A stretch of DNA of 64,000 nt, taken from positions 1-64,000 of the forward strand of contig OMYF01000006.1 in NCBI GenBank assembly GCA_900315205.1, given 5' to 3'. The notes under the pieces were generated by a model. It did no database searches. It was not told the origin of the DNA and worked only from the letters and a program-made list of their open reading frames with translations. The position numbers and the translations under genes were made by a program. This DNA comes from an uncultured Acidaminococcus sp. (lineage in GTDB: Bacteria > Bacillota > Negativicutes > Acidaminococcales > Acidaminococcaceae). Every line of letters starts with the position of its first letter. The first letter of the stretch is position 1. Positions 1-64,000 of this stretch are shown piece by piece.

Positions 1-153
1 GTTAAGTTTTGTAGCTAAAACTATTTTAAGATGAAGGTCTTTCTTTTTGCAACTTTATAAAGGATTATTCATTTCACCGAGAACTATTTTACACTTAGGA
101 AAGGGAAAAAGTCGGCACTCCCCGCCGCGGATCCGGCAGCGGTCTCAGCCCCG

Positions 154-744
154 TCACAGCCAGATCCGGACGGCGCAGTAGATCAGCATCGCCGCAAGGA
201 CACAGGAAATAGTCCTTTCATGGCTGGCGAAGAAACGGTCCAGGAAGGTCCCGCCGAATGCCCAGGTGAAATTGGCAGCCGAACAGAACAGGTAGATGCA
301 CAGGCCGAGCAGCCAGCTGGCAAGCGGCGGATAGCCGGCCGGAAGGATAAAAGACGTGTATCCGATAAAATCGGTCAGTGCCACTTTTACATTCGTAAGA
401 TTGAGAAGGAGCCCCGAGAAAAAAAGCCTCCCCTTCGCATCCGGAGTGAGTCTCGTCCCGCGCCGGGTCTTGAAGAGTTTATAGGTCAAAAAGAGCATAT
501 AAGTGGAGCCGATCGCTTTGAGCGGGATCTCGATATGGGGCATGACGGCCTGCAGGGACTGGATAAAGAGGAAGGTCAGCGTGCAGACAGTGAAAAGACT
601 CACATGCAGCCCCACCAGGAAGGGCAGCACACCCCGGAACCCCAGTTTCCGGCTCAGAGCCATCGCCATCAAATTATTCGGTCCCGGTGTAAAGGACATG
701 GCAAAGCAGAAGGAAAGATAAGCAGCAAAATCCAAGTGAAGCAC
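154..744 (-). CDS. LysE/RhtB-family amino-acid exporter
   Basis: A 196-residue protein of about six membrane segments. The N-terminus carries the family signature SFTPGPNNLMAMA (residues about 17-29), seen in LysE/RhtB exporters that expel amino acids or their analogues by proton antiport. Length matches the family's usual 200-210. The start codon is GTG and the upstream ribosome site is weak. A promoter with 16-bp spacing lies just upstream (775-802). The gene stands alone: a terminator at 944-980 separates it from the M20 amidohydrolase gene. The exported substrate cannot be told from sequence. Confidence 0.85.
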   Translation of the reverse strand: MLHLDFAAYLSFCFAMSFTPGPNNLMAMALSRKLGFRGVLPFLVGLHVSLFTVCTLTFLFIQSLQAVMPHIEIPLKAIGSTYMLFLTYKLFKTRRGTRLTPDAKGRLFFSGLLLNLTNVKVALTDFIGYTSFILPAGYPPLASWLLGLCIYLFCSAANFTWAFGGTFLDRFFASHERTISCVLAAMLIYCAVRIWL

Positions 745-774
745 CCCATTCCCGCGATATGCATATTTCAGCCC

Positions 775-802
775 ATTCTATCACACTCTTCCCGTACGTC
801 AA
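775..802 (-). promoter_or_regulatory. Promoter of the LysE-type gene
   Basis: On the minus strand TTGACG (802-797), a 16-bp spacer and TAGAAT (780-775) form a good sigma-70-type promoter 31 bp upstream of the GTG start. Confidence 0.6.
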
Positions 803-943
803 TGGAATCTGTCAAAATAAATATCTTTTTCTGAATATTGTAACGAATATTTCGTTTTTTCGATGCTTCGCCGCCCGGCGGGATGCATGGCAGACCGGAG
901 GCAGGAACACTCTCACAATCTGCCGTGCTCCCTGCAGCGGCGC

Positions 944-980
944 AAAAAAACAGCGGCTCTCCCTGCAGGAAGATCCGCTG
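944..980 (-). terminator. Terminator after the M20 amidohydrolase gene
   Basis: An inverted repeat (CAGCGG...CCGCTG, 951-980) is followed on the minus strand by seven U residues (950-944). It lies 27 bp past the stop codon of the amidohydrolase. Confidence 0.85.
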
Positions 981-1006
981 CTTTGAGTCTGTTCCGGATG
1001 GGCTGA

Positions 1007-2308
1007 TCAGCGGTGACTGCCGAAATACTTCACCAGTTCCGCCAGGGTCGCCGCTGACACGGGCAGGACATCCTCGTTGAAATCGAACTCGCTCGTATGA
1101 TGGCCGGAAGCCTCCTCCGTGCCGTACAGCATATACACAGCTTTGCCGCCGTGCTCCTGCACGCGGGACATGAAACAGGAACAGTCCTCGCTGCCGCTGA
1201 CAGCCTGTTCCAGCAGTACATTTTCATAGCAGCCCAGCTGCTTTACATACGCACAGATCTCCTCCCCCATATCTCTGGAACAGCGGCACGACGCGGCGCT
1301 GCCCATTTCCTTCATCTGCACATCGACACCGTACATATCGGCTGCGGCCCGGACCATGCGTTTTGCCTCGGCTGCCATGAATTCGTTGATGGCAGTCGTT
1401 TCACCGCGGGTCTCGAACTGGATCAGGGCCGTATCCGGGATGACATTGCGGCCGGTCCCCGCCCGCAGCACCCCGACGTTGATCCGGGATGAGCCGCCGC
1501 TGTGACGGGAAATCGTATGCAGGGCAATGGAAGCTTCCGCTGCAGCGAGCAGTGCATTCCGCCCTTTTTCCGGATTGGCTCCGGCATGGGCCGGCAGTCC
1601 CGTGAAGCGGGCATCGAGTTTTGTCGTCGCCAGGAACCCTTCGGCCATACAGACGAGAGTGCTGTCCGTACCGGAACCAAGGCCGATGTGGCCGCTCAGG
1701 AAATAGTCCACATCATCCACGATGCCGCTCGAAGCCATGCACCTGGCTCCCATGACTCCTTCTTCGCCGGGCTGGAAGCAGAGCTTTACGGTACCGGCCA
1801 TTTCGTCTTTGTGGGCTGCGATCAGGCGGGCTGCGGCAAGTCCGATGGCCGTATGGCCGTCATGGCCGCAGGCATGCATCAGTCCGGGATGTCTCGAGGC
1901 AAATCCTTCCGCTGTCGGACGGTGCTGCCGCGTCGGGTTCTCATCCACACGGAGACAGTCCATATCAAAGCGCAGGCCTACAGTCCTGCCCGGTTTCCTG
2001 AAATGCATGATGGCTACGACACCGGTATGGCCGCCTTCCATCCTTGCCACCCAGGCCGGGTCCGCCCCTTCGGAAAGGGCGCGCTGCCGGCAGCTTTCGA
2101 TTTCAGAGCCTTCCGGGACCCCCATCCGTTCCTCTTCTTTCATGCACTCCCTGCCGGTCAGTACCTGATATCCCAGCCGCTGCAGTTCCGCCGCCACAAT
2201 GGAAGCGGTGCGGAATTCCGTCCAGGCAAGTTCCGGATAGGCATGGAAATCCCGCCGGCGGGCAATTATTGCTTCCTTCATCTGCTGTGCTTCCGCAAGC
2301 ATTGTCAT
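1007..2308 (-). CDS. M20 family metallo-amidohydrolase (AbgA-like)
   Basis: A cytosolic zinc hydrolase of about 433 residues from peptidase family M20D, which cleaves N-acyl amino acids or peptides such as aminobenzoyl-glutamate. Visible family motifs are HACGHDGHTA (metal ligands), QPGEEG (catalytic Glu), GLPAHAG in the dimerisation domain and a C-terminal SGHHTSEFDF. The insert before the metal site and the SGSEDCSCFM segment resemble AbgA rather than IAA-hydrolases. I chose the ATG at 2308: an AAGGGGA site lies 8 bases upstream, and the longer reading frame runs back through the terminator at 2404-2431. It is alone in its transcript. Exact substrate unknown. Confidence 0.85.
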   Translation of the reverse strand: MTMLAEAQQMKEAIIARRRDFHAYPELAWTEFRTASIVAAELQRLGYQVLTGRECMKEEERMGVPEGSEIESCRQRALSEGADPAWVARMEGGHTGVVAIMHFRKPGRTVGLRFDMDCLRVDENPTRQHRPTAEGFASRHPGLMHACGHDGHTAIGLAAARLIAAHKDEMAGTVKLCFQPGEEGVMGARCMASSGIVDDVDYFLSGHIGLGSGTDSTLVCMAEGFLATTKLDARFTGLPAHAGANPEKGRNALLAAAEASIALHTISRHSGGSSRINVGVLRAGTGRNVIPDTALIQFETRGETTAINEFMAAEAKRMVRAAADMYGVDVQMKEMGSAASCRCSRDMGEEICAYVKQLGCYENVLLEQAVSGSEDCSCFMSRVQEHGGKAVYMLYGTEEASGHHTSEFDFNEDVLPVSAATLAELVKYFGSHR

Positions 2309-2403
2309 CGCAAAGTCCCCTTTACCATTGTTCTGTCGATGTGGAGCCATCTGTTCCGCACCGCCTGAGTCCCCGGCAGGTATGATGCCGGGTTTCGATG
2401 CAT

Positions 2404-2431
2404 AAAAGCAGGGACGGCAGTCCCTGCTTTT
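2404..2431 (-). terminator. Terminator after the DUF4127 gene
   Basis: A perfect 11-bp stem (AAAAGCAGGGA/TCCCTGCTTTT) with a six-base loop, 50 bp past the DUF4127 stop. The A/T ends make it able to work in both directions. It marks the end of the pseudopilin operon. Confidence 0.85.
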
Positions 2432-2481
2432 ATCTTTCCTTACCGATATGACTGCCGTCACGGCGCGGAAGCCGCGGCCGT

Positions 2482-4083
2482 TCAGCGCCCTTTCCGGACA
2501 GCGATCTCAAAGGTCCTCTGCCATGGGAACGTATATGTATATGCGTCCACAGTCTGTTTTCCCATGACCGGCCCCGCCGTCTTCCGGATACTCTCCGTCA
2601 CATACGCTTCAGCCGCCTCCGTATGCGCCCGGTTCATCCCGCCGTTTTCCCACTGCTTCGGGTACGTCAGGCCATAGCGCACATCCTGGCGGGCATGGGC
2701 CTGATAGGCCCAGTCATCCAGATAGCGTATGTCGAGCATTTCCCTGCGGGCCGCCGCCGGCATGGAAGAAGCCGCCAGCCCCTGGGCGACGGCATACCCC
2801 AGCGTATTGCCACAGGTATTCCATCCGGCATAGCTTGCAAGGCCATAGGCAAGGGGCGTCCCATCCGGGAGACGGCGGGCAAAAAGTCCTCTCACGAGGG
2901 CGTCGCTGCTGCCGTTCAGATAGGCTGTATCAGCGACTCCGACAGAGTACCCTTCCCGGACGTCCTTTTCCGTCCGGTCGAGGAAACGGACATCTTCGGG
3001 CCGCAGCAGCTCTGTGTTATATGCCGTATCCGCACCGTGCGTCACACCCCTGTACGGGGTGCTTACGGCAAGGACCAGATCCGCCCGTTTCTGCAGCCGG
3101 GCGGGATAGCCGCCGGCCGCAAGGATATGCTGCCGGACATTCTCGCCGATGGAAATGTCTTCGAGCGCGCTCACAAAGGACGCGCCCCGGGGCTCCGTAT
3201 ACCAGGCATGGATGAGGGGCGTAAGGCCCCGGCTCCTGCTGACAGCCCGGCTGAGGAGCACCATCCCGAGCTCGTCCGCTCCCGGCAGGGACCGGATCTT
3301 ATAGCCGTAACTGCCGATCCGTTCCGCAATGGCACGGGCGTCGCGGCGGGCTTCCGAATAGACGGAGGAATCGTCGCGGCCGATGAGCAGGTAATCAAGA
3401 CGGCCTGCTTTGGCCGCGTCGACCAGAGCCAAAATGACATCCCGGTTCTTTCTCCGCCGTTCCAGCAGGTCCTTTTGGACCGCAGCGGGGATTTCCTTTT
3501 CCAGCAGGGCCAGCTGTTTCTGTTCCTTCCGGGTCAGGAGGCCCTGCTCCTGGCGGTCCCGCAGCTCACCCCAGGCAAAAAGGCGGGGACCCCATTCGGC
3601 ATAATAGGCCGGTTCCTGAGGCGCGCTGCTGTACTTTGGCGAGCGCATGACCGTCACAAAGCCATAGAGCGGGACGCCGGGGTGGTTTTCCTTGAAATGC
3701 AGGACCGGTCCGAGCCGCTCTTCGAGCTCTTTATCACTGAACTCATGGGTGCGTGAGGTGACAAGTCCCCCGTAGATCAGAGAATCAAGGGAAACGACGG
3801 CGCCGTCAAGCCCCCTTGCCTCCTGATCCAGGAAATTTTCCAGTGCAGCCGCATCTCCCCGCGACTGATGGGACGCCAGGAGCGTCTCCGGAGGCGTAAT
3901 GATTTCATGACCCGCCAGATGGAACGTATCGACGGTATAGTCCCGTGTCACGGGCCGGTTGTCAAGTGGAATGAAGAGAAAGCGTTCCGCCCCGGCCTGC
4001 TGCACGGCAGCCAGGCTGAACAGGGTCATTGCGGCCAGGATGCGGACGCAGCGGCGAAAACGCCGCGGCAGGATTTTCTTCAC
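2482..4083 (-). CDS. Exported DUF4127 family protein
   Basis: A 533-residue protein with a signal peptide (basic start, hydrophobic residues about 14-27, cleavage near QQAGA). The mature N-terminus RFLFIPLDNRPV and the later SLDSLIYGGLV are hallmark stretches of DUF4127, a family of unknown biochemical role common in Gram-positive and Negativicute genomes. Start is GTG with GGAGG 8 bases upstream. It is the last gene of the minus-strand operon that begins with the PilC-like gene, 84 bp after the DUF3298/chagasin gene. The signal peptide puts it outside the inner membrane. Function unknown. Confidence 0.85.
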   Translation of the reverse strand: MKKILPRRFRRCVRILAAMTLFSLAAVQQAGAERFLFIPLDNRPVTRDYTVDTFHLAGHEIITPPETLLASHQSRGDAAALENFLDQEARGLDGAVVSLDSLIYGGLVTSRTHEFSDKELEERLGPVLHFKENHPGVPLYGFVTVMRSPKYSSAPQEPAYYAEWGPRLFAWGELRDRQEQGLLTRKEQKQLALLEKEIPAAVQKDLLERRRKNRDVILALVDAAKAGRLDYLLIGRDDSSVYSEARRDARAIAERIGSYGYKIRSLPGADELGMVLLSRAVSRSRGLTPLIHAWYTEPRGASFVSALEDISIGENVRQHILAAGGYPARLQKRADLVLAVSTPYRGVTHGADTAYNTELLRPEDVRFLDRTEKDVREGYSVGVADTAYLNGSSDALVRGLFARRLPDGTPLAYGLASYAGWNTCGNTLGYAVAQGLAASSMPAAARREMLDIRYLDDWAYQAHARQDVRYGLTYPKQWENGGMNRAHTEAAEAYVTESIRKTAGPVMGKQTVDAYTYTFPWQRTFEIAVRKGR

Positions 4084-4167
4084 CGGATTTCCCTCCTGTC
4101 ATCAAAGGAGCGGAACGGCTCTCTCCAGCCTCATCCTGCCGGAAAAAGCCGCATCCCGCTGCCGTCG

Positions 4168-5025
4168 TCAGTGCACATCGAAATGGAAATTGAGCTCATT
4201 GTAAGGACTCTTTTCCATCCTGCGTTTGTAGACAGCCTCCACCGTATAGGTGCCGGGTCTGTCAAACGCCAGGAACATGATGGTCTGGCCCGGCGTACCG
4301 CCGCGGCCCGTCTTGTTGACCATGGGCATGTAGAAAGAGTGGCCCAGATCGCGGAACCCCGGTGCGGCGCTGCGGTCCGTCAGGACCCAGTCCATCCCAG
4401 AAGCCGGGTTGGAATCAAGGTACAGGGCGATCAGTTCGCCCGCCCGGAGAGAAAGCGTCTTGTCCTGGGACTCTTTCGTCAGTTTGTAGCTTGTCAGGAG
4501 GCGCGCTCCCCCGGCCACGTTGATCATCGATACGATGGACCGGTAGGGGACGACCTTGTCGAACGGACCGTCCGCCGCGCTCTGGACCGCAATCCCGTCC
4601 TCACTGAATACATAGTGGCGGCTGCCGATATACTGCTGGTATTCTGCCGTATTGGTATAGAGCAGTTCCTTCGGTTCGAGCTCGGCGCCCGCGGCGACAT
4701 CGATGTTCATGCCGTCATAGACCGTCCGGTCGCCGGAAGCCTTCATGACGACACTGAAAAGCGTGGGACGGTTGACCGTAACCGTATAGGAAACCACCGC
4801 ATTGCCGCCCGCTTTCCGGGCCAGTTCCTCCGCCCTTGTATGCAGCAGGGAATTGACGTTCTTCTGCAGATAGTCTTCTTTCATCCCATCCACATAGGGG
4901 ACGCTGCCGCCCGCCTTTCCGCTTTTGAAATCCTGTGCCAGCACCGTCGTATGGCCAAAGGCCAGGACCTGGCTCTGCAGCCCCAGAAGCGCCGAGAGTG
5001 CCAGACCTGCTATCCATTTTTTCAT
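4168..5025 (-). CDS. Exported DUF3298-like protein with C-terminal chagasin (I42) inhibitor domain
   Basis: 285 residues with a signal peptide ending near AFG (about 22-24). Residues about 25-185 look like the DUF3298/RsiV-type region (N-terminal acidic strand, YTNTAEYQQYI, SEDGIAV). Residues about 192-272 carry the three loops of a chagasin-type cysteine-protease inhibitor (family I42): NPASGMDW (206-213), GRGGTPG (240-246) and DRPG (255-258). The combination is unusual. The start ATG follows GGAGG by 5 bases, 9 bp after the stop of the bactofilin-like gene, so the two are cotranscribed. I infer an exported protein that may restrain cysteine proteases; the inhibitor call rests on motifs only. 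Confidence 0.7.
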   Translation of the reverse strand: MKKWIAGLALSALLGLQSQVLAFGHTTVLAQDFKSGKAGGSVPYVDGMKEDYLQKNVNSLLHTRAEELARKAGGNAVVSYTVTVNRPTLFSVVMKASGDRTVYDGMNIDVAAGAELEPKELLYTNTAEYQQYIGSRHYVFSEDGIAVQSAADGPFDKVVPYRSIVSMINVAGGARLLTSYKLTKESQDKTLSLRAGELIALYLDSNPASGMDWVLTDRSAAPGFRDLGHSFYMPMVNKTGRGGTPGQTIMFLAFDRPGTYTVEAVYKRRMEKSPYNELNFHFDVH

Positions 5026-5034
5026 GACTGCCTC

Positions 5035-5898
5035 CTATTTGTAGGAATATGGTGTCCGGTATGGTTCCAGGACGGAAGCATCACGGATGACCTGTGCCCC
5101 CTCCGCCAGTACCACCTGGCCCCCAGCGGCCATTATACCATGGATTTGTGTCTTTTTGCCGACATTTATACGGCCCGTGGCAAAGAGGAATGCCCGGTCC
5201 AGGCAGACATTGTCGCCGATCGTGACATCCCCCCGGCAAAAGATCCAGTAAAGGCCCCTTGCCGAAAAGCCTCCGGACAGGACAAGGCCCGAGGGACAGA
5301 GCAGGAAGGCCCGTCCCTGCCAGGGCTCGCTGCCGGAAAGCACGGCCGGACTGCCCGCGGGCTGATAGAGGTGCCCGGCCAGCGGACTGTGGGGCCAGTC
5401 CTTTGCCGGTACGGAATGGACTCCCTGCGTAAACTCCGAAAAGAACCCTTCCTGGAACGGCGGGAACGGCACATCCTCCCCGGCTCCGCCGCCATAGGCC
5501 GGATGCGACGCGCCGCCGGGCGGCACGATCTCGTAACGGGTCGCATAATAGGGCGTCCGTTCGCCGCCTTCAAAAACGGTCACCCGTTCCATTTGGCAGA
5601 TGCCGGCTCTGGGCGCGTCCGTTTCCACCAGCAGCGACACGCTCCTTTCCCCGGTGTGGAAAAAGACTTCCGGCAGAGCGGCCTCTCTGCGCGGCGCAAG
5701 GAGCGGCTGATCCTGCCAGGCTTTGCAGAAGCTCCGCAGCAGTTCGCTCCGCTGCCCGGCCCGCTGGACCAGCGCCTGATTTTCCAGGCGGCAGACCAGG
5801 ACGCGCTGGACTGTCAGGAAGAGGCGGGCCGAAAGGACCAGGACGAGGAGCGCAAAAAGCGTCACCGTACCCGGATGCCTGCGCTTACCATGCATCAT
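5035..5898 (-). CDS. Membrane protein with bactofilin-like C-terminus, in pseudopilin operon
   Basis: The real start is the ATG at 5898, overlapping the upstream gene by 14 bp. The much longer frame upstream is a shadow of that gene. The 287-residue protein has one N-terminal membrane segment (about 10-28, TLFALLVLVLSARLFL), a middle region with no family I recognise, and a C-terminal stretch (about 215-275) of short repeating beta units such as GDVTIGDNVCLD, GRINVGKKTQIHG and GGQVVLAEGAQV. These resemble the right-handed beta helix of bactofilins. The position suggests a PilX-like minor component or scaffold of the pilus-like machine. No biochemical role can be stated. Confidence 0.6.
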   Translation of the reverse strand: MMHGKRRHPGTVTLFALLVLVLSARLFLTVQRVLVCRLENQALVQRAGQRSELLRSFCKAWQDQPLLAPRREAALPEVFFHTGERSVSLLVETDAPRAGICQMERVTVFEGGERTPYYATRYEIVPPGGASHPAYGGGAGEDVPFPPFQEGFFSEFTQGVHSVPAKDWPHSPLAGHLYQPAGSPAVLSGSEPWQGRAFLLCPSGLVLSGGFSARGLYWIFCRGDVTIGDNVCLDRAFLFATGRINVGKKTQIHGIMAAGGQVVLAEGAQVIRDASVLEPYRTPYSYK

Positions 5899-6400
5899 AG
5901 CAGAACACCTCATTGAAATGTTTTTTCCGTCCGGACCGGCCATGGACGATATCCATCTCCCAGCGGACAATTCCCGGTGCCGGCAGGGAAAGCGCAAGAT
6001 CCTGCACGGAAAACTGCGGCGGCGTAAGAGGATTGATGCCGGGTGCCCGCCCTTCATTGCGGACGCTGACATAAAGCACCGCTGTCCTCCGGCCGGCAGG
6101 CTTTGCCAGATAAAAAACGGTCCGCCGCCCGTCCAGGATGGAAGTCCCCGTAAGGGTATCGCCCAGGCTTCCCCGGCTGACCGAGACGGCCCGGCAGCGG
6201 TACAGGAAATAGGCACCCAGGCGGGCCCGCAGGTCATCTGAGACCTGACGCAGCATGATTTCCCTGACGGCCTCACAGAAGACGCGGCTGCCCTGGCAGG
6301 CACCCTGCAGCGCGGCCGTGCCGATCAGGACAAGCAGGAAAAGACCCAGGTAGGCTTCCAGGATCATATAGCCTCTACTTTTTCCCATAGACCACGGCAT
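5885..6400 (-). CDS. Prepilin-like protein (type II secretion/type IV pilus minor pseudopilin)
   Basis: 171 residues. The N-terminus has a class III prepilin signal: a short basic leader ending in SRG, then YMILEAYLGLFLLVLIG with Glu at position 5 after the cleavage site. The remainder is a hydrophilic domain resembling PulJ/ComGF-type minor pseudopilins in length and position. An internal ATG at 6388 would leave a shorter leader and is equally possible; neither start has a clear ribosome site. It overlaps genes on both sides (26 bp upstream, 14 bp downstream), so the set is translationally coupled. Confidence 0.7.
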   Translation of the reverse strand: MPWSMGKSRGYMILEAYLGLFLLVLIGTAALQGACQGSRVFCEAVREIMLRQVSDDLRARLGAYFLYRCRAVSVSRGSLGDTLTGTSILDGRRTVFYLAKPAGRRTAVLYVSVRNEGRAPGINPLTPPQFSVQDLALSLPAPGIVRWEMDIVHGRSGRKKHFNEVFCYDAW

Positions 6401-6707
6401 TTCCCAGCACAGCCCCCTTTCCGTCCCGGATGGTATATTCGCGCTGGACCAGTCCGGGAAAACCCGGTACAGCTGTTTCTGTCACGTCCGTCACAAAAGG
6501 ATCCTCCGCGTCCCCAAGGCCCAGCATGCGGCGCCGCAGGTACCGCTGCCCGTCCCGGCGCAGCTGTTCCCGCTGCAGCAGGATATGCATCTCCTGTTCA
6601 CAGCTGAAGAGGCCCAGGAATACCGTCACGACGGCAAGGCTCGTGAGGAGTGCATCGGCGAGAAGGAATCCCCCATGCCCCCGGCCTCCTCTATTTTCCG
6701 TCTTCAT
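6375..6707 (-). CDS. Small prepilin-like protein
   Basis: 110 residues beginning with a leader that ends GHGG, followed by FLLADALLTSLAVVTVFLGLF. This fits a prepilin peptidase site, but position 5 is Asp rather than the usual Glu. That could weaken N-methylation or binding to the major pilin, and such changes occur in minor pseudopilins. The C-terminal part is a compact beta-rich stretch. It overlaps the upstream pseudopilin gene by 17 bp and the downstream one by 26 bp. I infer a GspI/ComGE-like minor subunit; the assignment is by position. Confidence 0.65.
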   Translation of the reverse strand: MKTENRGGRGHGGFLLADALLTSLAVVTVFLGLFSCEQEMHILLQREQLRRDGQRYLRRRMLGLGDAEDPFVTDVTETAVPGFPGLVQREYTIRDGKGAVLGNAVVYGKK

Positions 6708-7152
6708 AATTCAGGCGCCCCCTTACCGGCTCCAGCCAGTACGTCCGGTCGGGCAGCAAGCCGGCGGGCGGGAATACGTAGAAACGGGACCCTTTCTTCA
6801 CATTCCCCCGCCCCGTGAACTGGATGGGGCCGCCTCCGACACGGTAGTCCCCCAGGCCGAGCCCGGCAAGGGACACTTCCAGCACGGGACGGCTGCCTTC
6901 GAGCACGCAGAGGCTGTCTCCCCTGAAGTAAACTGTGCAGGCATCCGCATTCCCGGCCAGGGAGCAGGCCTGAGCCGAAAGGACCGCTCCGGACACACAC
7001 TGGCAGGCAAACTCACGGCGCAGCGTTTCCATCCGCTGCCGCAGGACCGGACAGAAGGCTCCGGCAAAAGAAAGGAGGAGCTCCGCCGCCAGAAGCAGCA
7101 GGAGCACCTCCACCAGCACGAAGCCGCGGCACCGTGTCTTGTCCTTATTCAC
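6691..7152 (-). CDS. Prepilin-like protein (GspH/ComGD-like)
   Basis: 153 residues with GTG start. The leader MNKDKTRCRG is followed by FVLVEVLLLLLAAELLLSF, with Glu at position 5 of the mature protein, typical of a type IV-like pseudopilin. The mature domain has several Cys residues (CPVL, CQCV, AQAC, DACTVYF, SLCVL), unusual for this group and possibly disulphide-forming outside the cell. It overlaps the major pilin gene by 8 bp. No ATPase or peptidase gene accompanies it. Confidence 0.7.
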   Translation of the reverse strand: MNKDKTRCRGFVLVEVLLLLLAAELLLSFAGAFCPVLRQRMETLRREFACQCVSGAVLSAQACSLAGNADACTVYFRGDSLCVLEGSRPVLEVSLAGLGLGDYRVGGGPIQFTGRGNVKKGSRFYVFPPAGLLPDRTYWLEPVRGRLNYEDGK

Positions 7153-7570
7153 CGCTTTGCTTTACGGCGGCCGTCTTGCCCAGGGCATCGCTGCTGACGG
7201 TTTCACCCGTGCTGAGTTTGCCCGTAAAGGTACAGTGGCCGTCCTTCGGTTCGCCCAGGGTGATCCCGGCATAGCTCTTATCCGGTACATATTTGCCGCC
7301 TTTCAGGTCATCGATCGATTTGGGAGATTCGCCGTGCTCCATCTCATACAGGCGGGCTCCGCTGTCAAGTGTCGTCAGGTTCATGACGATCTGGGTATCG
7401 CTGGATTTATTCATGGCGCTTTCGATCTTGGGGATGAGCGCTGCCGCCATGACCCCGATGATGGCAAGGACGATCAGGATCTCAAGGAGCGTAAAACCCC
7501 GGCTCTTCCGGTACTTCCGGGACTTGCGGCAGATCGGGTGTGATGATGGGCAGGTTTGGATTTTCAGCAT
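7145..7570 (-). CDS. Major pseudopilin (GspG/ComGC-like)
   Basis: 141 residues. A 25-residue leader ends in RG, followed by the near-perfect class III prepilin sequence FTLLEILIVLAIIGVMAAALIP with Glu5. The rest resembles GspG/ComGC: a helix continuing to about residue 70, then a small domain with DDLKGGKYVP and a short C-terminus. ATG start with AAGGAG 8 bases upstream. It follows the PilC-like gene by 15 bp and should be the bulk subunit of the filament or pseudopilus. The leader is longer than the usual 6-10 residues. Confidence 0.85.
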   Translation of the reverse strand: MLKIQTCPSSHPICRKSRKYRKSRGFTLLEILIVLAIIGVMAAALIPKIESAMNKSSDTQIVMNLTTLDSGARLYEMEHGESPKSIDDLKGGKYVPDKSYAGITLGEPKDGHCTFTGKLSTGETVSSDALGKTAAVKQSGE

Positions 7571-7585
7571 TGATCATTCTCCTTT

Positions 7586-8776
7586 TCAAATTGAGACAGG
7601 TAAGCCATCCATCAGATGGAGCATGGGACTGAGAACCAGGTAGACCATGATGGTGCAGAGGCCGGCCAGGAGCAGGAGGAGTGCCGGTTCAAGAAATGTC
7701 CTGATCCGTTTCAGTCCGTCCTGGAATTCCTGCCGGTGGAGCTGAGAGACTTCATGCAGCATGGACGCCAGCTGACCGCTCGCTTCTCCGATGGCGATGA
7801 ATTCTGCCGTCAGACGGCTGCACAGGGCCGGGTTCTGCTGCGCTGCCCGGGCCAGGGATTCGCCTTTGAAAACGGCCTGGCTGAGCCGCGACCCGGCCAG
7901 GCGGAGCCTGCCCTCGGGGAGGATCTTCCCCGCTTCGGCAAGCGCTTCGTCCACGGTGAGGCCGCTTCTCAGCAAAAGAGCGAGAAGGGAAGTAAAACGG
8001 ATCTCCCAGTAAGCACCGTACAGCCGGCGCAGCGGTCCCAGGCAGAACACACGCAGTCCCCGCGTCCGCAGGAGGATGCCCGCAAAGACAACAGGCAGCG
8101 CAAGGAGCATGCCAAAAGCCGCCGGGGCCTGACGGGCCCAGGCTGCCGCCTGCAGCAGCATACGCATGGCAAGGGGCACGGGCATCTTCAGTGTCCCGTA
8201 GAGGTCAGCAAAAACGGGCAGGATGCCCTGGACAAAACACAGGCTGACCCCTGTTCCCAGGACAAGGAGCAGCGCCGGATACAGGCAGGCCGAGATCAGA
8301 TTCCTGCGGACTTTCCGGCGCTGACGGTACGAATCCGCCAGTGCTTCCAGCACAGTTCCGACCTGACCGCTTTTTTCTCCGGCCGCAGCGAGGCTGCAGG
8401 CCAGATCTCCCACTTCCTCCCGGTGGCGCGCAAATGATTGGGAAAGCGCCATCCCCCGGGCCAGTTCCGCCGCCATGGACCGGCACAGAAGAGCCGTCCC
8501 GGCGGCATGCCCTGACCCCATGAGCTGAAGGACCCTGAGGATGGGGATCCTGCTCTTCAGGAGCAGTCCCATCTGATGAAAAAAAGTCTCTCTGTCAAAA
8601 TCATTCAGTTTGCGGCGGCGGGCAGGGAAAAATCTCCGAACGGTCTCCAGCCGGTATATCCTTTCATACTGCTTCAGCAGGGTAAGCCCCGCTTCCTCGC
8701 GGCTTTCCGCATAGAGTGTCCCCTCTTCAGCCGGTCCTTCCCGGCTGCCCGCCTTATACAGGAATTCCTGCGTGAT
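7586..8776 (-). CDS. PilC/GspF-type inner-membrane assembly protein
   Basis: A polytopic protein with two repeated T2SF domains: residues about 60-190 (DRETFFHQMGLLLKSRIPIL, AAAGEKSGQVGTVLEALADS) and about 265-395 (RFTSLLALLLRSGLTVDEAL, IAIGEASGQLASMLHEVSQ). This is the platform that links a pilus ATPase to the pilins. Homologues begin around FLYKA. In that place there is no ATG, GTG or TTG, but an AAGGAGG site stands 4 bases before an ATC codon (8776-8774), giving ITQEFLYKAG. I take ATC as a tentative start; the only in-frame standard start lies 87 bp upstream (8863) with no homology. It heads the operon, and no ATPase gene precedes it. Confidence 0.75.
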   Translation of the reverse strand: MTQEFLYKAGSREGPAEEGTLYAESREEAGLTLLKQYERIYRLETVRRFFPARRRKLNDFDRETFFHQMGLLLKSRIPILRVLQLMGSGHAAGTALLCRSMAAELARGMALSQSFARHREEVGDLACSLAAAGEKSGQVGTVLEALADSYRQRRKVRRNLISACLYPALLLVLGTGVSLCFVQGILPVFADLYGTLKMPVPLAMRMLLQAAAWARQAPAAFGMLLALPVVFAGILLRTRGLRVFCLGPLRRLYGAYWEIRFTSLLALLLRSGLTVDEALAEAGKILPEGRLRLAGSRLSQAVFKGESLARAAQQNPALCSRLTAEFIAIGEASGQLASMLHEVSQLHRQEFQDGLKRIRTFLEPALLLLLAGLCTIMVYLVLSPMLHLMDGLPVSI

Positions 8777-9235
8777 GTTCCCTCCTTCCTCCGTACGGCC
8801 TGTGCCTCTGCAGGCTGCCGCCGTTCCCGTCCCGGGCGGAACCGTTCCCGCCCGGAGAAACACTGACTGGATGCTGGATCAGCATTTCTGCAGCAAAGGC
8901 AGATCCATCCCGGCGCCGGGCCCGGGCAGCCGGATAAGATCACGCCCTTCTGCTCCCTATTTTGCAGCAGTCAGACTGAAAAGGGGCAAATTCTGGTGTG
9001 AAAGGCTGTTTTCAGGGAGGGAAAGGCATTTTTCCCTGAAAACAGCCCGCAAAAACAAAAGGTGCAGCCACCGTATTATGCCCATCGGGGCCGGTCTTTC
9101 CGGACCGCGGCGGCTGCACTTTTTCCTTTGATACTTTGATGCTTCGTGGCTGTTGGGCTCTAAGCGGTGCGGATTTCCTTCCCCTGCCGCGGGATCCATC
9201 CTTCCGGCCGGGCTGGAGCCCCTGGTCCGTAAGAT
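8777..9235. other. Intergenic stretch with two strong hairpins
   Basis: I find no credible gene here. Two inverted repeats stand out. One has 15-bp arms (9003-9017 and 9032-9046, GGCTGTTTTCAGGGA). The other has GTGCAGCC arms (9062-9069 and 9112-9119) with T-runs outside in both directions, so it may end transcripts either way. No clear promoter for the PilC-like operon is visible between 8777 and 9000. Confidence 0.5.
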
Positions 9236-9291
9236 AAAAAAATAAAAAGAAGCTGTGGAAAAATGACCGACTGCTCATTTTCCCACAGCTC
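9236..9291 (-). terminator. Terminator after metQ
   Basis: Stem AGCTGTGG/CCACAGCT (arms 9251-9258 and 9283-9290, extended by A/T pairs), followed on the minus strand by a long U-rich run. It lies just past the metQ stop. Confidence 0.85.
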
Positions 9292-9303
9292 CTCACAGCA
9301 CTC

Positions 9304-10134
9304 TTATTTTGCCGGAACGATGGTTCCTTTGAATTTTTCTTCGATGAATTTCTTCACGGCATCGGAATGGAAGAGTTCGGCGATCTTCTTATATTCCGGA
9401 TTGTCCTTATCCTTGGCACGGGCAGCCAGGACCATGACCGCCAGCGGTTCATCATCCTTTTCCCAGAACAGGCCCTGCTTCTTCACATCCATTCCGGAGC
9501 TCATCACATAGTTCATGGTGATGACGGCCACATCCACGTCATTCAGGCTCCGCGGCAGCTGGGCTGCTTCCAGTTCCTTGAAGACCAGATGCTTCGGATT
9601 TTCCGCGACGTCCGCCGTGGTTGCCTTGAAGCCCACACCCTCTTTCAGTTTGATGATGCCGGCTTTTTCAAGGAGCACCAGTCCGCGGCCGCCATTGGTC
9701 GGGTCGTTCGGGATGGCTACGGTCGCCCCTTCAGGGATATCCTTCACGTCATGGACTTTGTTGCTGTAGATGCCCATCCGCATCAGGATCGTGTTGCCGA
9801 TCGGAACGAGGTCAGCCTTGTTCTGCTTGCAGAAGTTTGCCAGGAACGGAGCATGCTGATAGCTGTTCAGATCCAGATCCCCGTCGGCCAGAGCCTTATC
9901 CGGCGTGATGTAATCGGAGAATTCCACGACTTCCACATTGAGGCCCTGCTTCTTTGCCTCATCGGCCACGGCATGGACCACATCCGCATGCGGACCGGCC
10001 GTTGCGCCGATCTTGATGACTTTCTTGGCAGCGGGCTTGCTTTCTTCTTTCTTTTGGCTCCCGCCGCAGCCGGCGGCCAGAAGCGACAGTCCCAGCAGAC
10101 CGGCCAGGACCAGTGCCAGTTTCTTGGATTTCAT
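9304..10134 (-). CDS. metQ: MetQ/NlpA-family methionine-binding lipoprotein
   Basis: 276 residues. The signal peptide ends in the lipobox LLAAGC, so the mature protein is anchored by an N-terminal lipid. The fold is that of NlpA lipoproteins, which deliver D/L-methionine to the MetNI ABC transporter: IKIGATAGPHADVV, SDYITPDKALADGDLDLNSYQHAPFL, IPNDPTNGGRGLVLLEKAGII and YVMSSGMD are typical stretches. No metN or metI lies alongside, and the gene has its own consensus promoter and terminator, so the ATPase and permease must be elsewhere. The short leader holds no SAM riboswitch or T-box. Methionine is the family's usual ligand, not shown here. Confidence 0.88.
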   Translation of the reverse strand: MKSKKLALVLAGLLGLSLLAAGCGGSQKKEESKPAAKKVIKIGATAGPHADVVHAVADEAKKQGLNVEVVEFSDYITPDKALADGDLDLNSYQHAPFLANFCKQNKADLVPIGNTILMRMGIYSNKVHDVKDIPEGATVAIPNDPTNGGRGLVLLEKAGIIKLKEGVGFKATTADVAENPKHLVFKELEAAQLPRSLNDVDVAVITMNYVMSSGMDVKKQGLFWEKDDEPLAVMVLAARAKDKDNPEYKKIAELFHSDAVKKFIEEKFKGTIVPAK

Positions 10135-10180
10135 AAATGACTTCCTCCCTCATATTTCATACTATTTTAATATGTTATAT

Positions 10181-10209
10181 ATCATAGGCAATAACAGCTG
10201 TTTTGTCAA
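10181..10209 (-). promoter_or_regulatory. Consensus promoter of metQ
   Basis: On the minus strand TTGACA (10209-10204), exactly 17 bp, then TATGAT (10186-10181), 47 bp upstream of the ATG. Close to ideal sigma-70 spacing and sequence. Confidence 0.85.
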
Positions 10210-10296
10210 TAAAATTTCACATATTCCGGTACGCCGGGCGGCGCCGCGCAGAGCATTTCCCGCAAACGGAACCTGCAGCAGCGGCGCGCCGCTGTT

Positions 10297-10605
10297 TCAG
10301 CCGTCCTCTCCTTCCCCCTCGGGCTCCCTTTTCCGGTTCTGCCATTCTGTGACTTTCCGGTTATAGTACTCCGCCTGTTTCTTCTCCTGCCAGTGATCCC
10401 TGTCGTCGCGGATCGCCAGCATCTCATCGGCGATGTCTTCCGCCGAACCGGGCTGATTATGGGCCACGTAGAGGGCGAGGCGGCGGATAGTGCTTTCCGT
10501 TCCCAGGCTTGCCGCAAGCAGCGCGCCGAATTCACGGGGAAAGCCCAGTTTCTCCACTTCCCCGATCAGCACATCGGTCCATTCCTTTACGCTTTGATCC
10601 GTCAT
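10297..10605 (-). CDS. Small conserved-looking hypothetical protein
   Basis: A soluble, highly charged 102-residue protein starting MTDQSVKEWTDVLIGEVEKLG, with GGAGG 6 bases before the ATG. It is predicted mostly helical and ends in a very basic/acidic tail (EWQNRKREPEGEGEDG). I recognise no family. It sits downstream of trkH but is separated from it by a strong terminator, so it is probably expressed alone. The reading frame upstream of 10605 covers that terminator and is not coding. Confidence 0.6.
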   Translation of the reverse strand: MTDQSVKEWTDVLIGEVEKLGFPREFGALLAASLGTESTIRRLALYVAHNQPGSAEDIADEMLAIRDDRDHWQEKKQAEYYNRKVTEWQNRKREPEGEGEDG

Positions 10606-10621
10606 GGGATTCCTCCTTCCG

Positions 10622-10664
10622 AAAAGAAAAAGCGGGCACCGCACGTTTCCGTGCAGCACCCCGC
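10622..10664 (-). terminator. Terminator after trkH
   Basis: GC-rich stem (arms around 10632-10645 and 10650-10664, GAAA loop on the minus strand) followed by a U-rich run. Confidence 0.85.
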
Positions 10665-10697
10665 CTGCAGGACCGCGGCATGTCCGCAGCCGCCGTC

Positions 10698-12143
10698 TCA
10701 GGTCCTGTCGCACCAGGTCTTGGGATAGAACAGGATCAGGATCGGCAGCAGCTCAAGCCGGCCCGCCAGCATATCGAAGATCAGCACGATCTTCGACAGG
10801 ATGCCGTAATTTGCATAATTCCGTGCCGGACCGACGGCGTCGAGACCCGGTCCGATGTTGTTGAGCGTAGCGGCCACGGCCGTGAAATTCGTCGTAAAGC
10901 TGAAATTGTCCAGGCTCACGATGAGGACGGAGAGCCCGAAGATCAGGAAATAGGCGGCCACATAGATGAACATGGAATCGAGGACCTTGCCGGCAATGAT
11001 CTTGCCGTCCATGCGGATCTTCTGGACGCCATGGGGATGGAGCAGATGACTGAGTTCGAACTTGATGGACTTCCAGATGATCACGACCCGGCTCACCTTG
11101 ATCCCGCCGCCGGTACTGCCGGCACAGGCCCCGACAACCATCAGCATGACCAGGATGGATTTGGAAAAGCTCGGCCAGAGATCGAAGTCGACCGTTGAAA
11201 AGCCCGTCGTCGTCATGATGCTCCCCACCTGGAAGAAAGCAGCCCGGAGCGCCTCCTCAAGCGTGAAGAAGCGGGACCGGATCTGCCAGGCAATGGCCAG
11301 GCCCGAACAGAGGATGATCCCCAGGTAAGCCCTTACTTCTTCCATGTGGAAGGCATCCGTATAATCCCGGGTCAGGAAAAGATAATAGAATCCGAAGTTG
11401 ACGCCAAAGGCAATCATGAAGAAGGTGATGATCCACTGCTGGGCCGGTGTATAGTCAGCACAGCTCGTGTTCAGGATGCCAAAGCCCCCTGTCCCGGCCG
11501 TCCCGAAGGTGATGCACAGGTTGTGGAACCAGTTCATGCCTGAAATGGACAGACAGAGGATCTGCAGCAGCGTCATGGCCAGATAGATGCGGTAGAGCAC
11601 GATGGCCGTATTTCGCACACGGGGCACGAATTTGCTGACATCCGGTCCCGGGCTTTCTGCCTTCATCAGATTCATCTGGGTCCCGCCGCTGTTGGACGGG
11701 ACCAGCATGAGGATGAAGACGAGGACGCCCATGCCGCCCACCCAGTGGGAAAAGCTCCGCCAGAACAGGGACGTATGGGACAGAGCTTCCACGTCCGGCA
11801 GGATGGAGGATCCCGTCGTCGTAAAACCTGAAACGATTTCAAAAATTGCATCAAGGTAGCTCGGGATCTCCCCCGTGATCATAAAGGGCAGCGCCCCGTA
11901 AAGCGAAAGGACGAGCCAGGAAAGCCCGACGGCTACGAATCCTTCCCGCTGATAGATCGCTGCATTCGTGATCTTTCTCCTGGACAGCAGCCAGCCCGCT
12001 GCCATGGCCGTCACGCCCAGGATGAGATAGACGGCTCCCTGCTTCTCCCCAAAGATCAGGGAAATCAGGCAGGGCAGCAGCATCAGCAGCCCCTCCGTCC
12101 GGAGCACCCAGGACAGGATCCGTACAATGACTGCGTAATTCAT
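10698..12143 (-). CDS. trkH: Potassium uptake membrane protein TrkH
   Basis: 481 residues with about ten membrane segments and the repeated pore-loop pattern of the Trk/Ktr/HKT superfamily: SGFTTTGSSIL near residue 107, FGTAGTGGFGIL near 215, MTTTGFSTVDFDLWP near 315 and CAGSTGGGIKVSR near 345. TrkH forms the K+-conducting channel across the inner membrane and is gated by the ring of TrkA. The gene begins 15 bp after the trkA stop, so both are on one minus-strand transcript. Length and motif spacing are normal for TrkH. Confidence 0.95.
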   Translation of the reverse strand: MNYAVIVRILSWVLRTEGLLMLLPCLISLIFGEKQGAVYLILGVTAMAAGWLLSRRKITNAAIYQREGFVAVGLSWLVLSLYGALPFMITGEIPSYLDAIFEIVSGFTTTGSSILPDVEALSHTSLFWRSFSHWVGGMGVLVFILMLVPSNSGGTQMNLMKAESPGPDVSKFVPRVRNTAIVLYRIYLAMTLLQILCLSISGMNWFHNLCITFGTAGTGGFGILNTSCADYTPAQQWIITFFMIAFGVNFGFYYLFLTRDYTDAFHMEEVRAYLGIILCSGLAIAWQIRSRFFTLEEALRAAFFQVGSIMTTTGFSTVDFDLWPSFSKSILVMLMVVGACAGSTGGGIKVSRVVIIWKSIKFELSHLLHPHGVQKIRMDGKIIAGKVLDSMFIYVAAYFLIFGLSVLIVSLDNFSFTTNFTAVAATLNNIGPGLDAVGPARNYANYGILSKIVLIFDMLAGRLELLPILILFYPKTWCDRT

Positions 12144-12158
12144 AGGGATATCTCTCCC

Positions 12159-13517
12159 TTACTTCAAAATATTATAGATATCATGGAACCCGATATGGGT
12201 CGTCACGACAATGACCGTGTCCCCGATCTTGAATTCATCCTGTCCGCCGGGGATGATGAGTTTGCCGTTGCGCAGGATGCCCGCGATGATGACATTGTCC
12301 TTGATTTTCATATCATTCAGGTTCTGACCGATGATGAGTGAATCTTTGTCGATGTAGAATTCCATCGCTTCGACCCGGCCGTTCAGGAGCCGGTAGAGGG
12401 TCTCCACGTTGGACTCCATACTGTTGCCGGCAGCCCGGACGTACTGCACGATTTTCTGGGCTGTCAGCTCCTTGGGATTGACCACGCTGTCCAGCTGGAG
12501 GGAATCGATGACATCGCTGAAATCCACATGGTTCAGCTTGGTGACCACTTTGCGTCTGATTTTTTTCATCACGTAGAGCGACAGGATCGCATTGACCTCG
12601 TCGATGCCCGTACAGGCCACGAAGCCGTCCATGTTCTCCAGATGCTCCTCGTTGAGCAGATCCTTGTCGGTCCCGTCGCCGCAGTCCACGGTGACGCCGG
12701 GCAGGAGGGAAACGAGCTCCTCGCAGCGGGCCATCTCCTTTTCGATGATGGTCACGCTGACGCCGTGGGTCACGAGCAGTTTGGCCAGATAATAAGAGGT
12801 GGCCCCGCCGCCGACGATCATGACGTTATCCGCCTTGTTCGTCTTGACGCCGATCTTGCGGAAAAATTCCTCCACATCGTTGGGCATGGCAATGATGGTC
12901 AGGATATCCCCGCTCGAAATGACCGTATCCCCGTTCGGGACGATGATTTCACTGTTGCGCTCGATGATGCAGACCAGGAGATTGTTCGTCGTCATCTGCC
13001 CCACCTGCCGCAGGGACCGCCCGATCAGGAGGGAATTCTTCGGCACGCGGAACCGCAGCATATCGATGCGGTCCTTGGCAAAGCTGAAAATGTCGATGGC
13101 CGTCGGAAAGTTCAGCAGCCGCGCCATCTCCTTGGCAGCCTCGAGTTCCGGATTGATGATCATGGACAGGTTCAGGCCTTTCTGCAGATAATGGCTTTCC
13201 ACAGAATAGTGCGGGCTCCTGACCCGGGCAATCGTATGGCAGCGTTCGTTGTTCAGTTTGGCGATGACACAGGTCAACAGATTGACCTCATCACTTTCCG
13301 TCACAGCGATCAGCATATCCGTATGCTTCAGATCCGCCTCACGCAGGATATTGAAGCTCGAACCGTTGCCGACGATCCCCATGACATCATAATTGGTCGA
13401 CATCGTCCGCACAAGATCGGCATTGGTGTCGATGACTGTGACATTATTATCTTCTTTGATCAGCTGGGTGACAATGTTGCGTCCAACCTTGCCGCAGCCC
13501 ACAACGATAATCTGCAT
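12159..13517 (-). CDS. trkA: Potassium uptake regulatory protein TrkA
   Basis: 452 residues made of two tandem RCK units. Each has a Rossmann NAD-binding core (GCGKVGRNIVTQL at 7-19 and MIVGGGATSYYLAKLL near 234-249) followed by a TrkA-C domain (about 140-220 and 370-450). It is the cytosolic nucleotide-sensing ring that gates TrkH, encoded next on the same transcript. A TATAAT box lies about 38 bp upstream (13560-13555), but no good -35 is present. Confidence 0.95.
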   Translation of the reverse strand: MQIIVVGCGKVGRNIVTQLIKEDNNVTVIDTNADLVRTMSTNYDVMGIVGNGSSFNILREADLKHTDMLIAVTESDEVNLLTCVIAKLNNERCHTIARVRSPHYSVESHYLQKGLNLSMIINPELEAAKEMARLLNFPTAIDIFSFAKDRIDMLRFRVPKNSLLIGRSLRQVGQMTTNNLLVCIIERNSEIIVPNGDTVISSGDILTIIAMPNDVEEFFRKIGVKTNKADNVMIVGGGATSYYLAKLLVTHGVSVTIIEKEMARCEELVSLLPGVTVDCGDGTDKDLLNEEHLENMDGFVACTGIDEVNAILSLYVMKKIRRKVVTKLNHVDFSDVIDSLQLDSVVNPKELTAQKIVQYVRAAGNSMESNVETLYRLLNGRVEAMEFYIDKDSLIIGQNLNDMKIKDNVIIAGILRNGKLIIPGGQDEFKIGDTVIVVTTHIGFHDIYNILK

Positions 13518-13570
13518 CTGCTATGCTCCTCTGGTTTTACTGAAATTCCACTCTATTATACTACTTTCAT

Positions 13571-14095
13571 TTATTTTTTATTTATCTTTTTGTCACTTTT
13601 TTGACAAAATCCCGTCCGCTTAAGAAGCGTATGGGAAAGAAGGACGCCCGCAGTCCCCACGCTCCACTGCACGATGCCAAAAGGAACAGCCATGCGGACG
13701 AGTGCCCGTCCCGGCATCCCCATGACCGCATGGCCGATCAGGAAAAGCAGACAGACCATCACGGCCGTCTTGACAACAGGCGCACGCAGCACGGAACGCC
13801 TCAGCGGCTCCTCCGGAACATACCCGAAAGTGTAGACCGCATTGCCGGCGAAAATGACGGGAAGCATGAAAAGTGGTATATGGCCCTGCAGGAACGCCAC
13901 ACAGGGCAGGGCCAGATTCATGACAAGGCATGCCTTCCGGCTCGTCGTGGCGGCGGCCAGGATAAGGACCGTATTGACCCCCGTACCGATGAGCAGCGTC
14001 ATCAGGATGACGGGCAGGGGCAGGACGACACGGAGCTGCTGGATGCACAGGGCTGCCGCCAGGAGCAGTGCCGCCCGGGTAAGTGTATGGGACAT
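13571..14095 (-). CDS. Small multi-pass membrane protein, ECF S-component-like
   Basis: 174 residues and about five membrane segments, starting MSHTLTRAALLLAAALCIQ; RBS AGGAGG precedes the ATG. The layout (conserved LTRAALLLAAAL start, ILPVxxxGNAVYTFGY-like middle, basic tail) recalls the small membrane proteins annotated as substrate-binding ECF S components in anaerobic Firmicutes, but no ligand can be named. It is divergent from the acyltransferase gene and lies upstream of trkA in the same direction. The C-terminus is Lys-rich (KSDKKINKK). The longer upstream frame overlaps the acyltransferase promoter and is unlikely. Confidence 0.55.
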   Translation of the reverse strand: MSHTLTRAALLLAAALCIQQLRVVLPLPVILMTLLIGTGVNTVLILAAATTSRKACLVMNLALPCVAFLQGHIPLFMLPVIFAGNAVYTFGYVPEEPLRRSVLRAPVVKTAVMVCLLFLIGHAVMGMPGRALVRMAVPFGIVQWSVGTAGVLLSHTLLKRTGFCQKSDKKINKK

Positions 14096-14147
14096 GGGAT
14101 CCTCCTTTCCGGCAAATGCCGGCTGTTCCTCCGGCGGAGCATATTCC

Positions 14148-14176
14148 TTTTCAATCTTTGGAATCCATAATATAAT
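14148..14176 (+). promoter_or_regulatory. Promoter of the acyltransferase gene
   Basis: TTTTCA (14148-14153), 17 bp and a perfect TATAAT (14171-14176), 38 bp before the ATG. Confidence 0.6.
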
Positions 14177-14213
14177 ATCTAACGAATTCTTACAAGAAAA
14201 AGGAGCTTCATCA

Positions 14214-15317
14214 ATGAAGGAACGCAACGCCATTTTCGACAACCTGCGCGGCATTTCGATGCTCGGCGTCATCGCCATCCACGTGGGCGACCTTGTGATG
14301 GAATCCGGAACACCCTATTACTGGCTCTATCTTCTGTGTGAAGTCCTGAGCCGCTACAGTGTCCCCACATTTTTCCTGATTTCCGGCTACGGTCTGTTCT
14401 ACCGGTATTCCCTGGAGGAACCGCTGCCGTATCTGCCCTTTGTCAAAAAAAGATTCTTCAGCATCGGTCTCCCGTACATCGTGGTCTCCCTGTGTTACAT
14501 GTTCCACAACAATATGCTCGCGCCCGATCCGGGATGGTGGTACCCTAAACATGTCCTCTTTACCCTTTTCTTCGGGCTGGGCAAATACCACATCTATTTT
14601 CTCGTCATCCTCATGTGGTTCTATCTGCTCTTCCCGCTGTGGCGCAGGCTCATGGCCCTGATGGAACGGGCCGGGCTCCGGATTTCGCTGGCGGTGCTCT
14701 TTGTGCTGCAGCTCTGGCTCTACCGGGCAAGTGCCCATTTCTGGGCCTATCCGGACTGGGTGGTGAATGCCCACTGGCTCTATGATCTCCTGCAGTACCG
14801 CCTGAATTACTTCGTCTTTTTCTATCTCTTCGTCTTTATGCTGGGCGGCGTCATCGCACGCCATTACGCTTCTTTCCTTACGCTCATCCGGCGGCACCGG
14901 AAACTGCTCACGCTGTGCTTCCTTGCCTCCGCGTCAGTCAATACAGCGATCTTCTACCGCTGGGTCCTGGTGCACAGGATGCCTCTTGAAGACACGACGA
15001 ACGCGCTGCAGCAGCTGAGTACGCCGGGCCTTGTCTACACCATAGCTTCGGTGCTCTTCTTCAGCTGCATCCTGGAAAAATACAAAAAGGGCGATCTGCC
15101 CGTACTGGAGCGCATCTCCGACCGCTCCTTCCTGATCTATCTGATCCATCCGTTCTTCCTGGATATGCTGTATGCGGTCATCATCAAATATATCATGCCT
15201 TTTGACCGCTTCCCCATGCCGCTTTTTTACGCGCTGCTCGTGGTCATTTCCTACATTGCCGCCGAAATCCTCCATTATTTCATCAAAAAGGGAAAGGCAA
15301 GAGGCCTCCTGCCCTGA
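14214..15317 (+). CDS. Acyltransferase family 3 membrane protein
   Basis: 367 residues with about ten membrane segments. The start NLRGISMLGVIAIHVGD holds the family's conserved His in the first membrane helix, and SVPTFFLISGYGLFYRY follows at about 50-66. The C-terminal ISDRSFLIYLIHPFFLDML is also typical. Proteins of this family move acetyl or other acyl groups onto cell-surface sugars, peptidoglycan or antibiotics. No glycan genes surround it, so the acceptor is unknown. Start chosen at the ATG with AAGGAG 8 bases upstream; the frame running upstream of it is antisense to the neighbouring gene. It is monocistronic, ending in a strong terminator. Confidence 0.85.
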   Translation: MKERNAIFDNLRGISMLGVIAIHVGDLVMESGTPYYWLYLLCEVLSRYSVPTFFLISGYGLFYRYSLEEPLPYLPFVKKRFFSIGLPYIVVSLCYMFHNNMLAPDPGWWYPKHVLFTLFFGLGKYHIYFLVILMWFYLLFPLWRRLMALMERAGLRISLAVLFVLQLWLYRASAHFWAYPDWVVNAHWLYDLLQYRLNYFVFFYLFVFMLGGVIARHYASFLTLIRRHRKLLTLCFLASASVNTAIFYRWVLVHRMPLEDTTNALQQLSTPGLVYTIASVLFFSCILEKYKKGDLPVLERISDRSFLIYLIHPFFLDMLYAVIIKYIMPFDRFPMPLFYALLVVISYIAAEILHYFIKKGKARGLLP

Positions 15318-15331
15318 GAAAAACAGAAAAG

Positions 15332-15393
15332 GCTGCGTATCTGTATCCCGGATCCGTGCTGCGGACGAGGGGTACGGACACGCAGCTTTTTTT
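15332..15393 (+). terminator. Terminator after the acyltransferase gene
   Basis: Long imperfect hairpin beginning GCTGCGT (15332-15338) and closing ACGCAGC (15380-15386), followed by seven T residues. Confidence 0.88.
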
Positions 15394-15616
15394 GCATCCC
15401 AGCAGCAGGTGACGGCCTTACGCACCGGAAAAAGCTTTTCCCTGCAGCGCACCCGGAAAACCGGGCGCTTTGCCTGTCATCCCCGCTCCTTTCCCCGGTG
15501 CCGGATAAAGCAAAAAAACAGGGATCCGTTCTCTCCTGCAGGAAAGGCCGTTCCCCGTGCATTTCCATCCTCTTCCCGAATAGCATCCGGATACGGATTC
15601 CATTCCTCCGCAAGGG

Positions 15617-15657
15617 CAAAAAAATCCGGGGCAGGAAACAGAACGTTTCCCACCCCG
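15617..15657 (-). terminator. Terminator after the sodium:solute symporter gene
   Basis: On the minus strand GGGGTGGGAAAC and GTTTCCTGCCCC form the stem (arms 15656-15645 and 15639-15628), followed by a run of U (15624-15618). Confidence 0.85.
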
Positions 15658-15669
15658 CGATCCATGCCG

Positions 15670-17085
15670 TTATTCTGCTTTTTTCAAGGTCGGCTGCCTG
15701 ATCGGCTCCTTGTCGATTGCTCTCACGATCAGCAGGGTAATGATACAGATCAGCCATTCAAAATAAATCACATGCGGGAAGATACGGACTGCCGGCACGA
15801 AGGTCCACACGACAAGGCCGAGGATCCCCACGAGCGTCGTCCAGAAGGCCGTGTTTTTCCGGCACAGTCCGGGCGCGAACATGGTGCAGAGGAACACCAG
15901 TGTGAAGGCCGTCGTCAGGCTGAGTCCGATCATCATCATCCGGACGATGCCCACCATGTTGAAGGCCATCCACAGGGTAATGATCCCGATGACGAAGATG
16001 ATGCGGCGGTTGGCCTTGACATAAGCCTCTTCGGAAATGCCGGGATTGATGAACCGTTTGTAGATATCCTGGGAGACGAGGGTCCCCGCTCCGAGCAGGA
16101 TCGTGCACGCTGTCGATACATCCGCAGCCCACAGGGCGGCCAGGGTAAGGCCTGATGCAAATGGGTCGAGGCTCATCACGATCTGCGGCAGAGCCTTCGT
16201 CGGATTGATATCGGGGAATTCTGCCAGAGCCGCCAGGCCGAGGATTGCCGACAGAAAACCGATCGGGAAGATCAGTATGCCCCCAAGGACAAAGCCTTTC
16301 CGGGCCGACTGGACATCCCGGGCGCCGCAGGCGATCTGCACCGGGCCCTGCGCCGTAATGGCCTGGGTGGTCATGACGATGACCCAGCCGAGCATCATGG
16401 CCGCCGTCAGCCCGCTGAAGGGGCTCATCCAGTCAAGTCCGGGCACAGCCGGAAGTCTGGCTGCGATTCCGGCAAGGCCGCCGTCCCGGGCAAGGACACG
16501 AACCACGGAATAGATCAGGCCCAGATAGATGATGGAGACACTCACCAGATTCGAGACACCGCTCGACCACAGGCCGCCGATGGCCGTAATGCCGATGAAG
16601 ACGACGGCACTCGTGATCATGCCGGAACGCATGGTGAAGATATCCGGCAGCAGCGCCGAAAGGATGGAACCTCCCGCAACGTACTGCAGGGACGTGATGC
16701 AGATCATGATGATGGAAAGGCCGATGACACTGATGATGCGTGCTTTTTTATCATAGGAGCGCTCAAAAAGCTCCGGCACGGTCGTGCAGTTGAGGCTGCG
16801 GTACTTGCCGGCAGCGACGAGTCCCATGATGATGGCGCCGATGGACCAGGCTGCATTGTACCAGCCCGCGGCCATGCCGATTTTCGTGGCACTTTCAGCG
16901 ACCCCCACCGTGGATGCCGCACCGACGGCCATCCCCGTAATGGCAAAGGCGACGAGGCAGGGCCCGAATTTCCGTCCGGCGAAAAGGTATTCCGCCGGGT
17001 TCTTGTCCGCTCTCCGCTTCATATGGAACGACACCCCAAAGAGCAGGACAATGTACAACAGGACGATGAAAAACTGAATGGACAA
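15670..17085 (-). CDS. Sodium:solute symporter family (SSS) transporter
   Basis: About 471 residues and 13 membrane segments. Family features include the RRADKNPAEYLFAGRKFGP loop after helix 1, GMAVGAASTVGVAE in helix 2 and AADVSTACTILLGAGTLVSQDIYKRFINP near residue 315. SSS proteins import small solutes (sugars, amino acids, organic acids, pantothenate) with sodium. No partner gene tells the substrate. I place the start at TTG 17085, because the AAGGGAG site overlaps the GTG at 17094 and suits the TTG with an 8-base gap. The leader from the promoter is about 180 nt. Confidence 0.88.
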   Translation of the reverse strand: MSIQFFIVLLYIVLLFGVSFHMKRRADKNPAEYLFAGRKFGPCLVAFAITGMAVGAASTVGVAESATKIGMAAGWYNAAWSIGAIIMGLVAAGKYRSLNCTTVPELFERSYDKKARIISVIGLSIIMICITSLQYVAGGSILSALLPDIFTMRSGMITSAVVFIGITAIGGLWSSGVSNLVSVSIIYLGLIYSVVRVLARDGGLAGIAARLPAVPGLDWMSPFSGLTAAMMLGWVIVMTTQAITAQGPVQIACGARDVQSARKGFVLGGILIFPIGFLSAILGLAALAEFPDINPTKALPQIVMSLDPFASGLTLAALWAADVSTACTILLGAGTLVSQDIYKRFINPGISEEAYVKANRRIIFVIGIITLWMAFNMVGIVRMMMIGLSLTTAFTLVFLCTMFAPGLCRKNTAFWTTLVGILGLVVWTFVPAVRIFPHVIYFEWLICIITLLIVRAIDKEPIRQPTLKKAE

Positions 17086-17271
17086 AAAAAACACTCCCTT
17101 TACAGGGAAGCTCTGATGCGGAAAACAGACTCCTCCCGGAATAAGGCGCAGAGATGCTTCTCTCCTTCCCCCTCGGATCCCGTGAAACGGATCTTTGTTT
17201 TCCTTCCGTTCAAAAGCAAAATCTGAACTATCAATCCTACCAGTGCTTCCTCAGATTTTACGTACCTTTTT

Positions 17272-17300
17272 ATTATATAGGCTTCCTGCGGCCTTTGCAA
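17272..17300 (-). promoter_or_regulatory. Promoter of the symporter gene
   Basis: On the minus strand TTGCAA (17300-17295), 17 bp and TATAAT (17277-17272). The interval 17086-17489 otherwise holds only this, its roughly 180-nt leader and the divergent promoter of the pyridoxal kinase gene. Confidence 0.75.
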
Positions 17301-17401
17301 AGTGATTTTTCAGAAATCTGCCTGACTGCTGCAAACGGGGCAGGATGCAGGAAGTGAACAAAAAAGACACAGTTCGGGGACAAATTCCTGCAAATGTGTG
17401 T

Positions 17402-17429
17402 TTGACATCGGGCGGCGGCACGGTACAAT
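17402..17429 (+). promoter_or_regulatory. Promoter of the pyridoxal/pyridoxamine kinase gene
   Basis: TTGACA (17402-17407), 16 bp and TACAAT (17424-17429). A small hairpin with GGATCAG/CTGATCC arms follows in the leader at about 17441-17460. Confidence 0.75.
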
Positions 17430-17489
17430 AACAGTACGGCGGATCAGCGCTGCCTGATCCGGAAATCCACTGGCAAGGAGATGCTTTCT

Positions 17490-18353
17490 ATGAAAATAAA
17501 ACGCGTTTTGGCCATCCATGATCTCTGTTCTTTCGGCCGCTGCTCCCTGACGGCAGCGGTGCCCGTGCTCTCTGCCATGGGGCATCAAGTCTGTCCCTTC
17601 CCGACAGCGCTCTACAGCAACAACCTGACGTACGGCACCTTTGCAAGTGAGGACCTGACGCAGCAGATGGCAGCGTACATGCAGAAATGGGAAGAGCTGC
17701 AGTTGTCCTTTGACGCCATCTACAGCGGTTTTCTGGCAAACGCTGCCCAGGCAGAGAGCGTGGCCCGGTGCTTTGACCGTTTCGGCGGCAAAGGCAAAAC
17801 CATCATCGTCGATCCTGCCATGGGCGATGACGGAAAACTGTATCCCGTTTTTGACAGCACCATGGTCGCTGCCATGAAAAAGCTGGCAGCCCGTGCCACC
17901 GTCATCACACCCAATTACACGGAAGCCTGCCTGCTGACGGATACGCCCTATGCTCCGGCCCCGCCCACGGAGGACCAGCTCGATACGGTCTGTGAGAAAC
18001 TCCTCGCTCTGGGTCCCAAAGCTGTTGTCATCACCAGTGTTCCCTGCGACGCGCAGCATATCTCGATTACCAGCATGGAAGCCTCCCAGGGATTCCCTGA
18101 ATCCTACCGCGTGGACAGGCTGCCCTTCGGCACCTGCGGTACGGGCGACATCTTTACGAGCACCCTGGCAGGATACCTGCTCAAGGGAAAGGATCTGAAC
18201 CAGTGTGTCCAGGGGGCCGCTGATTTCCTGAGTTATGTCATCCAGGCAACGCTGGACGCCGGCACGGATCCCCGCGAAGGAGTCCTGCTTGAAGGCTGTC
18301 TGTGGAAACTGCTTCTGCCCGCCACGAAGAATTGCACGACCTGCGCGGGATGA
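17490..18353 (+). CDS. Pyridoxal/pyridoxamine kinase (ribokinase-like)
   Basis: 287 residues, a cytosolic ATP-dependent kinase that phosphorylates vitamin B6 forms to make pyridoxal 5'-phosphate. The N-terminus VLAIHDLCSFGRCSLTAAVPVLSAMG is diagnostic of pyridoxamine kinase. VDPAMGDDGKLYP (about 108) and the anion-hole motif GTCGTGDIFTS with the catalytic Asp (near 215) are present. Start taken at ATG 17490, since the AAGGAG runs directly into the upstream ATG at 17481 but stands 9 bases before this one. It is followed 70 bp later by the LuxR-type regulator in the same direction, so both may share a transcript. Confidence 0.88.
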   Translation: MKIKRVLAIHDLCSFGRCSLTAAVPVLSAMGHQVCPFPTALYSNNLTYGTFASEDLTQQMAAYMQKWEELQLSFDAIYSGFLANAAQAESVARCFDRFGGKGKTIIVDPAMGDDGKLYPVFDSTMVAAMKKLAARATVITPNYTEACLLTDTPYAPAPPTEDQLDTVCEKLLALGPKAVVITSVPCDAQHISITSMEASQGFPESYRVDRLPFGTCGTGDIFTSTLAGYLLKGKDLNQCVQGAADFLSYVIQATLDAGTDPREGVLLEGCLWKLLLPATKNCTTCAG

Positions 18354-18423
18354 CAGCGGAACACGGAACCTGTAATCCATTACCTTTTCAGACACAGCTG
18401 CCGGCAGCAGCAAAGGAGGCTTT

Positions 18424-20682
18424 ATGGCAGACTGTAAAGACAGCCTGCTCCGCCTGGGCCTTGCGGTTCTCCGGGCCTATGTGGAGCAGGCGGATCCTTC
18501 TCTGTTTCTCTCACTGCTCGCACCCGACGTGACCTGGCTCGGAGCGGGGCAGGATATGGAAGCCGAAGGCCGGGAAACGGTTTCGGCAATCTTCCGGGCC
18601 GGTCAGGATCAGCTGATTCCCTGCCGCATGAGCCATATCCATGAGCTCGCCCGTCCGCTTTCAGATTCCCTTTGGCTTGTCCAGATCAGTTCCCTCATGG
18701 CGACGGATCCTTCCTTCAAGCTGTACCTGCAGGCCTATCAGCGCTGCGCCTTTATCTTTCGAAAGAAGGCTGACGCCGCATGGGAAATCGTTTACGTAAA
18801 CCATTCCATCGCCTATGAAGCCCTTGGGGAAAAGGAGCTTTTTGCGCTCAGCAAAGGCCTGCACAATTTCCACAGGCTGAAATCCCTGGATCCTGCAGCA
18901 TTCACGCCGCAGGACAAATCAATCTTATTCCGGCTCATCCGGCAGGTATTCAGTCCTCTCCCGGAAAAAGAAAAAGAGGTCTGCATCCTGCTGTCCCTCT
19001 TTCCGAAATTTTCCCGCAGCCTGGCAGAATTTTTTGCTTCCGATCCGAAGATCCTGGCAAACCTGAAACTCCAGATCGAACGGAATCCTTTTTGTGTATA
19101 TGAACCAAAAGACGGGGTGTATGTCTTCCACCCGGTCTTCCGGGAATACCTGCAGGGAAAATTCCAGGAAGGGCCCCTGGACTGGCAGAAAAAAGCCTGC
19201 GCCCGGGCGGCCCGCTGGGGACTGCAGCACGGCAGTCCCGATCTGGCATTTTCCCTGGCCCGGAAAGCAGGGCTCCCGGCACTCGCCTTCGAGGCCGCCA
19301 GGCAGGGCGGCCTCGCCATCTTATACAAGGAGTCCCCCGCCCGGCTCAGCCAGCTGCTCCATGCCGCCACACCCGAGGATAAGCGAGCCGGTTTCGAAGG
19401 CTGCTGCCTGCTGCTCCTCGCAATCGGTCTCCTGGCCTCTCCCCGGCAGGCACGGGAAGAACGGGAGATCCTCCTTGCCTCCATGCCTGACGGCTGGCAG
19501 GTCCAGCCCCGGGAAGAAGCGGCACTGCACTTTCTGGAAGCGCTGGACAGTCTGCCCAGCCTTGACCTCATGCTGCCGGCTTTCGAACGCTTTTTCCTCT
19601 GCTGCAGGAAACACCGCCTGAAACTGCCCCGGGACTATTTCGAGGGCCTCCATCGGGGCGTATCGGGCCAGCTTGTGCTGTATTACCGCCGGGCGGGTTC
19701 CCTTCTCCGCAATACCGGGCAGCTGCAGCGGATCTATGACATCTGCGGACAGACCATCGAAGCCTGCGACGGTTCCCTGTGGCAGTCCTGTGCTGCCGCC
19801 GAATGCCTGTATCTGCAGGGAAAGCTCGAGGCCGCGGAAGAAATCTTTACGAATTTCCTGGCAGCCCCCTGCCGGAGCCTGGATGAGCAGGAAAGAGCTG
19901 TCACAGCCCTTTTCATCGTGCCCCGCATCATGCTGCTGCAGAACAAGAAAGACCGATTCCCGGACTGGAAGATCCACTACAAAAAACTCCGCAGCAGGAT
20001 CACCAATGCCCTGATGCAGGTGGATCTCAACCTTGCGGGGATCTTTATCCGGAGTCTCCTGGAACAGTCTTCGCCTTCGCTGGAACGGGCCATGAAGCAC
20101 CTGAACAGCCTGCAGGACTTTCCAAGCCTCCAGCCCATGCGTTTTTCCACCCGTCACCGCCTCCTCCTTTCCATGCACAAATACCATCTCGTGCTCCCGG
20201 CAACGGTGCCCCAGGAAGGCATTCCCTCGCCGGACTCGTCCCAGATGTACAAGATCTATGATGCCGTCATGCACGTCATCGCCCTCGACCGCACGGGAAA
20301 TGAGGACCGGGCCCTGAAATCTCTCTGCCGCATCCTCGACGAAGCAAAAGCGGATGATCTCTATCTTCCTCTGGCAGAGCACGGGTTCCTGCTGAAAGAG
20401 CTCCTTGGCAAAGCGGCGCGGCAGGAGAAATATGCCCCCTTCGTAAAGACAGTCCTTTCCTATTCCCTGACACCTGCCGCGGGTCCCAGCCTGAAAGAAG
20501 ATGAACTCACCCCGCGGGAACAGCTCATCATCCGCCGCGTCAGGGAAGGCCGGACCAACAGGGAGATCGCCGAGGAATGCTGCGTGGCTGAAATCACGAT
20601 CAAAAAACATCTGAGCCAGCTCTACCAGCGCTTCAAAGTGAGGAGCCGGACAGAACTGCTGCATGCCATCGAACGGATGTGA
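18424..20682 (+). CDS. LuxR-family regulator with N-terminal NTF2-like domain and MalT-like TPR region
   Basis: 752 residues. The C-terminus (about 690-750) is a LuxR-type DNA-binding domain: LTPREQLIIRRVREGRTNREIAEE and AEITIKKHLSQLYQRFKV. The middle (about 250-670) is helical and TPR-like, as in MalT-type (LAL) regulators, and residues about 160-245 match the winged helix that in those proteins follows the ATPase (NPFCVYEPKDGVYVFHPVFR). However, there is no Walker A or B. In place of the STAND ATPase is a 140-residue N-terminal domain that looks like a SnoaL/NTF2-type small-molecule domain (FLSLLAPDVTWLGAGQDMEA, AYQRCAFIFRKKADAAWEIVYVNHS). I infer a ligand-sensing transcription factor. RBS AAAGGAGG precedes the ATG. 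Confidence 0.75.
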   Translation: MADCKDSLLRLGLAVLRAYVEQADPSLFLSLLAPDVTWLGAGQDMEAEGRETVSAIFRAGQDQLIPCRMSHIHELARPLSDSLWLVQISSLMATDPSFKLYLQAYQRCAFIFRKKADAAWEIVYVNHSIAYEALGEKELFALSKGLHNFHRLKSLDPAAFTPQDKSILFRLIRQVFSPLPEKEKEVCILLSLFPKFSRSLAEFFASDPKILANLKLQIERNPFCVYEPKDGVYVFHPVFREYLQGKFQEGPLDWQKKACARAARWGLQHGSPDLAFSLARKAGLPALAFEAARQGGLAILYKESPARLSQLLHAATPEDKRAGFEGCCLLLLAIGLLASPRQAREEREILLASMPDGWQVQPREEAALHFLEALDSLPSLDLMLPAFERFFLCCRKHRLKLPRDYFEGLHRGVSGQLVLYYRRAGSLLRNTGQLQRIYDICGQTIEACDGSLWQSCAAAECLYLQGKLEAAEEIFTNFLAAPCRSLDEQERAVTALFIVPRIMLLQNKKDRFPDWKIHYKKLRSRITNALMQVDLNLAGIFIRSLLEQSSPSLERAMKHLNSLQDFPSLQPMRFSTRHRLLLSMHKYHLVLPATVPQEGIPSPDSSQMYKIYDAVMHVIALDRTGNEDRALKSLCRILDEAKADDLYLPLAEHGFLLKELLGKAARQEKYAPFVKTVLSYSLTPAAGPSLKEDELTPREQLIIRRVREGRTNREIAEECCVAEITIKKHLSQLYQRFKVRSRTELLHAIERM

Positions 20683-20713
20683 GGAAGGAGCCCTGTGCCG
20701 GGCAGAAGTTCCC

Positions 20714-20742
20714 TTGCACCGGCGCCGCTCCTGCACTATACT
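20714..20742 (+). promoter_or_regulatory. Promoter of the alpha/beta hydrolase gene
   Basis: TTGCAC (20714-20719), 17 bp, TATACT (20737-20742), 40 bp upstream of the ATG. Confidence 0.7.
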
Positions 20743-20782
20743 ATCGCTGTACCATCATTTTGACATCATAAGGAAGATCAGC

Positions 20783-21547
20783 ATGGAAAAGAAACTTCAA
20801 ATCAATGAAAAAGGCTGCAGTATCCGCTGCCGCTTTTTCTGCAGCGATTCAGAAAAAACAGCCCGTACATTCTCCGACGTCGTCATCGTCACCCACGGTT
20901 TCGGCAGCAGCAAGGACACGGCCGGTACGACCAGTTTTGCCGAGCATCTCCTGGGCAAGTACAAGCACTGGGCTGTGCTTGCCTTCGACTGGCCCGCGCA
21001 CGGCGAAGATGCCCGCAAGAAACTGACAGTGGAGGACTGTCTGGATGATCTGGGCATCGTCACTGACTACGCCAGGACGGAGCTCAAGGCGGAACGGCTC
21101 TATAACTACTCCACCAGTTTTGGTGCCTATCTGGTCCTGCGCTATATCATCGAGCGGGGAAATCCTTTCCGCAAGATCGCTCTCCGCAGCGCCGGCATCA
21201 ATATGTATGAATCCATGTCCAACCATATCGACGCTGTGGGCAGGCGCGATCTGGAAAAAGGCAAAGAGATCCTGGTCGGCTTCGACCGCAAGATGAAGAT
21301 CGACCGGCATTTCCTCGATTCGCTTAAGGCATTCGATGTGCGGAAGCATGAATACTTCGACTATGCGGATGATATCCTGATCCTCCACGGAACAAAGGAT
21401 GAATGGATCCCCATCGAACTGCCCTGGAAGTTTGCCGAGGACAATGTCATCGAATTCGTCCCCGTCGAAGGAGCGAACCATCCCTTCCAGAATCCGCAGC
21501 ATATGGCACTGGCCATCCATAAGATCATCGAATTCTTCAAGGACTGA
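20783..21547 (+). CDS. Alpha/beta hydrolase
   Basis: 254 residues. The oxyanion region THGFGSSKDT (about 36-45), FDWPAHGED (about 70), a nucleophile elbow NYSTSFGAYL (about 110), an acid in LHGTKDEWIP (about 208) and the catalytic His in GANHPFQNP (about 235) define an alpha/beta hydrolase. The elbow reads S-T-S-F-G rather than the usual G-x-S-x-G. It probably cleaves a small ester or similar bond; substrate unknown. It has its own promoter and may read into the nitroreductase gene 117 bp downstream. Confidence 0.8.
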   Translation: MEKKLQINEKGCSIRCRFFCSDSEKTARTFSDVVIVTHGFGSSKDTAGTTSFAEHLLGKYKHWAVLAFDWPAHGEDARKKLTVEDCLDDLGIVTDYARTELKAERLYNYSTSFGAYLVLRYIIERGNPFRKIALRSAGINMYESMSNHIDAVGRRDLEKGKEILVGFDRKMKIDRHFLDSLKAFDVRKHEYFDYADDILILHGTKDEWIPIELPWKFAEDNVIEFVPVEGANHPFQNPQHMALAIHKIIEFFKD

Positions 21548-21664
21548 AACCGGGTCGGGCCGCGCGGATTGGACAGTTGCCCCGCACAGGCCGCAGAGAG
21601 CGGCAGTGAAAGCCCCTCTTCTTATCGTACAATCATAAAACTGATTCCATCAGGAGGTAGTATC

Positions 21665-22237
21665 ATGACGATTCTTGAATCGATTGCCAAACGCAGGACC
21701 TATTATGCCATCCGGAAAGAAATCCCCGTGCCGGAAGACGAAGTCATCCGCACGATCGAAGAGGTCACGGAACTCGTGCCCGATGCTTTCAATATGAAAA
21801 GCGCCCGGGTCGTCGTGGCACTCGGCAGCCGTCAGGACCAGCTGTGGGATACGATTTACGATGTCTTCGGCGGCAAAGTGCCCCGTGACAAAATCGACAG
21901 TTTCAAAGCCGGAGCCGGCACGGTCCTTTACTTCTATGACACGGCGACGGTCAGGGGCCTGCAGGAGAAGTTCCCCCGCTATGCAGAGAATTTCCCGCTC
22001 TGGGCGAACCACGCAAACGCCATGCTCCAGTTCACAATCTGGACAGCGCTCCGCGAGCTCGGCATCGGAGCAAGCCTGCAGCATTACAATCCCGTCATCG
22101 ATGCGGCTGTCCGCGAACTCTTTGACGTGCCGGAAGACTGGAAACTCGTCGCCGAAATGCCTTTTGGCGGCATCGTGGAAGAACCTGGTGCAAAAGAAAA
22201 AGAAGATATCCGCAACCGCGTGAAGATCAGCCGGTAA
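21665..22237 (+). CDS. Nitroreductase family protein
   Basis: 190 residues of the FMN-dependent nitroreductase fold. The N-terminus SIAKRRTYYAIRKEIPVPEDEVIRTIEE corresponds to the usual RRSxRxF FMN-phosphate region. LPxWANHANAMLQFTIWTALRELGIGASLQHYNP (about 118-152) is the conserved central helix pair, and MPFGGIVEEP marks the C-terminus. It resembles the Firmicute YdgN/YodC-type branch. Such enzymes reduce nitro compounds, quinones or flavins with NAD(P)H. ATG chosen because AGGAGG stands 8 bases upstream. Confidence 0.85.
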   Translation: MTILESIAKRRTYYAIRKEIPVPEDEVIRTIEEVTELVPDAFNMKSARVVVALGSRQDQLWDTIYDVFGGKVPRDKIDSFKAGAGTVLYFYDTATVRGLQEKFPRYAENFPLWANHANAMLQFTIWTALRELGIGASLQHYNPVIDAAVRELFDVPEDWKLVAEMPFGGIVEEPGAKEKEDIRNRVKISR

Positions 22238-22257
22238 CAGGCTGCCGCAGTGCGCAT

Positions 22258-22292
22258 GAGGCCCTCCGGTCCTTTTGGGACCGGAGGGCCTC
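22258..22292. terminator. Bidirectional hairpin between converging genes
   Basis: A perfect 15-bp stem (GAGGCCCTCCGGTCC and its complement) with a short loop lies between the converging nitroreductase and zinc-ribbon genes. It lacks a strong T-run on either side, so termination is inferred from strength and position. Confidence 0.6.
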
Positions 22293-22320
22293 GCTGTAAT
22301 ACTTTGCTGTTTGGTTATGT

Positions 22321-25300
22321 TCAGCCCTTCAGGAGCTTGTTCATCCCCTCGCAGAAAGCCGTCAGTTCCTTATCCGGAGCGATTGAAATGAATGTCCTGT
22401 TCCCGGGCTGCAGCGTGATTTTTCCCGTCCATATGCTGGTGGATGGTTCCAGCTCTTTGATATCTTTCAGAGCAAAGGAGCCATTTTCGGACGAAATCAG
22501 CGCATTCCACGTCAGGAGGAAACCGTCACGGCCGGTTCCCGTTATCGTCTTGTCGCAGAGGACAAGGATATCCTGCGGATCCACGGCATAGACTGCGGCA
22601 TAGCTCGACAGCGCGTTGGCGAGCTTTTTGGACGGGATCTCCGGGGCACAGTACAGGTAGGTATGCGAGCCGTCCAGCTGCCGGGCCAGCTGCTGCGTAA
22701 AAGCAAGGAGTGCCTCCCGGCCGGATCCGCCTGAAGCGGCCGGCTCTGCAGCCGGAGCAGCCGGAACTGCCGCATCCGTAAGAGCCATGCCGCAGCTGGT
22801 GCAGAAGCGGGCATCCGGTTTGACCGGGGCGCCGCAGCGGGGACAGAAACGTCCGGCCGGTCCGGCTGCCGGGGCTGTCTGGACTTCAGGCTCAGCTTCA
22901 GCGGCAGGCGGGGCTGCCTGGACTTTCGGCTCAACTTCAGCGGCAGGCGGATTTCCGGAATCAGTTCCGGCTTCTGCCGCCTCAGCAGCAGCCGCATTGT
23001 CCGCATCCTCCGTTTCTGCACTTTCTCCGGTGTCCCTAGTTTCCGGCTCAGTCCCGTCTTCCTCATCGGCAAAGACACCCCGGGCCTCTGCAAGATCGGA
23101 TTCCTCCTGCGTCAGGATGGCTTCTTCTGACAGCCAGGAAGCGAAATGTTCGTCCAGGCTGCCGCAGTCATCTTTTTCAAATACACAGAAAATAAATCCT
23201 GTATCGCTTTTGAGGGCATGGGCTGAATCAATGGAGACCCTGCAGAAATCGTCCAGGGACGCGGTTTCTCCCTGAGAGGTATACACATCCCCATCTTCCG
23301 TCAGGATGAACCCTTTCTTACCCTTGCCCCACAAAAGCGCATTGCTGGCATCACAGACAAGGAAGACTTCGGAACGGTCCACTCCCAGCCGGCTGCCATA
23401 TGCTTTCATGGCATTATCGAGGAGTCCGTCTGAAATATCATCCCCCAGATGGTAATGGCTGCCCTTCAGTGCCGTACCATACTTGCACTTCAGATACGCC
23501 AGGCTTTCCGCGTAACTTCCGGAAGCCTTCAGGCAGATGCGTGCGGCCTTCGTTTCTTCCGTTGCGGGCTGGATGGTGGATGCAAGGTCATACCAGGCCA
23601 TGGCCCGGACATAATCATAACAGCTGTCCAGATCCTTATTACCCCGCAGGGCAGCCGCCTTCAGCATGGCTTCGGCATTTTTCTCTTCTTTTGCCACGGC
23701 TTCATAACACGCCAGTGCCTCATCACAGCGGCCACTTACCCGGAGTTCATCTCCCAGGGCCATATTGACCCGCTGCAGGGGCTCCCGGGCTTCAGCCACG
23801 TCCAGTTCCAATGCTTTGCTCAGCTGATCTCTGGCCTTTTCCAGATCCTTTGCGCAGCCCTCCCCTGTTTCATAACACAGGCCGGCCTGCAGGAAGGCCC
23901 GGGGCTCGCCCGCTTCGACACCCTTCTGATACCATTCGAACGCGGCTTCGGCATGGCCCGCTTTTGTCTCGTCCTCACCGGCCCTGACGCAGGCCGGTCC
24001 ATAACCTCCCTGAGCGGCTTTGAGGATGAGTTTCGCCGCGCCTTCCGGATCGGCATCGGTGCCTTTCCCGCTTTCTTTTAAAAGGGCAAGCTCATAGCAG
24101 CCTTCCATGCTGCCGCAGTCCGCAGCCTCCTCATACAGGTCACAGACCGCCGGCCAGTCAGATTTTTCGTCCTTCCGAAGCTCACCTGCTTTTGCAAGGT
24201 CCCAGTCTGAGAGTACCCTGCGGGCCTCTTCACAGCCGAGAGACGCACTGCGGCGGAGATAGTCCAGCGCCTTCGTTTCGTCACTTTCCTTGTATTTTTG
24301 ATAGTTCTTAAAAAGGATCTGCTGGAATTCGGGCGTATGGGCCGCTTTTTTTGCCCGTTCCAGCGCTTCCTCTGCGCCCGGCTCGCCGAGAGCCGCCGCT
24401 TTGGCATAATATTCCGCAGCCTTGCCGAAATCCTTTCCGTCTTTCGCGCCCGTCCCTGTCTCATACATCTCGCCCGCCTTCAGGCAGGCCTTTCCGTTCT
24501 CTCCTTCGGCTGCCCTGAGAAGGTAGTTATAGAACATGATGCCCTTTTCGGCATTCATCTGGTAGAACTCCCAGGCAGCACGGGTTTCTCCCAGTTCTGC
24601 TGCGATCGTCAGCCATTTGCAGGCCTCTTCATATTCATCAAGATCCCGGAAGGCGAGTCCCAGCCTGTACATGGCTTCCGTATCCCCCATGTCCGCTGCG
24701 GCCTGGTAAGAGGCTGCCGCCTGTTTCAGATTGCCCTGATCCTGGGCTTTCCGTGCATCCGCTTTGAAGTTTTCCACCTGAGATGCTGCCACATCCGCAT
24801 AAGGGGGTGCAAAACAGATATGGTAAAAGCGGATCTGTCCGGCTGCAAAATCGATCGGTTCCGTGCTCGCACAGGAAAACTGCAGATCCTCGCCGAACCC
24901 GTAATACGAAACATGCTCCAGATCCTCGTAAAACGGAATGGTCAGATTGCTGGCATTGATCAGGATGATCCGGTTTTCATCATACCCTTCCGGATACTCT
25001 TTCATAAGATACCGCAAAGCTGCCATTTCCGCGGAAGATCTGATCGCGTACCCCTCATCGAAACCAAAACACTGGACCCAGTCGGGGAATGCAAGACTGC
25101 CTGACTGATGGAGCTGGTTCCAGAAAGTCCCTGCCAGCGAAAGTGCTGCGCCTTCTGAATCAGCGACTTGCAAAATATCCGGTATCGCTTCCGGTTCCAG
25201 TTCGGCCATGGCCCGATAGACGGCAGCACTGTCCCCCGTCTGGGCAAGACTGTCACAAAGCGCCTGCATCGCCGTATCTTTGCTGTACCGGCCCTTTTCC

Positions 25301-26262
25301 ACCATGGCCTTAATATTGTCCAGGCGGTTTTTGACTTCTTGGGTCTGGAAAGCGAACGGCGGCAGCTTGTGATTGTTCACAAGGGTCCGCATAAGGATAT
25401 TGACCAGCCAGACGGAGATGATACTCTCCGCGATGTTGGCCCCCATATTGGCATAATTGCGGCGGTCCAGGCGCTGCCGGATGAACTTCTGGGCCCGTCC
25501 GCTGTACGTATTGCCCGTAATGGCCCGTCCCAGGGAACTCAGTCCATCCTGCGCCATATTGAGCATGCCTGCTTTGACCGCGCCCGTAATGGCACCGGTA
25601 ATACCGAAACCGCCGCCCTGCCAGTGAGCCTTGTTCATTTCTTTTTCTTCACCGAGCTGCTGCAGGTACCGGGCGATCGCCCTTTCATCTTCCAAAACCC
25701 CTTTGAACAGATCCGTTTTTTGGTACTGTTTAAAGATTTCGTCGACGAGGTTATCCTTGCTTACGACATCGACGCCGTGATCGATCAATGTTTCCACCGC
25801 CGCATCGAAGGAGGGATTGCAGGCGTCAAAGATAAGGGCGGTCAGATCCTTCATCAGCTCGGACGGTTCCGTATAAGCCTGTGATGAAAAATGTTCCTTT
25901 ATAGAGTGATAGACCAGACGGTACTGGCGCTCCCCCTCCCGGTTGAACGGAGCCCACAGCTGCCGCCGCAGCGCCAGGGGGCGTGGAAAATCGATATGAT
26001 ATTTGGCAAGGATGACCGCATGGCTGCCCGGCACATCCGGCAGATTTTCTTCCGCCGGGGCGGGAACTGCCGCGGCCTCTTGCGGGGCCTGAGCTGTCTC
26101 CGCCGGAGCCTGTGCTTCCGCCGGCAGGGCCGGACCGTCCTGCTCCGGAACCGCTTCCGGCTCCGCTGCGCCGCCAGCTGCCGCGGCGGGCACCCTGGCA
26201 CCGCATTTATAACAAAACTTCGCATCGTCCGGCAGTTTCGTACCACACTTCATGCAAAACAT
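22321..26262 (-). CDS. Large protein with two zinc ribbons, Sel1 repeats and a duplicated C-terminal domain
   Basis: 1313 residues; start at ATG 26262 with GGAGG 7 bases upstream. Order seen: zinc ribbon CMKCG...CYKCG (residues 3-20), Ala/Pro/Glu-rich linker (about 25-80), a helical region with a Gly-rich stretch (GGGFGITGAITGAVKAG, about 225-240), then many Sel1-type repeats (about 500-900; pattern AMYRLGLAF, ACLKAGEMYETGTG, AFLQAGLCYETGEG). A second acidic/Ala-rich linker and a second zinc ribbon (CPRCG...CTSCG, about 1138-1158) follow. Two related modules occur near residues 932-1030 and 1185-1313 (EVFLVCDASNALLWGKGKKGF and DILVLCDKTITGTGRDGFLL). No signal peptide, so cytosolic. Probably a scaffold or sensor; function unknown. 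It is monocistronic. Confidence 0.8.
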   Translation of the reverse strand: MFCMKCGTKLPDDAKFCYKCGARVPAAAAGGAAEPEAVPEQDGPALPAEAQAPAETAQAPQEAAAVPAPAEENLPDVPGSHAVILAKYHIDFPRPLALRRQLWAPFNREGERQYRLVYHSIKEHFSSQAYTEPSELMKDLTALIFDACNPSFDAAVETLIDHGVDVVSKDNLVDEIFKQYQKTDLFKGVLEDERAIARYLQQLGEEKEMNKAHWQGGGFGITGAITGAVKAGMLNMAQDGLSSLGRAITGNTYSGRAQKFIRQRLDRRNYANMGANIAESIISVWLVNILMRTLVNNHKLPPFAFQTQEVKNRLDNIKAMVEKGRYSKDTAMQALCDSLAQTGDSAAVYRAMAELEPEAIPDILQVADSEGAALSLAGTFWNQLHQSGSLAFPDWVQCFGFDEGYAIRSSAEMAALRYLMKEYPEGYDENRIILINASNLTIPFYEDLEHVSYYGFGEDLQFSCASTEPIDFAAGQIRFYHICFAPPYADVAASQVENFKADARKAQDQGNLKQAAASYQAAADMGDTEAMYRLGLAFRDLDEYEEACKWLTIAAELGETRAAWEFYQMNAEKGIMFYNYLLRAAEGENGKACLKAGEMYETGTGAKDGKDFGKAAEYYAKAAALGEPGAEEALERAKKAAHTPEFQQILFKNYQKYKESDETKALDYLRRSASLGCEEARRVLSDWDLAKAGELRKDEKSDWPAVCDLYEEAADCGSMEGCYELALLKESGKGTDADPEGAAKLILKAAQGGYGPACVRAGEDETKAGHAEAAFEWYQKGVEAGEPRAFLQAGLCYETGEGCAKDLEKARDQLSKALELDVAEAREPLQRVNMALGDELRVSGRCDEALACYEAVAKEEKNAEAMLKAAALRGNKDLDSCYDYVRAMAWYDLASTIQPATEETKAARICLKASGSYAESLAYLKCKYGTALKGSHYHLGDDISDGLLDNAMKAYGSRLGVDRSEVFLVCDASNALLWGKGKKGFILTEDGDVYTSQGETASLDDFCRVSIDSAHALKSDTGFIFCVFEKDDCGSLDEHFASWLSEEAILTQEESDLAEARGVFADEEDGTEPETRDTGESAETEDADNAAAAEAAEAGTDSGNPPAAEVEPKVQAAPPAAEAEPEVQTAPAAGPAGRFCPRCGAPVKPDARFCTSCGMALTDAAVPAAPAAEPAASGGSGREALLAFTQQLARQLDGSHTYLYCAPEIPSKKLANALSSYAAVYAVDPQDILVLCDKTITGTGRDGFLLTWNALISSENGSFALKDIKELEPSTSIWTGKITLQPGNRTFISIAPDKELTAFCEGMNKLLKG

Positions 26263-26521
26263 TGACAGACCTCCTCCGGACGCAGGGATTTCCCACGCCC
26301 TCCATGATGATCCAGTGCAATTTTCCCCGGATACTCCCCTATAGTCTACCACGGCTGCCGGAGAGGGGAAAGTTCTCGCCGGCAACTCCCGCAAAAAAGA
26401 CATAGATTATATACAAAAACGCGGAAAACAGGAAACTGCCTGTTACATCCCCGTTTCCACTTTCTGCAAAGTCTGTCCGGGATCTGCTGCCGAAGCACGG
26501 ATCCGTCCCCCGCCGGCACAA
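26263..26521. other. Upstream region of the zinc-ribbon gene
   Basis: No gene seen. On the minus strand a TATAAT (26411-26406) about 145 bp upstream of the start could be a -10 box, but its -35 is poor. The rest is a leader without an obvious riboswitch. Confidence 0.35.
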
Positions 26522-26560
26522 GAAAACAGCCCCTGTGCAGTGCTTCGCACAAGGGCTGCT
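26522..26560 (-). terminator. Terminator after pyk
   Basis: Stem from GCAGCCC..GTGC pairing GCAC.GGGGCTG on the minus strand (arms 26559-26547 and 26538-26527), followed by UUUUCUU. Confidence 0.8.
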
Positions 26561-26620
26561 GCCTGTTCATTTCTCCGGATGAGCGGGATCCGCCACAGCG
26601 TCCCGTCAGCGGGAACGTAC

Positions 26621-28375
26621 TTACTTGACGTTGATCTTGCCTGCGTAGACCGCTCCGGCCTCGACGTCCAGCGTGACCACGTCTCCGTCCTCCAGTTTAT
26701 CCATGGCACCGTTTGCGCCGACCACGACAGGGATGCCGCAGTTGATGCCGATGATGGCGGCCGAGGACGTGAATCCGCCTTCTTCAGCGATGATGCCGGA
26801 AGCCTGCGAAGCCACGGCACCCATTTCGTTTTCCAGAGCTGAAACCACGATGATCATACCCGGTTTCAGCTTCTTTAAATCCTCTTTGGTACGGATCTTG
26901 CAGACCGGTCCGCTGACCGCGCGTTTTCCGATGCCCAAGCCCTTGACGATTTGATGGCCCACATTGATCACCTGTATCAGATTGGTACTCCCGACTTTGC
27001 CGACATCCTTGCCCGCTGTCACGACGACGGAATCCCCTTTCCTGACCAGTCCTGCATTCTGTGCCGCAGTCATGGCCGAATCGATCAGTTTATCCGTATT
27101 CGGTTCATTGGGCCCGTAAAGCGGCGTCACACCCCAGTAAAGGGTCATGCGGCGCAGCGTCTCCGGCAGGGAAGAAACTGCCACGACCTGTGCATGGGGA
27201 CGGTACTTTGCCACCATCCGGGCAGTGTAGCCCGATTCCGTAATGGAAAGGATGACGTTGGCGTCCAGCTCCGTCGCGATCTGCACAGTGGCATGGCTGA
27301 TGGCATCCGTCGTCTGGATGCGCTCTGTGATTCCCTTGTGCTTGAATACATTGATGTAGTCCAGGGCCTGCTCCGTGCGCTCGGCAATACGGGCCATGGT
27401 TTGGACGGCTTCCCGCGGGTAAGCCCCCGACGCCGTTTCACCGCTCAGCATGATGACATCAGTCCCGTCAAAGATGGCATTGGCTACATCGTTTGCCTCT
27501 GCACGGGTCGCCCGGTAATTCGTGATCATGCTTTCCAGCATCTGCGTGGCTGTGACCACCGGTTTGCCGGCCGCGTTGCATTTGGCGATGATTTCCTTCT
27601 GGACCACCGGCACATCCTCCATCGGGATCTCGACACCCAGGTCGCCCCGCGCGATCATGACGCCGTCCGCCACTTCGATGATATCATCGATATTGTCCAC
27701 GCCTTCCTGGTTTTCGATCTTGGCAATGATCCCCATGGAGGAATGGAGTTTTTCCAAAAGACGTTTGATCTGCATGACATCGTCGGCATTCCGCACAAAG
27801 GACGCCGCAAGATAATCCATGCCCTGCTCTGCCGCGAACGTGATATCGGACACATCGGCCTCGGACATGAAGGGCAGTTTAAGGATGGCACCCGGCACAG
27901 CCACGCGTTTGCGGGAAGAGACTTCCCCGCCGCTCACGACCGTCGTAAAGATTTCCGTGTCCGTCAGCCGATCCACTTTCAGGGACTGCTTGCCGTCATT
28001 CAGCAGGATCATATCCCCTTCATGGATATCTTTCGGCAGTTCCGAATAATTGACATAGGAACGTTCCTCCGTCCCTTCGATATTTTCCGTTGTCAGGACG
28101 AAACTCTGACCCGGCTTCAGGACGATTTTCCCGTTTTTGAAGATGCCGAGCCTCATTTCCGGGCCCTTCGTATCTCCCATGAAGCCGATGGTCCGACCGG
28201 TTTCCTTCACAGCCTCTTTCAGGAGACTGATGCGTCCGGCACACTCCTCATGGGTACCATGGGAAAAATTGAACCGTGCCACATCCATGCCGCTGCGGAT
28301 CAGATCGACCAGGATTTCTTTATGATCCGTGGCGGGACCTAACGTGCAGATGATCTTTGTTTTTTTCACTACCAT
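26621..28375 (-). CDS. pyk: Pyruvate kinase with C-terminal PEP-utiliser domain
   Basis: About 584 residues. It converts phosphoenolpyruvate and ADP to pyruvate and ATP, the last step of glycolysis. Signatures: KTKIICTLGPATD at the start, RFNFSHG, IAKIENQEGVDNIDDII (active-site Lys and Glu), MIARGDLGVEIP and TATQMLESM. After the allosteric domain, residues about 480-584 form the extra PEP-utiliser swivel domain (ALENEMGAVASQASGIIAEEGGFTSSAAIIG) common in Firmicute pyruvate kinases, though its catalytic His is absent in this type. The start is uncertain: ATG 28375, or GTG 28369, which suits the AGGGAG site better and gives MKKTKI. Confidence 0.95.
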   Translation of the reverse strand: MVVKKTKIICTLGPATDHKEILVDLIRSGMDVARFNFSHGTHEECAGRISLLKEAVKETGRTIGFMGDTKGPEMRLGIFKNGKIVLKPGQSFVLTTENIEGTEERSYVNYSELPKDIHEGDMILLNDGKQSLKVDRLTDTEIFTTVVSGGEVSSRKRVAVPGAILKLPFMSEADVSDITFAAEQGMDYLAASFVRNADDVMQIKRLLEKLHSSMGIIAKIENQEGVDNIDDIIEVADGVMIARGDLGVEIPMEDVPVVQKEIIAKCNAAGKPVVTATQMLESMITNYRATRAEANDVANAIFDGTDVIMLSGETASGAYPREAVQTMARIAERTEQALDYINVFKHKGITERIQTTDAISHATVQIATELDANVILSITESGYTARMVAKYRPHAQVVAVSSLPETLRRMTLYWGVTPLYGPNEPNTDKLIDSAMTAAQNAGLVRKGDSVVVTAGKDVGKVGSTNLIQVINVGHQIVKGLGIGKRAVSGPVCKIRTKEDLKKLKPGMIIVVSALENEMGAVASQASGIIAEEGGFTSSAAIIGINCGIPVVVGANGAMDKLEDGDVVTLDVEAGAVYAGKINVK

Positions 28376-28530
28376 CAACTCCCTCTCTATGGAAATCATG
28401 GAGCCCAGGCCAGGGACTCTTTGCTTACCTGCCGGCGGCTCCTTTGTTTCCCGGCCAATCAGGTATAAGAGTAAAAGTCCGGGCAGAAAGCGCCCGGACT
28501 TCAGTTGTCAGTGTTCAGTTATTGCCGGAA

Positions 28531-29553
28531 TCAGGATTCCTTGAATTCCTTGATCTTGGCAGTCAGCAGCGGCAGGATCTTCAGAGCGTCGCCGACGATG
28601 CCGTAACGGGAAATCGCGAACATAGGAGCATCCGGATCCTTGTTGATGCAGACAATGGTATCGGACTTGCTCATGCCGGCCTTGTGCTGTACAGAACCGG
28701 AAATACCGCAGGCGAAGTAAATCTTCGGGGTAACGGTCTTACCGGACTGACCAACTTGCCGCGGATGGCCGATGAAGCCTTCATCGACTGCTGCACGGCT
28801 GCCGCCGACAGCACCGCCGATTACGTGAGCCAGATCCTGCAGGAGCTTGAAGTTTTCCTTGGCTTTCATGCCACGGCCGCCGGAGCAGACATACGGAGCA
28901 TCATCGATGGCCATTTCGCCTTCGACCACGACAGGATCTCTTCTCAGGACCTTTACGCGGTCTTCAACCTGGTTCTTGACCTTGTATTCGATGATTTCGC
29001 CCGTACGGGACATATCAGGAGGCAGAGCCTTGAAAGTCTTCGGACGGCAGGTACCCATCTGAGGACGATGTTCCTTGCAGAGGATGGTAGCCATGATGTT
29101 ACCGCCTGCAGCAGGACGGGTCCAGTGCATCAGGCCGTTTTCTTCGATATCCAGGATGGTGCAGTCAGCGCAGAGACCGGTGTTGACTCTGGCAGCGACA
29201 CGCGGGCCAAAGTCACGGCCATCGTTGGTAGCGCCGACGAAAACAGCGGAAGGCTGGAATTCATGGACCATTTCCACGAAAGCGTTCGTATACAGATCGG
29301 TGGAATAGTCAGCGAACTTGGGATCTTCGCAGACATAGACCACATCTGCACCGTGATGGAACAGGTCGGCCGGAACATCTCTTCTGTCATCCGTGATCAG
29401 GACGGCGCACAGACGTTCATGAGCCTTGTCAGCGAGCTTTCTGCATTCGCCGAGCAGTTCATATACAACATGGACAGGTTTGCCTTTGTAATGTTCTACA
29501 TATACCCACAGATCTTTTTCTTTGCCGGTCTTGAGACCCTTCGTATTAGCCAT
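28531..29553 (-). CDS. etfA: Electron transfer flavoprotein subunit alpha
   Basis: 340 residues beginning [18 protein letters not shown], which I recognise as near-identical to the EtfA of Acidaminococcus fermentans. The C-terminal FAD domain is clear: [55 protein letters not shown] and SVQHKAGM. With EtfB it forms the heterodimer that, in that organism, bifurcates NADH electrons between ferredoxin and butyryl-CoA dehydrogenase during glutamate fermentation. No acyl-CoA dehydrogenase gene lies here. It starts 13 bp after the etfB stop, so the two are translated together. The slightly longer frame to 29592 lies inside etfB. Confidence 0.96.
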
Positions 29554-29566
29554 TTGTATCCCTACC

Positions 29567-30358
29567 TCACTTCGTAATAATCTTATCCTCAATCAGTTTG
29601 GCAACGAGCTTGTCAACTGCAACTTGAGGATCTTCATCGGTGAAGATTTCACCATGAACCTGGACGACTTTCGGAGTAAAGCTGCGCATTACCTGGGTCG
29701 GGGATCCGGCCTTACCGATTACGTCGTGGTCAATATGGAGATCATCCGCACTCAGATGAGGAATTTCGGCCTTTCTGGCTTTCATCTTGCCTCTGATGCT
29801 GGCAAAGCGGAGGTCAGGGCTGCGCATTACCGTAACAACGCAGGGCATCTTCATAGCCAGGGTTTGGGACGTGTTTTCGTTATCTCTGTCAACGATGACT
29901 TCATCATCTTTGATCTGGACTTTCAGTGCTCCAGTCACCTGAGGAAGATCCAGATGTTCAGCGATTTCCGGTCCTACCTGGGCAGTATCACCATCGATAG
30001 CCTGACGGCCGCAGAGGATCAGGTCAGGGATTCCCAGATCCTTGATGGAATAAGCCAGAGCAGCACTCGTAGCGAGGGTATCGGCACCGCCGAAAGCTCT
30101 GTCAGTGATCAGTTTTGCTTCATCAGCACCAACGGCCAGGCAGTCTCTGGAAATGACTTCGGCCTGAGGAGGTCCCATGGTGAGAACCGTTACATGGGCT
30201 CCCATGTTGTCCTTCAGTTCCAGCGCCGTTTCCAGTGCATACTGGTCATACGGGTTCATAATGTTGGTGACACCGTCTCTGACGAGGTTGTTGGTTACCG
30301 GGTCGATTCTCATTTCGGCTGTATCCGGAACCTGTTTCACACATACGATGATGTTCAT
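29567..30358 (-). CDS. etfB: Electron transfer flavoprotein subunit beta
   Basis: 263 residues: [20 protein letters not shown] at the start, [17 protein letters not shown] (about 35), LTMGPPQAE, a nucleotide-binding [20 protein letters not shown] region and [24 protein letters not shown], all standard for EtfB. It binds the second flavin (or AMP in non-bifurcating types) and partners EtfA. Start ATG with AGGAGG 10 bases upstream; the extended frame to 30433 runs through the promoter. First gene of the etfBA transcript. Confidence 0.96.
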
Positions 30359-30404
30359 TACAAAGCGACCTCCTAAAACTATAATGTACAATCCATACCG
30401 TTTT

Positions 30405-30433
30405 ATTTTAACACTGATTTTTAGGGTATGCAA
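30405..30433 (-). promoter_or_regulatory. Promoter of etfBA
   Basis: On the minus strand TTGCAT (30433-30428), 17 bp, TAAAAT (30410-30405), 47 bp upstream of etfB. An inverted repeat, TTCTCAC at 30434-30442 with its complement about 33 bases upstream, abuts the -35. The rest of 30434-30763 is AT-rich and I see no gene in it. Confidence 0.7.
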
Positions 30434-30763
30434 GTGAGAACATGCTTATAGTTATAAAGTTTTAGAAATATTCTCACAATTTTACACATTTCAGTCCCCG
30501 TCTATATTTTTGGGACAAAACGTACGATTTCCTTGATTTAATCGCTCTCTCGTTTCTTTAAACCGTGAAAAATCTGTAAATTTTACTGTACATAATTATG
30601 CAACAGTATATTCGAATTATAAGAAAAGACTAATAAAAGGGATGGCTCCCGGCCAAAGCGGGAGACTCCCTTCCCCCGGCAGCGGAAAGAAAAACAGGCG
30701 GAAATCCGGCAGCCTGCATAAGATTGCCGCACAAAGTCCCGGCAGCACAGGCCCGACAGGATA

Positions 30764-30812
30764 CAAAGAGCCGGCCGGACTGCCCGCATCTGTTCGCGGG
30801 CCGTCCGGCCGG
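30764..30812 (-). terminator. Terminator after the CofE-like gene
   Basis: Very strong GC-rich hairpin (arms 30812-30796 and 30787-30771, CCGGCCGGAC at the base) followed by CUCUUUGU on the minus strand. Confidence 0.75.
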
Positions 30813-30825
30813 TCTGGATTCCGTA

Positions 30826-31470
30826 TCAGCGGATATAATCTTTGATGATGCAGATCGGTGTCTTCTGGCTGGCATTGCCAAAAGGATTGTCGATCAGGAT
30901 CTTTTCGACGAGACGAGGATCCACGCCCTTCGTGGTGCCCAGGACACAGGAACGCTTCAGGTCGTTGACATCGGCCACGGCAGCACCGAAGCAGCCCGTG
31001 CCGTCCTTGATGGCCTGAGCCACCCTGGCGGGGTTCTTCGGGCCAAGGACGATGTGCTTGTCATAAGGAGGCATCGTGCCCGTGATATCATCGATCAGAC
31101 GTGCCTGTTCGCCGCCCAGGCGGTAGAACCAGCCCGCTTTGCCGATGACTTTGGCAAAGAAACCGACCACGACTGCAAAGATGATGCGCAGGGTCCCTTC
31201 CTCGTTGATCAGGGACTGCATCGCACTCCAGTTGGAGATGCTGCCGTACCCCGGGAAGAGCTGGGACAGGACTTTTGCCACGAAGCCGATCTTCATCGGT
31301 TCCGGACGGATCGCCCTGTTCTGGGTGATGGCGACCACACTTTCAGCCACACAGACGACATCGCGCGGACCGATCATCTTGCCGCCGAATTCGTTGATTG
31401 CATCGACGATATTGTCATGGACTGTCAGGATCCTTGTCGGTACCGGAAGGATTTCATATTTTTCAGCCAT
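30826..31470 (-). CDS. CofE-like (coenzyme F420-0:gamma-glutamyl ligase) family protein
   Basis: 214 residues. PTRILTVHDNIVDAINEFGGKMIGPRDVVCVAESVVAITQNR at the start and LGPKNPARVAQAIKDGTGCFGAAVADVND in the second half match the F420-0:gamma-glutamyl ligase family, which adds glutamate to a carboxylate using a nucleotide. Negativicutes are not known to make F420, so the real acceptor is probably something else. A hydrophobic middle (LRIIFAVVVGFFAKVIGKAGWFY) is a feature of the bacterial branch. ATG chosen with GGAGG 8 bases upstream; it overlaps the upstream gene by 8 bp, hence the same operon. Confidence 0.7.
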   Translation of the reverse strand: MAEKYEILPVPTRILTVHDNIVDAINEFGGKMIGPRDVVCVAESVVAITQNRAIRPEPMKIGFVAKVLSQLFPGYGSISNWSAMQSLINEEGTLRIIFAVVVGFFAKVIGKAGWFYRLGGEQARLIDDITGTMPPYDKHIVLGPKNPARVAQAIKDGTGCFGAAVADVNDLKRSCVLGTTKGVDPRLVEKILIDNPFGNASQKTPICIIKDYIR

Positions 31471-32002
31471 TGTACGTACCTCCCACCAGCTTACTGATAT
31501 CGGCCCCATAGAGCGTGATGAAAGCTCTTCTTACATAATGGGCCTTGCGGCCGACACCGGTGATATAGACACAGATATCCATATCGACCATCTGCCGGAG
31601 GACATCCTGGATCCGCCGGCCGTTGCGGGCCTGGAACGTCAGGGTGATGATGAGCGTCACTTCCGTGTTGGGGTTCATCACGCAGGCTTCGAAATAATGA
31701 TCGTTCCGCCGGGCATTGCTTCTTTCCAGATCGGCCGTGCAGACGGCATCAGGAAACTGCTCCTGGGGCAGATAGGGTCTGACGAAGGCATCCGTCACGG
31801 CCGCAATCTGATTGCTCGTATTGCGCATGGGCACCGTGAACGTGAACACCGCTTTGTCCGCATCCATGGATTCCAGCTCGAGCGGCGTCTTTTCATCCAC
31901 ACAGACGCGCGTGTCATCCGTCGGCGTCAGGAATGCATAGACGATCATGACGATGGCACCCAGGACGCAAAGTCCCAGAATCAGGAAAATTACATTCAGC
32001 AT
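31463..32002 (-). CDS. Membrane-anchored hypothetical protein in the CofE-like operon
   Basis: 179 residues with a single N-terminal membrane helix (about 3-25, VIFLILGLCVLGAIVMIVYAF) and an outward soluble domain rich in beta segments (FTFTVPMRNTSNQIAAVTDAFVRPYL, EVTLIITLTFQARNGRRIQDVL). I recognise no named family. It overlaps the thioesterase gene upstream by 7 bp and the CofE-like gene downstream by 8 bp, which ties the three into one translationally coupled operon. Confidence 0.6.
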   Translation of the reverse strand: MLNVIFLILGLCVLGAIVMIVYAFLTPTDDTRVCVDEKTPLELESMDADKAVFTFTVPMRNTSNQIAAVTDAFVRPYLPQEQFPDAVCTADLERSNARRNDHYFEACVMNPNTEVTLIITLTFQARNGRRIQDVLRQMVDMDICVYITGVGRKAHYVRRAFITLYGADISKLVGGTYNG

Positions 32003-32421
32003 ACTGTTGTCTTCCTCTCTTCTTCCAGTTTGGCCTGGAGTTTTGGATAATACTGATCATTAAGACGCTCTACTTTCCCATCCGGTGTCGTAAAAGCGTT
32101 CGTCGTGGACCCTTCGGCAAGGATCACCCCATCCGACTTGCGGCGGACCGCATAGGTAAATACGATCCTGACTTTGCTGCATGCGGAAAGTTTCGTTTCG
32201 ATCACGATCTCATCATCGAAACGGGCGGGCCTGTGATAGCGGCAGGAGGCATCCACGATGGGCACCATGAAGCCGTCCTCCATCAGCCGGTTGAGATCGA
32301 TGCCGGCCTCCCGCAGATACGCGATGCGCCCCATCTCGAACCACCGGAAATAATTGGCGTGATGGACCACTCCCATCAGATCTGTTTCATAAAAACGCAC
32401 CCGTGCTGTTACTGAGACCAT
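31996..32421 (-). CDS. Acyl-CoA thioesterase, YbgC/FadM type
   Basis: 141 residues with a single hotdog domain. RFYETDLMGVVHHANYFRWFEMGRIAYLREAG carries the 4-hydroxybenzoyl-CoA thioesterase signature with the catalytic Asp, and FDDEIVIETKLSACSKVRIVFTY is the core strand pair. It hydrolyses acyl-CoA thioesters in the cytosol; chain length cannot be predicted. First gene of a three-gene operon, reading from an extended -10 promoter about 30 bp upstream. RBS AAAGGAG. Confidence 0.88.
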   Translation of the reverse strand: MVSVTARVRFYETDLMGVVHHANYFRWFEMGRIAYLREAGIDLNRLMEDGFMVPIVDASCRYHRPARFDDEIVIETKLSACSKVRIVFTYAVRRKSDGVILAEGSTTNAFTTPDGKVERLNDQYYPKLQAKLEEERKTTVC

Positions 32422-32450
32422 GGGCGGAACTCCTTTCCTGCGGCTTCCCT

Positions 32451-32459
32451 ATTATAGCA
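32451..32459 (-). promoter_or_regulatory. Extended -10 promoter of the thioesterase operon
   Basis: TGCTATAAT on the minus strand: a TATAAT box with the TG extension one base upstream, which can work without a good -35 (none is seen). Confidence 0.5.
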
Positions 32460-32625
32460 CTTTTTCAGCAAAAACACCGTTCCGGCAAAAAAACATATCC
32501 CTGGGACAGGGAGAGCCGCACGGTCACTGGACCGGGCTCCCGGCCGGAAAGGCATTTTCCTGCAAAAAAGGGCAACATAAAGCCCCATAAAACGCAGGTG
32601 CGATTCATGGGGATCGATTCCATTA

Positions 32626-32700
32626 TGGTACGCCTGGGCGGAATCGAACCGCCGCACACGGCTCCGGAGGCCGTTGCCCTATCCACTGGGCTACAGGCGT
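32626..32700 (-). tRNA. tRNA-Arg (anticodon CCG)
   Basis: On the minus strand a full cloverleaf: acceptor ACGCCTG/CAGGCGT (7 bp), D arm GCCC-AGTGGATA-GGGC, anticodon arm ACGGC-CTCCGGA-GCCGT with anticodon CCG, 4-nt variable loop, T arm GGCGG-TTCGATT-CCGCC, discriminator A and an encoded CCA (32628-32626). It reads the rare arginine codon CGG. A near-consensus promoter lies just upstream. Confidence 0.95.
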
Positions 32701-32717
32701 ATGATTGAACGTATGAT

Positions 32718-32746
32718 ATTATATCATACTGAAAAGCAGTTAACAA
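32718..32746 (-). promoter_or_regulatory. Promoter of tRNA-Arg
   Basis: TTGTTA (32746-32741), 17 bp, TATAAT (32723-32718) on the minus strand, 17 bp before the mature 5' end. Confidence 0.8.
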
Positions 32747-32853
32747 GATTATTTTTTAAAGATCGCTTCCTGCTCCGGACAGGGGACAGAGAACAGGTCC
32801 TCCCCCGGCCGTACAGCGGAAACGGCACGGCAAAAGGCGGACTCCCACAGGGA

Positions 32854-33750
32854 TCAGCGGCTGCCGAAAGGGAGCTGCGCCAGCAGGACAGCGATAAAGA
32901 CGAGGATGCATCCCGCCACTTCGCGCAGCGACATCAGCTCTCCCAGAAAGAGCCAGCCCGACAGTGCAGCAAAAACGGATTCGAGGCTCATGATCAGAGT
33001 TGCCGTCGCAGGATCCGTATATTTCTGACCGATGATCTGACACGTATATGCCACGCCGCTCGAAAGGACTGCCGTATAGAGCAGGGGCCAGCGGGCTGCC
33101 CAGAGAGGAGCCAGTGTCACTTTTTCAAAACAGAGGGCAAGCACGGCGGACACAAGGAAAGTCATGCCGAACTGGATCCAGGCCAGCCTGACCCCATCGG
33201 CCCGGCACATCAGGAAATGGTCGATGACAAGGATATGGGCAGCAAAAAAGACGGCGCAGCAAAAGACAAGGAAGTCACCGAAGGATATGGAAAAATCTCC
33301 GTTGACACAAAGCAGATAAAAGCCCACGACGGCCATGGGCACACAGATCAGGATGATGCGGGAGATGGTGCGTCCCAGGAAGCGGCCCAGGACCGGCACC
33401 AGGATAATATAGAGCGCGGTGATGAATCCGGCCTTGCCGGCCGTGGTCATAGAGATCCCGACCTGCTGCAGGTTGCTCGCGATCCCCAGGACGAGGCCGC
33501 AGCACAGACCGCCCCTCCAGGTGACCGGATCGGGACGCAGGCGGCTCCACAGTCCCCTTCCCGCCCCCTCTGCCTGCCGGCCGCCGAAGACGAGGACCAC
33601 CGGGATGAGGACAAAGACGGCGATCAGATTGCGGGCGGCGTTGAACGTAAACGGGCCGATATAATCCATGCCCACGCTCTGGGCCACAAAGGCGCTTCCC
33701 CAGATAAGAGCTGTAAGCAGCAGGAGGAGATTTCCCTTCAATTTTTCCAT
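32854..33750 (-). CDS. EamA/DMT-family transporter
   Basis: 298 residues with ten membrane helices in two EamA repeats. The first starts GNLLLLLTALIWGSAFVAQSVGMDYIGPFTFNAARN; the second ends ATATLIMSLESVFAALSGWLFLGE, both typical. Members export or import amino acids, nucleotides and other metabolites; no substrate is indicated. It follows thiT by 34 bp on the minus strand, so it is probably the last gene of an nfo-thiT-eamA transcript. Start ATG at 33750; the longer frame overlaps the thiT end. Confidence 0.85.
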   Translation of the reverse strand: MEKLKGNLLLLLTALIWGSAFVAQSVGMDYIGPFTFNAARNLIAVFVLIPVVLVFGGRQAEGAGRGLWSRLRPDPVTWRGGLCCGLVLGIASNLQQVGISMTTAGKAGFITALYIILVPVLGRFLGRTISRIILICVPMAVVGFYLLCVNGDFSISFGDFLVFCCAVFFAAHILVIDHFLMCRADGVRLAWIQFGMTFLVSAVLALCFEKVTLAPLWAARWPLLYTAVLSSGVAYTCQIIGQKYTDPATATLIMSLESVFAALSGWLFLGELMSLREVAGCILVFIAVLLAQLPFGSR

Positions 33751-33784
33751 ACGTGTTCTTCCTTCCCATAAGACAGCTGCCGTC

Positions 33785-34405
33785 TCACCGCTTTTTCCCC
33801 TGCATGACGGACACGAAACGCTCCATGGGGAGCAGCCTGCAGAGTACAAGGCAGATGATGAGATTCGGCAGCAGATACGTCAGATTCGTCACCAGCGAAT
33901 AGACAAAGACGGATGACCCCGCCGGAGCATAGCTGGCAAAAAAAATGACGCCCGAAAGAAAATGACAGAAGAGCCGCACCAGCACGCCAAAGACAATGCC
34001 GCAGAGCTTGTGGTCCGGAAAATAACCGGCCAGCCCAAGCGCCATGAAGGGCAGCGGATAATCCAGGAGGACCTGGGCAGGATGGAGGATGAAAGGGCTC
34101 ATGACAAGATTGATGAGACTGTAGGCAAAACCTGTCAGGAACCCTACTTCCGGCCCGTAGGCGAAACTGACGAGGAACAGCGGGAGCATACCGCCCAGGG
34201 TCACGCTGCCGCCGTTCGGAAGACTGTAGAAAGGAAAGGCCGTGACAAGGACGGAAAGAGCCAGCATCATGCCGGTACAGGCCATTTCATAGGGAGAAAG
34301 ATGGATCTTCCGGATCCGCAGCAGGCCGAGGAGCAAAAAGAAAAGAGCCAGCAGCGAAACAAAAGCGAGCGGCGCTGCCGCCAGGGCTTCTCTTAAGTCC
34401 GTCAT
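33785..34405 (-). CDS. thiT: Thiamine ECF transporter S component ThiT
   Basis: 206 residues, six membrane segments. FPFYSLPNGGSVTLGGMLPLFLVSFAYGPEVGFLTGFAYSLINLVMSPFILHPAQVLLDYPLPFMALGLAGYF is the ThiT core, with the thiamine-pocket region (PNGGSVTLG, HPxQxLLDY). It captures thiamine in the membrane and works with a shared EcfAA'T module encoded elsewhere. Its start overlaps the end of nfo within a few bases. There is no TPP riboswitch in front, unlike many thiT genes, because the DNA repair gene is directly upstream. Confidence 0.92.
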   Translation of the reverse strand: MTDLREALAAAPLAFVSLLALFFLLLGLLRIRKIHLSPYEMACTGMMLALSVLVTAFPFYSLPNGGSVTLGGMLPLFLVSFAYGPEVGFLTGFAYSLINLVMSPFILHPAQVLLDYPLPFMALGLAGYFPDHKLCGIVFGVLVRLFCHFLSGVIFFASYAPAGSSVFVYSLVTNLTYLLPNLIICLVLCRLLPMERFVSVMQGKKR

Positions 34406-34408
34406 CTC

Positions 34409-35245
34409 TCATCCCTCCTTCCAGGCTTCCCGCAGCCGCCCGATCTCGGAAGCATATCCGGCAAGCTCGTTCGGTGTTTCGAGGATAAAGGGCAGGCCGC
34501 GGAGTGCCGGATGGCAGGTCACGCGGCTAAGGGCCGGAAAACCGATCTTCCCGGCGCCGATTTTCTCATGACGGTCCTTGTGGGCTCCCAGATCATTCTT
34601 ACTGTCATTCAGATGGACGGCTTTCAGACGGTCCAGACCGATCACCCGGTCAAAAGCGGCAAGGACACCGTCCAGATTGTGGACGATATCATACCCGCCG
34701 TCCCAGATGTGGCAGGTGTCAAGACAGACCCCCACCTTGTCCTGGAGCCTGATCCGGGAGAGCAGATCCGCCATTTCCTCAAACGTCCGCCCCACTTCCG
34801 TGCCTTTGCCCGCCATGGTCTCAAGCAGCAGGAGCGTGGACTGTTCAGGCCGGAGGACTGCATTCAGACAGTCGGCGATGCGTTCACAGCCTTTTTCAGC
34901 ACCCTGCCCCAGATGATTTCCCGGATGCATATTGTAATAGTTCCCCGGAATCAGTTCCATGCGCTGCAGGTCGGACGCGATGGTTTCCCGGGCAAAATCC
35001 CGCACCTCTTCCCGGTCCGAACAGGCATTGAGCGTATAGGGAGCATGTGCGACGAGCGGCACGGCAGGATCCTTCCAGAAGTCCCGGAAAGCCTCCACGT
35101 CCGCCATATCGACAGCTTTGGCCCGGCTTCCCCGGGGATTGCGGGTAAAAAAAGCAAACGTATCTGCTCCAATGGATCTGGCCGTCTTTCCCATGGCCAG
35201 ATACCCTTTGGAAGCAGACAGATGGCAGCCAATATGAAGTGTCAT
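34409..35245 (-). CDS. nfo: Endonuclease IV (deoxyribonuclease IV)
   Basis: 278 residues. This enzyme cuts DNA at abasic sites in base excision repair. Its three-zinc TIM barrel is visible: IGCHLSASKGY, HAPYTLN, YNMHPGNHLGQG, LLETMAGKGTE, GVCLDTCHIWDGGYD, KAVHLNDSKNDLGAHKDRHEKIGAGKIG and FILETPN supply the metal ligands. Start ATG at 35245, with a terminator upstream at 35314-35353. A second, divergent copy begins at the right end of the window. Confidence 0.95.
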   Translation of the reverse strand: MTLHIGCHLSASKGYLAMGKTARSIGADTFAFFTRNPRGSRAKAVDMADVEAFRDFWKDPAVPLVAHAPYTLNACSDREEVRDFARETIASDLQRMELIPGNYYNMHPGNHLGQGAEKGCERIADCLNAVLRPEQSTLLLLETMAGKGTEVGRTFEEMADLLSRIRLQDKVGVCLDTCHIWDGGYDIVHNLDGVLAAFDRVIGLDRLKAVHLNDSKNDLGAHKDRHEKIGAGKIGFPALSRVTCHPALRGLPFILETPNELAGYASEIGRLREAWKEG

Positions 35246-35313
35246 AAACTGATTTCCTTTCTGGGACTGCGGGCCCTGCCGGCACGGATCCTGCGGCAGG
35301 ATACGGGCCTTTA

Positions 35314-35353
35314 CAAAAACAGAGGGCTGTGAAAACATCTGGTTCCACAGCCC
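35314..35353 (-). terminator. Terminator after the degenerate hybrid kinase gene
   Basis: Stem GGGCTGTG/CACAGCCC (35353-35346 and 35331-35324) followed by UCUGUUUUUG on the minus strand. It lies directly past the stop codon and separates the envelope block from nfo. Confidence 0.85.
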
Positions 35354-35364
35354 CGGTCTTTCCT

Positions 35365-37095
35365 TCAGCCCACAAATCCCTTTAAAGTCTGCACGAGAAG
35401 TGCCTTATCGACAGGTTTGGAGATCTGTCCGTTCATGCCGCATTCCAGCGCTTTGGCCACGTCTTCGGAAAGAAGATTTTCCGTCATGGCGAGGATGGGG
35501 ACTTTCCTGGCGTCAGGATGTTCCGAAAGCCGGATCAGCCGGGCAGCTTCGCAGCCGTCCAGATTCGGCATATCCAGATCCATGAGGATGGCACTGTAAT
35601 ACCCCGCCGGATGGTTCCCGAACATTTCGCACGCTTCCTTGCCGTCCCTGGCGCGTTCCATGGAAATACCCACAGAAGCAAGCAGTTTTGTGATGACCTG
35701 AGCGCTCAGATCATTATCCTCGGCTACAAGGAGCCGTTTTCCCGTCAGACTGCCGGGCTGATCCGCCCCGTCATCCTTGTTTTCCTGATACACAAAGGGC
35801 AGTTCCATAAGGAAACGGATGCCCTTGCCGGCGTTGTTGTCCGCCCGGATGATGCCGCCCAGGATATGGACAAGATTGTACGTCACGACCAGTCCCAGAC
35901 CTCCGTGGACCGCGGATTTGCTGAACTGGGAAGCCAGCTCGAAGGGCAGGAACACTTTATCCAGGAGCTCCGGAGGCACGGCTTTGCCCGCACACTCGAC
36001 AGCGACCTCAAGGATCACTTTATGCCCTTTCTGATCTTTCCTGCGGATGGTGCAGTCCAGGCAGGACCCTTCCGCCGTAAACAGCATGGCATTGGACAGC
36101 AGGTTCATCATGACCTGGCTGAAACGGAGGCGGTCGCCGATGAGGGTAAGACCCTGGACTTCGCTGCAGCTGAAGGCAAACTTGATCTTCCGGTTCTGTG
36201 CCTCCTGGCTGAACAGATTCTGCAAATTGCCCAGCACAGCATCCAGCGCAAAAGGTTCCTTCTGCAGCGTCAGGGTCCCGTGTTTCATGGCGGACAGATC
36301 GATGACATCGCCCAGTACATCCAGGAGATAGCGGACCTCATCCTGGCTCTCCCGGACATAATTCATGCGCTGATCCACATTTTCTTCCTCACCCGCCAGG
36401 GTCAGGTAGCCCATGATGGAGTTGAGTGCTTCCTTTGTATCCCTGCTGATGCGGGCCATGAACTGCCCCTTTGCCTCGGCATCATCCCTGGCCTGGCTCA
36501 TGGCCACGCGCAGCTGGGCGCGCCGCTCCATTTCCTGGCTCTTCAGGTCATCGACCGGGTGAGCCAGCAGCAGGAAGTCCCGGTTATGGTTCTTATCCTT
36601 CCGCACGCCCTGAATCAGGAAAGAGGTCCACTGATACGTATCTTCGCTTTTTTTGACCCGTGCCTGGAATTCAAAACAGCTGCATGTCTTCATGGCCTTT
36701 TCAAAGGCCACCCGCAGATTGTCGGGGCTGTACCGGGGCAGATCGCCCGGATGGAATTCGCCCATCAGTTCCGGCACGGAGGCAAACGTCTTTTTTTCCA
36801 CATGCACAGTGGCCCCTTCACAGGAATAGCGGTACGAAACCTGATGCTTCCAGTCCACTTCCTCGACGGTATCATAGGTGTCGCACAGATAGGAGATCAG
36901 TCTGGAAATGCGGTACCTGATCCCCCGTTCCCGCCGGGCCTGCCGGGTCCGGAAATAGCAGAGCAGCAGCAGGATCACGACACAGATGACAAGGACGCAG
37001 ACAAGCATCACTCCGTAATTCCAAAGGCCGATCTTTCCCGCATCCGTAGCCGCATAAGCCAGCAGGCTGTGGTAAGCGTTTTGCAATGCACTCAT
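35365..37095 (-). CDS. Degenerate hybrid histidine kinase with receiver domain
   Basis: 576 residues: a membrane helix (about 27-48), a PAS-like region (about 60-190), a DHp/ATPase region (about 205-435) and a C-terminal receiver (about 453-574). The phospho-accepting His is missing: the H-box reads ISRDTKEALN (216-225) with Arg218 where MSHExRTPLN is normal. The N-box Asn is kept (NLLSNAMLFT), but the G1 box DxGxG reads ECAGKAV. The receiver is intact (AEDND, MDLDMP with Asp506, Lys560). It may act as a pseudokinase whose receiver is phosphorylated by another kinase. It lies 17 bp after ctpA in the same operon. Confidence 0.75.
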   Translation of the reverse strand: MSALQNAYHSLLAYAATDAGKIGLWNYGVMLVCVLVICVVILLLLCYFRTRQARRERGIRYRISRLISYLCDTYDTVEEVDWKHQVSYRYSCEGATVHVEKKTFASVPELMGEFHPGDLPRYSPDNLRVAFEKAMKTCSCFEFQARVKKSEDTYQWTSFLIQGVRKDKNHNRDFLLLAHPVDDLKSQEMERRAQLRVAMSQARDDAEAKGQFMARISRDTKEALNSIMGYLTLAGEEENVDQRMNYVRESQDEVRYLLDVLGDVIDLSAMKHGTLTLQKEPFALDAVLGNLQNLFSQEAQNRKIKFAFSCSEVQGLTLIGDRLRFSQVMMNLLSNAMLFTAEGSCLDCTIRRKDQKGHKVILEVAVECAGKAVPPELLDKVFLPFELASQFSKSAVHGGLGLVVTYNLVHILGGIIRADNNAGKGIRFLMELPFVYQENKDDGADQPGSLTGKRLLVAEDNDLSAQVITKLLASVGISMERARDGKEACEMFGNHPAGYYSAILMDLDMPNLDGCEAARLIRLSEHPDARKVPILAMTENLLSEDVAKALECGMNGQISKPVDKALLVQTLKGFVG

Positions 37096-37112
37096 GGTTT
37101 CGTACCTCCCTG

Positions 37113-38264
37113 CTATTTTGACTGCTGCAGCGTTTCGCGCAGGTACGCTTCCGCTGCATCGAGCTGATTCTTTCCCTGTTCATCCGCAGGTTCCACAACC
37201 ACATCGGGATCGATTCCCTTTTTGTGGATGCTCCGGCCGTTTGGCGTATAATACTTGGCAATGGTCAGCTTGACCGCCGTATCCGGTGACAGCATGAAGA
37301 CGTTCTGGACGACACCCTTGCCGAAGGTCCTGGTCCCGAAAAGGCGTCCGGCCTGCGTGTCCTGGATCGCTCCGGAAACGATTTCGGAAGCACTGGCCGT
37401 ACCGTGATTGACAAGGACCGCCAGCGGATATTTCACGGCTTCCAGATCGGATGTTTCAATTTCTGTATGGCCATTGCGGTCCTTCAGCGACACGATGGGA
37501 CCTTTGGGAACGAGGCAGCGGGCCACATTGACGCAGCTTTCCAGGAGTCCGCCGGGGTTGTCCCGCAGATCGAGGACAAGTGCCTGCATGCCTTCTCCTT
37601 CCAGCTTCTGCAGTTCCGCCTTGAAATCCTTCGCCGTATCGGCATTGAAACTGGTGATGCGGATGTAGCCGATATGGCCGTCGTCCATTTTTCCATAGAC
37701 ACTGCGGATCTTGATCTCCGAACGGGTGATGGTCACTTCTTTTTCTTCATTCTCACCGCGGCGGTACTTCACACGGACCTGCGTCCCGTCACTGCCGCGG
37801 AGCAGTTTGACCACGTCGGTGAGGGACATGCCCGAAAGATCCGTGTCATCGACGCGGGTGATGATGTCGCCCGCCTTAAGACCGGCCCGGTAGGCCGGCG
37901 TATCCTCGATGGGCGACACAACGATGAACTGCTGGTCCTTCATCCCCATCACAATGCCGACACCGCCGAAATGGCCTTCCGTCATATTGGAAAGTGCTTC
38001 AAAATCCTTTTTGTCCAGATAATCCGAATAGGGATCCTTCAGTTCCCTGACCATGCCCCGCAGGGCACCGGCATAGAGATCATTCCGGTCCGTATCCTCG
38101 ACATAATAGGACTGGATCAGATGGAGCGTCCGTCCGAGCTGCAGGAACCCGACGGGGGATCCGACCCAGCGGTTCAAAAGCCAGGTGCTGACGCCGAGGA
38201 ACAGGACCAGGGAAAGCAGAAAAGTCAGGATCAGCGCTCCTATGCCAAATCTTTTTTTACCCAT
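37113..38264 (-). CDS. Carboxy-terminal processing protease (S41, CtpA)
   Basis: 383 residues: signal anchor (about 7-28), then a PDZ domain (about 100-180, FGGVGIVMGMKDQQFIVVSPIEDTPAYRAGLKAGDII) and the S41 protease core with the Ser in NHGTASASEIVSGAIQD and the Lys in RTFGKGVVQ. It trims proteins or cell-wall hydrolases outside the inner membrane. It is 13 bp from the M23 peptidase gene, which with ftsEX is the normal setting in Firmicutes: CtpA commonly controls EnvC/NlpC-type hydrolases. Confidence 0.93.
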   Translation of the reverse strand: MGKKRFGIGALILTFLLSLVLFLGVSTWLLNRWVGSPVGFLQLGRTLHLIQSYYVEDTDRNDLYAGALRGMVRELKDPYSDYLDKKDFEALSNMTEGHFGGVGIVMGMKDQQFIVVSPIEDTPAYRAGLKAGDIITRVDDTDLSGMSLTDVVKLLRGSDGTQVRVKYRRGENEEKEVTITRSEIKIRSVYGKMDDGHIGYIRITSFNADTAKDFKAELQKLEGEGMQALVLDLRDNPGGLLESCVNVARCLVPKGPIVSLKDRNGHTEIETSDLEAVKYPLAVLVNHGTASASEIVSGAIQDTQAGRLFGTRTFGKGVVQNVFMLSPDTAVKLTIAKYYTPNGRSIHKKGIDPDVVVEPADEQGKNQLDAAEAYLRETLQQSK

Positions 38265-38277
38265 ATCGTTCCCTCTT

Positions 38278-39411
38278 TTACGGCAGATAATTCAGAGGTT
38301 CGACCACGTCGCCGTGGACGCGGACCTCAAAATGGCAGTGGGGCCCTGTCGAGTTGCCCGTACTGCCGGCGAGCGCAATGGTCTGCCCCCGGGCCACATT
38401 CTCCCCCACGCCCACCGTAAGGGACGAATTATGGCCGTACAGCGTCACCAGGCCGCCGCCGTGATCGATCATGACCGCATTGCCGTAACCGCCCATCCAG
38501 CCGGCATAGATGACCGTGCCCGAATCGGCAGCCACCACAGGTTCCCCGTAATCCGCTGCAATATCGATCCCGGCATGGAAGATCTGGGAATGCCAGATGG
38601 GATGGACCCGCCACCCAAAAGGCGACGTGATCTCCCCATAGACGGGCCAGCTGAACTGTCCCGAGCCATGGCGCTGTGCATTCATGCGCCCGGCCTCTTC
38701 CATCTGCTTGATCATGGCCGCGATCTGCCGGCTGTTCTCCTGCAGTTCCTCATATTCTGCATCAAGCCGTGCCTTGTCAGCCAGGGCCTTTTCGTAGAGG
38801 ACCTGCTGCTCCTGCTGTTTCTGCGCGACCAGTTCCTGCTTGGCCACGACTTCCGCGTGAGTGGCATCAAGCTGCCTCTTATTCTCCGCCAGCTCAGCCT
38901 GCCGGCGCTGCAGTTCCGCTTTCTGCCGGTTCAGGAGCTCGATGAGCCGCGTATCCTGACGGATGACCCGCTGCAGCAGGTACATCCGGGACGCAAAATC
39001 CCGGAAATCCGCGGACCCCAGGAGGACGTCCAGATAATTGACCTGACCGTTCTCATAGATGTCCCGCAGCCGTTTCTTGTAGATCCCGCGTGTATTGTCG
39101 AATTCTTTCTGCTTGACTGAAATGGCCCGCTCATTATCGCGGAGCCTGCCCTCGAGGACACGCTGCTGTGCTTCGACGACGGCCAGCTCCTGCTGGGCCT
39201 GAGCCAGCTCCCGCTGGGCTTCCAGGAGCTGTTCCACGGCATTGTCGATGCGGTGCTGATTCGTCGTCCGCTCCGCATCTTTGTCATCGATCTGACGCTG
39301 CACATCTTCCAGCTCGGCCTTCTTGTCTTCGATCGTCTCCGCCCAGGTAACCGGCGAGGCCAGATTGATCATGAGCAGAAACGCGGACAAAACCGCTGCT
39401 TGTTTTTTCAT
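38278..39411 (-). CDS. EnvC-like M23 peptidase with coiled coil
   Basis: 377 residues: signal peptide (to about AETIE), a long coiled coil (about 28-245; many Gln/Glu/Leu heptads) and a C-terminal M23 LytM domain with the zinc ligands HAGIDIAADYG and HCHFEV intact. An intact site suggests a true endopeptidase, unlike E. coli EnvC, which is inactive and only activates amidases. It is encoded 3' of ftsX, whose outer loop normally binds such coiled coils to gate septal peptidoglycan cleavage. ATG at 39411 chosen over an upstream GTG, because AAGGCGG spaces to it by 6. Confidence 0.9.
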   Translation of the reverse strand: MKKQAAVLSAFLLMINLASPVTWAETIEDKKAELEDVQRQIDDKDAERTTNQHRIDNAVEQLLEAQRELAQAQQELAVVEAQQRVLEGRLRDNERAISVKQKEFDNTRGIYKKRLRDIYENGQVNYLDVLLGSADFRDFASRMYLLQRVIRQDTRLIELLNRQKAELQRRQAELAENKRQLDATHAEVVAKQELVAQKQQEQQVLYEKALADKARLDAEYEELQENSRQIAAMIKQMEEAGRMNAQRHGSGQFSWPVYGEITSPFGWRVHPIWHSQIFHAGIDIAADYGEPVVAADSGTVIYAGWMGGYGNAVMIDHGGGLVTLYGHNSSLTVGVGENVARGQTIALAGSTGNSTGPHCHFEVRVHGDVVEPLNYLP

Positions 39412-39483
39412 TCGCACCCGCCTGCCTTACTCACCAGTTCATATCCGCCCGGGGAACCGGATCCTCCCCCGCAGCGGCAGCAT

Positions 39484-40371
39484 TCATACATCAAGGAATT
39501 TCCGCAGGGAAATGGCACTGCCTGCCGCACCGATCACAGTCCCGACGCAGACAAGGCCTGCGCAGAGGTAGCCCATAAAGGGCCACAGCGGCAGCAGAGG
39601 GAAGAACGCCAGCGTGGCGTAGATCCTGCCCTGGGCAGCCTCATAGATCTTGTAGAGGCACATTGACGCGATCAGGGCACCGATAAAGCCCATCAGCATC
39701 CCTTCCAGCAGAAAGGGCCAGCGGATGAACCAGTTCGTCGCCCCGACGAACTTCATGATGCTCACTTCCCGGCGCCGCGCAAAAACAGTGATCCGGATCG
39801 TATTCGAGATGATGAAGAGCGTCGCAATGGCAAGCATCACGATCAGCAGGATCCCGCCGAGGCGGAGGACCCGCGTCAGCTGGAAGAGGTGCTGCACCAC
39901 TTCCTGGCCGAACTTGGCCGTCTCGACACCGGGCATCTTTTCGATGGCCGGCACGATCTGCTGGATCCGTTCCGGCTTGTCGACCTTGATTTCAAAGGAA
40001 TACGGGAAAGGATTCTCCTCTCCCAGGGCATCCAGGAGTTTCTGCTGCTCCCGCAGGCGCTCCTTGAATTTTTTCAGAGCCTGATCCTTCGTGACTGCCT
40101 TGACTTCCATGACGCCCTGGGTCAGCTTCAGCTGCTGCTCGACCTGCTTGCGCTGGACCGGCGTCGCCGAATCTTCCATATAGACCGTGATCTGCACCTG
40201 GTTTTCCAGATAGCGGGCAAGGTTGTTGACATTCAGGACCATGACCAGAAAAAGACCGAGGACAAGGATGGACAGACCCACGGTGGTAACGGAGGCGAAA
40301 CTCATCAGGGAGTTCCGCTTGATGGATTTGAAGGTCTCCTTCAAATAATACCATTTTGTGCTAAATCTCAT
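39484..40371 (-). CDS. ftsX: Cell division protein FtsX
   Basis: 295 residues, four membrane helices with a large periplasmic loop after helix 1 (about 45-165). KETFKSIKRNSLMSFASVTTVGLSILVLG at the start and the FtsX domain region (FVGATNWFIRWPFLLEGMLMGFIGALIA) are typical. It carries the FtsE signal across the membrane to the M23 peptidase encoded next. It overlaps ftsE by 11 bp. Confidence 0.95.
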   Translation of the reverse strand: MRFSTKWYYLKETFKSIKRNSLMSFASVTTVGLSILVLGLFLVMVLNVNNLARYLENQVQITVYMEDSATPVQRKQVEQQLKLTQGVMEVKAVTKDQALKKFKERLREQQKLLDALGEENPFPYSFEIKVDKPERIQQIVPAIEKMPGVETAKFGQEVVQHLFQLTRVLRLGGILLIVMLAIATLFIISNTIRITVFARRREVSIMKFVGATNWFIRWPFLLEGMLMGFIGALIASMCLYKIYEAAQGRIYATLAFFPLLPLWPFMGYLCAGLVCVGTVIGAAGSAISLRKFLDV

Positions 40372-41047
40372 ACCCGTAGACTCCCCTGCTCTCGTCCCGG
40401 ACGATCCGTCCGTTCTCTATGGCAATGACACGTTTGCGCATATAATCGACCATGGTCTTGTCATGGGTAGCCATGATGATGGTCGTGCCGCGCCGGTTGA
40501 TTTCCGAAAAGATATTCATGATCTCCATACTCGTCTCGGGATCCAGATTCCCCGTCGGCTCGTCCGCAATGACGAGGAGCGGATCGTTGACGATGGCTCT
40601 GGCGATGGCGACGCGCTGCTGTTCCCCGCCGCTCATCTCGCCGGGATAATTGCCGGCTTTGTCGCCCAGGCCCACAAGGTCCAGCACTTCTCTGACGCGC
40701 ACCCTGATCTTGCGTGACGGCGTTTCGATGACCTGCATGGCAAAAGCCACGTTCTCGAAGACGGTGCGGTCATTCAGCAGCCGGTAGTCCTGGAAGACGA
40801 TGCCCAGCTGGCGGCGCAGGTACGGGATCTCGTCGGAGCGTAGTTTCATGACATCGACTCCGTCAACGAGGATCTGACCCGATGTCAGTTCGATTTCCCG
40901 GGAAATGGCCTTGATGAAGGTGGATTTCCCGGCCCCGCTGGGTCCCACCAGGAAAACGAATTCACCGGGTTTGATATGGACGCAGACATCCTGCAGGGCT
41001 GTAGCCCCGCCCGGATAGGATTTACAAGCATGATTCATGATCAGCAA
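40361..41047 (-). CDS. ftsE: Cell division ATP-binding protein FtsE
   Basis: 228 residues: Walker [17 protein letters not shown]-loop IVFQDYRLL, signature [15 protein letters not shown], Walker [15 protein letters not shown] and the H-loop ATHD. ABC ATPase that drives FtsX during cell division. The start is TTG at 41047, 9 bases after a GGAGG site; the first ATG lies three codons later and spaces poorly. Confidence 0.95.
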
Positions 41048-41064
41048 AGGGATCTACCTCCACT

Positions 41065-42153
41065 TCAATGCTTCAGCAGTGCAACAGCCCTGGCGATATT
41101 CGCCTGCGCTTCGCTCCGCAGGGCCTCGATCCGGGCCCTTTCCTGCTTTCCGTCACTGCACCGCAGCGTGCGCGCCAGTGCGGCGATTTCTTCGGCCGTG
41201 ACACGGTCGATCCGATTGACGACACGGCCCTTCATGCCCGCCACGAACCGGTCCACTTTGGGATCATAGGACACAGCCATGAACGGCACGTCATTCAGCG
41301 CGGCAAAGACAAGCGCATGGAGCCGCATGCCGATCAGCATGTCCAGACTGCTGATAAGGTCCTGATACGCCTGTGTCGAAAGTTTATGATCCAGGAAATA
41401 GACATCGGACGCATCAGTCATCCGATCCCGCACACTGCAGGAAACTTCCTCGTCACCGGGGAACTGCAGCGGGATGAAAAGGATCTGGCAATGGGATTCC
41501 TTTTTCAGGAGGTCCGCCGCCCGGGCAAATTCCGCCACAAAGCGCTCCTCCCCCTTCCAGTGCCGCAGGGCAAAACCGACGACGGGGCGGTTCCGGTCCA
41601 TGCCAAGGGACTCGAGCTCGATGCGCCCGGCTTCCTTCCGGCCCGGCGGCAGGGAAAAGACAGCATCGGACGTGACAAGGATGTCCGATTTGGCAAACCC
41701 CATGGCACAAAGGTCCTCCAGCGAACCGTCGTCCCGGACAGTGATCAGATCTGCCTGCCGGCATACGGATCTTGTCAGGAAACGGGAGAACGTTCCCCGG
41801 ATGGGTCCGATTCCCTGGGCAAAGAGCATGATTTTTTTATGCATCAGGGCAGCGAGTGCTATGATGCTGAGATAATAGAACAGACTGATATGGCTCGTCA
41901 CATTCTGGAGCAGGCTCCCGCCGCCCGAAAGCAGCAGGTCCGTTCCCGCCATGGCCCGGAAGATCTTCCAGAGATTGAAGCGGTGGATGGAGCGCACCTG
42001 ATGGATCCGTTCGGTCATATCGGGATGGCCCGATATGACCGTAAGTTCCACATCCGGATCCTGTCTGCGCAGAGACGTGAGGATTGCCGTCAGCATTGCC
42101 TCATCCCCGGCATTGGAAAATCCGTAATATCCGGAAATCAGCACCTTATTCAA
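41065..42153 (-). CDS. csaB: Polysaccharide pyruvyl transferase CsaB
   Basis: 362 residues. KVLISGYYGFSNAGDEAMLTAILTSLRRQDPDVELTVIS and LLLSGGGSLLQNVTSHISLFYY are the CsaB signatures. It transfers pyruvate from PEP to a cell-wall sugar, creating the ketal that SLH-domain proteins bind. In diderm Firmicutes SLH-bearing OmpM-type porins tie the outer membrane to the wall, so this gene fits an envelope-tethering role. It overlaps the DUF5693 gene by 8 bp; such pairs occur together in Firmicutes. Confidence 0.9.
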   Translation of the reverse strand: MNKVLISGYYGFSNAGDEAMLTAILTSLRRQDPDVELTVISGHPDMTERIHQVRSIHRFNLWKIFRAMAGTDLLLSGGGSLLQNVTSHISLFYYLSIIALAALMHKKIMLFAQGIGPIRGTFSRFLTRSVCRQADLITVRDDGSLEDLCAMGFAKSDILVTSDAVFSLPPGRKEAGRIELESLGMDRNRPVVGFALRHWKGEERFVAEFARAADLLKKESHCQILFIPLQFPGDEEVSCSVRDRMTDASDVYFLDHKLSTQAYQDLISSLDMLIGMRLHALVFAALNDVPFMAVSYDPKVDRFVAGMKGRVVNRIDRVTAEEIAALARTLRCSDGKQERARIEALRSEAQANIARAVALLKH

Positions 42154-44239
42154 CAGCGTCCCTCCTCCGGAGCAGATTCATCAGGTGACGGAAGGCAAAC
42201 TCAAAGATCAGGACTGCCGCGATCCCTGCCACGGCGCCGAGGACATAACCGCCCAGGGCACGGGCATAGGACATGACGATCGGCGTGCGCATATGCGCAA
42301 AGGTCTGGACGGCACTGCCCTGTCCGATGGCGGCAGCCGTGACAAAGAGGCCCGTAATGCGGGCGGGCAGTTTATGCCAGGCTGCCCAGGCCGCCAGGAA
42401 GAAGGCCGGGTGGCCGATCAGGAACTCCTTTTCACGCGGTCTCGCGTACAGGGTCTCCTCAAGGAAGTAACGCAGCTTTTCTTCTATGGCCGGGACGGGC
42501 ACGCCCGCCGTATGGCCGCTGCGGCCGATGAACACCCAGGCCACGACAGCAAAGCAGAACAGTATCGCCAGGGTCTTCAGGGTAAAAGGATTGCTCAGGA
42601 ACTGCTGGATGCGGCGGACCGGGACCCACAGGCTCTCGCCCTTGTTCCACAGGCCGTGCTGCTTGATGAAGAGCAGGCACACAAGCAGGACGGGCAGCAT
42701 GAAGGTCAGCTTGACACCCCGGTAGATATCGAGTTCCAGCAAAAAGCGGGTATCGCTCAGGACGCCGCCCAGGAGGGAAGCTCCGACAAGGGAGAACACG
42801 AGGGCCCCAAAGAGGCTGACCACGGTCTTTCCGATGACGCTCCCCAGGGACTGGCGGTCATCCATCCCGTCCCAGATACGCATCATCCGCGCCATCGAAA
42901 GGACTGGGAAGATGACGGCGGCACCCAGTGCTGTCATCTGCCGGAAAAGCAGCGCATGGCTCCCTGTGAAATAACCTGCCGAAAGCAGCGCACCGCAAAG
43001 CACCGTAAACGGCAGATACCTCTTCTCCGGGAGGATCCCCAAAAGACAGAGATACAGCCCCCAGGCTGCCATCAGAGAAAATGCCAGCGGGATATAGAGG
43101 AGCCGCGAAGGCTGATAGACAGCATAGATATCCGCACGGCCGCTGCTGAATCCATGGCTCGTCACATCTTCCGTGACCTGGGACACGTAGTCCAGGTTGG
43201 TTTCAAGAGGCGTCATGCCGTCACGGCCGCTCATGAAGGAGCGGATATAGTTGATGCGGATGTTCCGTTCCCGGTCAGAGAGGGACCAGCGGCGGAAAGC
43301 ATCGAAGATCTTCATCTTGCGCTGCTCGTCCTCTGTGATGAGATACGCACGCGCCACCTGGTAATCGACGAGGGGCGCCATGGCTGTGAGGCCGTCCATC
43401 CTGATGAACTGGAGCTGGATGTCATTTTCCACCATGCCCAGGGTGATATGGCGCTTTGCCATTTCCTTTGCCACCAGATCCTTGTACCGGGCTTCGCCGA
43501 ACATGGACTTGCCGTTGCCGATGAGGAGGGAGACCTCCGCACCGGAGCGGTCGAGCTGGCGGAAATAAGTCTGGATCTGTTTTTCTGCCGTTGCCTTATC
43601 CTTTGTCGTTGCTACGGGATTGCCCGGCCGGACAGCAAGGAGGAAACCATGTTTTTTAACCGTTTCGACTTCTTCCGGATCGATGACGAAGGCAGCTTCC
43701 TGGAAGCCCATCTGATCCTGATAGAAAGGATTCTTGTTGAGCGTCGTCGGCCCGGTCATGCGGTAGATCCTCGGGGAAGCTGCGACCTGTCTGAAGCGGT
43801 CGGAATCATAACGGGCGCTCAGGACCTCACGGATGGCATCGAGCGTACGCGGGCTCTTCCCATCCGCGATATAGACGGCCTGGGTCGTAAAGTCCGGTGC
43901 ATCCACGACGGCCTGCCACTGCGGGGCAAGACTGCCGAGCTGCGCCGCCCGGAGAAGCTCGCCGCCCGTATAATAGACCACACGGCCTTCATCGGCAAGC
44001 GTCATCAGAGACTTATCATAAACCGCAAGGGTCGTGACACCGCGCTGCTTGAATGCGTCCAGGACTTCATCCACAGAGGCCCCTTCATTGACGGCCAGCC
44101 GTTTCAGGGCCTGGTAGTCCATGACCGTTTCAACCTGGCGGTTGGCCCGTTCCACCTGGCTGCGCTGAAAATTCAGGTACAGTGAAAAGACAAGCCCGAT
44201 GCACATCAGCGCCAGAAATATTTTTTTGGGATTTTTCAT
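42146..44239 (-). CDS. DUF5693 family membrane protein
   Basis: 697 residues: one N-terminal membrane helix (about 8-25), a large outward domain (about 30-385) with a TIM-barrel-like start (VDEVLDAFKQRGVTTLAVYDKSLMTLADEG), then about nine membrane helices (about 390-685). This pattern is that of DUF5693, found next to csaB. Its role is unknown; the linkage suggests it processes or exports the wall polymer that CsaB pyruvylates. It starts 22 bp after the prfB stop on the same strand. Confidence 0.8.
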   Translation of the reverse strand: MKNPKKIFLALMCIGLVFSLYLNFQRSQVERANRQVETVMDYQALKRLAVNEGASVDEVLDAFKQRGVTTLAVYDKSLMTLADEGRVVYYTGGELLRAAQLGSLAPQWQAVVDAPDFTTQAVYIADGKSPRTLDAIREVLSARYDSDRFRQVAASPRIYRMTGPTTLNKNPFYQDQMGFQEAAFVIDPEEVETVKKHGFLLAVRPGNPVATTKDKATAEKQIQTYFRQLDRSGAEVSLLIGNGKSMFGEARYKDLVAKEMAKRHITLGMVENDIQLQFIRMDGLTAMAPLVDYQVARAYLITEDEQRKMKIFDAFRRWSLSDRERNIRINYIRSFMSGRDGMTPLETNLDYVSQVTEDVTSHGFSSGRADIYAVYQPSRLLYIPLAFSLMAAWGLYLCLLGILPEKRYLPFTVLCGALLSAGYFTGSHALLFRQMTALGAAVIFPVLSMARMMRIWDGMDDRQSLGSVIGKTVVSLFGALVFSLVGASLLGGVLSDTRFLLELDIYRGVKLTFMLPVLLVCLLFIKQHGLWNKGESLWVPVRRIQQFLSNPFTLKTLAILFCFAVVAWVFIGRSGHTAGVPVPAIEEKLRYFLEETLYARPREKEFLIGHPAFFLAAWAAWHKLPARITGLFVTAAAIGQGSAVQTFAHMRTPIVMSYARALGGYVLGAVAGIAAVLIFEFAFRHLMNLLRRRDAVE

Positions 44240-44261
44240 TTTCTGCTCCCCACACCATCCA

Positions 44262-45362
44262 TCAATGCTTCAAGCTGCGCAGATAACTTTCCACGAAAAG
44301 ATCCAGATCTCCGTCCATGACAGCCTGTACGTTACCCGTTTCCGCGCCGGTCCGGTGATCCTTGACCATCGTGTACGGCTGGAATACATAGGAACGGATC
44401 TGGCTGCCCCATTCGATTGCCTGGTAATCACCGGCAATATCGCTGATTTTCTTGTCCTGGATCGCTTTTTCATATTCGAAGAGCTTGGCCCGCAGCAGCT
44501 GCAGGCAGCGTTCCTTGTTCTGCAGCTGGGACCGTTCATTCTGGCACTGCACGACGATGCCCGTCGGCATATGGGTCATGCGGACAGCCGAAGAAGTCTT
44601 GTTGACATGCTGGCCGCCGGCACCGCTGGCACGGTAATAGTCGACACGGACGTCATCCATGTTGATATCCACATGGACTGTATTATCGATTTCGGGCATG
44701 ACATCCACCGCCGAAAAAGACGTATGACGTCTGGCGTTCGCGTCAAAAGGAGAGATCCGGACCAGGCGGTGCACGCCTTTTTCACTCTTGAGATACCCGT
44801 AGGCATTGTGCCCTGTGATGGAAAGAGTGGCACTCTTGATACCCGCTTCTTCGCCCGGGAGGACATCCAGCATCTCCACCTGGAACCCTTTGCGTTCTGC
44901 ATACCGGGTGAACATTCGCATCAGCATGCTCGTCCAGTCCTGGGCTTCCGTCCCGCCCGCACCGGCGTGCAGGTTCAGGATGGCGTTGTTGGCATCGTAT
45001 TCGCCGCTGAGCAGCATGCCCAGTTCCAGATCAGCGAGCTTGTGTCTGCACTCATCGAGTTCTTTTTCCAGTTCTTCGTGCACACTTTCGTCGCTCTCTT
45101 CCATGGCCATCTCCCAGAGGACTTCCATATCATCCAGCTTCTGGGTAAGATTGTGGAACGTATCCACTTCTGCCTTCAGGCCATTTGCCTCCTGGGCAAC
45201 TTTCTGGGCTTTGTCAGGATCATCCCAGAAACCGGGGGCTGCCATCTGGTAGTCCAGGTCCTGGATCCTTTCTTCTTTTTTGGCAATCGCCAGGCCATCT
45301 TTGAGCTCCCCCAGATGAGCTTTCAGTTCATTGATCTTCGGGCGTAATTCTTCAAGTAACAC
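44262..45362 (-). CDS. prfB: Peptide chain release factor 2
   Basis: 366 residues. The class-2 recognition motif SPFDANARRHTSF and the catalytic GAGGQHVNKTSSAVRMTH identify RF2, which ends translation at UGA and UAA. The start is best placed at GTG 45362 (AAGGAG 10 bases upstream), giving MLLEELRPK; the TTG at 45371 is too close to the site. The whole gene reads in one frame: at the place where most bacteria have a CTTTGA programmed +1 frameshift, the sequence is GELKDGLAIAKK with no stop. Autoregulation by frameshifting is therefore absent. Confidence 0.96.
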   Translation of the reverse strand: MLLEELRPKINELKAHLGELKDGLAIAKKEERIQDLDYQMAAPGFWDDPDKAQKVAQEANGLKAEVDTFHNLTQKLDDMEVLWEMAMEESDESVHEELEKELDECRHKLADLELGMLLSGEYDANNAILNLHAGAGGTEAQDWTSMLMRMFTRYAERKGFQVEMLDVLPGEEAGIKSATLSITGHNAYGYLKSEKGVHRLVRISPFDANARRHTSFSAVDVMPEIDNTVHVDINMDDVRVDYYRASGAGGQHVNKTSSAVRMTHMPTGIVVQCQNERSQLQNKERCLQLLRAKLFEYEKAIQDKKISDIAGDYQAIEWGSQIRSYVFQPYTMVKDHRTGAETGNVQAVMDGDLDLFVESYLRSLKH

Positions 45363-45520
45363 CGTCTTCAAACTCCTTCACTTTCACTTTTTGTCCCAGG
45401 CCTTCCGTCCCGCATGCTGAAGCGGGCAGGACCTGTCCGGAGAATGCTGTTCCATTCCCCGGTCCTCTGCGCCTGGTTCCCGAAAAACGCCGGGACCGGC
45501 AGCAGCTTCCTCTCTCCATA

Positions 45521-45550
45521 CCCAAAAGAAGCTGGAAAGGTTCCAGCTTC
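45521..45550 (-). terminator. Terminator after secA
   Basis: Perfect 10-bp stem GAAGCTGGAA/TTCCAGCTTC (45550-45541 and 45537-45528) and a UUUU run on the minus strand, 10 bp past the secA stop. Confidence 0.85.
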
Positions 45551-45560
45551 ACGGGTCATC

Positions 45561-48089
45561 TCAGCTGTTTTTACCACAGCAGTTCTTATACTTTTTTCCG
45601 CTTCCGCACGGGCAGGGATCATTGCGTCCCACCGCGTGTTCGGCACGGACCGGTTCTTTGGCCTGTTCATCCGTCCCGTCGACGTTCGGATTGTTGACCG
45701 AAGCATGGGAAAGATGATCTTCCACCGCCGGCTGCGTCACCACGTTGACGCGGTACATATAGCGCACCACATCGTCCACGATCGCTTCTTTCATGGCCTC
45801 GAACATATCATAGGCCTCGAACTTGTATTCCACCAGAGGGTCCCGCTGCCCGTATGCACGCAGGCCGATGCCTTCACGCAGAGCGTCCATCGCATCGAGG
45901 TGTTCCATCCAGTGGCTGTCGACGACCTTCAGCATGACGAGGTTTTCCAGCTCCCGCATGATTTCAGGCCCGTTTTTGGCTTCGCGCGCGTTGTAATTGT
46001 CCACGGCCACTTTGTGGAGATATTCCTCCAGTTCTTCGCGGCTCATCTCTGCCAGGGTCTCTTCCTTCAGCATTCCCTGAGGCGCGTAGAATTCTTCCGC
46101 GTATTTGATCAGTGACTGGATATCCCAGTCCTCGCTGTACGCTTCCTTCGGCGCATACATATCGATGGAACGGTCCACGATGTGGCTGGCCATATCGAGC
46201 ACTGTGCTCTTGAGGTCCGCCTTCTCCAGGATCTTCCTCCTCTGGTCATAGATGACCTCACGCTGCTGGTTCATGACATCGTCGTATTCCAGCACCTGTT
46301 TCCGGATATCGAAGTTGCGGGCTTCGACTTTCTTCTGGGCCGATTCAATGGAACGGGTCACGAGCTTGTGTTCGATCGGGTCATCCTCATCCATGCCCAG
46401 TCTGTCCATCATGCCCGAAATATTGTCGGAACCGAAAAGACGCATCAGATCGTCTTCCAGGGAAAGATAGAACTGGGTGGAACCGGGGTCGCCCTGACGG
46501 GCGCAGCGGCCGCGCAGCTGATTGTCGATACGGCGGGATTCGTGCCGCTCCGTGCCGATGATATGGAGGCCTCCCAGTTCGGCCACGCCTTCGCCCAGGA
46601 CGATATCCGTACCGCGGCCTGCCATGTTGGTGGCGATGGTCACGGCACCCATCTGGCCGGCGTCCGCCACGATGGCAGCTTCCTGCTCATGGTGCTTGGC
46701 ATTCAGGACATTATGGGAAATGCCCTTTTTCTTCAGCATATCCGACAGTTCTTCGGACTGGGAGATGGAAGTCGTGCCGACGAGGACAGGACGCCCCTGG
46801 GCATGGAGCTTTTCAATCTCCCTTACGACGGCGCGGTACTTGGCCCTTTTCGTCTTGTAAATGACGTCCGGCAGATCCTTCCGGATATTGGGCTTGTTCG
46901 TGGGCACCGTGTAGACTGACAGATTGTAGATCTTCTGGAATTCCTGCTCTTCCGTCTTGGCCGTACCGGTCATGCCGGACAGTTTGTCATACATACGGAA
47001 GTAATTCTGGAAGGTGATCGTTGCGAGCGTCTGGCTCTCGCGCTCGACCTTGACATGTTCCTTCGCTTCGATGGCCTGATGCAGGCCTTCGGAATAACGG
47101 CGGCCGAACATGAGGCGGCCCGTGAATTCATCGACGATGATGACTTCGCCGTCTTTGACGACATAATCGCGGTCGCGGATCATCAGGGCTTTGGCTTTCA
47201 GGGCAGCCATCAGCTGATGGGAGTAATCGATGCCGGCTTCACCGTCATACATATTGGAAACGCCGAGCAGCTTTTCTGCCTTGGCGATCCCTTTTTCCGT
47301 CGGAGCCACGGTCTTCTGTTTTTCATCGACCGTATAGTCCTCGCCCTCTTTGAAATGGGAAACTACATCAGCCAGTACCTGGTAGAGGTTGGTCGATTTT
47401 TCACCGGGCCCGGAAATGATGAGCGGCGTACGGGCTTCATCGATCAGGATGGAGTCCACTTCATCGACGATTGCATAGTGGAGCGGGCGCTGCACCATCT
47501 GATCCAGGGAAACGACCATGTTGTCACGCAGATAGTCGAACCCGAATTCGTTGTTCGTGCCGTAGGTGATATCCGCGGCGTAGGCAGCCTTGCGGGCCGG
47601 AAAATCCATTTCATGGGTGATCAGGCCGACGCTCATGCCGAGGAATTTATAGACACGGCCCATTTCCTCGCTGTCGCGTTTGGCCAGATAATCGTTGACC
47701 GTTACGACATGGACCCCTTTCCCTTCCAGGGCATTCAGATACGCCGGAAGGGTTGCCACCAGCGTCTTGCCTTCGCCCGTTGCCATTTCGGCGATGTTGC
47801 CGCGGTGCAGAATGCAGCCGCCGATCAGCTGCACATCGAAATGGCGCAGCCCCAGGACACGTCTGGCCGCTTCCCGCACAAGGGCGAACGCTTCCGGAAG
47901 CAGATCATCCAGTGTTTCCCCCTTGGTCAGGCGGAGCCTGAATTCATCCGTCTTTGCCCGCAGGCGGGCGTCGCTCAGCGCCTGCATATCCGGCTCCAGC
48001 GCATTGATTTTATCTACATAAGCACGACAGACCTTCAGCTCCTTCGCATTCGGGTCGCCGAAGACCAATTTCATCAGCTGCTCCAGCAA
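45561..48089 (-). CDS. secA: Protein translocase ATPase SecA
   Basis: 842 residues. The motor that pushes preproteins through SecYEG. Walker A region [56 protein letters not shown] and the C-terminal zinc motif [17 protein letters not shown] (binding SecB or ribosomes) are all present. I place the start at TTG 48089 (AAGGAG 8 bases upstream), which yields [14 protein letters not shown] as in homologues; the GTG at 48098 overlaps the ribosome site. It is preceded by hpf, from which it is separated by a terminator. Confidence 0.97.
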
Positions 48090-48174
48090 AAAGATCACTC
48101 CTTATAAAAGCATAAAAGCGCATAAAATCCCCTTGAAACCTATTTTTTTATTGTAACAAATAGGTATATGAAAG

Positions 48175-48208
48175 TCAAAGAGAGCCAGGGCCAAAAGCCC
48201 TGACTCTT
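48175..48208 (-). terminator. Terminator after hpf
   Basis: Stem AGAGTCAGGGC/GCCCTGGCTCT on the minus strand (48207-48197 and 48191-48181, one G-U pair) followed by CUUUGACUUUC. Confidence 0.7.
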
Positions 48209-48226
48209 TGTAAAGATTTCATGAAC

Positions 48227-48769
48227 TTACGCAAGCTCCGGATTGATGAGTCCGTAGTCCCCTTCCCGGCGGCGGTACACCACTGCCATCTTCTCGGTTT
48301 CATCGTTGAAGAAAATGAAGAAGTCATGGTTCAGCATGTTCATCTGCATGATGGCTTCCTGGACATTCATCGGTCTCATCACATAGGTCTTGTTCCTGAC
48401 GACCTTGAAGTCTCCGGCATCGGCCACTTCTTCGTTGGCCACTTCCGGCGGCTCCACTGCATTTTCCTGGAAGTTGGAATACTTCCGCTTCATCAGGCGG
48501 GTCTTGTATTTATGGATCTGTCTGGCGATCTTCTCCACACAGTTGTCGATGGAAGCATACATATTGTCCGTGGACTCCTGGGCCCTGAGGACGATTCCCT
48601 TGGCCGGCACCGTGATTTCCACGATATGTTCATTGCGTTCGACGCGCATCACTGCCGTGATTTCTCCGACGGTCTTGAACTGTTTGGTGATGGCCGTCAC
48701 TCTCTTTTCCACATAGTCCTTTAAAGCAGGGGTTACTACGATGTTTTTTCCGCGTACTCTTACTGCCAT
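48227..48769 (-). CDS. hpf: Ribosome hibernation promoting factor, long form
   Basis: 180 residues. N-terminal S30AE domain (VRVRGKNIVVTPALKDYVEKRVTAITKQF ... VEITVPAKGIVLRAQESTDNMYASIDNCVEKIARQIHKYKTRL) and a C-terminal dimerisation domain (KTYVMRPMNVQEAIMQMNMLNHDFFIFFNDETEKMAVVYRRREGDYGLI), joined by an acidic linker. Long HPF pairs two 70S ribosomes into silent 100S particles in resting cells. RBS GAGGAGG. The leader holds a small inverted repeat (AACAGG/CCTGTT, about 48790-48807); no clear promoter recognised. Confidence 0.95.
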   Translation of the reverse strand: MAVRVRGKNIVVTPALKDYVEKRVTAITKQFKTVGEITAVMRVERNEHIVEITVPAKGIVLRAQESTDNMYASIDNCVEKIARQIHKYKTRLMKRKYSNFQENAVEPPEVANEEVADAGDFKVVRNKTYVMRPMNVQEAIMQMNMLNHDFFIFFNDETEKMAVVYRRREGDYGLINPELA

Positions 48770-49043
48770 AATTCACTACCTCCTCACCAACAGGACCATT
48801 TCCTGTTTGTTGTGTTATATATCTTGTTCTGCAAAAGTTGCCGTTTTCCTTCTTATTTTGGAAAAAAATCAGCAAACGGGCCGGAATCCTGTTCCGGGGG
48901 CCGTCCGCCATGCTGCAGCACGCTCCCGTTCCATCTGTCCGGATGAAGCAGAAACGCCCGAAGCAGCGTGAAAGAAGCGGATCCCGGCCGGATGCAGCAC
49001 TTCATTACGTGCCGTACCCTTAAGGACCCGCTTCTGACAGGAC

Positions 49044-49062
49044 GGATGCAGCTCCTGCATCC
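49044..49062. other. Hairpin after glnQ-like gene
   Basis: Perfect 8-bp inverted repeat GGATGCAG/CTGCATCC 15 bp past the ATPase stop. No U-run follows, so it may protect the mRNA 3' end rather than terminate. The 48770-49076 interval holds no gene I can support. Confidence 0.4.
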
Positions 49063-49076
49063 GGATCATACAGCCC

Positions 49077-49808
49077 TTACATGATCTTGGACAGGAATTC
49101 CTTTGCCCGTTCATGTTTCGGATGCTTGAAAAATTCCTCCGGAGTCGCCTGTTCCAGGATCTTGCCCTGATCCAGGAAGAGTACCCGGTCACCCACTTCG
49201 CGGGCAAACCCCATCTCATGGGTGACCACGACCATGGTCATGCCGCCGTGCGCCAGGTCCTTCATGACATCGAAGACTTCCTTGATCATTTCCGGATCCA
49301 GTGCGGACGTCGGCTCGTCAAAAAGCATCGCCTTGGGGCTCATGCACAGGGCGCGGGCGATCGCCACACGCTGCTGCTGGCCGCCGCTCAGGGAATCGGG
49401 ATAGGCATCCGCTTTATTCAGGAGGCCGACCTTCTTCAGATAATCCTCTGCCCGGCTTACGGCCTCTTCTTTTTTCATCCCCCGCACTTTCATCGGTGCC
49501 AGGATCAGGTTGTCCAGCACCGTCATATGCGGGAACAGATTGAAGCGCTGGAACACCATGCCGACCTCTTTGCGGACTTCGTTGATGTTGCTCTGCCCGT
49601 TGAGAGGGATGCCGTCGAAGACGATGGTTCCCGCCGTGGGGACCTCCAGATAGTTGATGCAGCGCAGGAATGTGCTCTTGCCGCCGCCGGAAGGCCCGAT
49701 GACGACGACTACTTCCTCCTCGGCGATGGTCACGTCGATACCTTTCAGGACTTCATTGTTTCCGTAGCTCTTTCTCAGGCCCGTGATCTGGATCATTTCA
49801 TTGTTCAT
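49077..49808 (-). CDS. Polar amino-acid ABC transporter ATPase
   Basis: 243 residues, GlnQ/HisP type: Walker [35 protein letters not shown] (Q-loop), signature [15 protein letters not shown], Walker [16 protein letters not shown]-loop [10 protein letters not shown]. It powers uptake of a polar amino acid (Gln, Glu, Arg, His or Cys class). It overlaps the permease gene by 11 bp; third gene of the binding protein-permease-ATPase operon. Confidence 0.93.
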
Positions 49809-50454
49809 TCTTTTTGTACCGCCTTTCCATCATGGCGACGAGGCGGGATACCGCAAACGTCATGACAAGATAGATCAGTGCTACGGACAGCCAAATCTCA
49901 AAGGAAGCATACGTCCGGGCAATGATCAGCTGCCCGCGGCGGGTCAGTTCTTCGAAACCGATGACGGAAACCAGAGACGAATCCTTCAGCATGGCGATGA
50001 ATTCATTGCCCAGGGGCGGGATGATCCGCTTGAAAGCCTGCGGCAGGATGATGTACCGCATGGCCTGCCACCAGGTCATGCCAAGGCTGCGGGCCGCTTC
50101 CATCTGCCCCTTGTCGATGGATTCGATGCCGCCGCGGAAAATTTCCGCCACGTAGGCACCGCTGTTGATGGAGCAGGCAAAGATCGCAGCGAAGAACGCA
50201 TCCACTTTGTGATTGATCAGGGCGGGCAGGGCAAAATACACCAGGAAGATCTGCACCAGGAGAGGTGTGCCTCTCAAAAAGTGGACGTAGACATCCCCGA
50301 TGAACCTGACGATCCTGACGCGGCTCATGCGGATCAGCGAAATGATGATGCCGATGGCCATGCCGAAGCCCACGCTCAAAACGGTAATCTCAATGGTTAC
50401 GCCCGCCCCTGCCAGCAGCAGAGGCAGGGACGATTTGATAATATCAAAATCCAT
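49798..50454 (-). CDS. Polar amino-acid ABC transporter permease
   Basis: 218 residues, about five membrane helices, HisM/GlnP type: [23 protein letters not shown] at the start and the EAA loop [33 protein letters not shown]. It forms the channel as a homodimer, since only one permease gene is present. It follows the first binding protein gene by 37 bp. Confidence 0.93.
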
Positions 50455-50491
50455 ATTCTCTATCCCTTACTTCTCAGGCAAAGCAGTTTCC

Positions 50492-51274
50492 TTATTTCTG
50501 GTTGCCAAACCACTTCGCATAGATTTTGTCGTATTCGCCGTCCTTCTTCAGTTCAGCCAGCGCTTTGTTGAATTCAGCCGTCAGCTTGCTCCCTTTCTTG
50601 AAAGCGGCACCATAATCCTCGGCTTCCATCTTGTCACCGACCATCTTGGCCTTGTCCTTGCCTTCCGTATTCAGATAGTAGGCGGCCACGGGCGCATCGA
50701 TGATGACGGCATCAGCGTTCTTGTTGTTCAGTTCCAGGAACACAGCCGAGTTCGTGTCATAGCTCTTGACTTTGGCATCGGGCACCTTGGCGGCTCTGTC
50801 AGCGCCGGTAGTCCCGATCTGGACAGCGATGTTCTTTCCCTTCAGGTCATCGACGGACTTGATCGACGTATCATCTTTCCGGACTACGACGGTCAGACCG
50901 GAAGTATAGTACGGATCGGACATATCCACGGCCTTCTTGCGGTCCGGCGTGATGCTCATGCCCGCAATGGCCACATCGATATTGCCGGATTTCAGGGCCG
51001 GGATCAGTGCGTCAAAACCCATGTTCTGGATTTCCACCTTCATGCCCATCTTCTTGCCGACAGCACGGATCAGATCCATGTCGAATCCGTCAAACTCCTT
51101 GGAATCCTTTTTCTGGAATTCAAATGGGGCAAAGGTCGGTTCCGTACCCACTTTCAGGACTTTTGCTTCCGATTTGCTGTCCTTCGCGGCCTGCTGCGTG
51201 GAACCGCCACAGCCGGAAACTGCCAGCGCGATTGCTGCAAAAAGACACATTGCCAGAGACATCTTCTTCATCAA
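50492..51274 (-). CDS. Polar amino-acid binding lipoprotein (operon copy)
   Basis: 260 residues. Lipobox ALAVSGCGG marks a lipid-anchored protein. The PBP type II core is present: LKVGTEPTFAPFEFQKKD, GFDMDLIRAVGKKMGMKVEIQNMGFDALIPALKSGNIDVAIAGMSITPDRKKAVDMSDPYY and GTTGADRA. It captures a polar amino acid for the permease and ATPase encoded next. The family resembles GlnH/ArtJ; the ligand is not predictable. Its own TATAAT promoter lies 40 bp upstream. Confidence 0.92.
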   Translation of the reverse strand: MMKKMSLAMCLFAAIALAVSGCGGSTQQAAKDSKSEAKVLKVGTEPTFAPFEFQKKDSKEFDGFDMDLIRAVGKKMGMKVEIQNMGFDALIPALKSGNIDVAIAGMSITPDRKKAVDMSDPYYTSGLTVVVRKDDTSIKSVDDLKGKNIAVQIGTTGADRAAKVPDAKVKSYDTNSAVFLELNNKNADAVIIDAPVAAYYLNTEGKDKAKMVGDKMEAEDYGAAFKKGSKLTAEFNKALAELKKDGEYDKIYAKWFGNQK

Positions 51275-51313
51275 ATTTTCCTCCCATCTGGAATTAAGCT
51301 TTTAGACTCGAAC

Positions 51314-51342
51314 ATTATATAACAATGTGTATCTTTATACAA
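51314..51342 (-). promoter_or_regulatory. Promoter of the amino-acid ABC operon
   Basis: TTGTAT (51342-51337), 17 bp, TATAAT (51319-51314) on the minus strand. A weak hairpin with a short U-run at about 51382-51345 may end the upstream transcript. Confidence 0.75.
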
Positions 51343-51433
51343 CACAAAATAGCCGGACAGTCCACACGCAGCTGCCCGGCCAGTCATGCCTTACTAAATC
51401 AGTTCCGGAAGAGGCCGTCACGTCAGGTGCCGC

Positions 51434-52243
51434 TTATTTGCTCTCGCTGAACCATTTGTCATAGATTTTTTGGTATTCGCCGCTGTCCTTCAGTTCCTTC
51501 ATGGCCTTGTTGATGCCATCCAGGACATCCTTCTTGTCCTTGGCGACGGCGATGCCGTAGTGGTCGCCCTTCTTGGGTTCACCCACGGCCTTTGCGTAGG
51601 AGGAACCTTTCTGCTTCAGGAAATACTGCAGCACGGGCAGGTCGCTGATCACGGCATCGACATTGCCGTTCTGCAGCTCGATGCAGGCCAGATCGCTCGT
51701 ATCGAAGTTCGTCACCTTGGCGCCTTCGATCTTTTCAGCTTCCATGGCGCCCGTCGTTCCCAGCTGGACACCGATTTTCTTGCCCTTCAGATCGGCCAGG
51801 GAATGGATCGTGTCGTTATCTTTCCGGACAATGGCCATCAGGCCCGAATCATAATAGGGATCGGAGAAGTTGACCTGTTTCTTGCGGGCATCCGTAATGC
51901 TCATTCCGGCGATGGCCGCATCGATATTGCCGGAATTGATGGCCGGGATCAGCGCATCGAATCCCATGCTCTTGATGGTGATTTTCTTGTAGCCCATCTT
52001 TTTGCCGATGGCGTTGATCAGATCGATATCGAAGCCGATAATCTTGCCATCCTTGCCGTCCGGAAATTCAAAAGGCGCAAAAGATGGTTCCGTTCCGACG
52101 ATCAGTTCCTCTTTGGCCGCAGCCGGACTCTTGGCGGCAGTTTCTTTCTTGCCCGTATCCTTGCTGCCGCAGCCGGCCATGACCATACTTGCAGCTACCA
52201 GCATTGCTCCGATCAGTCCTGCAGTCTTTTTCCATTTTCCCAT
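51434..52243 (-). CDS. Second polar amino-acid binding lipoprotein
   Basis: 269 residues, a paralogue of the operon copy. Lipobox SMVMAGCGS, then IVGTEPSFAPFEFPDGKDGKIIGFDIDLINAIGKKMGYKKITIKSMGFDALIPAINSGNIDAAIAGMSIT. It has no permease of its own and probably feeds the same transporter with a different ligand range. ATG at 52243 chosen. It lies downstream of a consensus promoter and a structured leader of about 250 nt, so its expression is likely controlled by RNA structure. The reading frame upstream of 52243 crosses that leader and is not coding. Confidence 0.9.
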   Translation of the reverse strand: MGKWKKTAGLIGAMLVAASMVMAGCGSKDTGKKETAAKSPAAAKEELIVGTEPSFAPFEFPDGKDGKIIGFDIDLINAIGKKMGYKKITIKSMGFDALIPAINSGNIDAAIAGMSITDARKKQVNFSDPYYDSGLMAIVRKDNDTIHSLADLKGKKIGVQLGTTGAMEAEKIEGAKVTNFDTSDLACIELQNGNVDAVISDLPVLQYFLKQKGSSYAKAVGEPKKGDHYGIAVAKDKKDVLDGINKAMKELKDSGEYQKIYDKWFSESK

Positions 52244-52286
52244 GTCTGTCACACCCCTCAATAATATATAGATATATAAATCACGA

Positions 52287-52498
52287 TACAACCCAGCTGA
52301 CCTGGTTTTCGCCCCCACACCCGCCTGCTGGAAGGTTCGCTCCTAAGCATCTCCGGCTCCCCACTACTGCTTCTCTCGCCTTTTACCGGCGGCAGGACTT
52401 ACTTCTAAGCTGCGCCGTGCTCACAATGGATTCCATTGCTTACGTGGATCGCTTTGCCCGCAACTGGCATCGACTTGCAACCACAGACCTGAGTTGTA
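52287..52498 (-). ncRNA. Unidentified multibranched structured leader RNA
   Basis: Transcription from the 52508-52535 promoter should begin at about 52501, right at the base of a closing stem. UACAACUCAG (52498-52489) pairs with CUGGGUUGUA (52296-52287) over 10 unbroken pairs including one G-U. UGGUU (52483-52479) pairs with AACCA (52307-52303) across a 5/6-nt internal loop. Inside are: hairpin CAAUGG/CCAUUG (52438-52424), hairpin CUUA/UAAG (52409-52398), and a closed branch CCUGC (52396-52392) with GCAGG (52328-52324). That branch holds CGCC/GGCG (52391-52377) and AAGCA/UGCUU (52372-52345). The wobble pair would be an A-C mismatch in RNA from the other strand, which supports this orientation. 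It matches no riboswitch I know. Confidence 0.6.
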
Positions 52499-52507
52499 TA
52501 TTTATTT

Positions 52508-52535
52508 ATCATAACAGACTTTTTCCCATTGTCAA
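52508..52535 (-). promoter_or_regulatory. Promoter of the structured leader and second binding-protein gene
   Basis: TTGACA (52535-52530), 16 bp and TATGAT (52513-52508) on the minus strand. The remaining stretch to 52759 is AT-rich and holds no gene I can support. Confidence 0.8.
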
Positions 52536-52759
52536 CCAAAAATTTGAATTCCATTACCTGCTTCTTGTATACAAGATTTTCTGTAACAAGAGGTACAGGC
52601 GGCAGGAAAATTAAAAATGTAATTTTATTCATTTATTATAATGAAAATTCGCATTCTTTTTGGGTGCGGACGTTCCGCAGCCCGGAAAACGGCTTGCTTT
52701 CAGTCCTGTAAACAGTCCCGCTCTTATGCATCCTGCCTTCCGGCACTGAGGCGGAAGTG

Positions 52760-52788
52760 TTTTCAAGCGGGAAAATTTATAGTATACT
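52760..52788 (+). promoter_or_regulatory. Promoter of the HD-GYP gene
   Basis: TTTTCA (52760-52765), 17 bp, TATACT (52783-52788), with a leader of about 105 nt before the ATG. Confidence 0.55.
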
Positions 52789-52900
52789 AGAAGCCGTAGC
52801 GGTCCGAAACGGTCAGGGAGGCTGCTGCCCTCCCGCAATGACCGGGGATACGGCACGCTGCATCCATCATCGAGTTGCGTAAAGTGAAGGTCGAAATTCC

Positions 52901-53539
52901 ATGCTTACTATTCCCCAGTTCCTGGATTTTCCAATGGATCCGGATACAAAAGACATCGTCAGCTTTTTCCTGAAGCTGCTTGAAAAAAAGAATAAGGATT
53001 TGTTCCTGCACTGCCAGCAGGTCGCGAATTATGCCGTCTGCACTGCCGTCAAGATGGGACTTTCCGTCGATGAGATCGCGCAGATCAAGACTGCGGCCCT
53101 GCTCCATGATATCGGTCAGCTGAGCGTGCCCAATGCAGTCCTCATCAAATATCCCTACTTCAACGTACGGGAAAGAGCGGCATACCGCCGTCATTGCCAG
53201 ATGGGCGCCAGCATGATGGAAAATATATCTGATCTTGACCGCGTGGCAAAGATCATCCTGCATCATCATGAGAACTGGAACGGCACGGGCTATCCCAAAC
53301 GCCTGAAGGGCGTGAACATCCCGATCGGTTCCCGCATCATTGCCGTCTGCAACTATTATGACCGCAAGTGCAAGCCCTGCATCCGCAACTGGCAGCGCCT
53401 GGGTGCCCGCCCTGTGCAGACCATCAAGGACAATGCGGGGATCCTCTTCGATCCCGATGTCGTCCGCGCCTTCTTTGCCGCTGTCGTGCAGGAAAAGAGC
53501 AGCCGCCAGAACAAGCTTTCCGGCATCGCAAGAGCCTGA
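52901..53539 (+). CDS. HD-GYP-type phosphohydrolase
   Basis: 212 residues. The HD site LLHDIGQLSVPN (about 66-78) and the later HHHENWNGTGYPKRLKGVNIPIGSRIIAVCNYYD carry the metal ligands and the GYP motif that marks HD-GYP enzymes, which cleave cyclic-di-GMP or related nucleotides. There is no attached sensor or receiver domain, and the C-terminus is shorter than in full HD-GYP proteins (about 210 against 250-350 with sensor). GAAGG lies 12 bases before the ATG. It ends in a very strong terminator. The cyclic nucleotide substrate is inferred from the family. Confidence 0.8.
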   Translation: MLTIPQFLDFPMDPDTKDIVSFFLKLLEKKNKDLFLHCQQVANYAVCTAVKMGLSVDEIAQIKTAALLHDIGQLSVPNAVLIKYPYFNVRERAAYRRHCQMGASMMENISDLDRVAKIILHHHENWNGTGYPKRLKGVNIPIGSRIIAVCNYYDRKCKPCIRNWQRLGARPVQTIKDNAGILFDPDVVRAFFAAVVQEKSSRQNKLSGIARA

Positions 53540-53642
53540 AGCAAATACGGAGCCGAAGAGCCGCGCCCTGTACGGAGTGGCGTTCCCTGCTGGAAACAGC
53601 AAATGACCGCCTTCCTTGGCAGATCTGTTCCCTAAAAAAACG

Positions 53643-53690
53643 AACGTCCCCCCGATTCTTTTAGGAAGAATCGGGGGGACGTTTTCTTTT
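53643..53690 (+). terminator. Strong terminator after the HD-GYP gene
   Basis: Perfect 18-bp stem AACGTCCCCCCGATTCTT with its complement (53643-53660, 53666-53683), then TTCTTTT. A-rich on the other side, so it can also act for the converging haem locus. 53691-53799 holds only short CACAGCATCA repeats near 53760. Confidence 0.92.
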
Positions 53691-53799
53691 GCTTCGTGCT
53701 GAGGCCTCTGTGGCCGCCCCGGCTGAAAGGCCCGCTTCCCCGTCAGGAGAAGGAGAGCCCCCACAGCATCAAAGCTCCACAGCATCAGCCATCACAGCT

Positions 53800-55200
53800 T
53801 CAACCCTGAGCGGCTACCCGTTCTTCTTTGGCGGAAGTCTCCCCTGACAAAAGATACGAAATGCACTCAAGGATGGTCTGGGTCATGTTGACGACCCAGA
53901 ATTCACCTGCCTCCGTGAGCCGGTAATGGATGCCGTTCCAGTGCCAGAGCCCGCAGTCCTCCCAGAGATCCGCAAGCCACTGCAGACCTGCAAGACGGGC
54001 GTCCATGCCCTTCAGCGCCGTCAGATCGAAGCGGCACTGGTTCATATCGCCCTGGACGACGGCTTCAAAAGAGGCCAGAGGGGACTGGCGGGACAGAAAC
54101 ATAAAGGGTTTCTGTCCTGCCTCGACCATTTTTTCATACACAGGAAGCGACCGGTGCAGCATGGTCGAAAGGCCGCCCGCGTGACCGCCGGCACCGCAGC
54201 CGAAGGGGAACAGATCAGCTCCCGCACGGGCCAGTGTGTTGTAGAGGCTCCGCTCGCGGTTGTTCCTTGCCCAGTGGCAGTGGCTCAGCCGCTTGTACCC
54301 GCACCGCTCCAGATAGTCCCGGCCAAAGCTGAACATGGCAGTCTGCTCGGCTGTCGTCGCTGCCGCAGACAGCCTGCCGCCCGCAATCGCTTTCTGAAGA
54401 TCGCTCTTTTCAAAGACATCGAGCTGGTACAGATCAGCGCCGTCGATACCGGACGCCACGAACTGCTTCACATCATGTTCCCACACTTCCATCGTCTGGT
54501 CCGGCAGGCCGAACATGAGATCGATGACGACGGAGCACTGGTTACAGGCCTTAAGGGCCGCCAGCCTTTCCAGGACGGCTTCTTCCGTATCGATCCGGCC
54601 GACCTGCCGGCGGACCTTCGTATTGAAGGACTGGACGCCCAGGGACATGCGGTTTACGCCCTCCTCCATCCAGACATCCATCTTCTCCGGCACCAGGTCA
54701 TGGATCCGCCCTTCCAGAGTCAGCTCATAATCGTTGGCAAGGGGCAGATACGTCCGGATGGCATGCAGCAGCCGGCGGGCATTTTCAGGCGAAAGCGAGG
54801 TCGGCGTCCCGCCGCCGATGAAGACAGCATGGATCGGTGCGCTCTGGATCCGCGGTGCGCCGGCTGCCCGGGAAAGCTCGAGTATGAGATGGTCCACATA
54901 GCGGTCTTCCACTTCCTGATCCGTCCCATTCTGGAAAAAGCCGCAGTAGAGGCACTTGGTCTTGCAGAAAGGGATATGGAAGTAGGCCATCCGGATGGGT
55001 GGATCCGTCTCCACGGGAACTGCCATGCACTGCTTCCATTCCTTCTGGGCCAGGGGCGGCGGCACCATGGAACCCTTGAGACCGGCATGGACGGTACGCT
55101 TTTTCGTAAAAGCACCCCGCAGCGGATCTTCACTTTTCACGCCGAAAAGAAGGTGCCGCTTTGCTTCAGGAAGAGAAAGATAAAATTGCTCCAGCCCCAT
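53800..55200 (-). CDS. hutW: HutW/ChuW-type anaerobic haem-degrading radical SAM methyltransferase
   Basis: 466 residues. The radical SAM cluster motif is CKTKCLYC (Cys79, 83, 86), in the HemN-like arrangement YFHIPFCKTKCLYCGFF. GGGTPTSLS, GVNRMSLGVQSFN and VVIDLMFGLPDQT follow, with a C-terminal HemN-type region. The N-terminal extension and the setting beside TonB receptors and a flavodoxin point to HutW/ChuW, which opens the haem ring without oxygen to release iron, rather than HemN of haem synthesis. Four bases separate it from the flavodoxin gene. Last gene of the haem locus; a HemN/HemW-like housekeeping role is the alternative. Confidence 0.85.
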   Translation of the reverse strand: MGLEQFYLSLPEAKRHLLFGVKSEDPLRGAFTKKRTVHAGLKGSMVPPPLAQKEWKQCMAVPVETDPPIRMAYFHIPFCKTKCLYCGFFQNGTDQEVEDRYVDHLILELSRAAGAPRIQSAPIHAVFIGGGTPTSLSPENARRLLHAIRTYLPLANDYELTLEGRIHDLVPEKMDVWMEEGVNRMSLGVQSFNTKVRRQVGRIDTEEAVLERLAALKACNQCSVVIDLMFGLPDQTMEVWEHDVKQFVASGIDGADLYQLDVFEKSDLQKAIAGGRLSAAATTAEQTAMFSFGRDYLERCGYKRLSHCHWARNNRERSLYNTLARAGADLFPFGCGAGGHAGGLSTMLHRSLPVYEKMVEAGQKPFMFLSRQSPLASFEAVVQGDMNQCRFDLTALKGMDARLAGLQWLADLWEDCGLWHWNGIHYRLTEAGEFWVVNMTQTILECISYLLSGETSAKEERVAAQG

Positions 55201-55203
55201 AAA

Positions 55204-55737
55204 CTATTCCTTTCCTTCTGCGAGTGCCATCGTCTTTCTGGCAAAAGCGGCCGCTGCTGCCAGGTCTTCTGCATCGGGATGGGTGGATGCCGCTTTATGA
55301 CGGGCTTCGCTTGCCGCGTTCCGGCCGTGCAGGCTTTCGGGCGGAAAGCGTTTGTACATTTCCTCGATCAGTTTGGGATCCACTTTGCCCTGACAGAGGA
55401 ATGTACTGACAGGGACTTTCCCGTCCGGCAGCAGTGCCGCGGCGTTTGCCATGCTTTTGGCGGCATGTTCCGATTTCGGATCGGCTCCCAGTGTCCCGAA
55501 GAGAGCTGCATAAGGATTCCGGATTTCCCTGAGGACAGCCTGGGAAGCAGCATCCGCAGTCCCCTTATCCACCCAGAACCCCATGAACACACAGTCATAC
55601 CGCGGCAAATCCTGCGGAACGCCGGCCAGGATACCGATGTCAAGGCACGGCGACCCCGCGGGCAGAGCCGAAGCAATCGCTTCGGCCACCTTTCTGGTAT
55701 TTCCCGTACGGGAAGAATAAAGAACAAGATATTTCAT
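55204..55737 (-). CDS. Flavodoxin-like protein of the haem locus
   Basis: 177 residues. MKYLVLYSSRTGNTRKVAEAIASAL has the FMN phosphate loop SSRTGNT, and YDCVFMGFWVDKGTADA (about 52-68) and LFGTLGADP (about 88) complete the FMN site. In haem-degrading bacteria a flavodoxin-like partner next to the radical SAM enzyme supplies electrons or reduces the linear tetrapyrrole product, and I infer one of those roles. ATG at 55737 with AAAGGAG 9 bases upstream. It follows the first TonB receptor gene by 74 bp. Confidence 0.82.
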   Translation of the reverse strand: MKYLVLYSSRTGNTRKVAEAIASALPAGSPCLDIGILAGVPQDLPRYDCVFMGFWVDKGTADAASQAVLREIRNPYAALFGTLGADPKSEHAAKSMANAAALLPDGKVPVSTFLCQGKVDPKLIEEMYKRFPPESLHGRNAASEARHKAASTHPDAEDLAAAAAFARKTMALAEGKE

Positions 55738-55811
55738 TGCAGGCACTCCTTTGCAAAAGTCTGTTTCCATTTGTCATGCTGGCGGCAGTCCGTCAGCTTC
55801 ACAGCACTCCG

Positions 55812-57791
55812 TCAGAATTTCCATTCCATGCCGGCTCTCCAGACACGGCCGTCGGTCCAGATACTGTCGGTGCTGTCGAATTTCTTGTTGAAGAGGTTGT
55901 CCACACCGGCGTACAGGGACATTTTGCCAATGTCCTTCGTCACGACGAAATTAGTCAGGCTGTAGCTGTAGCTCTTATTGTTGGCGCTGGTCAGGTAATT
56001 CTGGTACCACTGGTTGTACAGCGTGGCCGTCCAGGGATCCTTTTTGGCATCGGTCCAGGACAGTTCCACCGTACCGGTATTGAGGGCTCTGCCGGTCAGG
56101 CGGCTGCCGGTATTGTCATCCCGCGCATCGAGGTAGGTATAATTGGCACGGGCACTCCAGTGCTTGTCAAAGCGATATTTCGTCTCTGCCTCGAGACCGT
56201 CGAAGGTCGCCTTATCCACATTGCGGTAACGGTAGATGAAAGTCATGGCCCCGTTCATAAAACCTCTGAACTCGGCCTGGGAATCGATGAGGTTGCTGAT
56301 CTTGTTGTGGAAATAGGTCAGCTTACCCGTCGCCTTGCCTTTTTCGCCTTCCAGGCTGATATCGAAGTTCGTGGACTTTTCAGGCTCCAGGTCCGGATTC
56401 CCTTCCACGATGACGCGCATCCGCGCAATGGGAGAATGGATCATCTGGGAGTACAGTTCAAAAATGGTCGGGGCCCGGAACGCCTTGCCGTAGTTCACCT
56501 TGATCCGGCTGGCCTTGCTCAGGTTGTAGGTCATACCGACGCGCGGGGACCATTCGCTGCCGAAGCTGCCGTGGTGATCGAAACGGACGGAAGGCACGAA
56601 GAACAGTCTGTCGCCCAGCTCGATTTCATCCTGCAGATAGAATGAATAGGAATTCTGGCTGGCCGATCCGTAAGGACTCTCCATGCCCAGATACTCTTCG
56701 ACACGGGTCCCGCCGCCCGCATTGGCGAAACGGGTGCCGCCGGCCTTTTGATTCTTGAATTCCATCCCGTAGGTCAGCGTATTGTGCTTATCCATCCGGT
56801 ACGTGTTCCTGGCTTCATTCACCCAGGTGGAGTAACGGGCATGGTTGAAATCGGTCCAGCTCGTTTCGGAGCGGGTCCTTCCCACTTTGCCGAGACGGCT
56901 GTAGTAGGACTGGACCTCCCAGTCGTTTTTATTGTCGAAGCCGTAGTACTTCAGATGATAATCGGAACGGTTGTTGTCATAATAGCTTGTCGTACTGCCC
57001 GCTGTCGTGCTGGCAGCAAGGCTCGTCAGCTGCTCCTTCATGAAGCTGGCGCCAAAATCCAGTCCGCTGTGATCATTGAACTTGTAGTCGCCGTGGAAGG
57101 AAATATTCCGGCGCGGCCCGTACTGGTTGGTGCTGCCCTCGTTCGTTTCCCTGCGGACCTTTGTCAGATTGAAATCAACGTCCAGATTCAGTTTACCCAC
57201 ATTCCCCGTGGAGAATCCGCCATATACAGAAGATTCCAGGCTGCCCGTACGGACGCCGGCATACCCGCCCGCAGGCTGGTCTTTCTTTGTGATGATGTTG
57301 ATGACACCGCCCGTGGCATCACTGCCCCAGATGGCGGAACCGGATCCGCGGAGGATTTCCACGCGTTCGATATTGTTCACATTGAGGCGGTCCAGTTCAT
57401 AGGCATTCATAGTGCTGGCGGAATCTTCGCCGGCGATCCGCCGGCCGTCCACCAGGATCAGGGTTTCCGTGGTTCCCATACCGCGGATGCTCACATTGTT
57501 CCCGACCATGGAAGTGCCGTTGCGGGATACGTCGATGCTCACTGCGTTCTTGATGGCATCCCGTACGTTATAAGCACCTTTCTGCTTCATCTCTTCTGCC
57601 GTGATGACGGTCGTGGACATGGGGACTTTCTTTTCGGAAAGCTTCGTCTTTGTCGCCGTAACGACAGTTTCTCCCAGATCATAATCCGTCAGTTCTTCCG
57701 CGGCTTCCGCACAGGAAAAAATACCGCTTCCCATGGCTGCCACAAGGCAGAGCACTCCCAGGGCCCTGCTTCTGTTTCCTTTGTTTTCCAT
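55812..57791 (-). CDS. TonB-dependent outer-membrane receptor (inner copy)
   Basis: 659 residues: signal peptide to about AEAAEE, TonB box region GETVVTATK, plug domain (about 50-165; VSIRGMGTTETLILVDGRRIAGE, RVEILRGSGSAIWGSDATGGVINIITKK) and a 22-strand barrel ending in GRVWRAGMEWKF with the final aromatic residue required for outer-membrane insertion. It resembles CirA/HmuR-type receptors for catecholate or haem. Together with the second copy and HutW it probably takes up haem. RBS AAAGG 9 bases before the ATG. Confidence 0.9.
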   Translation of the reverse strand: MENKGNRSRALGVLCLVAAMGSGIFSCAEAAEELTDYDLGETVVTATKTKLSEKKVPMSTTVITAEEMKQKGAYNVRDAIKNAVSIDVSRNGTSMVGNNVSIRGMGTTETLILVDGRRIAGEDSASTMNAYELDRLNVNNIERVEILRGSGSAIWGSDATGGVINIITKKDQPAGGYAGVRTGSLESSVYGGFSTGNVGKLNLDVDFNLTKVRRETNEGSTNQYGPRRNISFHGDYKFNDHSGLDFGASFMKEQLTSLAASTTAGSTTSYYDNNRSDYHLKYYGFDNKNDWEVQSYYSRLGKVGRTRSETSWTDFNHARYSTWVNEARNTYRMDKHNTLTYGMEFKNQKAGGTRFANAGGGTRVEEYLGMESPYGSASQNSYSFYLQDEIELGDRLFFVPSVRFDHHGSFGSEWSPRVGMTYNLSKASRIKVNYGKAFRAPTIFELYSQMIHSPIARMRVIVEGNPDLEPEKSTNFDISLEGEKGKATGKLTYFHNKISNLIDSQAEFRGFMNGAMTFIYRYRNVDKATFDGLEAETKYRFDKHWSARANYTYLDARDDNTGSRLTGRALNTGTVELSWTDAKKDPWTATLYNQWYQNYLTSANNKSYSYSLTNFVVTKDIGKMSLYAGVDNLFNKKFDSTDSIWTDGRVWRAGMEWKF

Positions 57792-57807
57792 AACAACATC
57801 CTTTCAC

Positions 57808-57830
57808 GAGTGCAGGTCTCTCCTGCACTC
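57808..57830 (-). promoter_or_regulatory. Intercistronic hairpin between the two receptor genes
   Basis: Perfect 9-bp stem GAGTGCAGG/CCTGCACTC with a 5-base loop just upstream of the second receptor's ribosome site. No U-run; likely mRNA stabilisation or processing. Confidence 0.5.
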
Positions 57831-57910
57831 TATTGTTCAGTATGTTTACTTTCCCGCTCAGGGCCTGCAGGACCAGTCAGGAAGGTCATGTCGCTGCCCC
57901 TGCCGGGGAA

Positions 57911-59896
57911 TCAGAACGTGAATTCAACACCGGCTCTCCAGGTCCGTCCGTAGATGGAGTAATCATCATCCTCACCGAAGTTCTTATTGAAAATATTATC
58001 CACGCCGGCATAGAGGTGGGTGTTTTTATTCAGATCTTTCGTAACGACAAAGTTCGTCGTGCTGTATGTGTAATTCTCATCAGCCGTATTCAGATAATCC
58101 TTATACCACATATTGTAGAGAGTGGCCGTCCAGGGCTTTTTGCTGCCATCCGTGTAGGAAAGTTCAACCACCCCGTTGGCCCGGGCATGTCCTGTCAGTC
58201 TAGAATCGGTGTTGGCGTCACGCGCATCCAGGTACGTATATGAAGCGCGGGTACTCCAGTGTCTGTCAAAACGGTAGGAGGCTTCTGCCTCGATCCCATC
58301 CATGGTGGCTTTATTGATATTGATGTACTGGTAACGCACGGCCCGGCCAAAACGGCCCAGGAACTCAGAATCGATAAGGTTGCTGATCTTGTTGTGGAAA
58401 TAGGTCAGTTTGCCCGTCGCCTTGCCTCTTTCGCCCTCGATCCCGATATCAAAAGAATGGGATTTTTCCGCATCAAGGTTTTCATTTCCCCAGACCTGGA
58501 CCTGCATGCGTCCCATATTACGGTCCATGTGCGAATAGAGCTCAAAAATGGTCGGCGCCCGGTAGCCCAGCCCATAATTGGCTTTGATGCGGGCTCCCCT
58601 GCTGAGTTCATAGGTAAGACCCAGACGCGGGGAAAGCTCACCGCCGAAAGTATCATAATGGTCATACCGCAGGGAAGGGACAAAGAACAGCTTGTCGCTC
58701 AGCTGCCATTCATCCTGCAGATAGAAAGCATAGGAGCTGATATCCGCTGTCGAAAAATCCTTTGTCATCCCCAGGTAGTTCTCCTCCCGGATCTTTCCGG
58801 CTCCGCCCGCCAGACGCGTGCCGGCTGCCTTCTGATGACGGTATTCTGCCCCGTAGGTGAAAGTGTTCCGGCTGTCGGCCCTGTAGGAATTCTTGCCTTC
58901 GAGCACGTATGTCTCATACTTGGAATGGTCAAAATCCTGCCACTGTCCGGGAATCTTTTTACGTGATTCCTTGCCCAGCCGGTTATAGTAAGTCTGGATC
59001 TCGTAATCATTTTTCTTATCGAAGCCATAATATTTCAGATGGTAATCGAGCCGGTTATTGTCATACCATTCCGTCATATCATACCGTGCCGAAGCTGAAG
59101 TGGCCGTCGGATTCCCTGCAGAAAACTCACGGGTCTGCTCTTTCAGGAACGAAGCTCCGAAGTCCAGACCGGAATGGTCGTTGAAACGGTAGTCGCCGTT
59201 GATGTCAAAATACCGTTTCGGCCCGAACATGTTCGTATCGCCATTCTCATCATTCTTGCGGATTTCCGTCAGGTTGTAATTCATATTAAGGCTCAGCTTC
59301 CCCTGCCGGCCCGTAGAAACGCCGCCATAGACCGAGTTTTCGCGGGATCCGATCCGGGTCCCTGCATAACCGCCGGCTTTTTGCGGTTTTTTCGTAATGA
59401 TATTGATCACACCTCCCATGGCATCACTGCCATAGAGGCCCGACCCGGCACCCCGGATGATCTCGATGCGTTCCACACCGGCTGCGTTGATCCGGCCCAG
59501 TTCATAGACATTCATGGTGCTGCCGGAATCTTCACCGGCCATGCGGCGTCCATCCACAAGGATCAGCGTGGACTGAGTGCCCATGCCGCGGATGGATACC
59601 TGGTTGCCCGTCATGCCCGCTTCCATCACGTTGAGTCCGGTTACCGTCTTCAGTGCGTCCCTGACATTGTACGCACCGATTTTCTGCATTTCCTCCTGGG
59701 TAATGACTGCTGTGGTCATGGGAACTTTTTTCTCAGCCAGCTTCGTTTTGGTCGCTGTCACAACTGTTTCACCCAGGTCATAATTCTGCAGTCCTTCAGC
59801 ACCTTCAGCCCTTCCAAAGACAGCGCTCCCCAGAATTGCTGCCATGCAGACAGCAGCACGCATCTTTTTCTCATAAAATCTGTCCTGATCCATCAT
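57911..59896 (-). CDS. TonB-dependent outer-membrane receptor (outer copy)
   Basis: 661 residues, a tandem paralogue of the other receptor: the same TonB box GETVVTATKTKLAEKKVPM, plug motifs VSIRGMGTQSTLILVDGRRMAGE and RIEIIRGAGSGLYGSDAMGGVINIITKK, and the barrel end GRTWRAGVEFTF. Close similarity through plug and barrel indicates recent duplication; most differences are in extracellular loops, so the pair may bind different haem sources. ATG at 59896 with AAGGGG 5 bases upstream. It follows chaN by 37 bp. Confidence 0.9.
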   Translation of the reverse strand: MMDQDRFYEKKMRAAVCMAAILGSAVFGRAEGAEGLQNYDLGETVVTATKTKLAEKKVPMTTAVITQEEMQKIGAYNVRDALKTVTGLNVMEAGMTGNQVSIRGMGTQSTLILVDGRRMAGEDSGSTMNVYELGRINAAGVERIEIIRGAGSGLYGSDAMGGVINIITKKPQKAGGYAGTRIGSRENSVYGGVSTGRQGKLSLNMNYNLTEIRKNDENGDTNMFGPKRYFDINGDYRFNDHSGLDFGASFLKEQTREFSAGNPTATSASARYDMTEWYDNNRLDYHLKYYGFDKKNDYEIQTYYNRLGKESRKKIPGQWQDFDHSKYETYVLEGKNSYRADSRNTFTYGAEYRHQKAAGTRLAGGAGKIREENYLGMTKDFSTADISSYAFYLQDEWQLSDKLFFVPSLRYDHYDTFGGELSPRLGLTYELSRGARIKANYGLGYRAPTIFELYSHMDRNMGRMQVQVWGNENLDAEKSHSFDIGIEGERGKATGKLTYFHNKISNLIDSEFLGRFGRAVRYQYININKATMDGIEAEASYRFDRHWSTRASYTYLDARDANTDSRLTGHARANGVVELSYTDGSKKPWTATLYNMWYKDYLNTADENYTYSTTNFVVTKDLNKNTHLYAGVDNIFNKNFGEDDDYSIYGRTWRAGVEFTF

Positions 59897-59933
59897 AAAT
59901 TCCCCTTTCCCATCATCTATCTCGACATCTACC

Positions 59934-60800
59934 TTATTTTTTCACGCACAGGATGACATTTCCCGTTTTGTGATTCTGCTGCTGATACGCCGCAGCGGAT
60001 CCTTTAAAAGGAGAAATAATATAAATAGAAAGATCCGGATGATGCCTGCTCAAATAGGCAGCAGTTCCAAGGCCTTCATCTGAGTGGAAAGCTCCCGTAA
60101 TATGCAGTACAACCGCATCAGGGATGCGTTTTCTGCCTTCTTCGATCCGTTCCGCCATCGCCGCGTCCTTGAGGCACTGGGCCCGGTAAAAAGCGTCGAT
60201 CTTTGCCTCCGGGATCTTCATCTTTCCGTTCTGTTCCCTCATGGCAGCAGCAAATTTACTTCGATACGCGCCTGTCAGAGGTTCCAGATCCTGCGGCAGA
60301 TACTGCCGGTCTTCCGGAGCAACACTGTCCAGACTGCCCGTCCTTGCCTCAGCTGAGGCGATGCGCCGCGGGATATTGGCCGCTATGACGGGTATCCCCT
60401 TTTCCTTCGCAAATTCGATGAGCGGACGATAGGCATCCACATAATTCGGCCAGGGCCGGGACAGGGAGAGGAATTCCTTTTCAGGGATTTTCCCCTGCAA
60501 ATAATTAGTTAAAACTAACTGGCAGTCAGACTCCACCATTTCAAGGGATAAAATCAGCCGGTTCCCTGTTTCCCGGTACAGCTCCTTTAAAAAGGAAAGT
60601 TCCGCTTCATGGATGGCTGCAGAATCATGGAATTCCCCAAAAAATACTACATCCCGTGCAGCAGCCTCCTTTACAACGGCGGACTGTCTGACCGGCTCAT
60701 CCCGGCTCCTGATGTAAACACCGCTGCCGGCAGCCATACAGGGTACAGCGCAGGCAAGGAGCAGCGGCACAAGACTGGCAACGATCCATCTGTTTTTCAC
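59934..60800 (-). CDS. ChaN-family haem-binding exported protein
   Basis: 288 residues with a signal peptide (about 1-24, LLLACAVPCMAAG; Cys17 or Cys21 could allow lipid modification). The core FFGEFHDSAAIHEAELSFLKEL and RLILSLEMVE, with AANIPRR and LHITGAFHSDEG, matches the ChaN/DUF399 family of Tiki-like fold, whose founding Campylobacter member binds haem dimers on the outer membrane. GTG start with GGAGG 7 bases upstream. It sits between tonB and the receptor genes. I infer that it hands haem to or from the receptors. Confidence 0.85.
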   Translation of the reverse strand: MKNRWIVASLVPLLLACAVPCMAAGSGVYIRSRDEPVRQSAVVKEAAARDVVFFGEFHDSAAIHEAELSFLKELYRETGNRLILSLEMVESDCQLVLTNYLQGKIPEKEFLSLSRPWPNYVDAYRPLIEFAKEKGIPVIAANIPRRIASAEARTGSLDSVAPEDRQYLPQDLEPLTGAYRSKFAAAMREQNGKMKIPEAKIDAFYRAQCLKDAAMAERIEEGRKRIPDAVVLHITGAFHSDEGLGTAAYLSRHHPDLSIYIISPFKGSAAAYQQQNHKTGNVILCVKK

Positions 60801-60814
60801 AAATGCCTCCTTTC

Positions 60815-60860
60815 ACGGGAAACGGAGACGCAGCCAGGCTGCATCCCTCCCCGTTTTTTT
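60815..60860. terminator. Hairpin between tonB and chaN genes
   Basis: ACGGGAAACGGAGACGCAGCC pairs (imperfectly) with GGCTGCATCCCTCCCCGT. A T-run follows only on the plus strand, so on the coding (minus) strand it is a hairpin without U-run. It may attenuate or protect the message. Confidence 0.4.
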
Positions 60861-61635
60861 ATCTCAGCTGGAAGGAAAATGCTTTTGTCGCATAGCAGCG
60901 GACTGCATATCCTTCCTTATAAGCTGGACTGAACGAATACGTATAGGCTGCGTCGAGTGCAGCCTGATCCATCAGGCCATACCCGGAACTGGAGATGACA
61001 TCTGCAGCTTCTACGCTGCCGTCCTTCCCCACGGTCATCCGGACCACGACACGGCCCGTGATGCCCCGATTGCGCAGTGGTTCCGGATAAACTGCTCCGG
61101 ACCCGCCTAAAAATGTCGGCGTCACGTCGGGCTGGATGGCATCCGTATCAAATCCCGGACCCGCTCCTTCTCCGGAGCCCTCACCCGAACCCATACCCGT
61201 ACCGTCTCCCGACCCGGTGCCTCCTTGTCCTTGACCGTCACCTTCCGTACCTGCGCCGTCACCAGCAGAAGTGCCCGTCCCGGCTGCTTTTTCTGCAGTG
61301 GGAACGGTATCTGATTGTCGGTTGTCAAAGGGGGTGCTGATGGGGGAAGCAGTTTCCGGCAGGGGACGCTCAGGAAGCGCCGGGTCTGTGAGATCGTCCG
61401 GTTTTACTGGAGCCGCGGACGGCGGAGGTACGCCCGGCCCGGATTTTGGTGCAGCCGCAGGCGCGCCGGCAGGTTTCCCTGCCCCTCCGCCCTGGATGCC
61501 GACCACGTAAATATGCTGATCACCTTTTTTCATCTGCTCATATGCATGCCAGGCAGTCCCGCTGAAAATCAGGAAACAAATCAGATGGATGCCGACAGAC
61601 AGGAGCAGACTCTTATGTTCATCGGTCAGGATCAT
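60859..61635 (-). CDS. tonB: TonB energy-transducing protein
   Basis: 258 residues. One N-terminal membrane helix (about 9-30, LLLSVGIHLICFLIFSG, with the conserved His of the SxxxH motif), a long Gly/Ser/Pro linker (about 48-165; dense in GTG, GSG and GEG) and a C-terminal TonB domain (about 175-258; YPEPLRNRGITGRVVVRMTVGKDGSVEAADVISSSGYGLMDQAALDAA). It spans the periplasm and passes the ExbBD-derived force to the receptors. The linker is richer in Gly than the usual Pro-Lys/Glu type. It overlaps exbD by 4 bp. Confidence 0.9.
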   Translation of the reverse strand: MILTDEHKSLLLSVGIHLICFLIFSGTAWHAYEQMKKGDQHIYVVGIQGGGAGKPAGAPAAAPKSGPGVPPPSAAPVKPDDLTDPALPERPLPETASPISTPFDNRQSDTVPTAEKAAGTGTSAGDGAGTEGDGQGQGGTGSGDGTGMGSGEGSGEGAGPGFDTDAIQPDVTPTFLGGSGAVYPEPLRNRGITGRVVVRMTVGKDGSVEAADVISSSGYGLMDQAALDAAYTYSFSPAYKEGYAVRCYATKAFSFQLR

Positions 61636-62045
61636 TTCGGTTCCGCCTTTTCCGCGGCCATGCCGACACGGGTAATGCCGGCTTCTTTACACAGGTCAAG
61701 GACGGAAAGGATGCGCTGGTAGGAAGCACTGCCGTCGCCATAGATGACGATGGACACATTTGCGTCACGGGCCGCCTGTTTCTGTCCCCAGGCCCGGAAA
61801 GCGTCCGCCGTAATGGCCTTGTCTTCCAGGTAAAGGGTTCCGTCCTTTTTAACCGTGATATGGTGGACACTCTTTTTATCGATCCGGACCTGAGTGGATT
61901 TGGGCAGCTGGACCGGCACGGTCTTCACCTCGTCCATGTTCATCGTGCTGATGACGAAGAACACGAGGAGAAGGAAGCTCATATCGATCATGGGGCTGAT
62001 CATGATCCCGATGTGCGACGTCTTCCGTTTCCGTAAGCTGATCAT
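61632..62045 (-). CDS. exbD: ExbD biopolymer transport protein
   Basis: 137 residues: MISLRKRKTSHIGIMISPMIDMSFLLLVFFVIST with the membrane Asp (in MIDMSF) that conducts protons with ExbB, then a periplasmic domain (STQVRIDKKSVHHITVKKDGTLYLEDKAITAD). Overlaps exbB and tonB by 4 bp each, so the three are translated in step. Standard length. Confidence 0.93.
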   Translation of the reverse strand: MISLRKRKTSHIGIMISPMIDMSFLLLVFFVISTMNMDEVKTVPVQLPKSTQVRIDKKSVHHITVKKDGTLYLEDKAITADAFRAWGQKQAARDANVSIVIYGDGSASYQRILSVLDLCKEAGITRVGMAAEKAEPK

Positions 62046-62695
62046 GCCCTTTTCCTCTCCTGTCTGCAGCAGCAGGCATGTTCATTCTTCTTCCGGACTG
62101 CTTCCAGAAGGGTGTTGCCCATTTCCTCCATACTGAGCGTAATGAGCTTCATACGCCGTTCGAAGTACCCAAGGATGCAGACCGCAATGATGGAAATCAC
62201 CAGACCGAAAACAGTCGTGATAAGGGCTTCCGCCAGGCCGGCCGTCACAGCAAGCGGATTCTCTCCGCGTTCCGTGAGACGGTTGAAGGAACTCATCATC
62301 CCTGTCACGGTCCCCAGCAGCCCGAGGACAGGAGACAGGGTAACGATGGTGTTCAGGGAAGGCAGGTTTTTCTCGAATTTGTCGAGAGCCCGCTCTGCCC
62401 GATAGCTGATGAAATTCTCGAGGTATTCATAATTCTCGTGGCGGTCCATCACGATGGTCGCCAGCTTGGCCATTTCTCCCCGGGTCGAATCAGCCAGTTT
62501 CTTGGCGCTGTCCCAGTCGTTGTTTTCAATGAGGGAACAGTATTTTTTGGTAAAAACCTTGCCGCTGTCGGCCTTCTTGAAAAAGAGATACCGGTCGATG
62601 CCGATCGCTATGGCAGCAAGGGAGCATACAAGCAGCGGGTACATGACCCAGCCGCCCTTTACGAAATACGAAATGCCTATGGTCAAAGGCTGCAT
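62042..62695 (-). CDS. exbB: ExbB biopolymer transport protein
   Basis: 217 residues, three membrane helices of the MotA/TolQ/ExbB family: GGWVMYPLLVCSLAAIAIGIDRY at the start and LPSLNTIVTLSPVLGLLGTVTGMMSSFNRL and LAEALITTVFGLVISIIAVCILGYFERRM in the proton-channel helices. Starts at ATG 62695 (AAGGAG 7 bases upstream), overlapping the end of the ABC gene by 13 bp. Confidence 0.93.
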   Translation of the reverse strand: MQPLTIGISYFVKGGWVMYPLLVCSLAAIAIGIDRYLFFKKADSGKVFTKKYCSLIENNDWDSAKKLADSTRGEMAKLATIVMDRHENYEYLENFISYRAERALDKFEKNLPSLNTIVTLSPVLGLLGTVTGMMSSFNRLTERGENPLAVTAGLAEALITTVFGLVISIIAVCILGYFERRMKLITLSMEEMGNTLLEAVRKKNEHACCCRQERKRA

Positions 62696-63660
62696 GATTC
62701 CACTCCTTCTTTCTTTGCACGCTTCCTGTTTTCTTTTTCCCACAGACGCCGGAAAATCCCGGATTGTGCAAGGAGCGCCTGAGGGCTGCCCGTTTCACGG
62801 ATCTTCCCGCCTTCAAGGACCACGATGCGGTCCGCATTGAGGACCGTGCCAAGCCGGTGGGCTATGACAAGTGCCGTCCTTCCTTTACCGAGACGGTCCA
62901 TTTCTTTCTGGACCTGGTCCTCCGTCAGATTGTCCAGCGCTGAGGTCGCTTCATCCAGGACCAGGATGGGGGCATCCTTGAGGAACGCCCGGGCCAGGGA
63001 AATCCGCTGCCGCTGGCCGCCGGAAAGCTTGACGCCCCGTTCCCCGACGGGGGTATCGATCTGTTGGGGCAGGTGCCGGATGAAAGTCCAGGCATCGGCT
63101 GATTCGGCAGCCCGGCGGATGGCTTCGCCCGATCCGTCAAAATCTCCGAAGGCGATGTTCCGGCGGACCGAATCAGAAAAGAGGAACACATCCTGCTGTA
63201 CCAGCGCAATCTGTCTGCGAACGCTTGCCCGGTTATACCGGCTGATATCCACACCATCCACGAGGATCGTGCCCTCCGTCGGATCATAGAAACGGAGGAG
63301 CAGATGGGCCAGCGTCGATTTCCCTGTTCCCGTCGGACCGACGAAGCCGACTTTCTGTCCCGGTTCGATGACCAGGCTGATATGGCTCAGGACGGGCCGT
63401 TTGCCGTCATAGCCAAACGAAACATCCCGGAATTCGATCCGGCCGCATGGCACGGGCATATCGGGCAGTTCCTCCCCGCTTTCCACAGGCTCCTGCATGA
63501 GGGCATAGACTGCATAGTACGAGGCGTTTCGGTCGATGACAAACCACCAGTCTATGACCGGGCCTCCATCGCCCACCGTGCGATACTGCCGGTCACCCTC
63601 CTCTAGGGTCTCCGCAAGCTCTGCGGCCAGATCCTGCAACTGCTTTATGATATCAAACAT
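62683..63660 (-). CDS. Truncated ABC exporter: ATPase domain with unrelated N-terminus
   Basis: 325 residues. From about residue 58 on it is a normal exporter NBD: RIEFRDVSFGYDG, Walker A GPTGTGKST (108-116), signature LSGGQRQ (212-218), Walker B ILVLDEATS and the H-loop AHRLGT. The roughly 300-residue membrane domain that should precede it is absent. Instead residues 1-43 (MFDIIKQLQDLAAELAETLE, DWWFVID) match no ABC family, and use codons ATA and CTA that the neighbours avoid. A GGAGG site and ATG make the fused frame translatable. It overlaps exbB by 13 bp. Either a real rearrangement or a misjoin in the assembly at about 63485-63535. Confidence 0.7.
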   Translation of the reverse strand: MFDIIKQLQDLAAELAETLEEGDRQYRTVGDGGPVIDWWFVIDRNASYYAVYALMQEPVESGEELPDMPVPCGRIEFRDVSFGYDGKRPVLSHISLVIEPGQKVGFVGPTGTGKSTLAHLLLRFYDPTEGTILVDGVDISRYNRASVRRQIALVQQDVFLFSDSVRRNIAFGDFDGSGEAIRRAAESADAWTFIRHLPQQIDTPVGERGVKLSGGQRQRISLARAFLKDAPILVLDEATSALDNLTEDQVQKEMDRLGKGRTALVIAHRLGTVLNADRIVVLEGGKIRETGSPQALLAQSGIFRRLWEKENRKRAKKEGVESCSL

Positions 63661-63718
63661 TGCCCCACCTCCGGGGATTATCGGTTATAATAGAGAAAAA
63701 TCTTCAGGAGACTTATCT

Positions 63719-64000
63719 ATGATATATATTGGCAGCCACCTCTCAGTGGCAAAGGGCTATACCCACATGGCCGAGACCATGGTGGATTACGGCGGCAACA
63801 CATTTGCGTTCTTTCTGCGTTCTCCCCGCGGGGGCGCCGCAAAGGAGATAGACCCGGAGGACGCCGCCGGCATGCGAAAAATTGTCGAGGAACAGGGCTT
63901 TGGCCCCTTAGTTGCCCATGCGCCTTATACCATGAACCTAGCTGCAGCGAAGAACGAAATCCGTATGAAGGCGGAGAAGATGATGCGGGAAGATCTGAGC
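63719..64000 (+). CDS. Second endonuclease IV (partial, runs off the window)
   Basis: 94 residues are visible: IYIGSHLSVAKGYTHMAETM, GGNTFAFFLRSPRGG, LVAHAPYTMNLAAAKNE. This is clearly endonuclease IV, and the divergent sequence (FLRSPRGG against FTRNPRGS in the nfo at 34409-35245) shows it is not a simple copy. A TATAAT box at 63686-63691 lies 27 bp upstream of the ATG. Codon use (ATA, CTA, TTA) differs from the rest of the window, as in the fused start of the ABC gene. The C-terminal part lies outside. Confidence 0.85.
   Translation, partial: MIYIGSHLSVAKGYTHMAETMVDYGGNTFAFFLRSPRGGAAKEIDPEDAAGMRKIVEEQGFGPLVAHAPYTMNLAAAKNEIRMKAEKMMREDLS

Follow-up and report, generated by a model that had tools for sequence, protein, structure and literature searches.

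A full-length raiA (ModT) RNA upstream of an amino-acid transporter operon in an uncultured Acidaminococcus

The structured element encoded on the minus strand at 52497–52288 of the window (the whole 64,000-nt stretch of uncultured Acidaminococcus DNA that was analysed) is, judged from its sequence, a raiA (ModT) RNA. This structured noncoding RNA, deeply conserved in Bacillota and Actinomycetota, has already been described, and the find itself is ordinary. In all likelihood the element is made as a stable RNA of about 210 nt from its own σA-type promoter and acts in trans in a growth-phase transition. The source genome (2.27 Mb in 95 contigs, about 90% complete) carries one copy.

Identity and structure of the RNA

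An Rfam scan of the whole window gave two matches at gathering score, a tRNA (32700–32629) and the raiA RNA, which was matched by RF03072 over its full length (model positions 1–209) with 197.9 bits and an E-value of 8.3e-51, the gathering cut-off of the family being 101.3 bits. The ends of the match lie within one base, at either side, of those proposed in an earlier note that was made from the sequence alone and had described an unassigned leader RNA, possibly a riboswitch of a new class, controlling the adjacent amino-acid gene. A confident match to a known family was named in that note beforehand as speaking against its reading, and the words “unassigned” and “new class” fall with the RF03072 match; the alternative that the note had offered, a free-standing RNA such as raiA, turned out to be the answer. 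Beyond its complex structure the element offers nothing in favor of a new riboswitch class or some other unassigned RNA, and this reading, whose probability is next to nil, was rejected on the full-length match and on the two-pseudoknot architecture (pk-1 and pk-2) that the element has in common with raiA RNA. Like the riboswitches for metabolites such as lysine, glutamine and glycine, the locus has a structured RNA ahead of an amino-acid transporter gene, but none of these families reached its gathering score in the window, and the locus differs from them in having a variable downstream gene.

The features of the locus are collected in Table 1. The 10-pair closing stem seen in the earlier note was verified: 52498–52489 pairs with 52296–52287 and encloses exactly 212 nt. 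So was its strand, since the G-U pair in this stem (U52492–G52293) fits the minus-strand RNA, and transcription of the plus strand would put A opposite C there. The inner helices, including the closed branch with nested helices, are likewise present and correspond to P3, P5 and P6–P8.

Table 1. Features of the raiA RNA locus (window coordinates).
Feature	Position	Strand	Basis or remark
σA/σ70-type promoter, TTGACA - 16 nt - TATGAT, TG before the -10 (extended -10)	52508–52535	-	11 of 12 consensus matches
raiA (ModT) RNA	52288–52497	-	RF03072, model positions 1–209
Closing helix P1, 5' strand	52479–52498	-	pairs with 52307–52287; two-sided changes in 13 of 18 pairs (helices 1–2)
Closing helix P1, 3' strand	52287–52307	-	covariation alignment
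P3 hairpin (GCC / GGC)	52456–52468	-	100% paired in 65 sequences; architecture as in PMC11751092
pk-1, first half (P3 loop AGUUGCG)	52465–52459	-	
pk-1, second half (CGCAGCU)	52408–52414	-	7 pairs with 52465–52459; 98.9% paired, two-sided changes in two pairs
Variable hairpin P5 (CAAUGG / CCAUUG)	52424–52438	-	five-pair main part 98.2% paired, 5 of 5 covarying
pk-2, first half (C52417, G52416)	52416–52417	-	pairs with G52310 and C52311
pk-2, second half	52310–52311	-	pair counts in 65 sequences
Closed branch P6–P8, two nested hairpins	52324–52396	-	helices 8–13 in the covariation test
Helices of the closed branch	52396–52392 with 52328–52324; 52391–52388 with 52380–52377; 52373–52331	-	
Spacer between RNA and binding-protein gene, 44 nt	52244–52287	-	GAGGGG ribosome-binding site, 52259–52254
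Polar amino-acid ABC transporter substrate-binding lipoprotein (SBP_bac_3), binding protein 1	51434–52243	-	PF00497, E = 6.8e-44
Second binding protein	51274–50492	-	PF00497
Permease	50454–49798	-	PF00528
ATPase	49808–49077	-	PF00005
HPF/raiA-type ribosome hibernation factor gene	48227–48769	-	PF02482, PF16321, TIGR00741

The folding energy is unremarkable: the MFE of -72.8 kcal/mol has a z of -0.77, and 44 of 200 shuffles fold equally well. Since this is no better than shuffled sequence, stability was dropped as evidence. Evidence for the structure comes instead from 65 distinct Negativicutes copies, which were aligned with MAFFT and not fitted to any structure. Pairs were counted on the Rfam structure, to which the P3 stem and pk-1 were added from the cryo-EM model, in which the P3 loop and the pk-loop form a pseudoknot of seven pairs (PMC11751092). 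Canonical pairs filled 95.4% of the pair cells and two-sided changes were found in 31 of the 54 pairs, against means of 82.4% and 22.2 pairs in a shuffle control in which 0 of 500 reached the observed values, although the tested structure derives in part from the family model and the homologues are related in sequence. Compensatory cells numbered 538, compared with 158 in the shuffles, and sliding the structure by 1–3 columns lowered the paired fraction to 28–47%. The P1, P5 and P8 helices vary widely in sequence while keeping their pairing.

The second pseudoknot, pk-2, consists of two pairs that connect the pk-loop with the P4–P1c junction. Its outer pair is U-A in 44 of the 65 sequences and C-G in the other 21, with no exception, and the C-G form is found in family f1 and again in family f35. 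At the inner position, 57 sequences have G-C, four have A-U and four are unpaired. The covariation among Negativicutes homologues that had been proposed as a check is thus strong and includes both core pseudoknots. By comparison of homologues, not by folding energy, the structure is beyond chance.

Promoter, gene neighborhood and distribution

The near-consensus promoter reported in the earlier note is the best site in a consensus scan of 52000–52900, and nearly all Acidaminococcaceae loci have such a promoter ahead of the raiA RNA. An RNA start at the base of the closing stem is consistent with its position. The note had also placed the RNA directly upstream of an amino-acid binding lipoprotein, which is borne out by a family-3 (PF00497) match. 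On the minus strand, the RNA is followed by the genes for binding proteins 1 and 2, the permease, the ATPase, HPF and secA, in that order.

The raiA RNA was named after the HPF (raiA) gene, which in the window is found on the same strand, 3.5 kb downstream of the RNA. A raiA gene downstream and comFC upstream are a frequent, though not universal, neighborhood of these RNAs. According to a review, raiA RNAs are often found upstream of RaiA genes or of genes for periplasmic binding proteins, at distances and in orientations that do not fit a riboswitch (PMC11477304). The position upstream of binding-protein genes is therefore already known. The locus shares with other raiA RNAs the full-length sequence and structure, the closure by P1, both pseudoknots, the σA promoter, the single copy, the nearby HPF gene and the place ahead of a binding-protein gene, and differs in details only: a gap of 44 nt to the next gene with no terminator, a transporter operon that separates the RNA from the HPF gene, and a genome in which a diguanylate cyclase was not detected.

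Of 25 Acidaminococcaceae loci, counting the one in the window, 22 have the binding-protein gene as the first gene after the RNA. A gene for a treble-clef zinc-finger protein (PF13451) takes this place in 42 loci from 26 families, 19 of them other Negativicutes families and seven outside the class (L058-L064, L069-L071, L086, L088, L090-L094, L096-L099, L101, L103-L105, L107-L112, L114, L116, L118, L119, L128, L129, L131-L133, L142 and L143). It starts mostly 32–42 nt after the RNA and has a GTGAGGGGAT-like ribosome-binding site that is conserved; the P1 stem of these loci is usually longer. Co-transcription of the RNA and the zinc-finger gene seems likely from this arrangement. After the zinc-finger gene, the transporter, HPF and secA usually come next, and in other lineages the next recognized gene encodes a cold-shock protein, a permease, CysS or SecA. 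These gene orders place the transporter within an old block, RNA – (zinc-finger gene) – transporter – HPF – secA, and it is not a specific target of the RNA.

A match to the raiA RNA was found in 181 of 300 Negativicutes genomes sampled (177 above the cut-off), representing 67 of 97 genera, and in 34 of 299 genomes in a sample of the phylum.

Elsewhere in the window, 53800–57791 (-) is a likely haem-use operon. It encodes a TonB-dependent receptor-like protein (55812–57791) and a flavodoxin-like protein (55204–55770), both judged by sequence, and a ChuW/HutW radical SAM enzyme of anaerobic haem degradation (53800–55200; TIGR04107, 482 bits, cut-off 400).

Separate RNA or mRNA leader

ModT is a very abundant RNA in clostridia, where it acts in trans; modT has a σA promoter at its 5' end, and complementation in trans in C. 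difficile and C. acetobutylicum excludes a purely cis-acting riboswitch in these species (PMC11706538). The Acidaminococcus RNA shares with ModT of Clostridioides difficile the family, the promoter type and the expected action in trans, whereas two ends are reported for the C. difficile transcript, which lies ahead of a PTS antiterminator gene (PMC11706538). The Acidaminococcus RNA is probably transcribed from its own σA-type promoter, and it folds into a compact structure closed by P1 and held by the two pseudoknots. Most likely, it would accumulate in stable form as an RNA of its own, about 210 nt long, and act in trans in a growth-phase transition, as clostridial ModT does. Abundance and trans action were demonstrated in other species, and the same role in Acidaminococcus is inferred from these.

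The RNA and the binding-protein gene are on the same strand, unusually close at 44 nt apart, and probably form one transcription unit. By consensus scan, neither a terminator nor an inner promoter was found in the spacer on the minus strand, which makes read-through into the gene likely. Similarly short gaps (31–51 nt) occur in several other Acidaminococcus species and in one other member of the family. Here and in these Acidaminococcus species, the binding-protein gene probably relies on transcripts that read through from the raiA promoter. Some or all transcripts would thus continue into the gene, and free raiA RNA would presumably be released by processing.

Most of the Acidaminococcaceae relatives have a longer gap. 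Among the gaps of at least 70 nt in this family and in relatives of the same order, 17 of 20 contain an exact TATAAT, where 5.0 were expected by shuffling over all 26 gaps tested; this pooled count carries the support for inner promoters, as single sites are mostly non-significant against shuffles, and the loci are related and non-independent. Clear terminators are present in a few of the longer-gap relatives. Taken together, the TATAAT excess and the terminators suggest that the binding-protein gene is transcribed separately in those relatives, and that in most relatives it probably has a promoter of its own.

These data also bear on whether the RNA controls, or also controls, the binding-protein gene in cis, for example as a riboswitch or through growth-phase-dependent processing. 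The uninterrupted 44-nt spacer, the similarly short gaps in other Acidaminococcus species, and the leader-like spacing and conserved ribosome-binding site of the zinc-finger loci would all suit a leader, and Rfam types RF03072 as “Cis-reg; riboswitch”, a label that conflicts with the published trans-complementation. However, most Acidaminococcaceae loci have the longer gap, with its excess of TATAAT and some terminators, and the first downstream gene changes with the lineage. Furthermore, no expression platform, either a terminator or a sequestered start coupled to the RNA, was found at the locus: the ribosome-binding site pairs weakly and locally with the spacer (52268–52272), outside the raiA RNA. 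With the trans-complementation in two clostridia (PMC11706538) added to this, cis control is improbable. Of the earlier reading, the minus-strand RNA, its high degree of structure and its promoter were upheld, while control of the amino-acid gene found no support, given the varying neighbor, the lack of a recognizable platform and the clostridial complementation. The raiA promoter would probably also feed the transporter gene, with the RNA not serving as its riboswitch.

A variant of this arrangement is that, in the short-gap lineages (mostly 31–51 nt, with no terminator), the raiA RNA is not simply free-standing but begins as the 5' leader on an mRNA, is freed by cleavage or end-trimming, and possibly exerts some effect in cis. 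This is rather unlikely. If true, one transcription event would couple the output of raiA RNA to a growth-linked gene, the zinc-finger gene or, here, the binding-protein gene.

The RNA and c-di-GMP

ModT lowers c-di-GMP in C. difficile, and part of its phenotype, including the effect on sporulation, runs through this messenger (PMC11706538). In contrast, the organism of the window seems unable to make c-di-GMP by a GGDEF enzyme. No GGDEF protein was matched in this genome (about 90% complete) or in 30 of 59 genomes of the family, and nearly all of these 30 carry the raiA RNA. Among 24 complete or near-complete raiA-bearing genomes, 19 had no GGDEF match, single-contig genomes included, a fraction that should not be carried over to the class, as the set was picked for completeness from several families, mostly ones with reduced genomes. 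At least four Negativicutes families contain complete or near-complete genomes that keep the RNA at full score and gave no GGDEF match. G050, G060, G075, G092, G096, G136 and G043, among others, are complete genomes that yielded a full-length raiA RNA and not a single GGDEF match.

Divergent from the raiA RNA is a stand-alone, HD-GYP-like gene at 52901–53539 (+; PF13487). It contains the motifs HDIGQ and HHENWNGTGYP, and some of the usual catalytic letters differ.

The RNA might be supposed to work via c-di-GMP in this organism too, with the HD-GYP-like gene as its partner: the effect in C. difficile is established (PMC11706538), no other HD_5 match was found in the genome, and the gene adjoins the raiA RNA in every Acidaminococcaceae locus fetched and in families f28 and f31. 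In flagellated relatives, however, the HD orthologue lies about 11–55 kb upstream of the raiA RNA on the same contig, separated from it by flagellar and associated genes in the one genome checked. Loss of this cluster, with its flagellar genes, best explains why the two are now adjacent, and the neighbor was rejected as a functional partner. In the literature collection that was searched, no report linking raiA with HD-GYP was found. Given also the many raiA-bearing genomes in which GGDEF was not found, a c-di-GMP route through this gene is very improbable.

Since the raiA RNA is kept where GGDEF was not found, its shared role is probably not control of c-di-GMP, and the C. difficile effect is unlikely to be universal. 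The persistence of the RNA where no c-di-GMP-making enzyme is detectable is a clue to the role of the family, toward whose function each well-placed member helps. Acidaminococcus and its relatives would be clean hosts in which to seek a c-di-GMP-independent role of raiA RNA.
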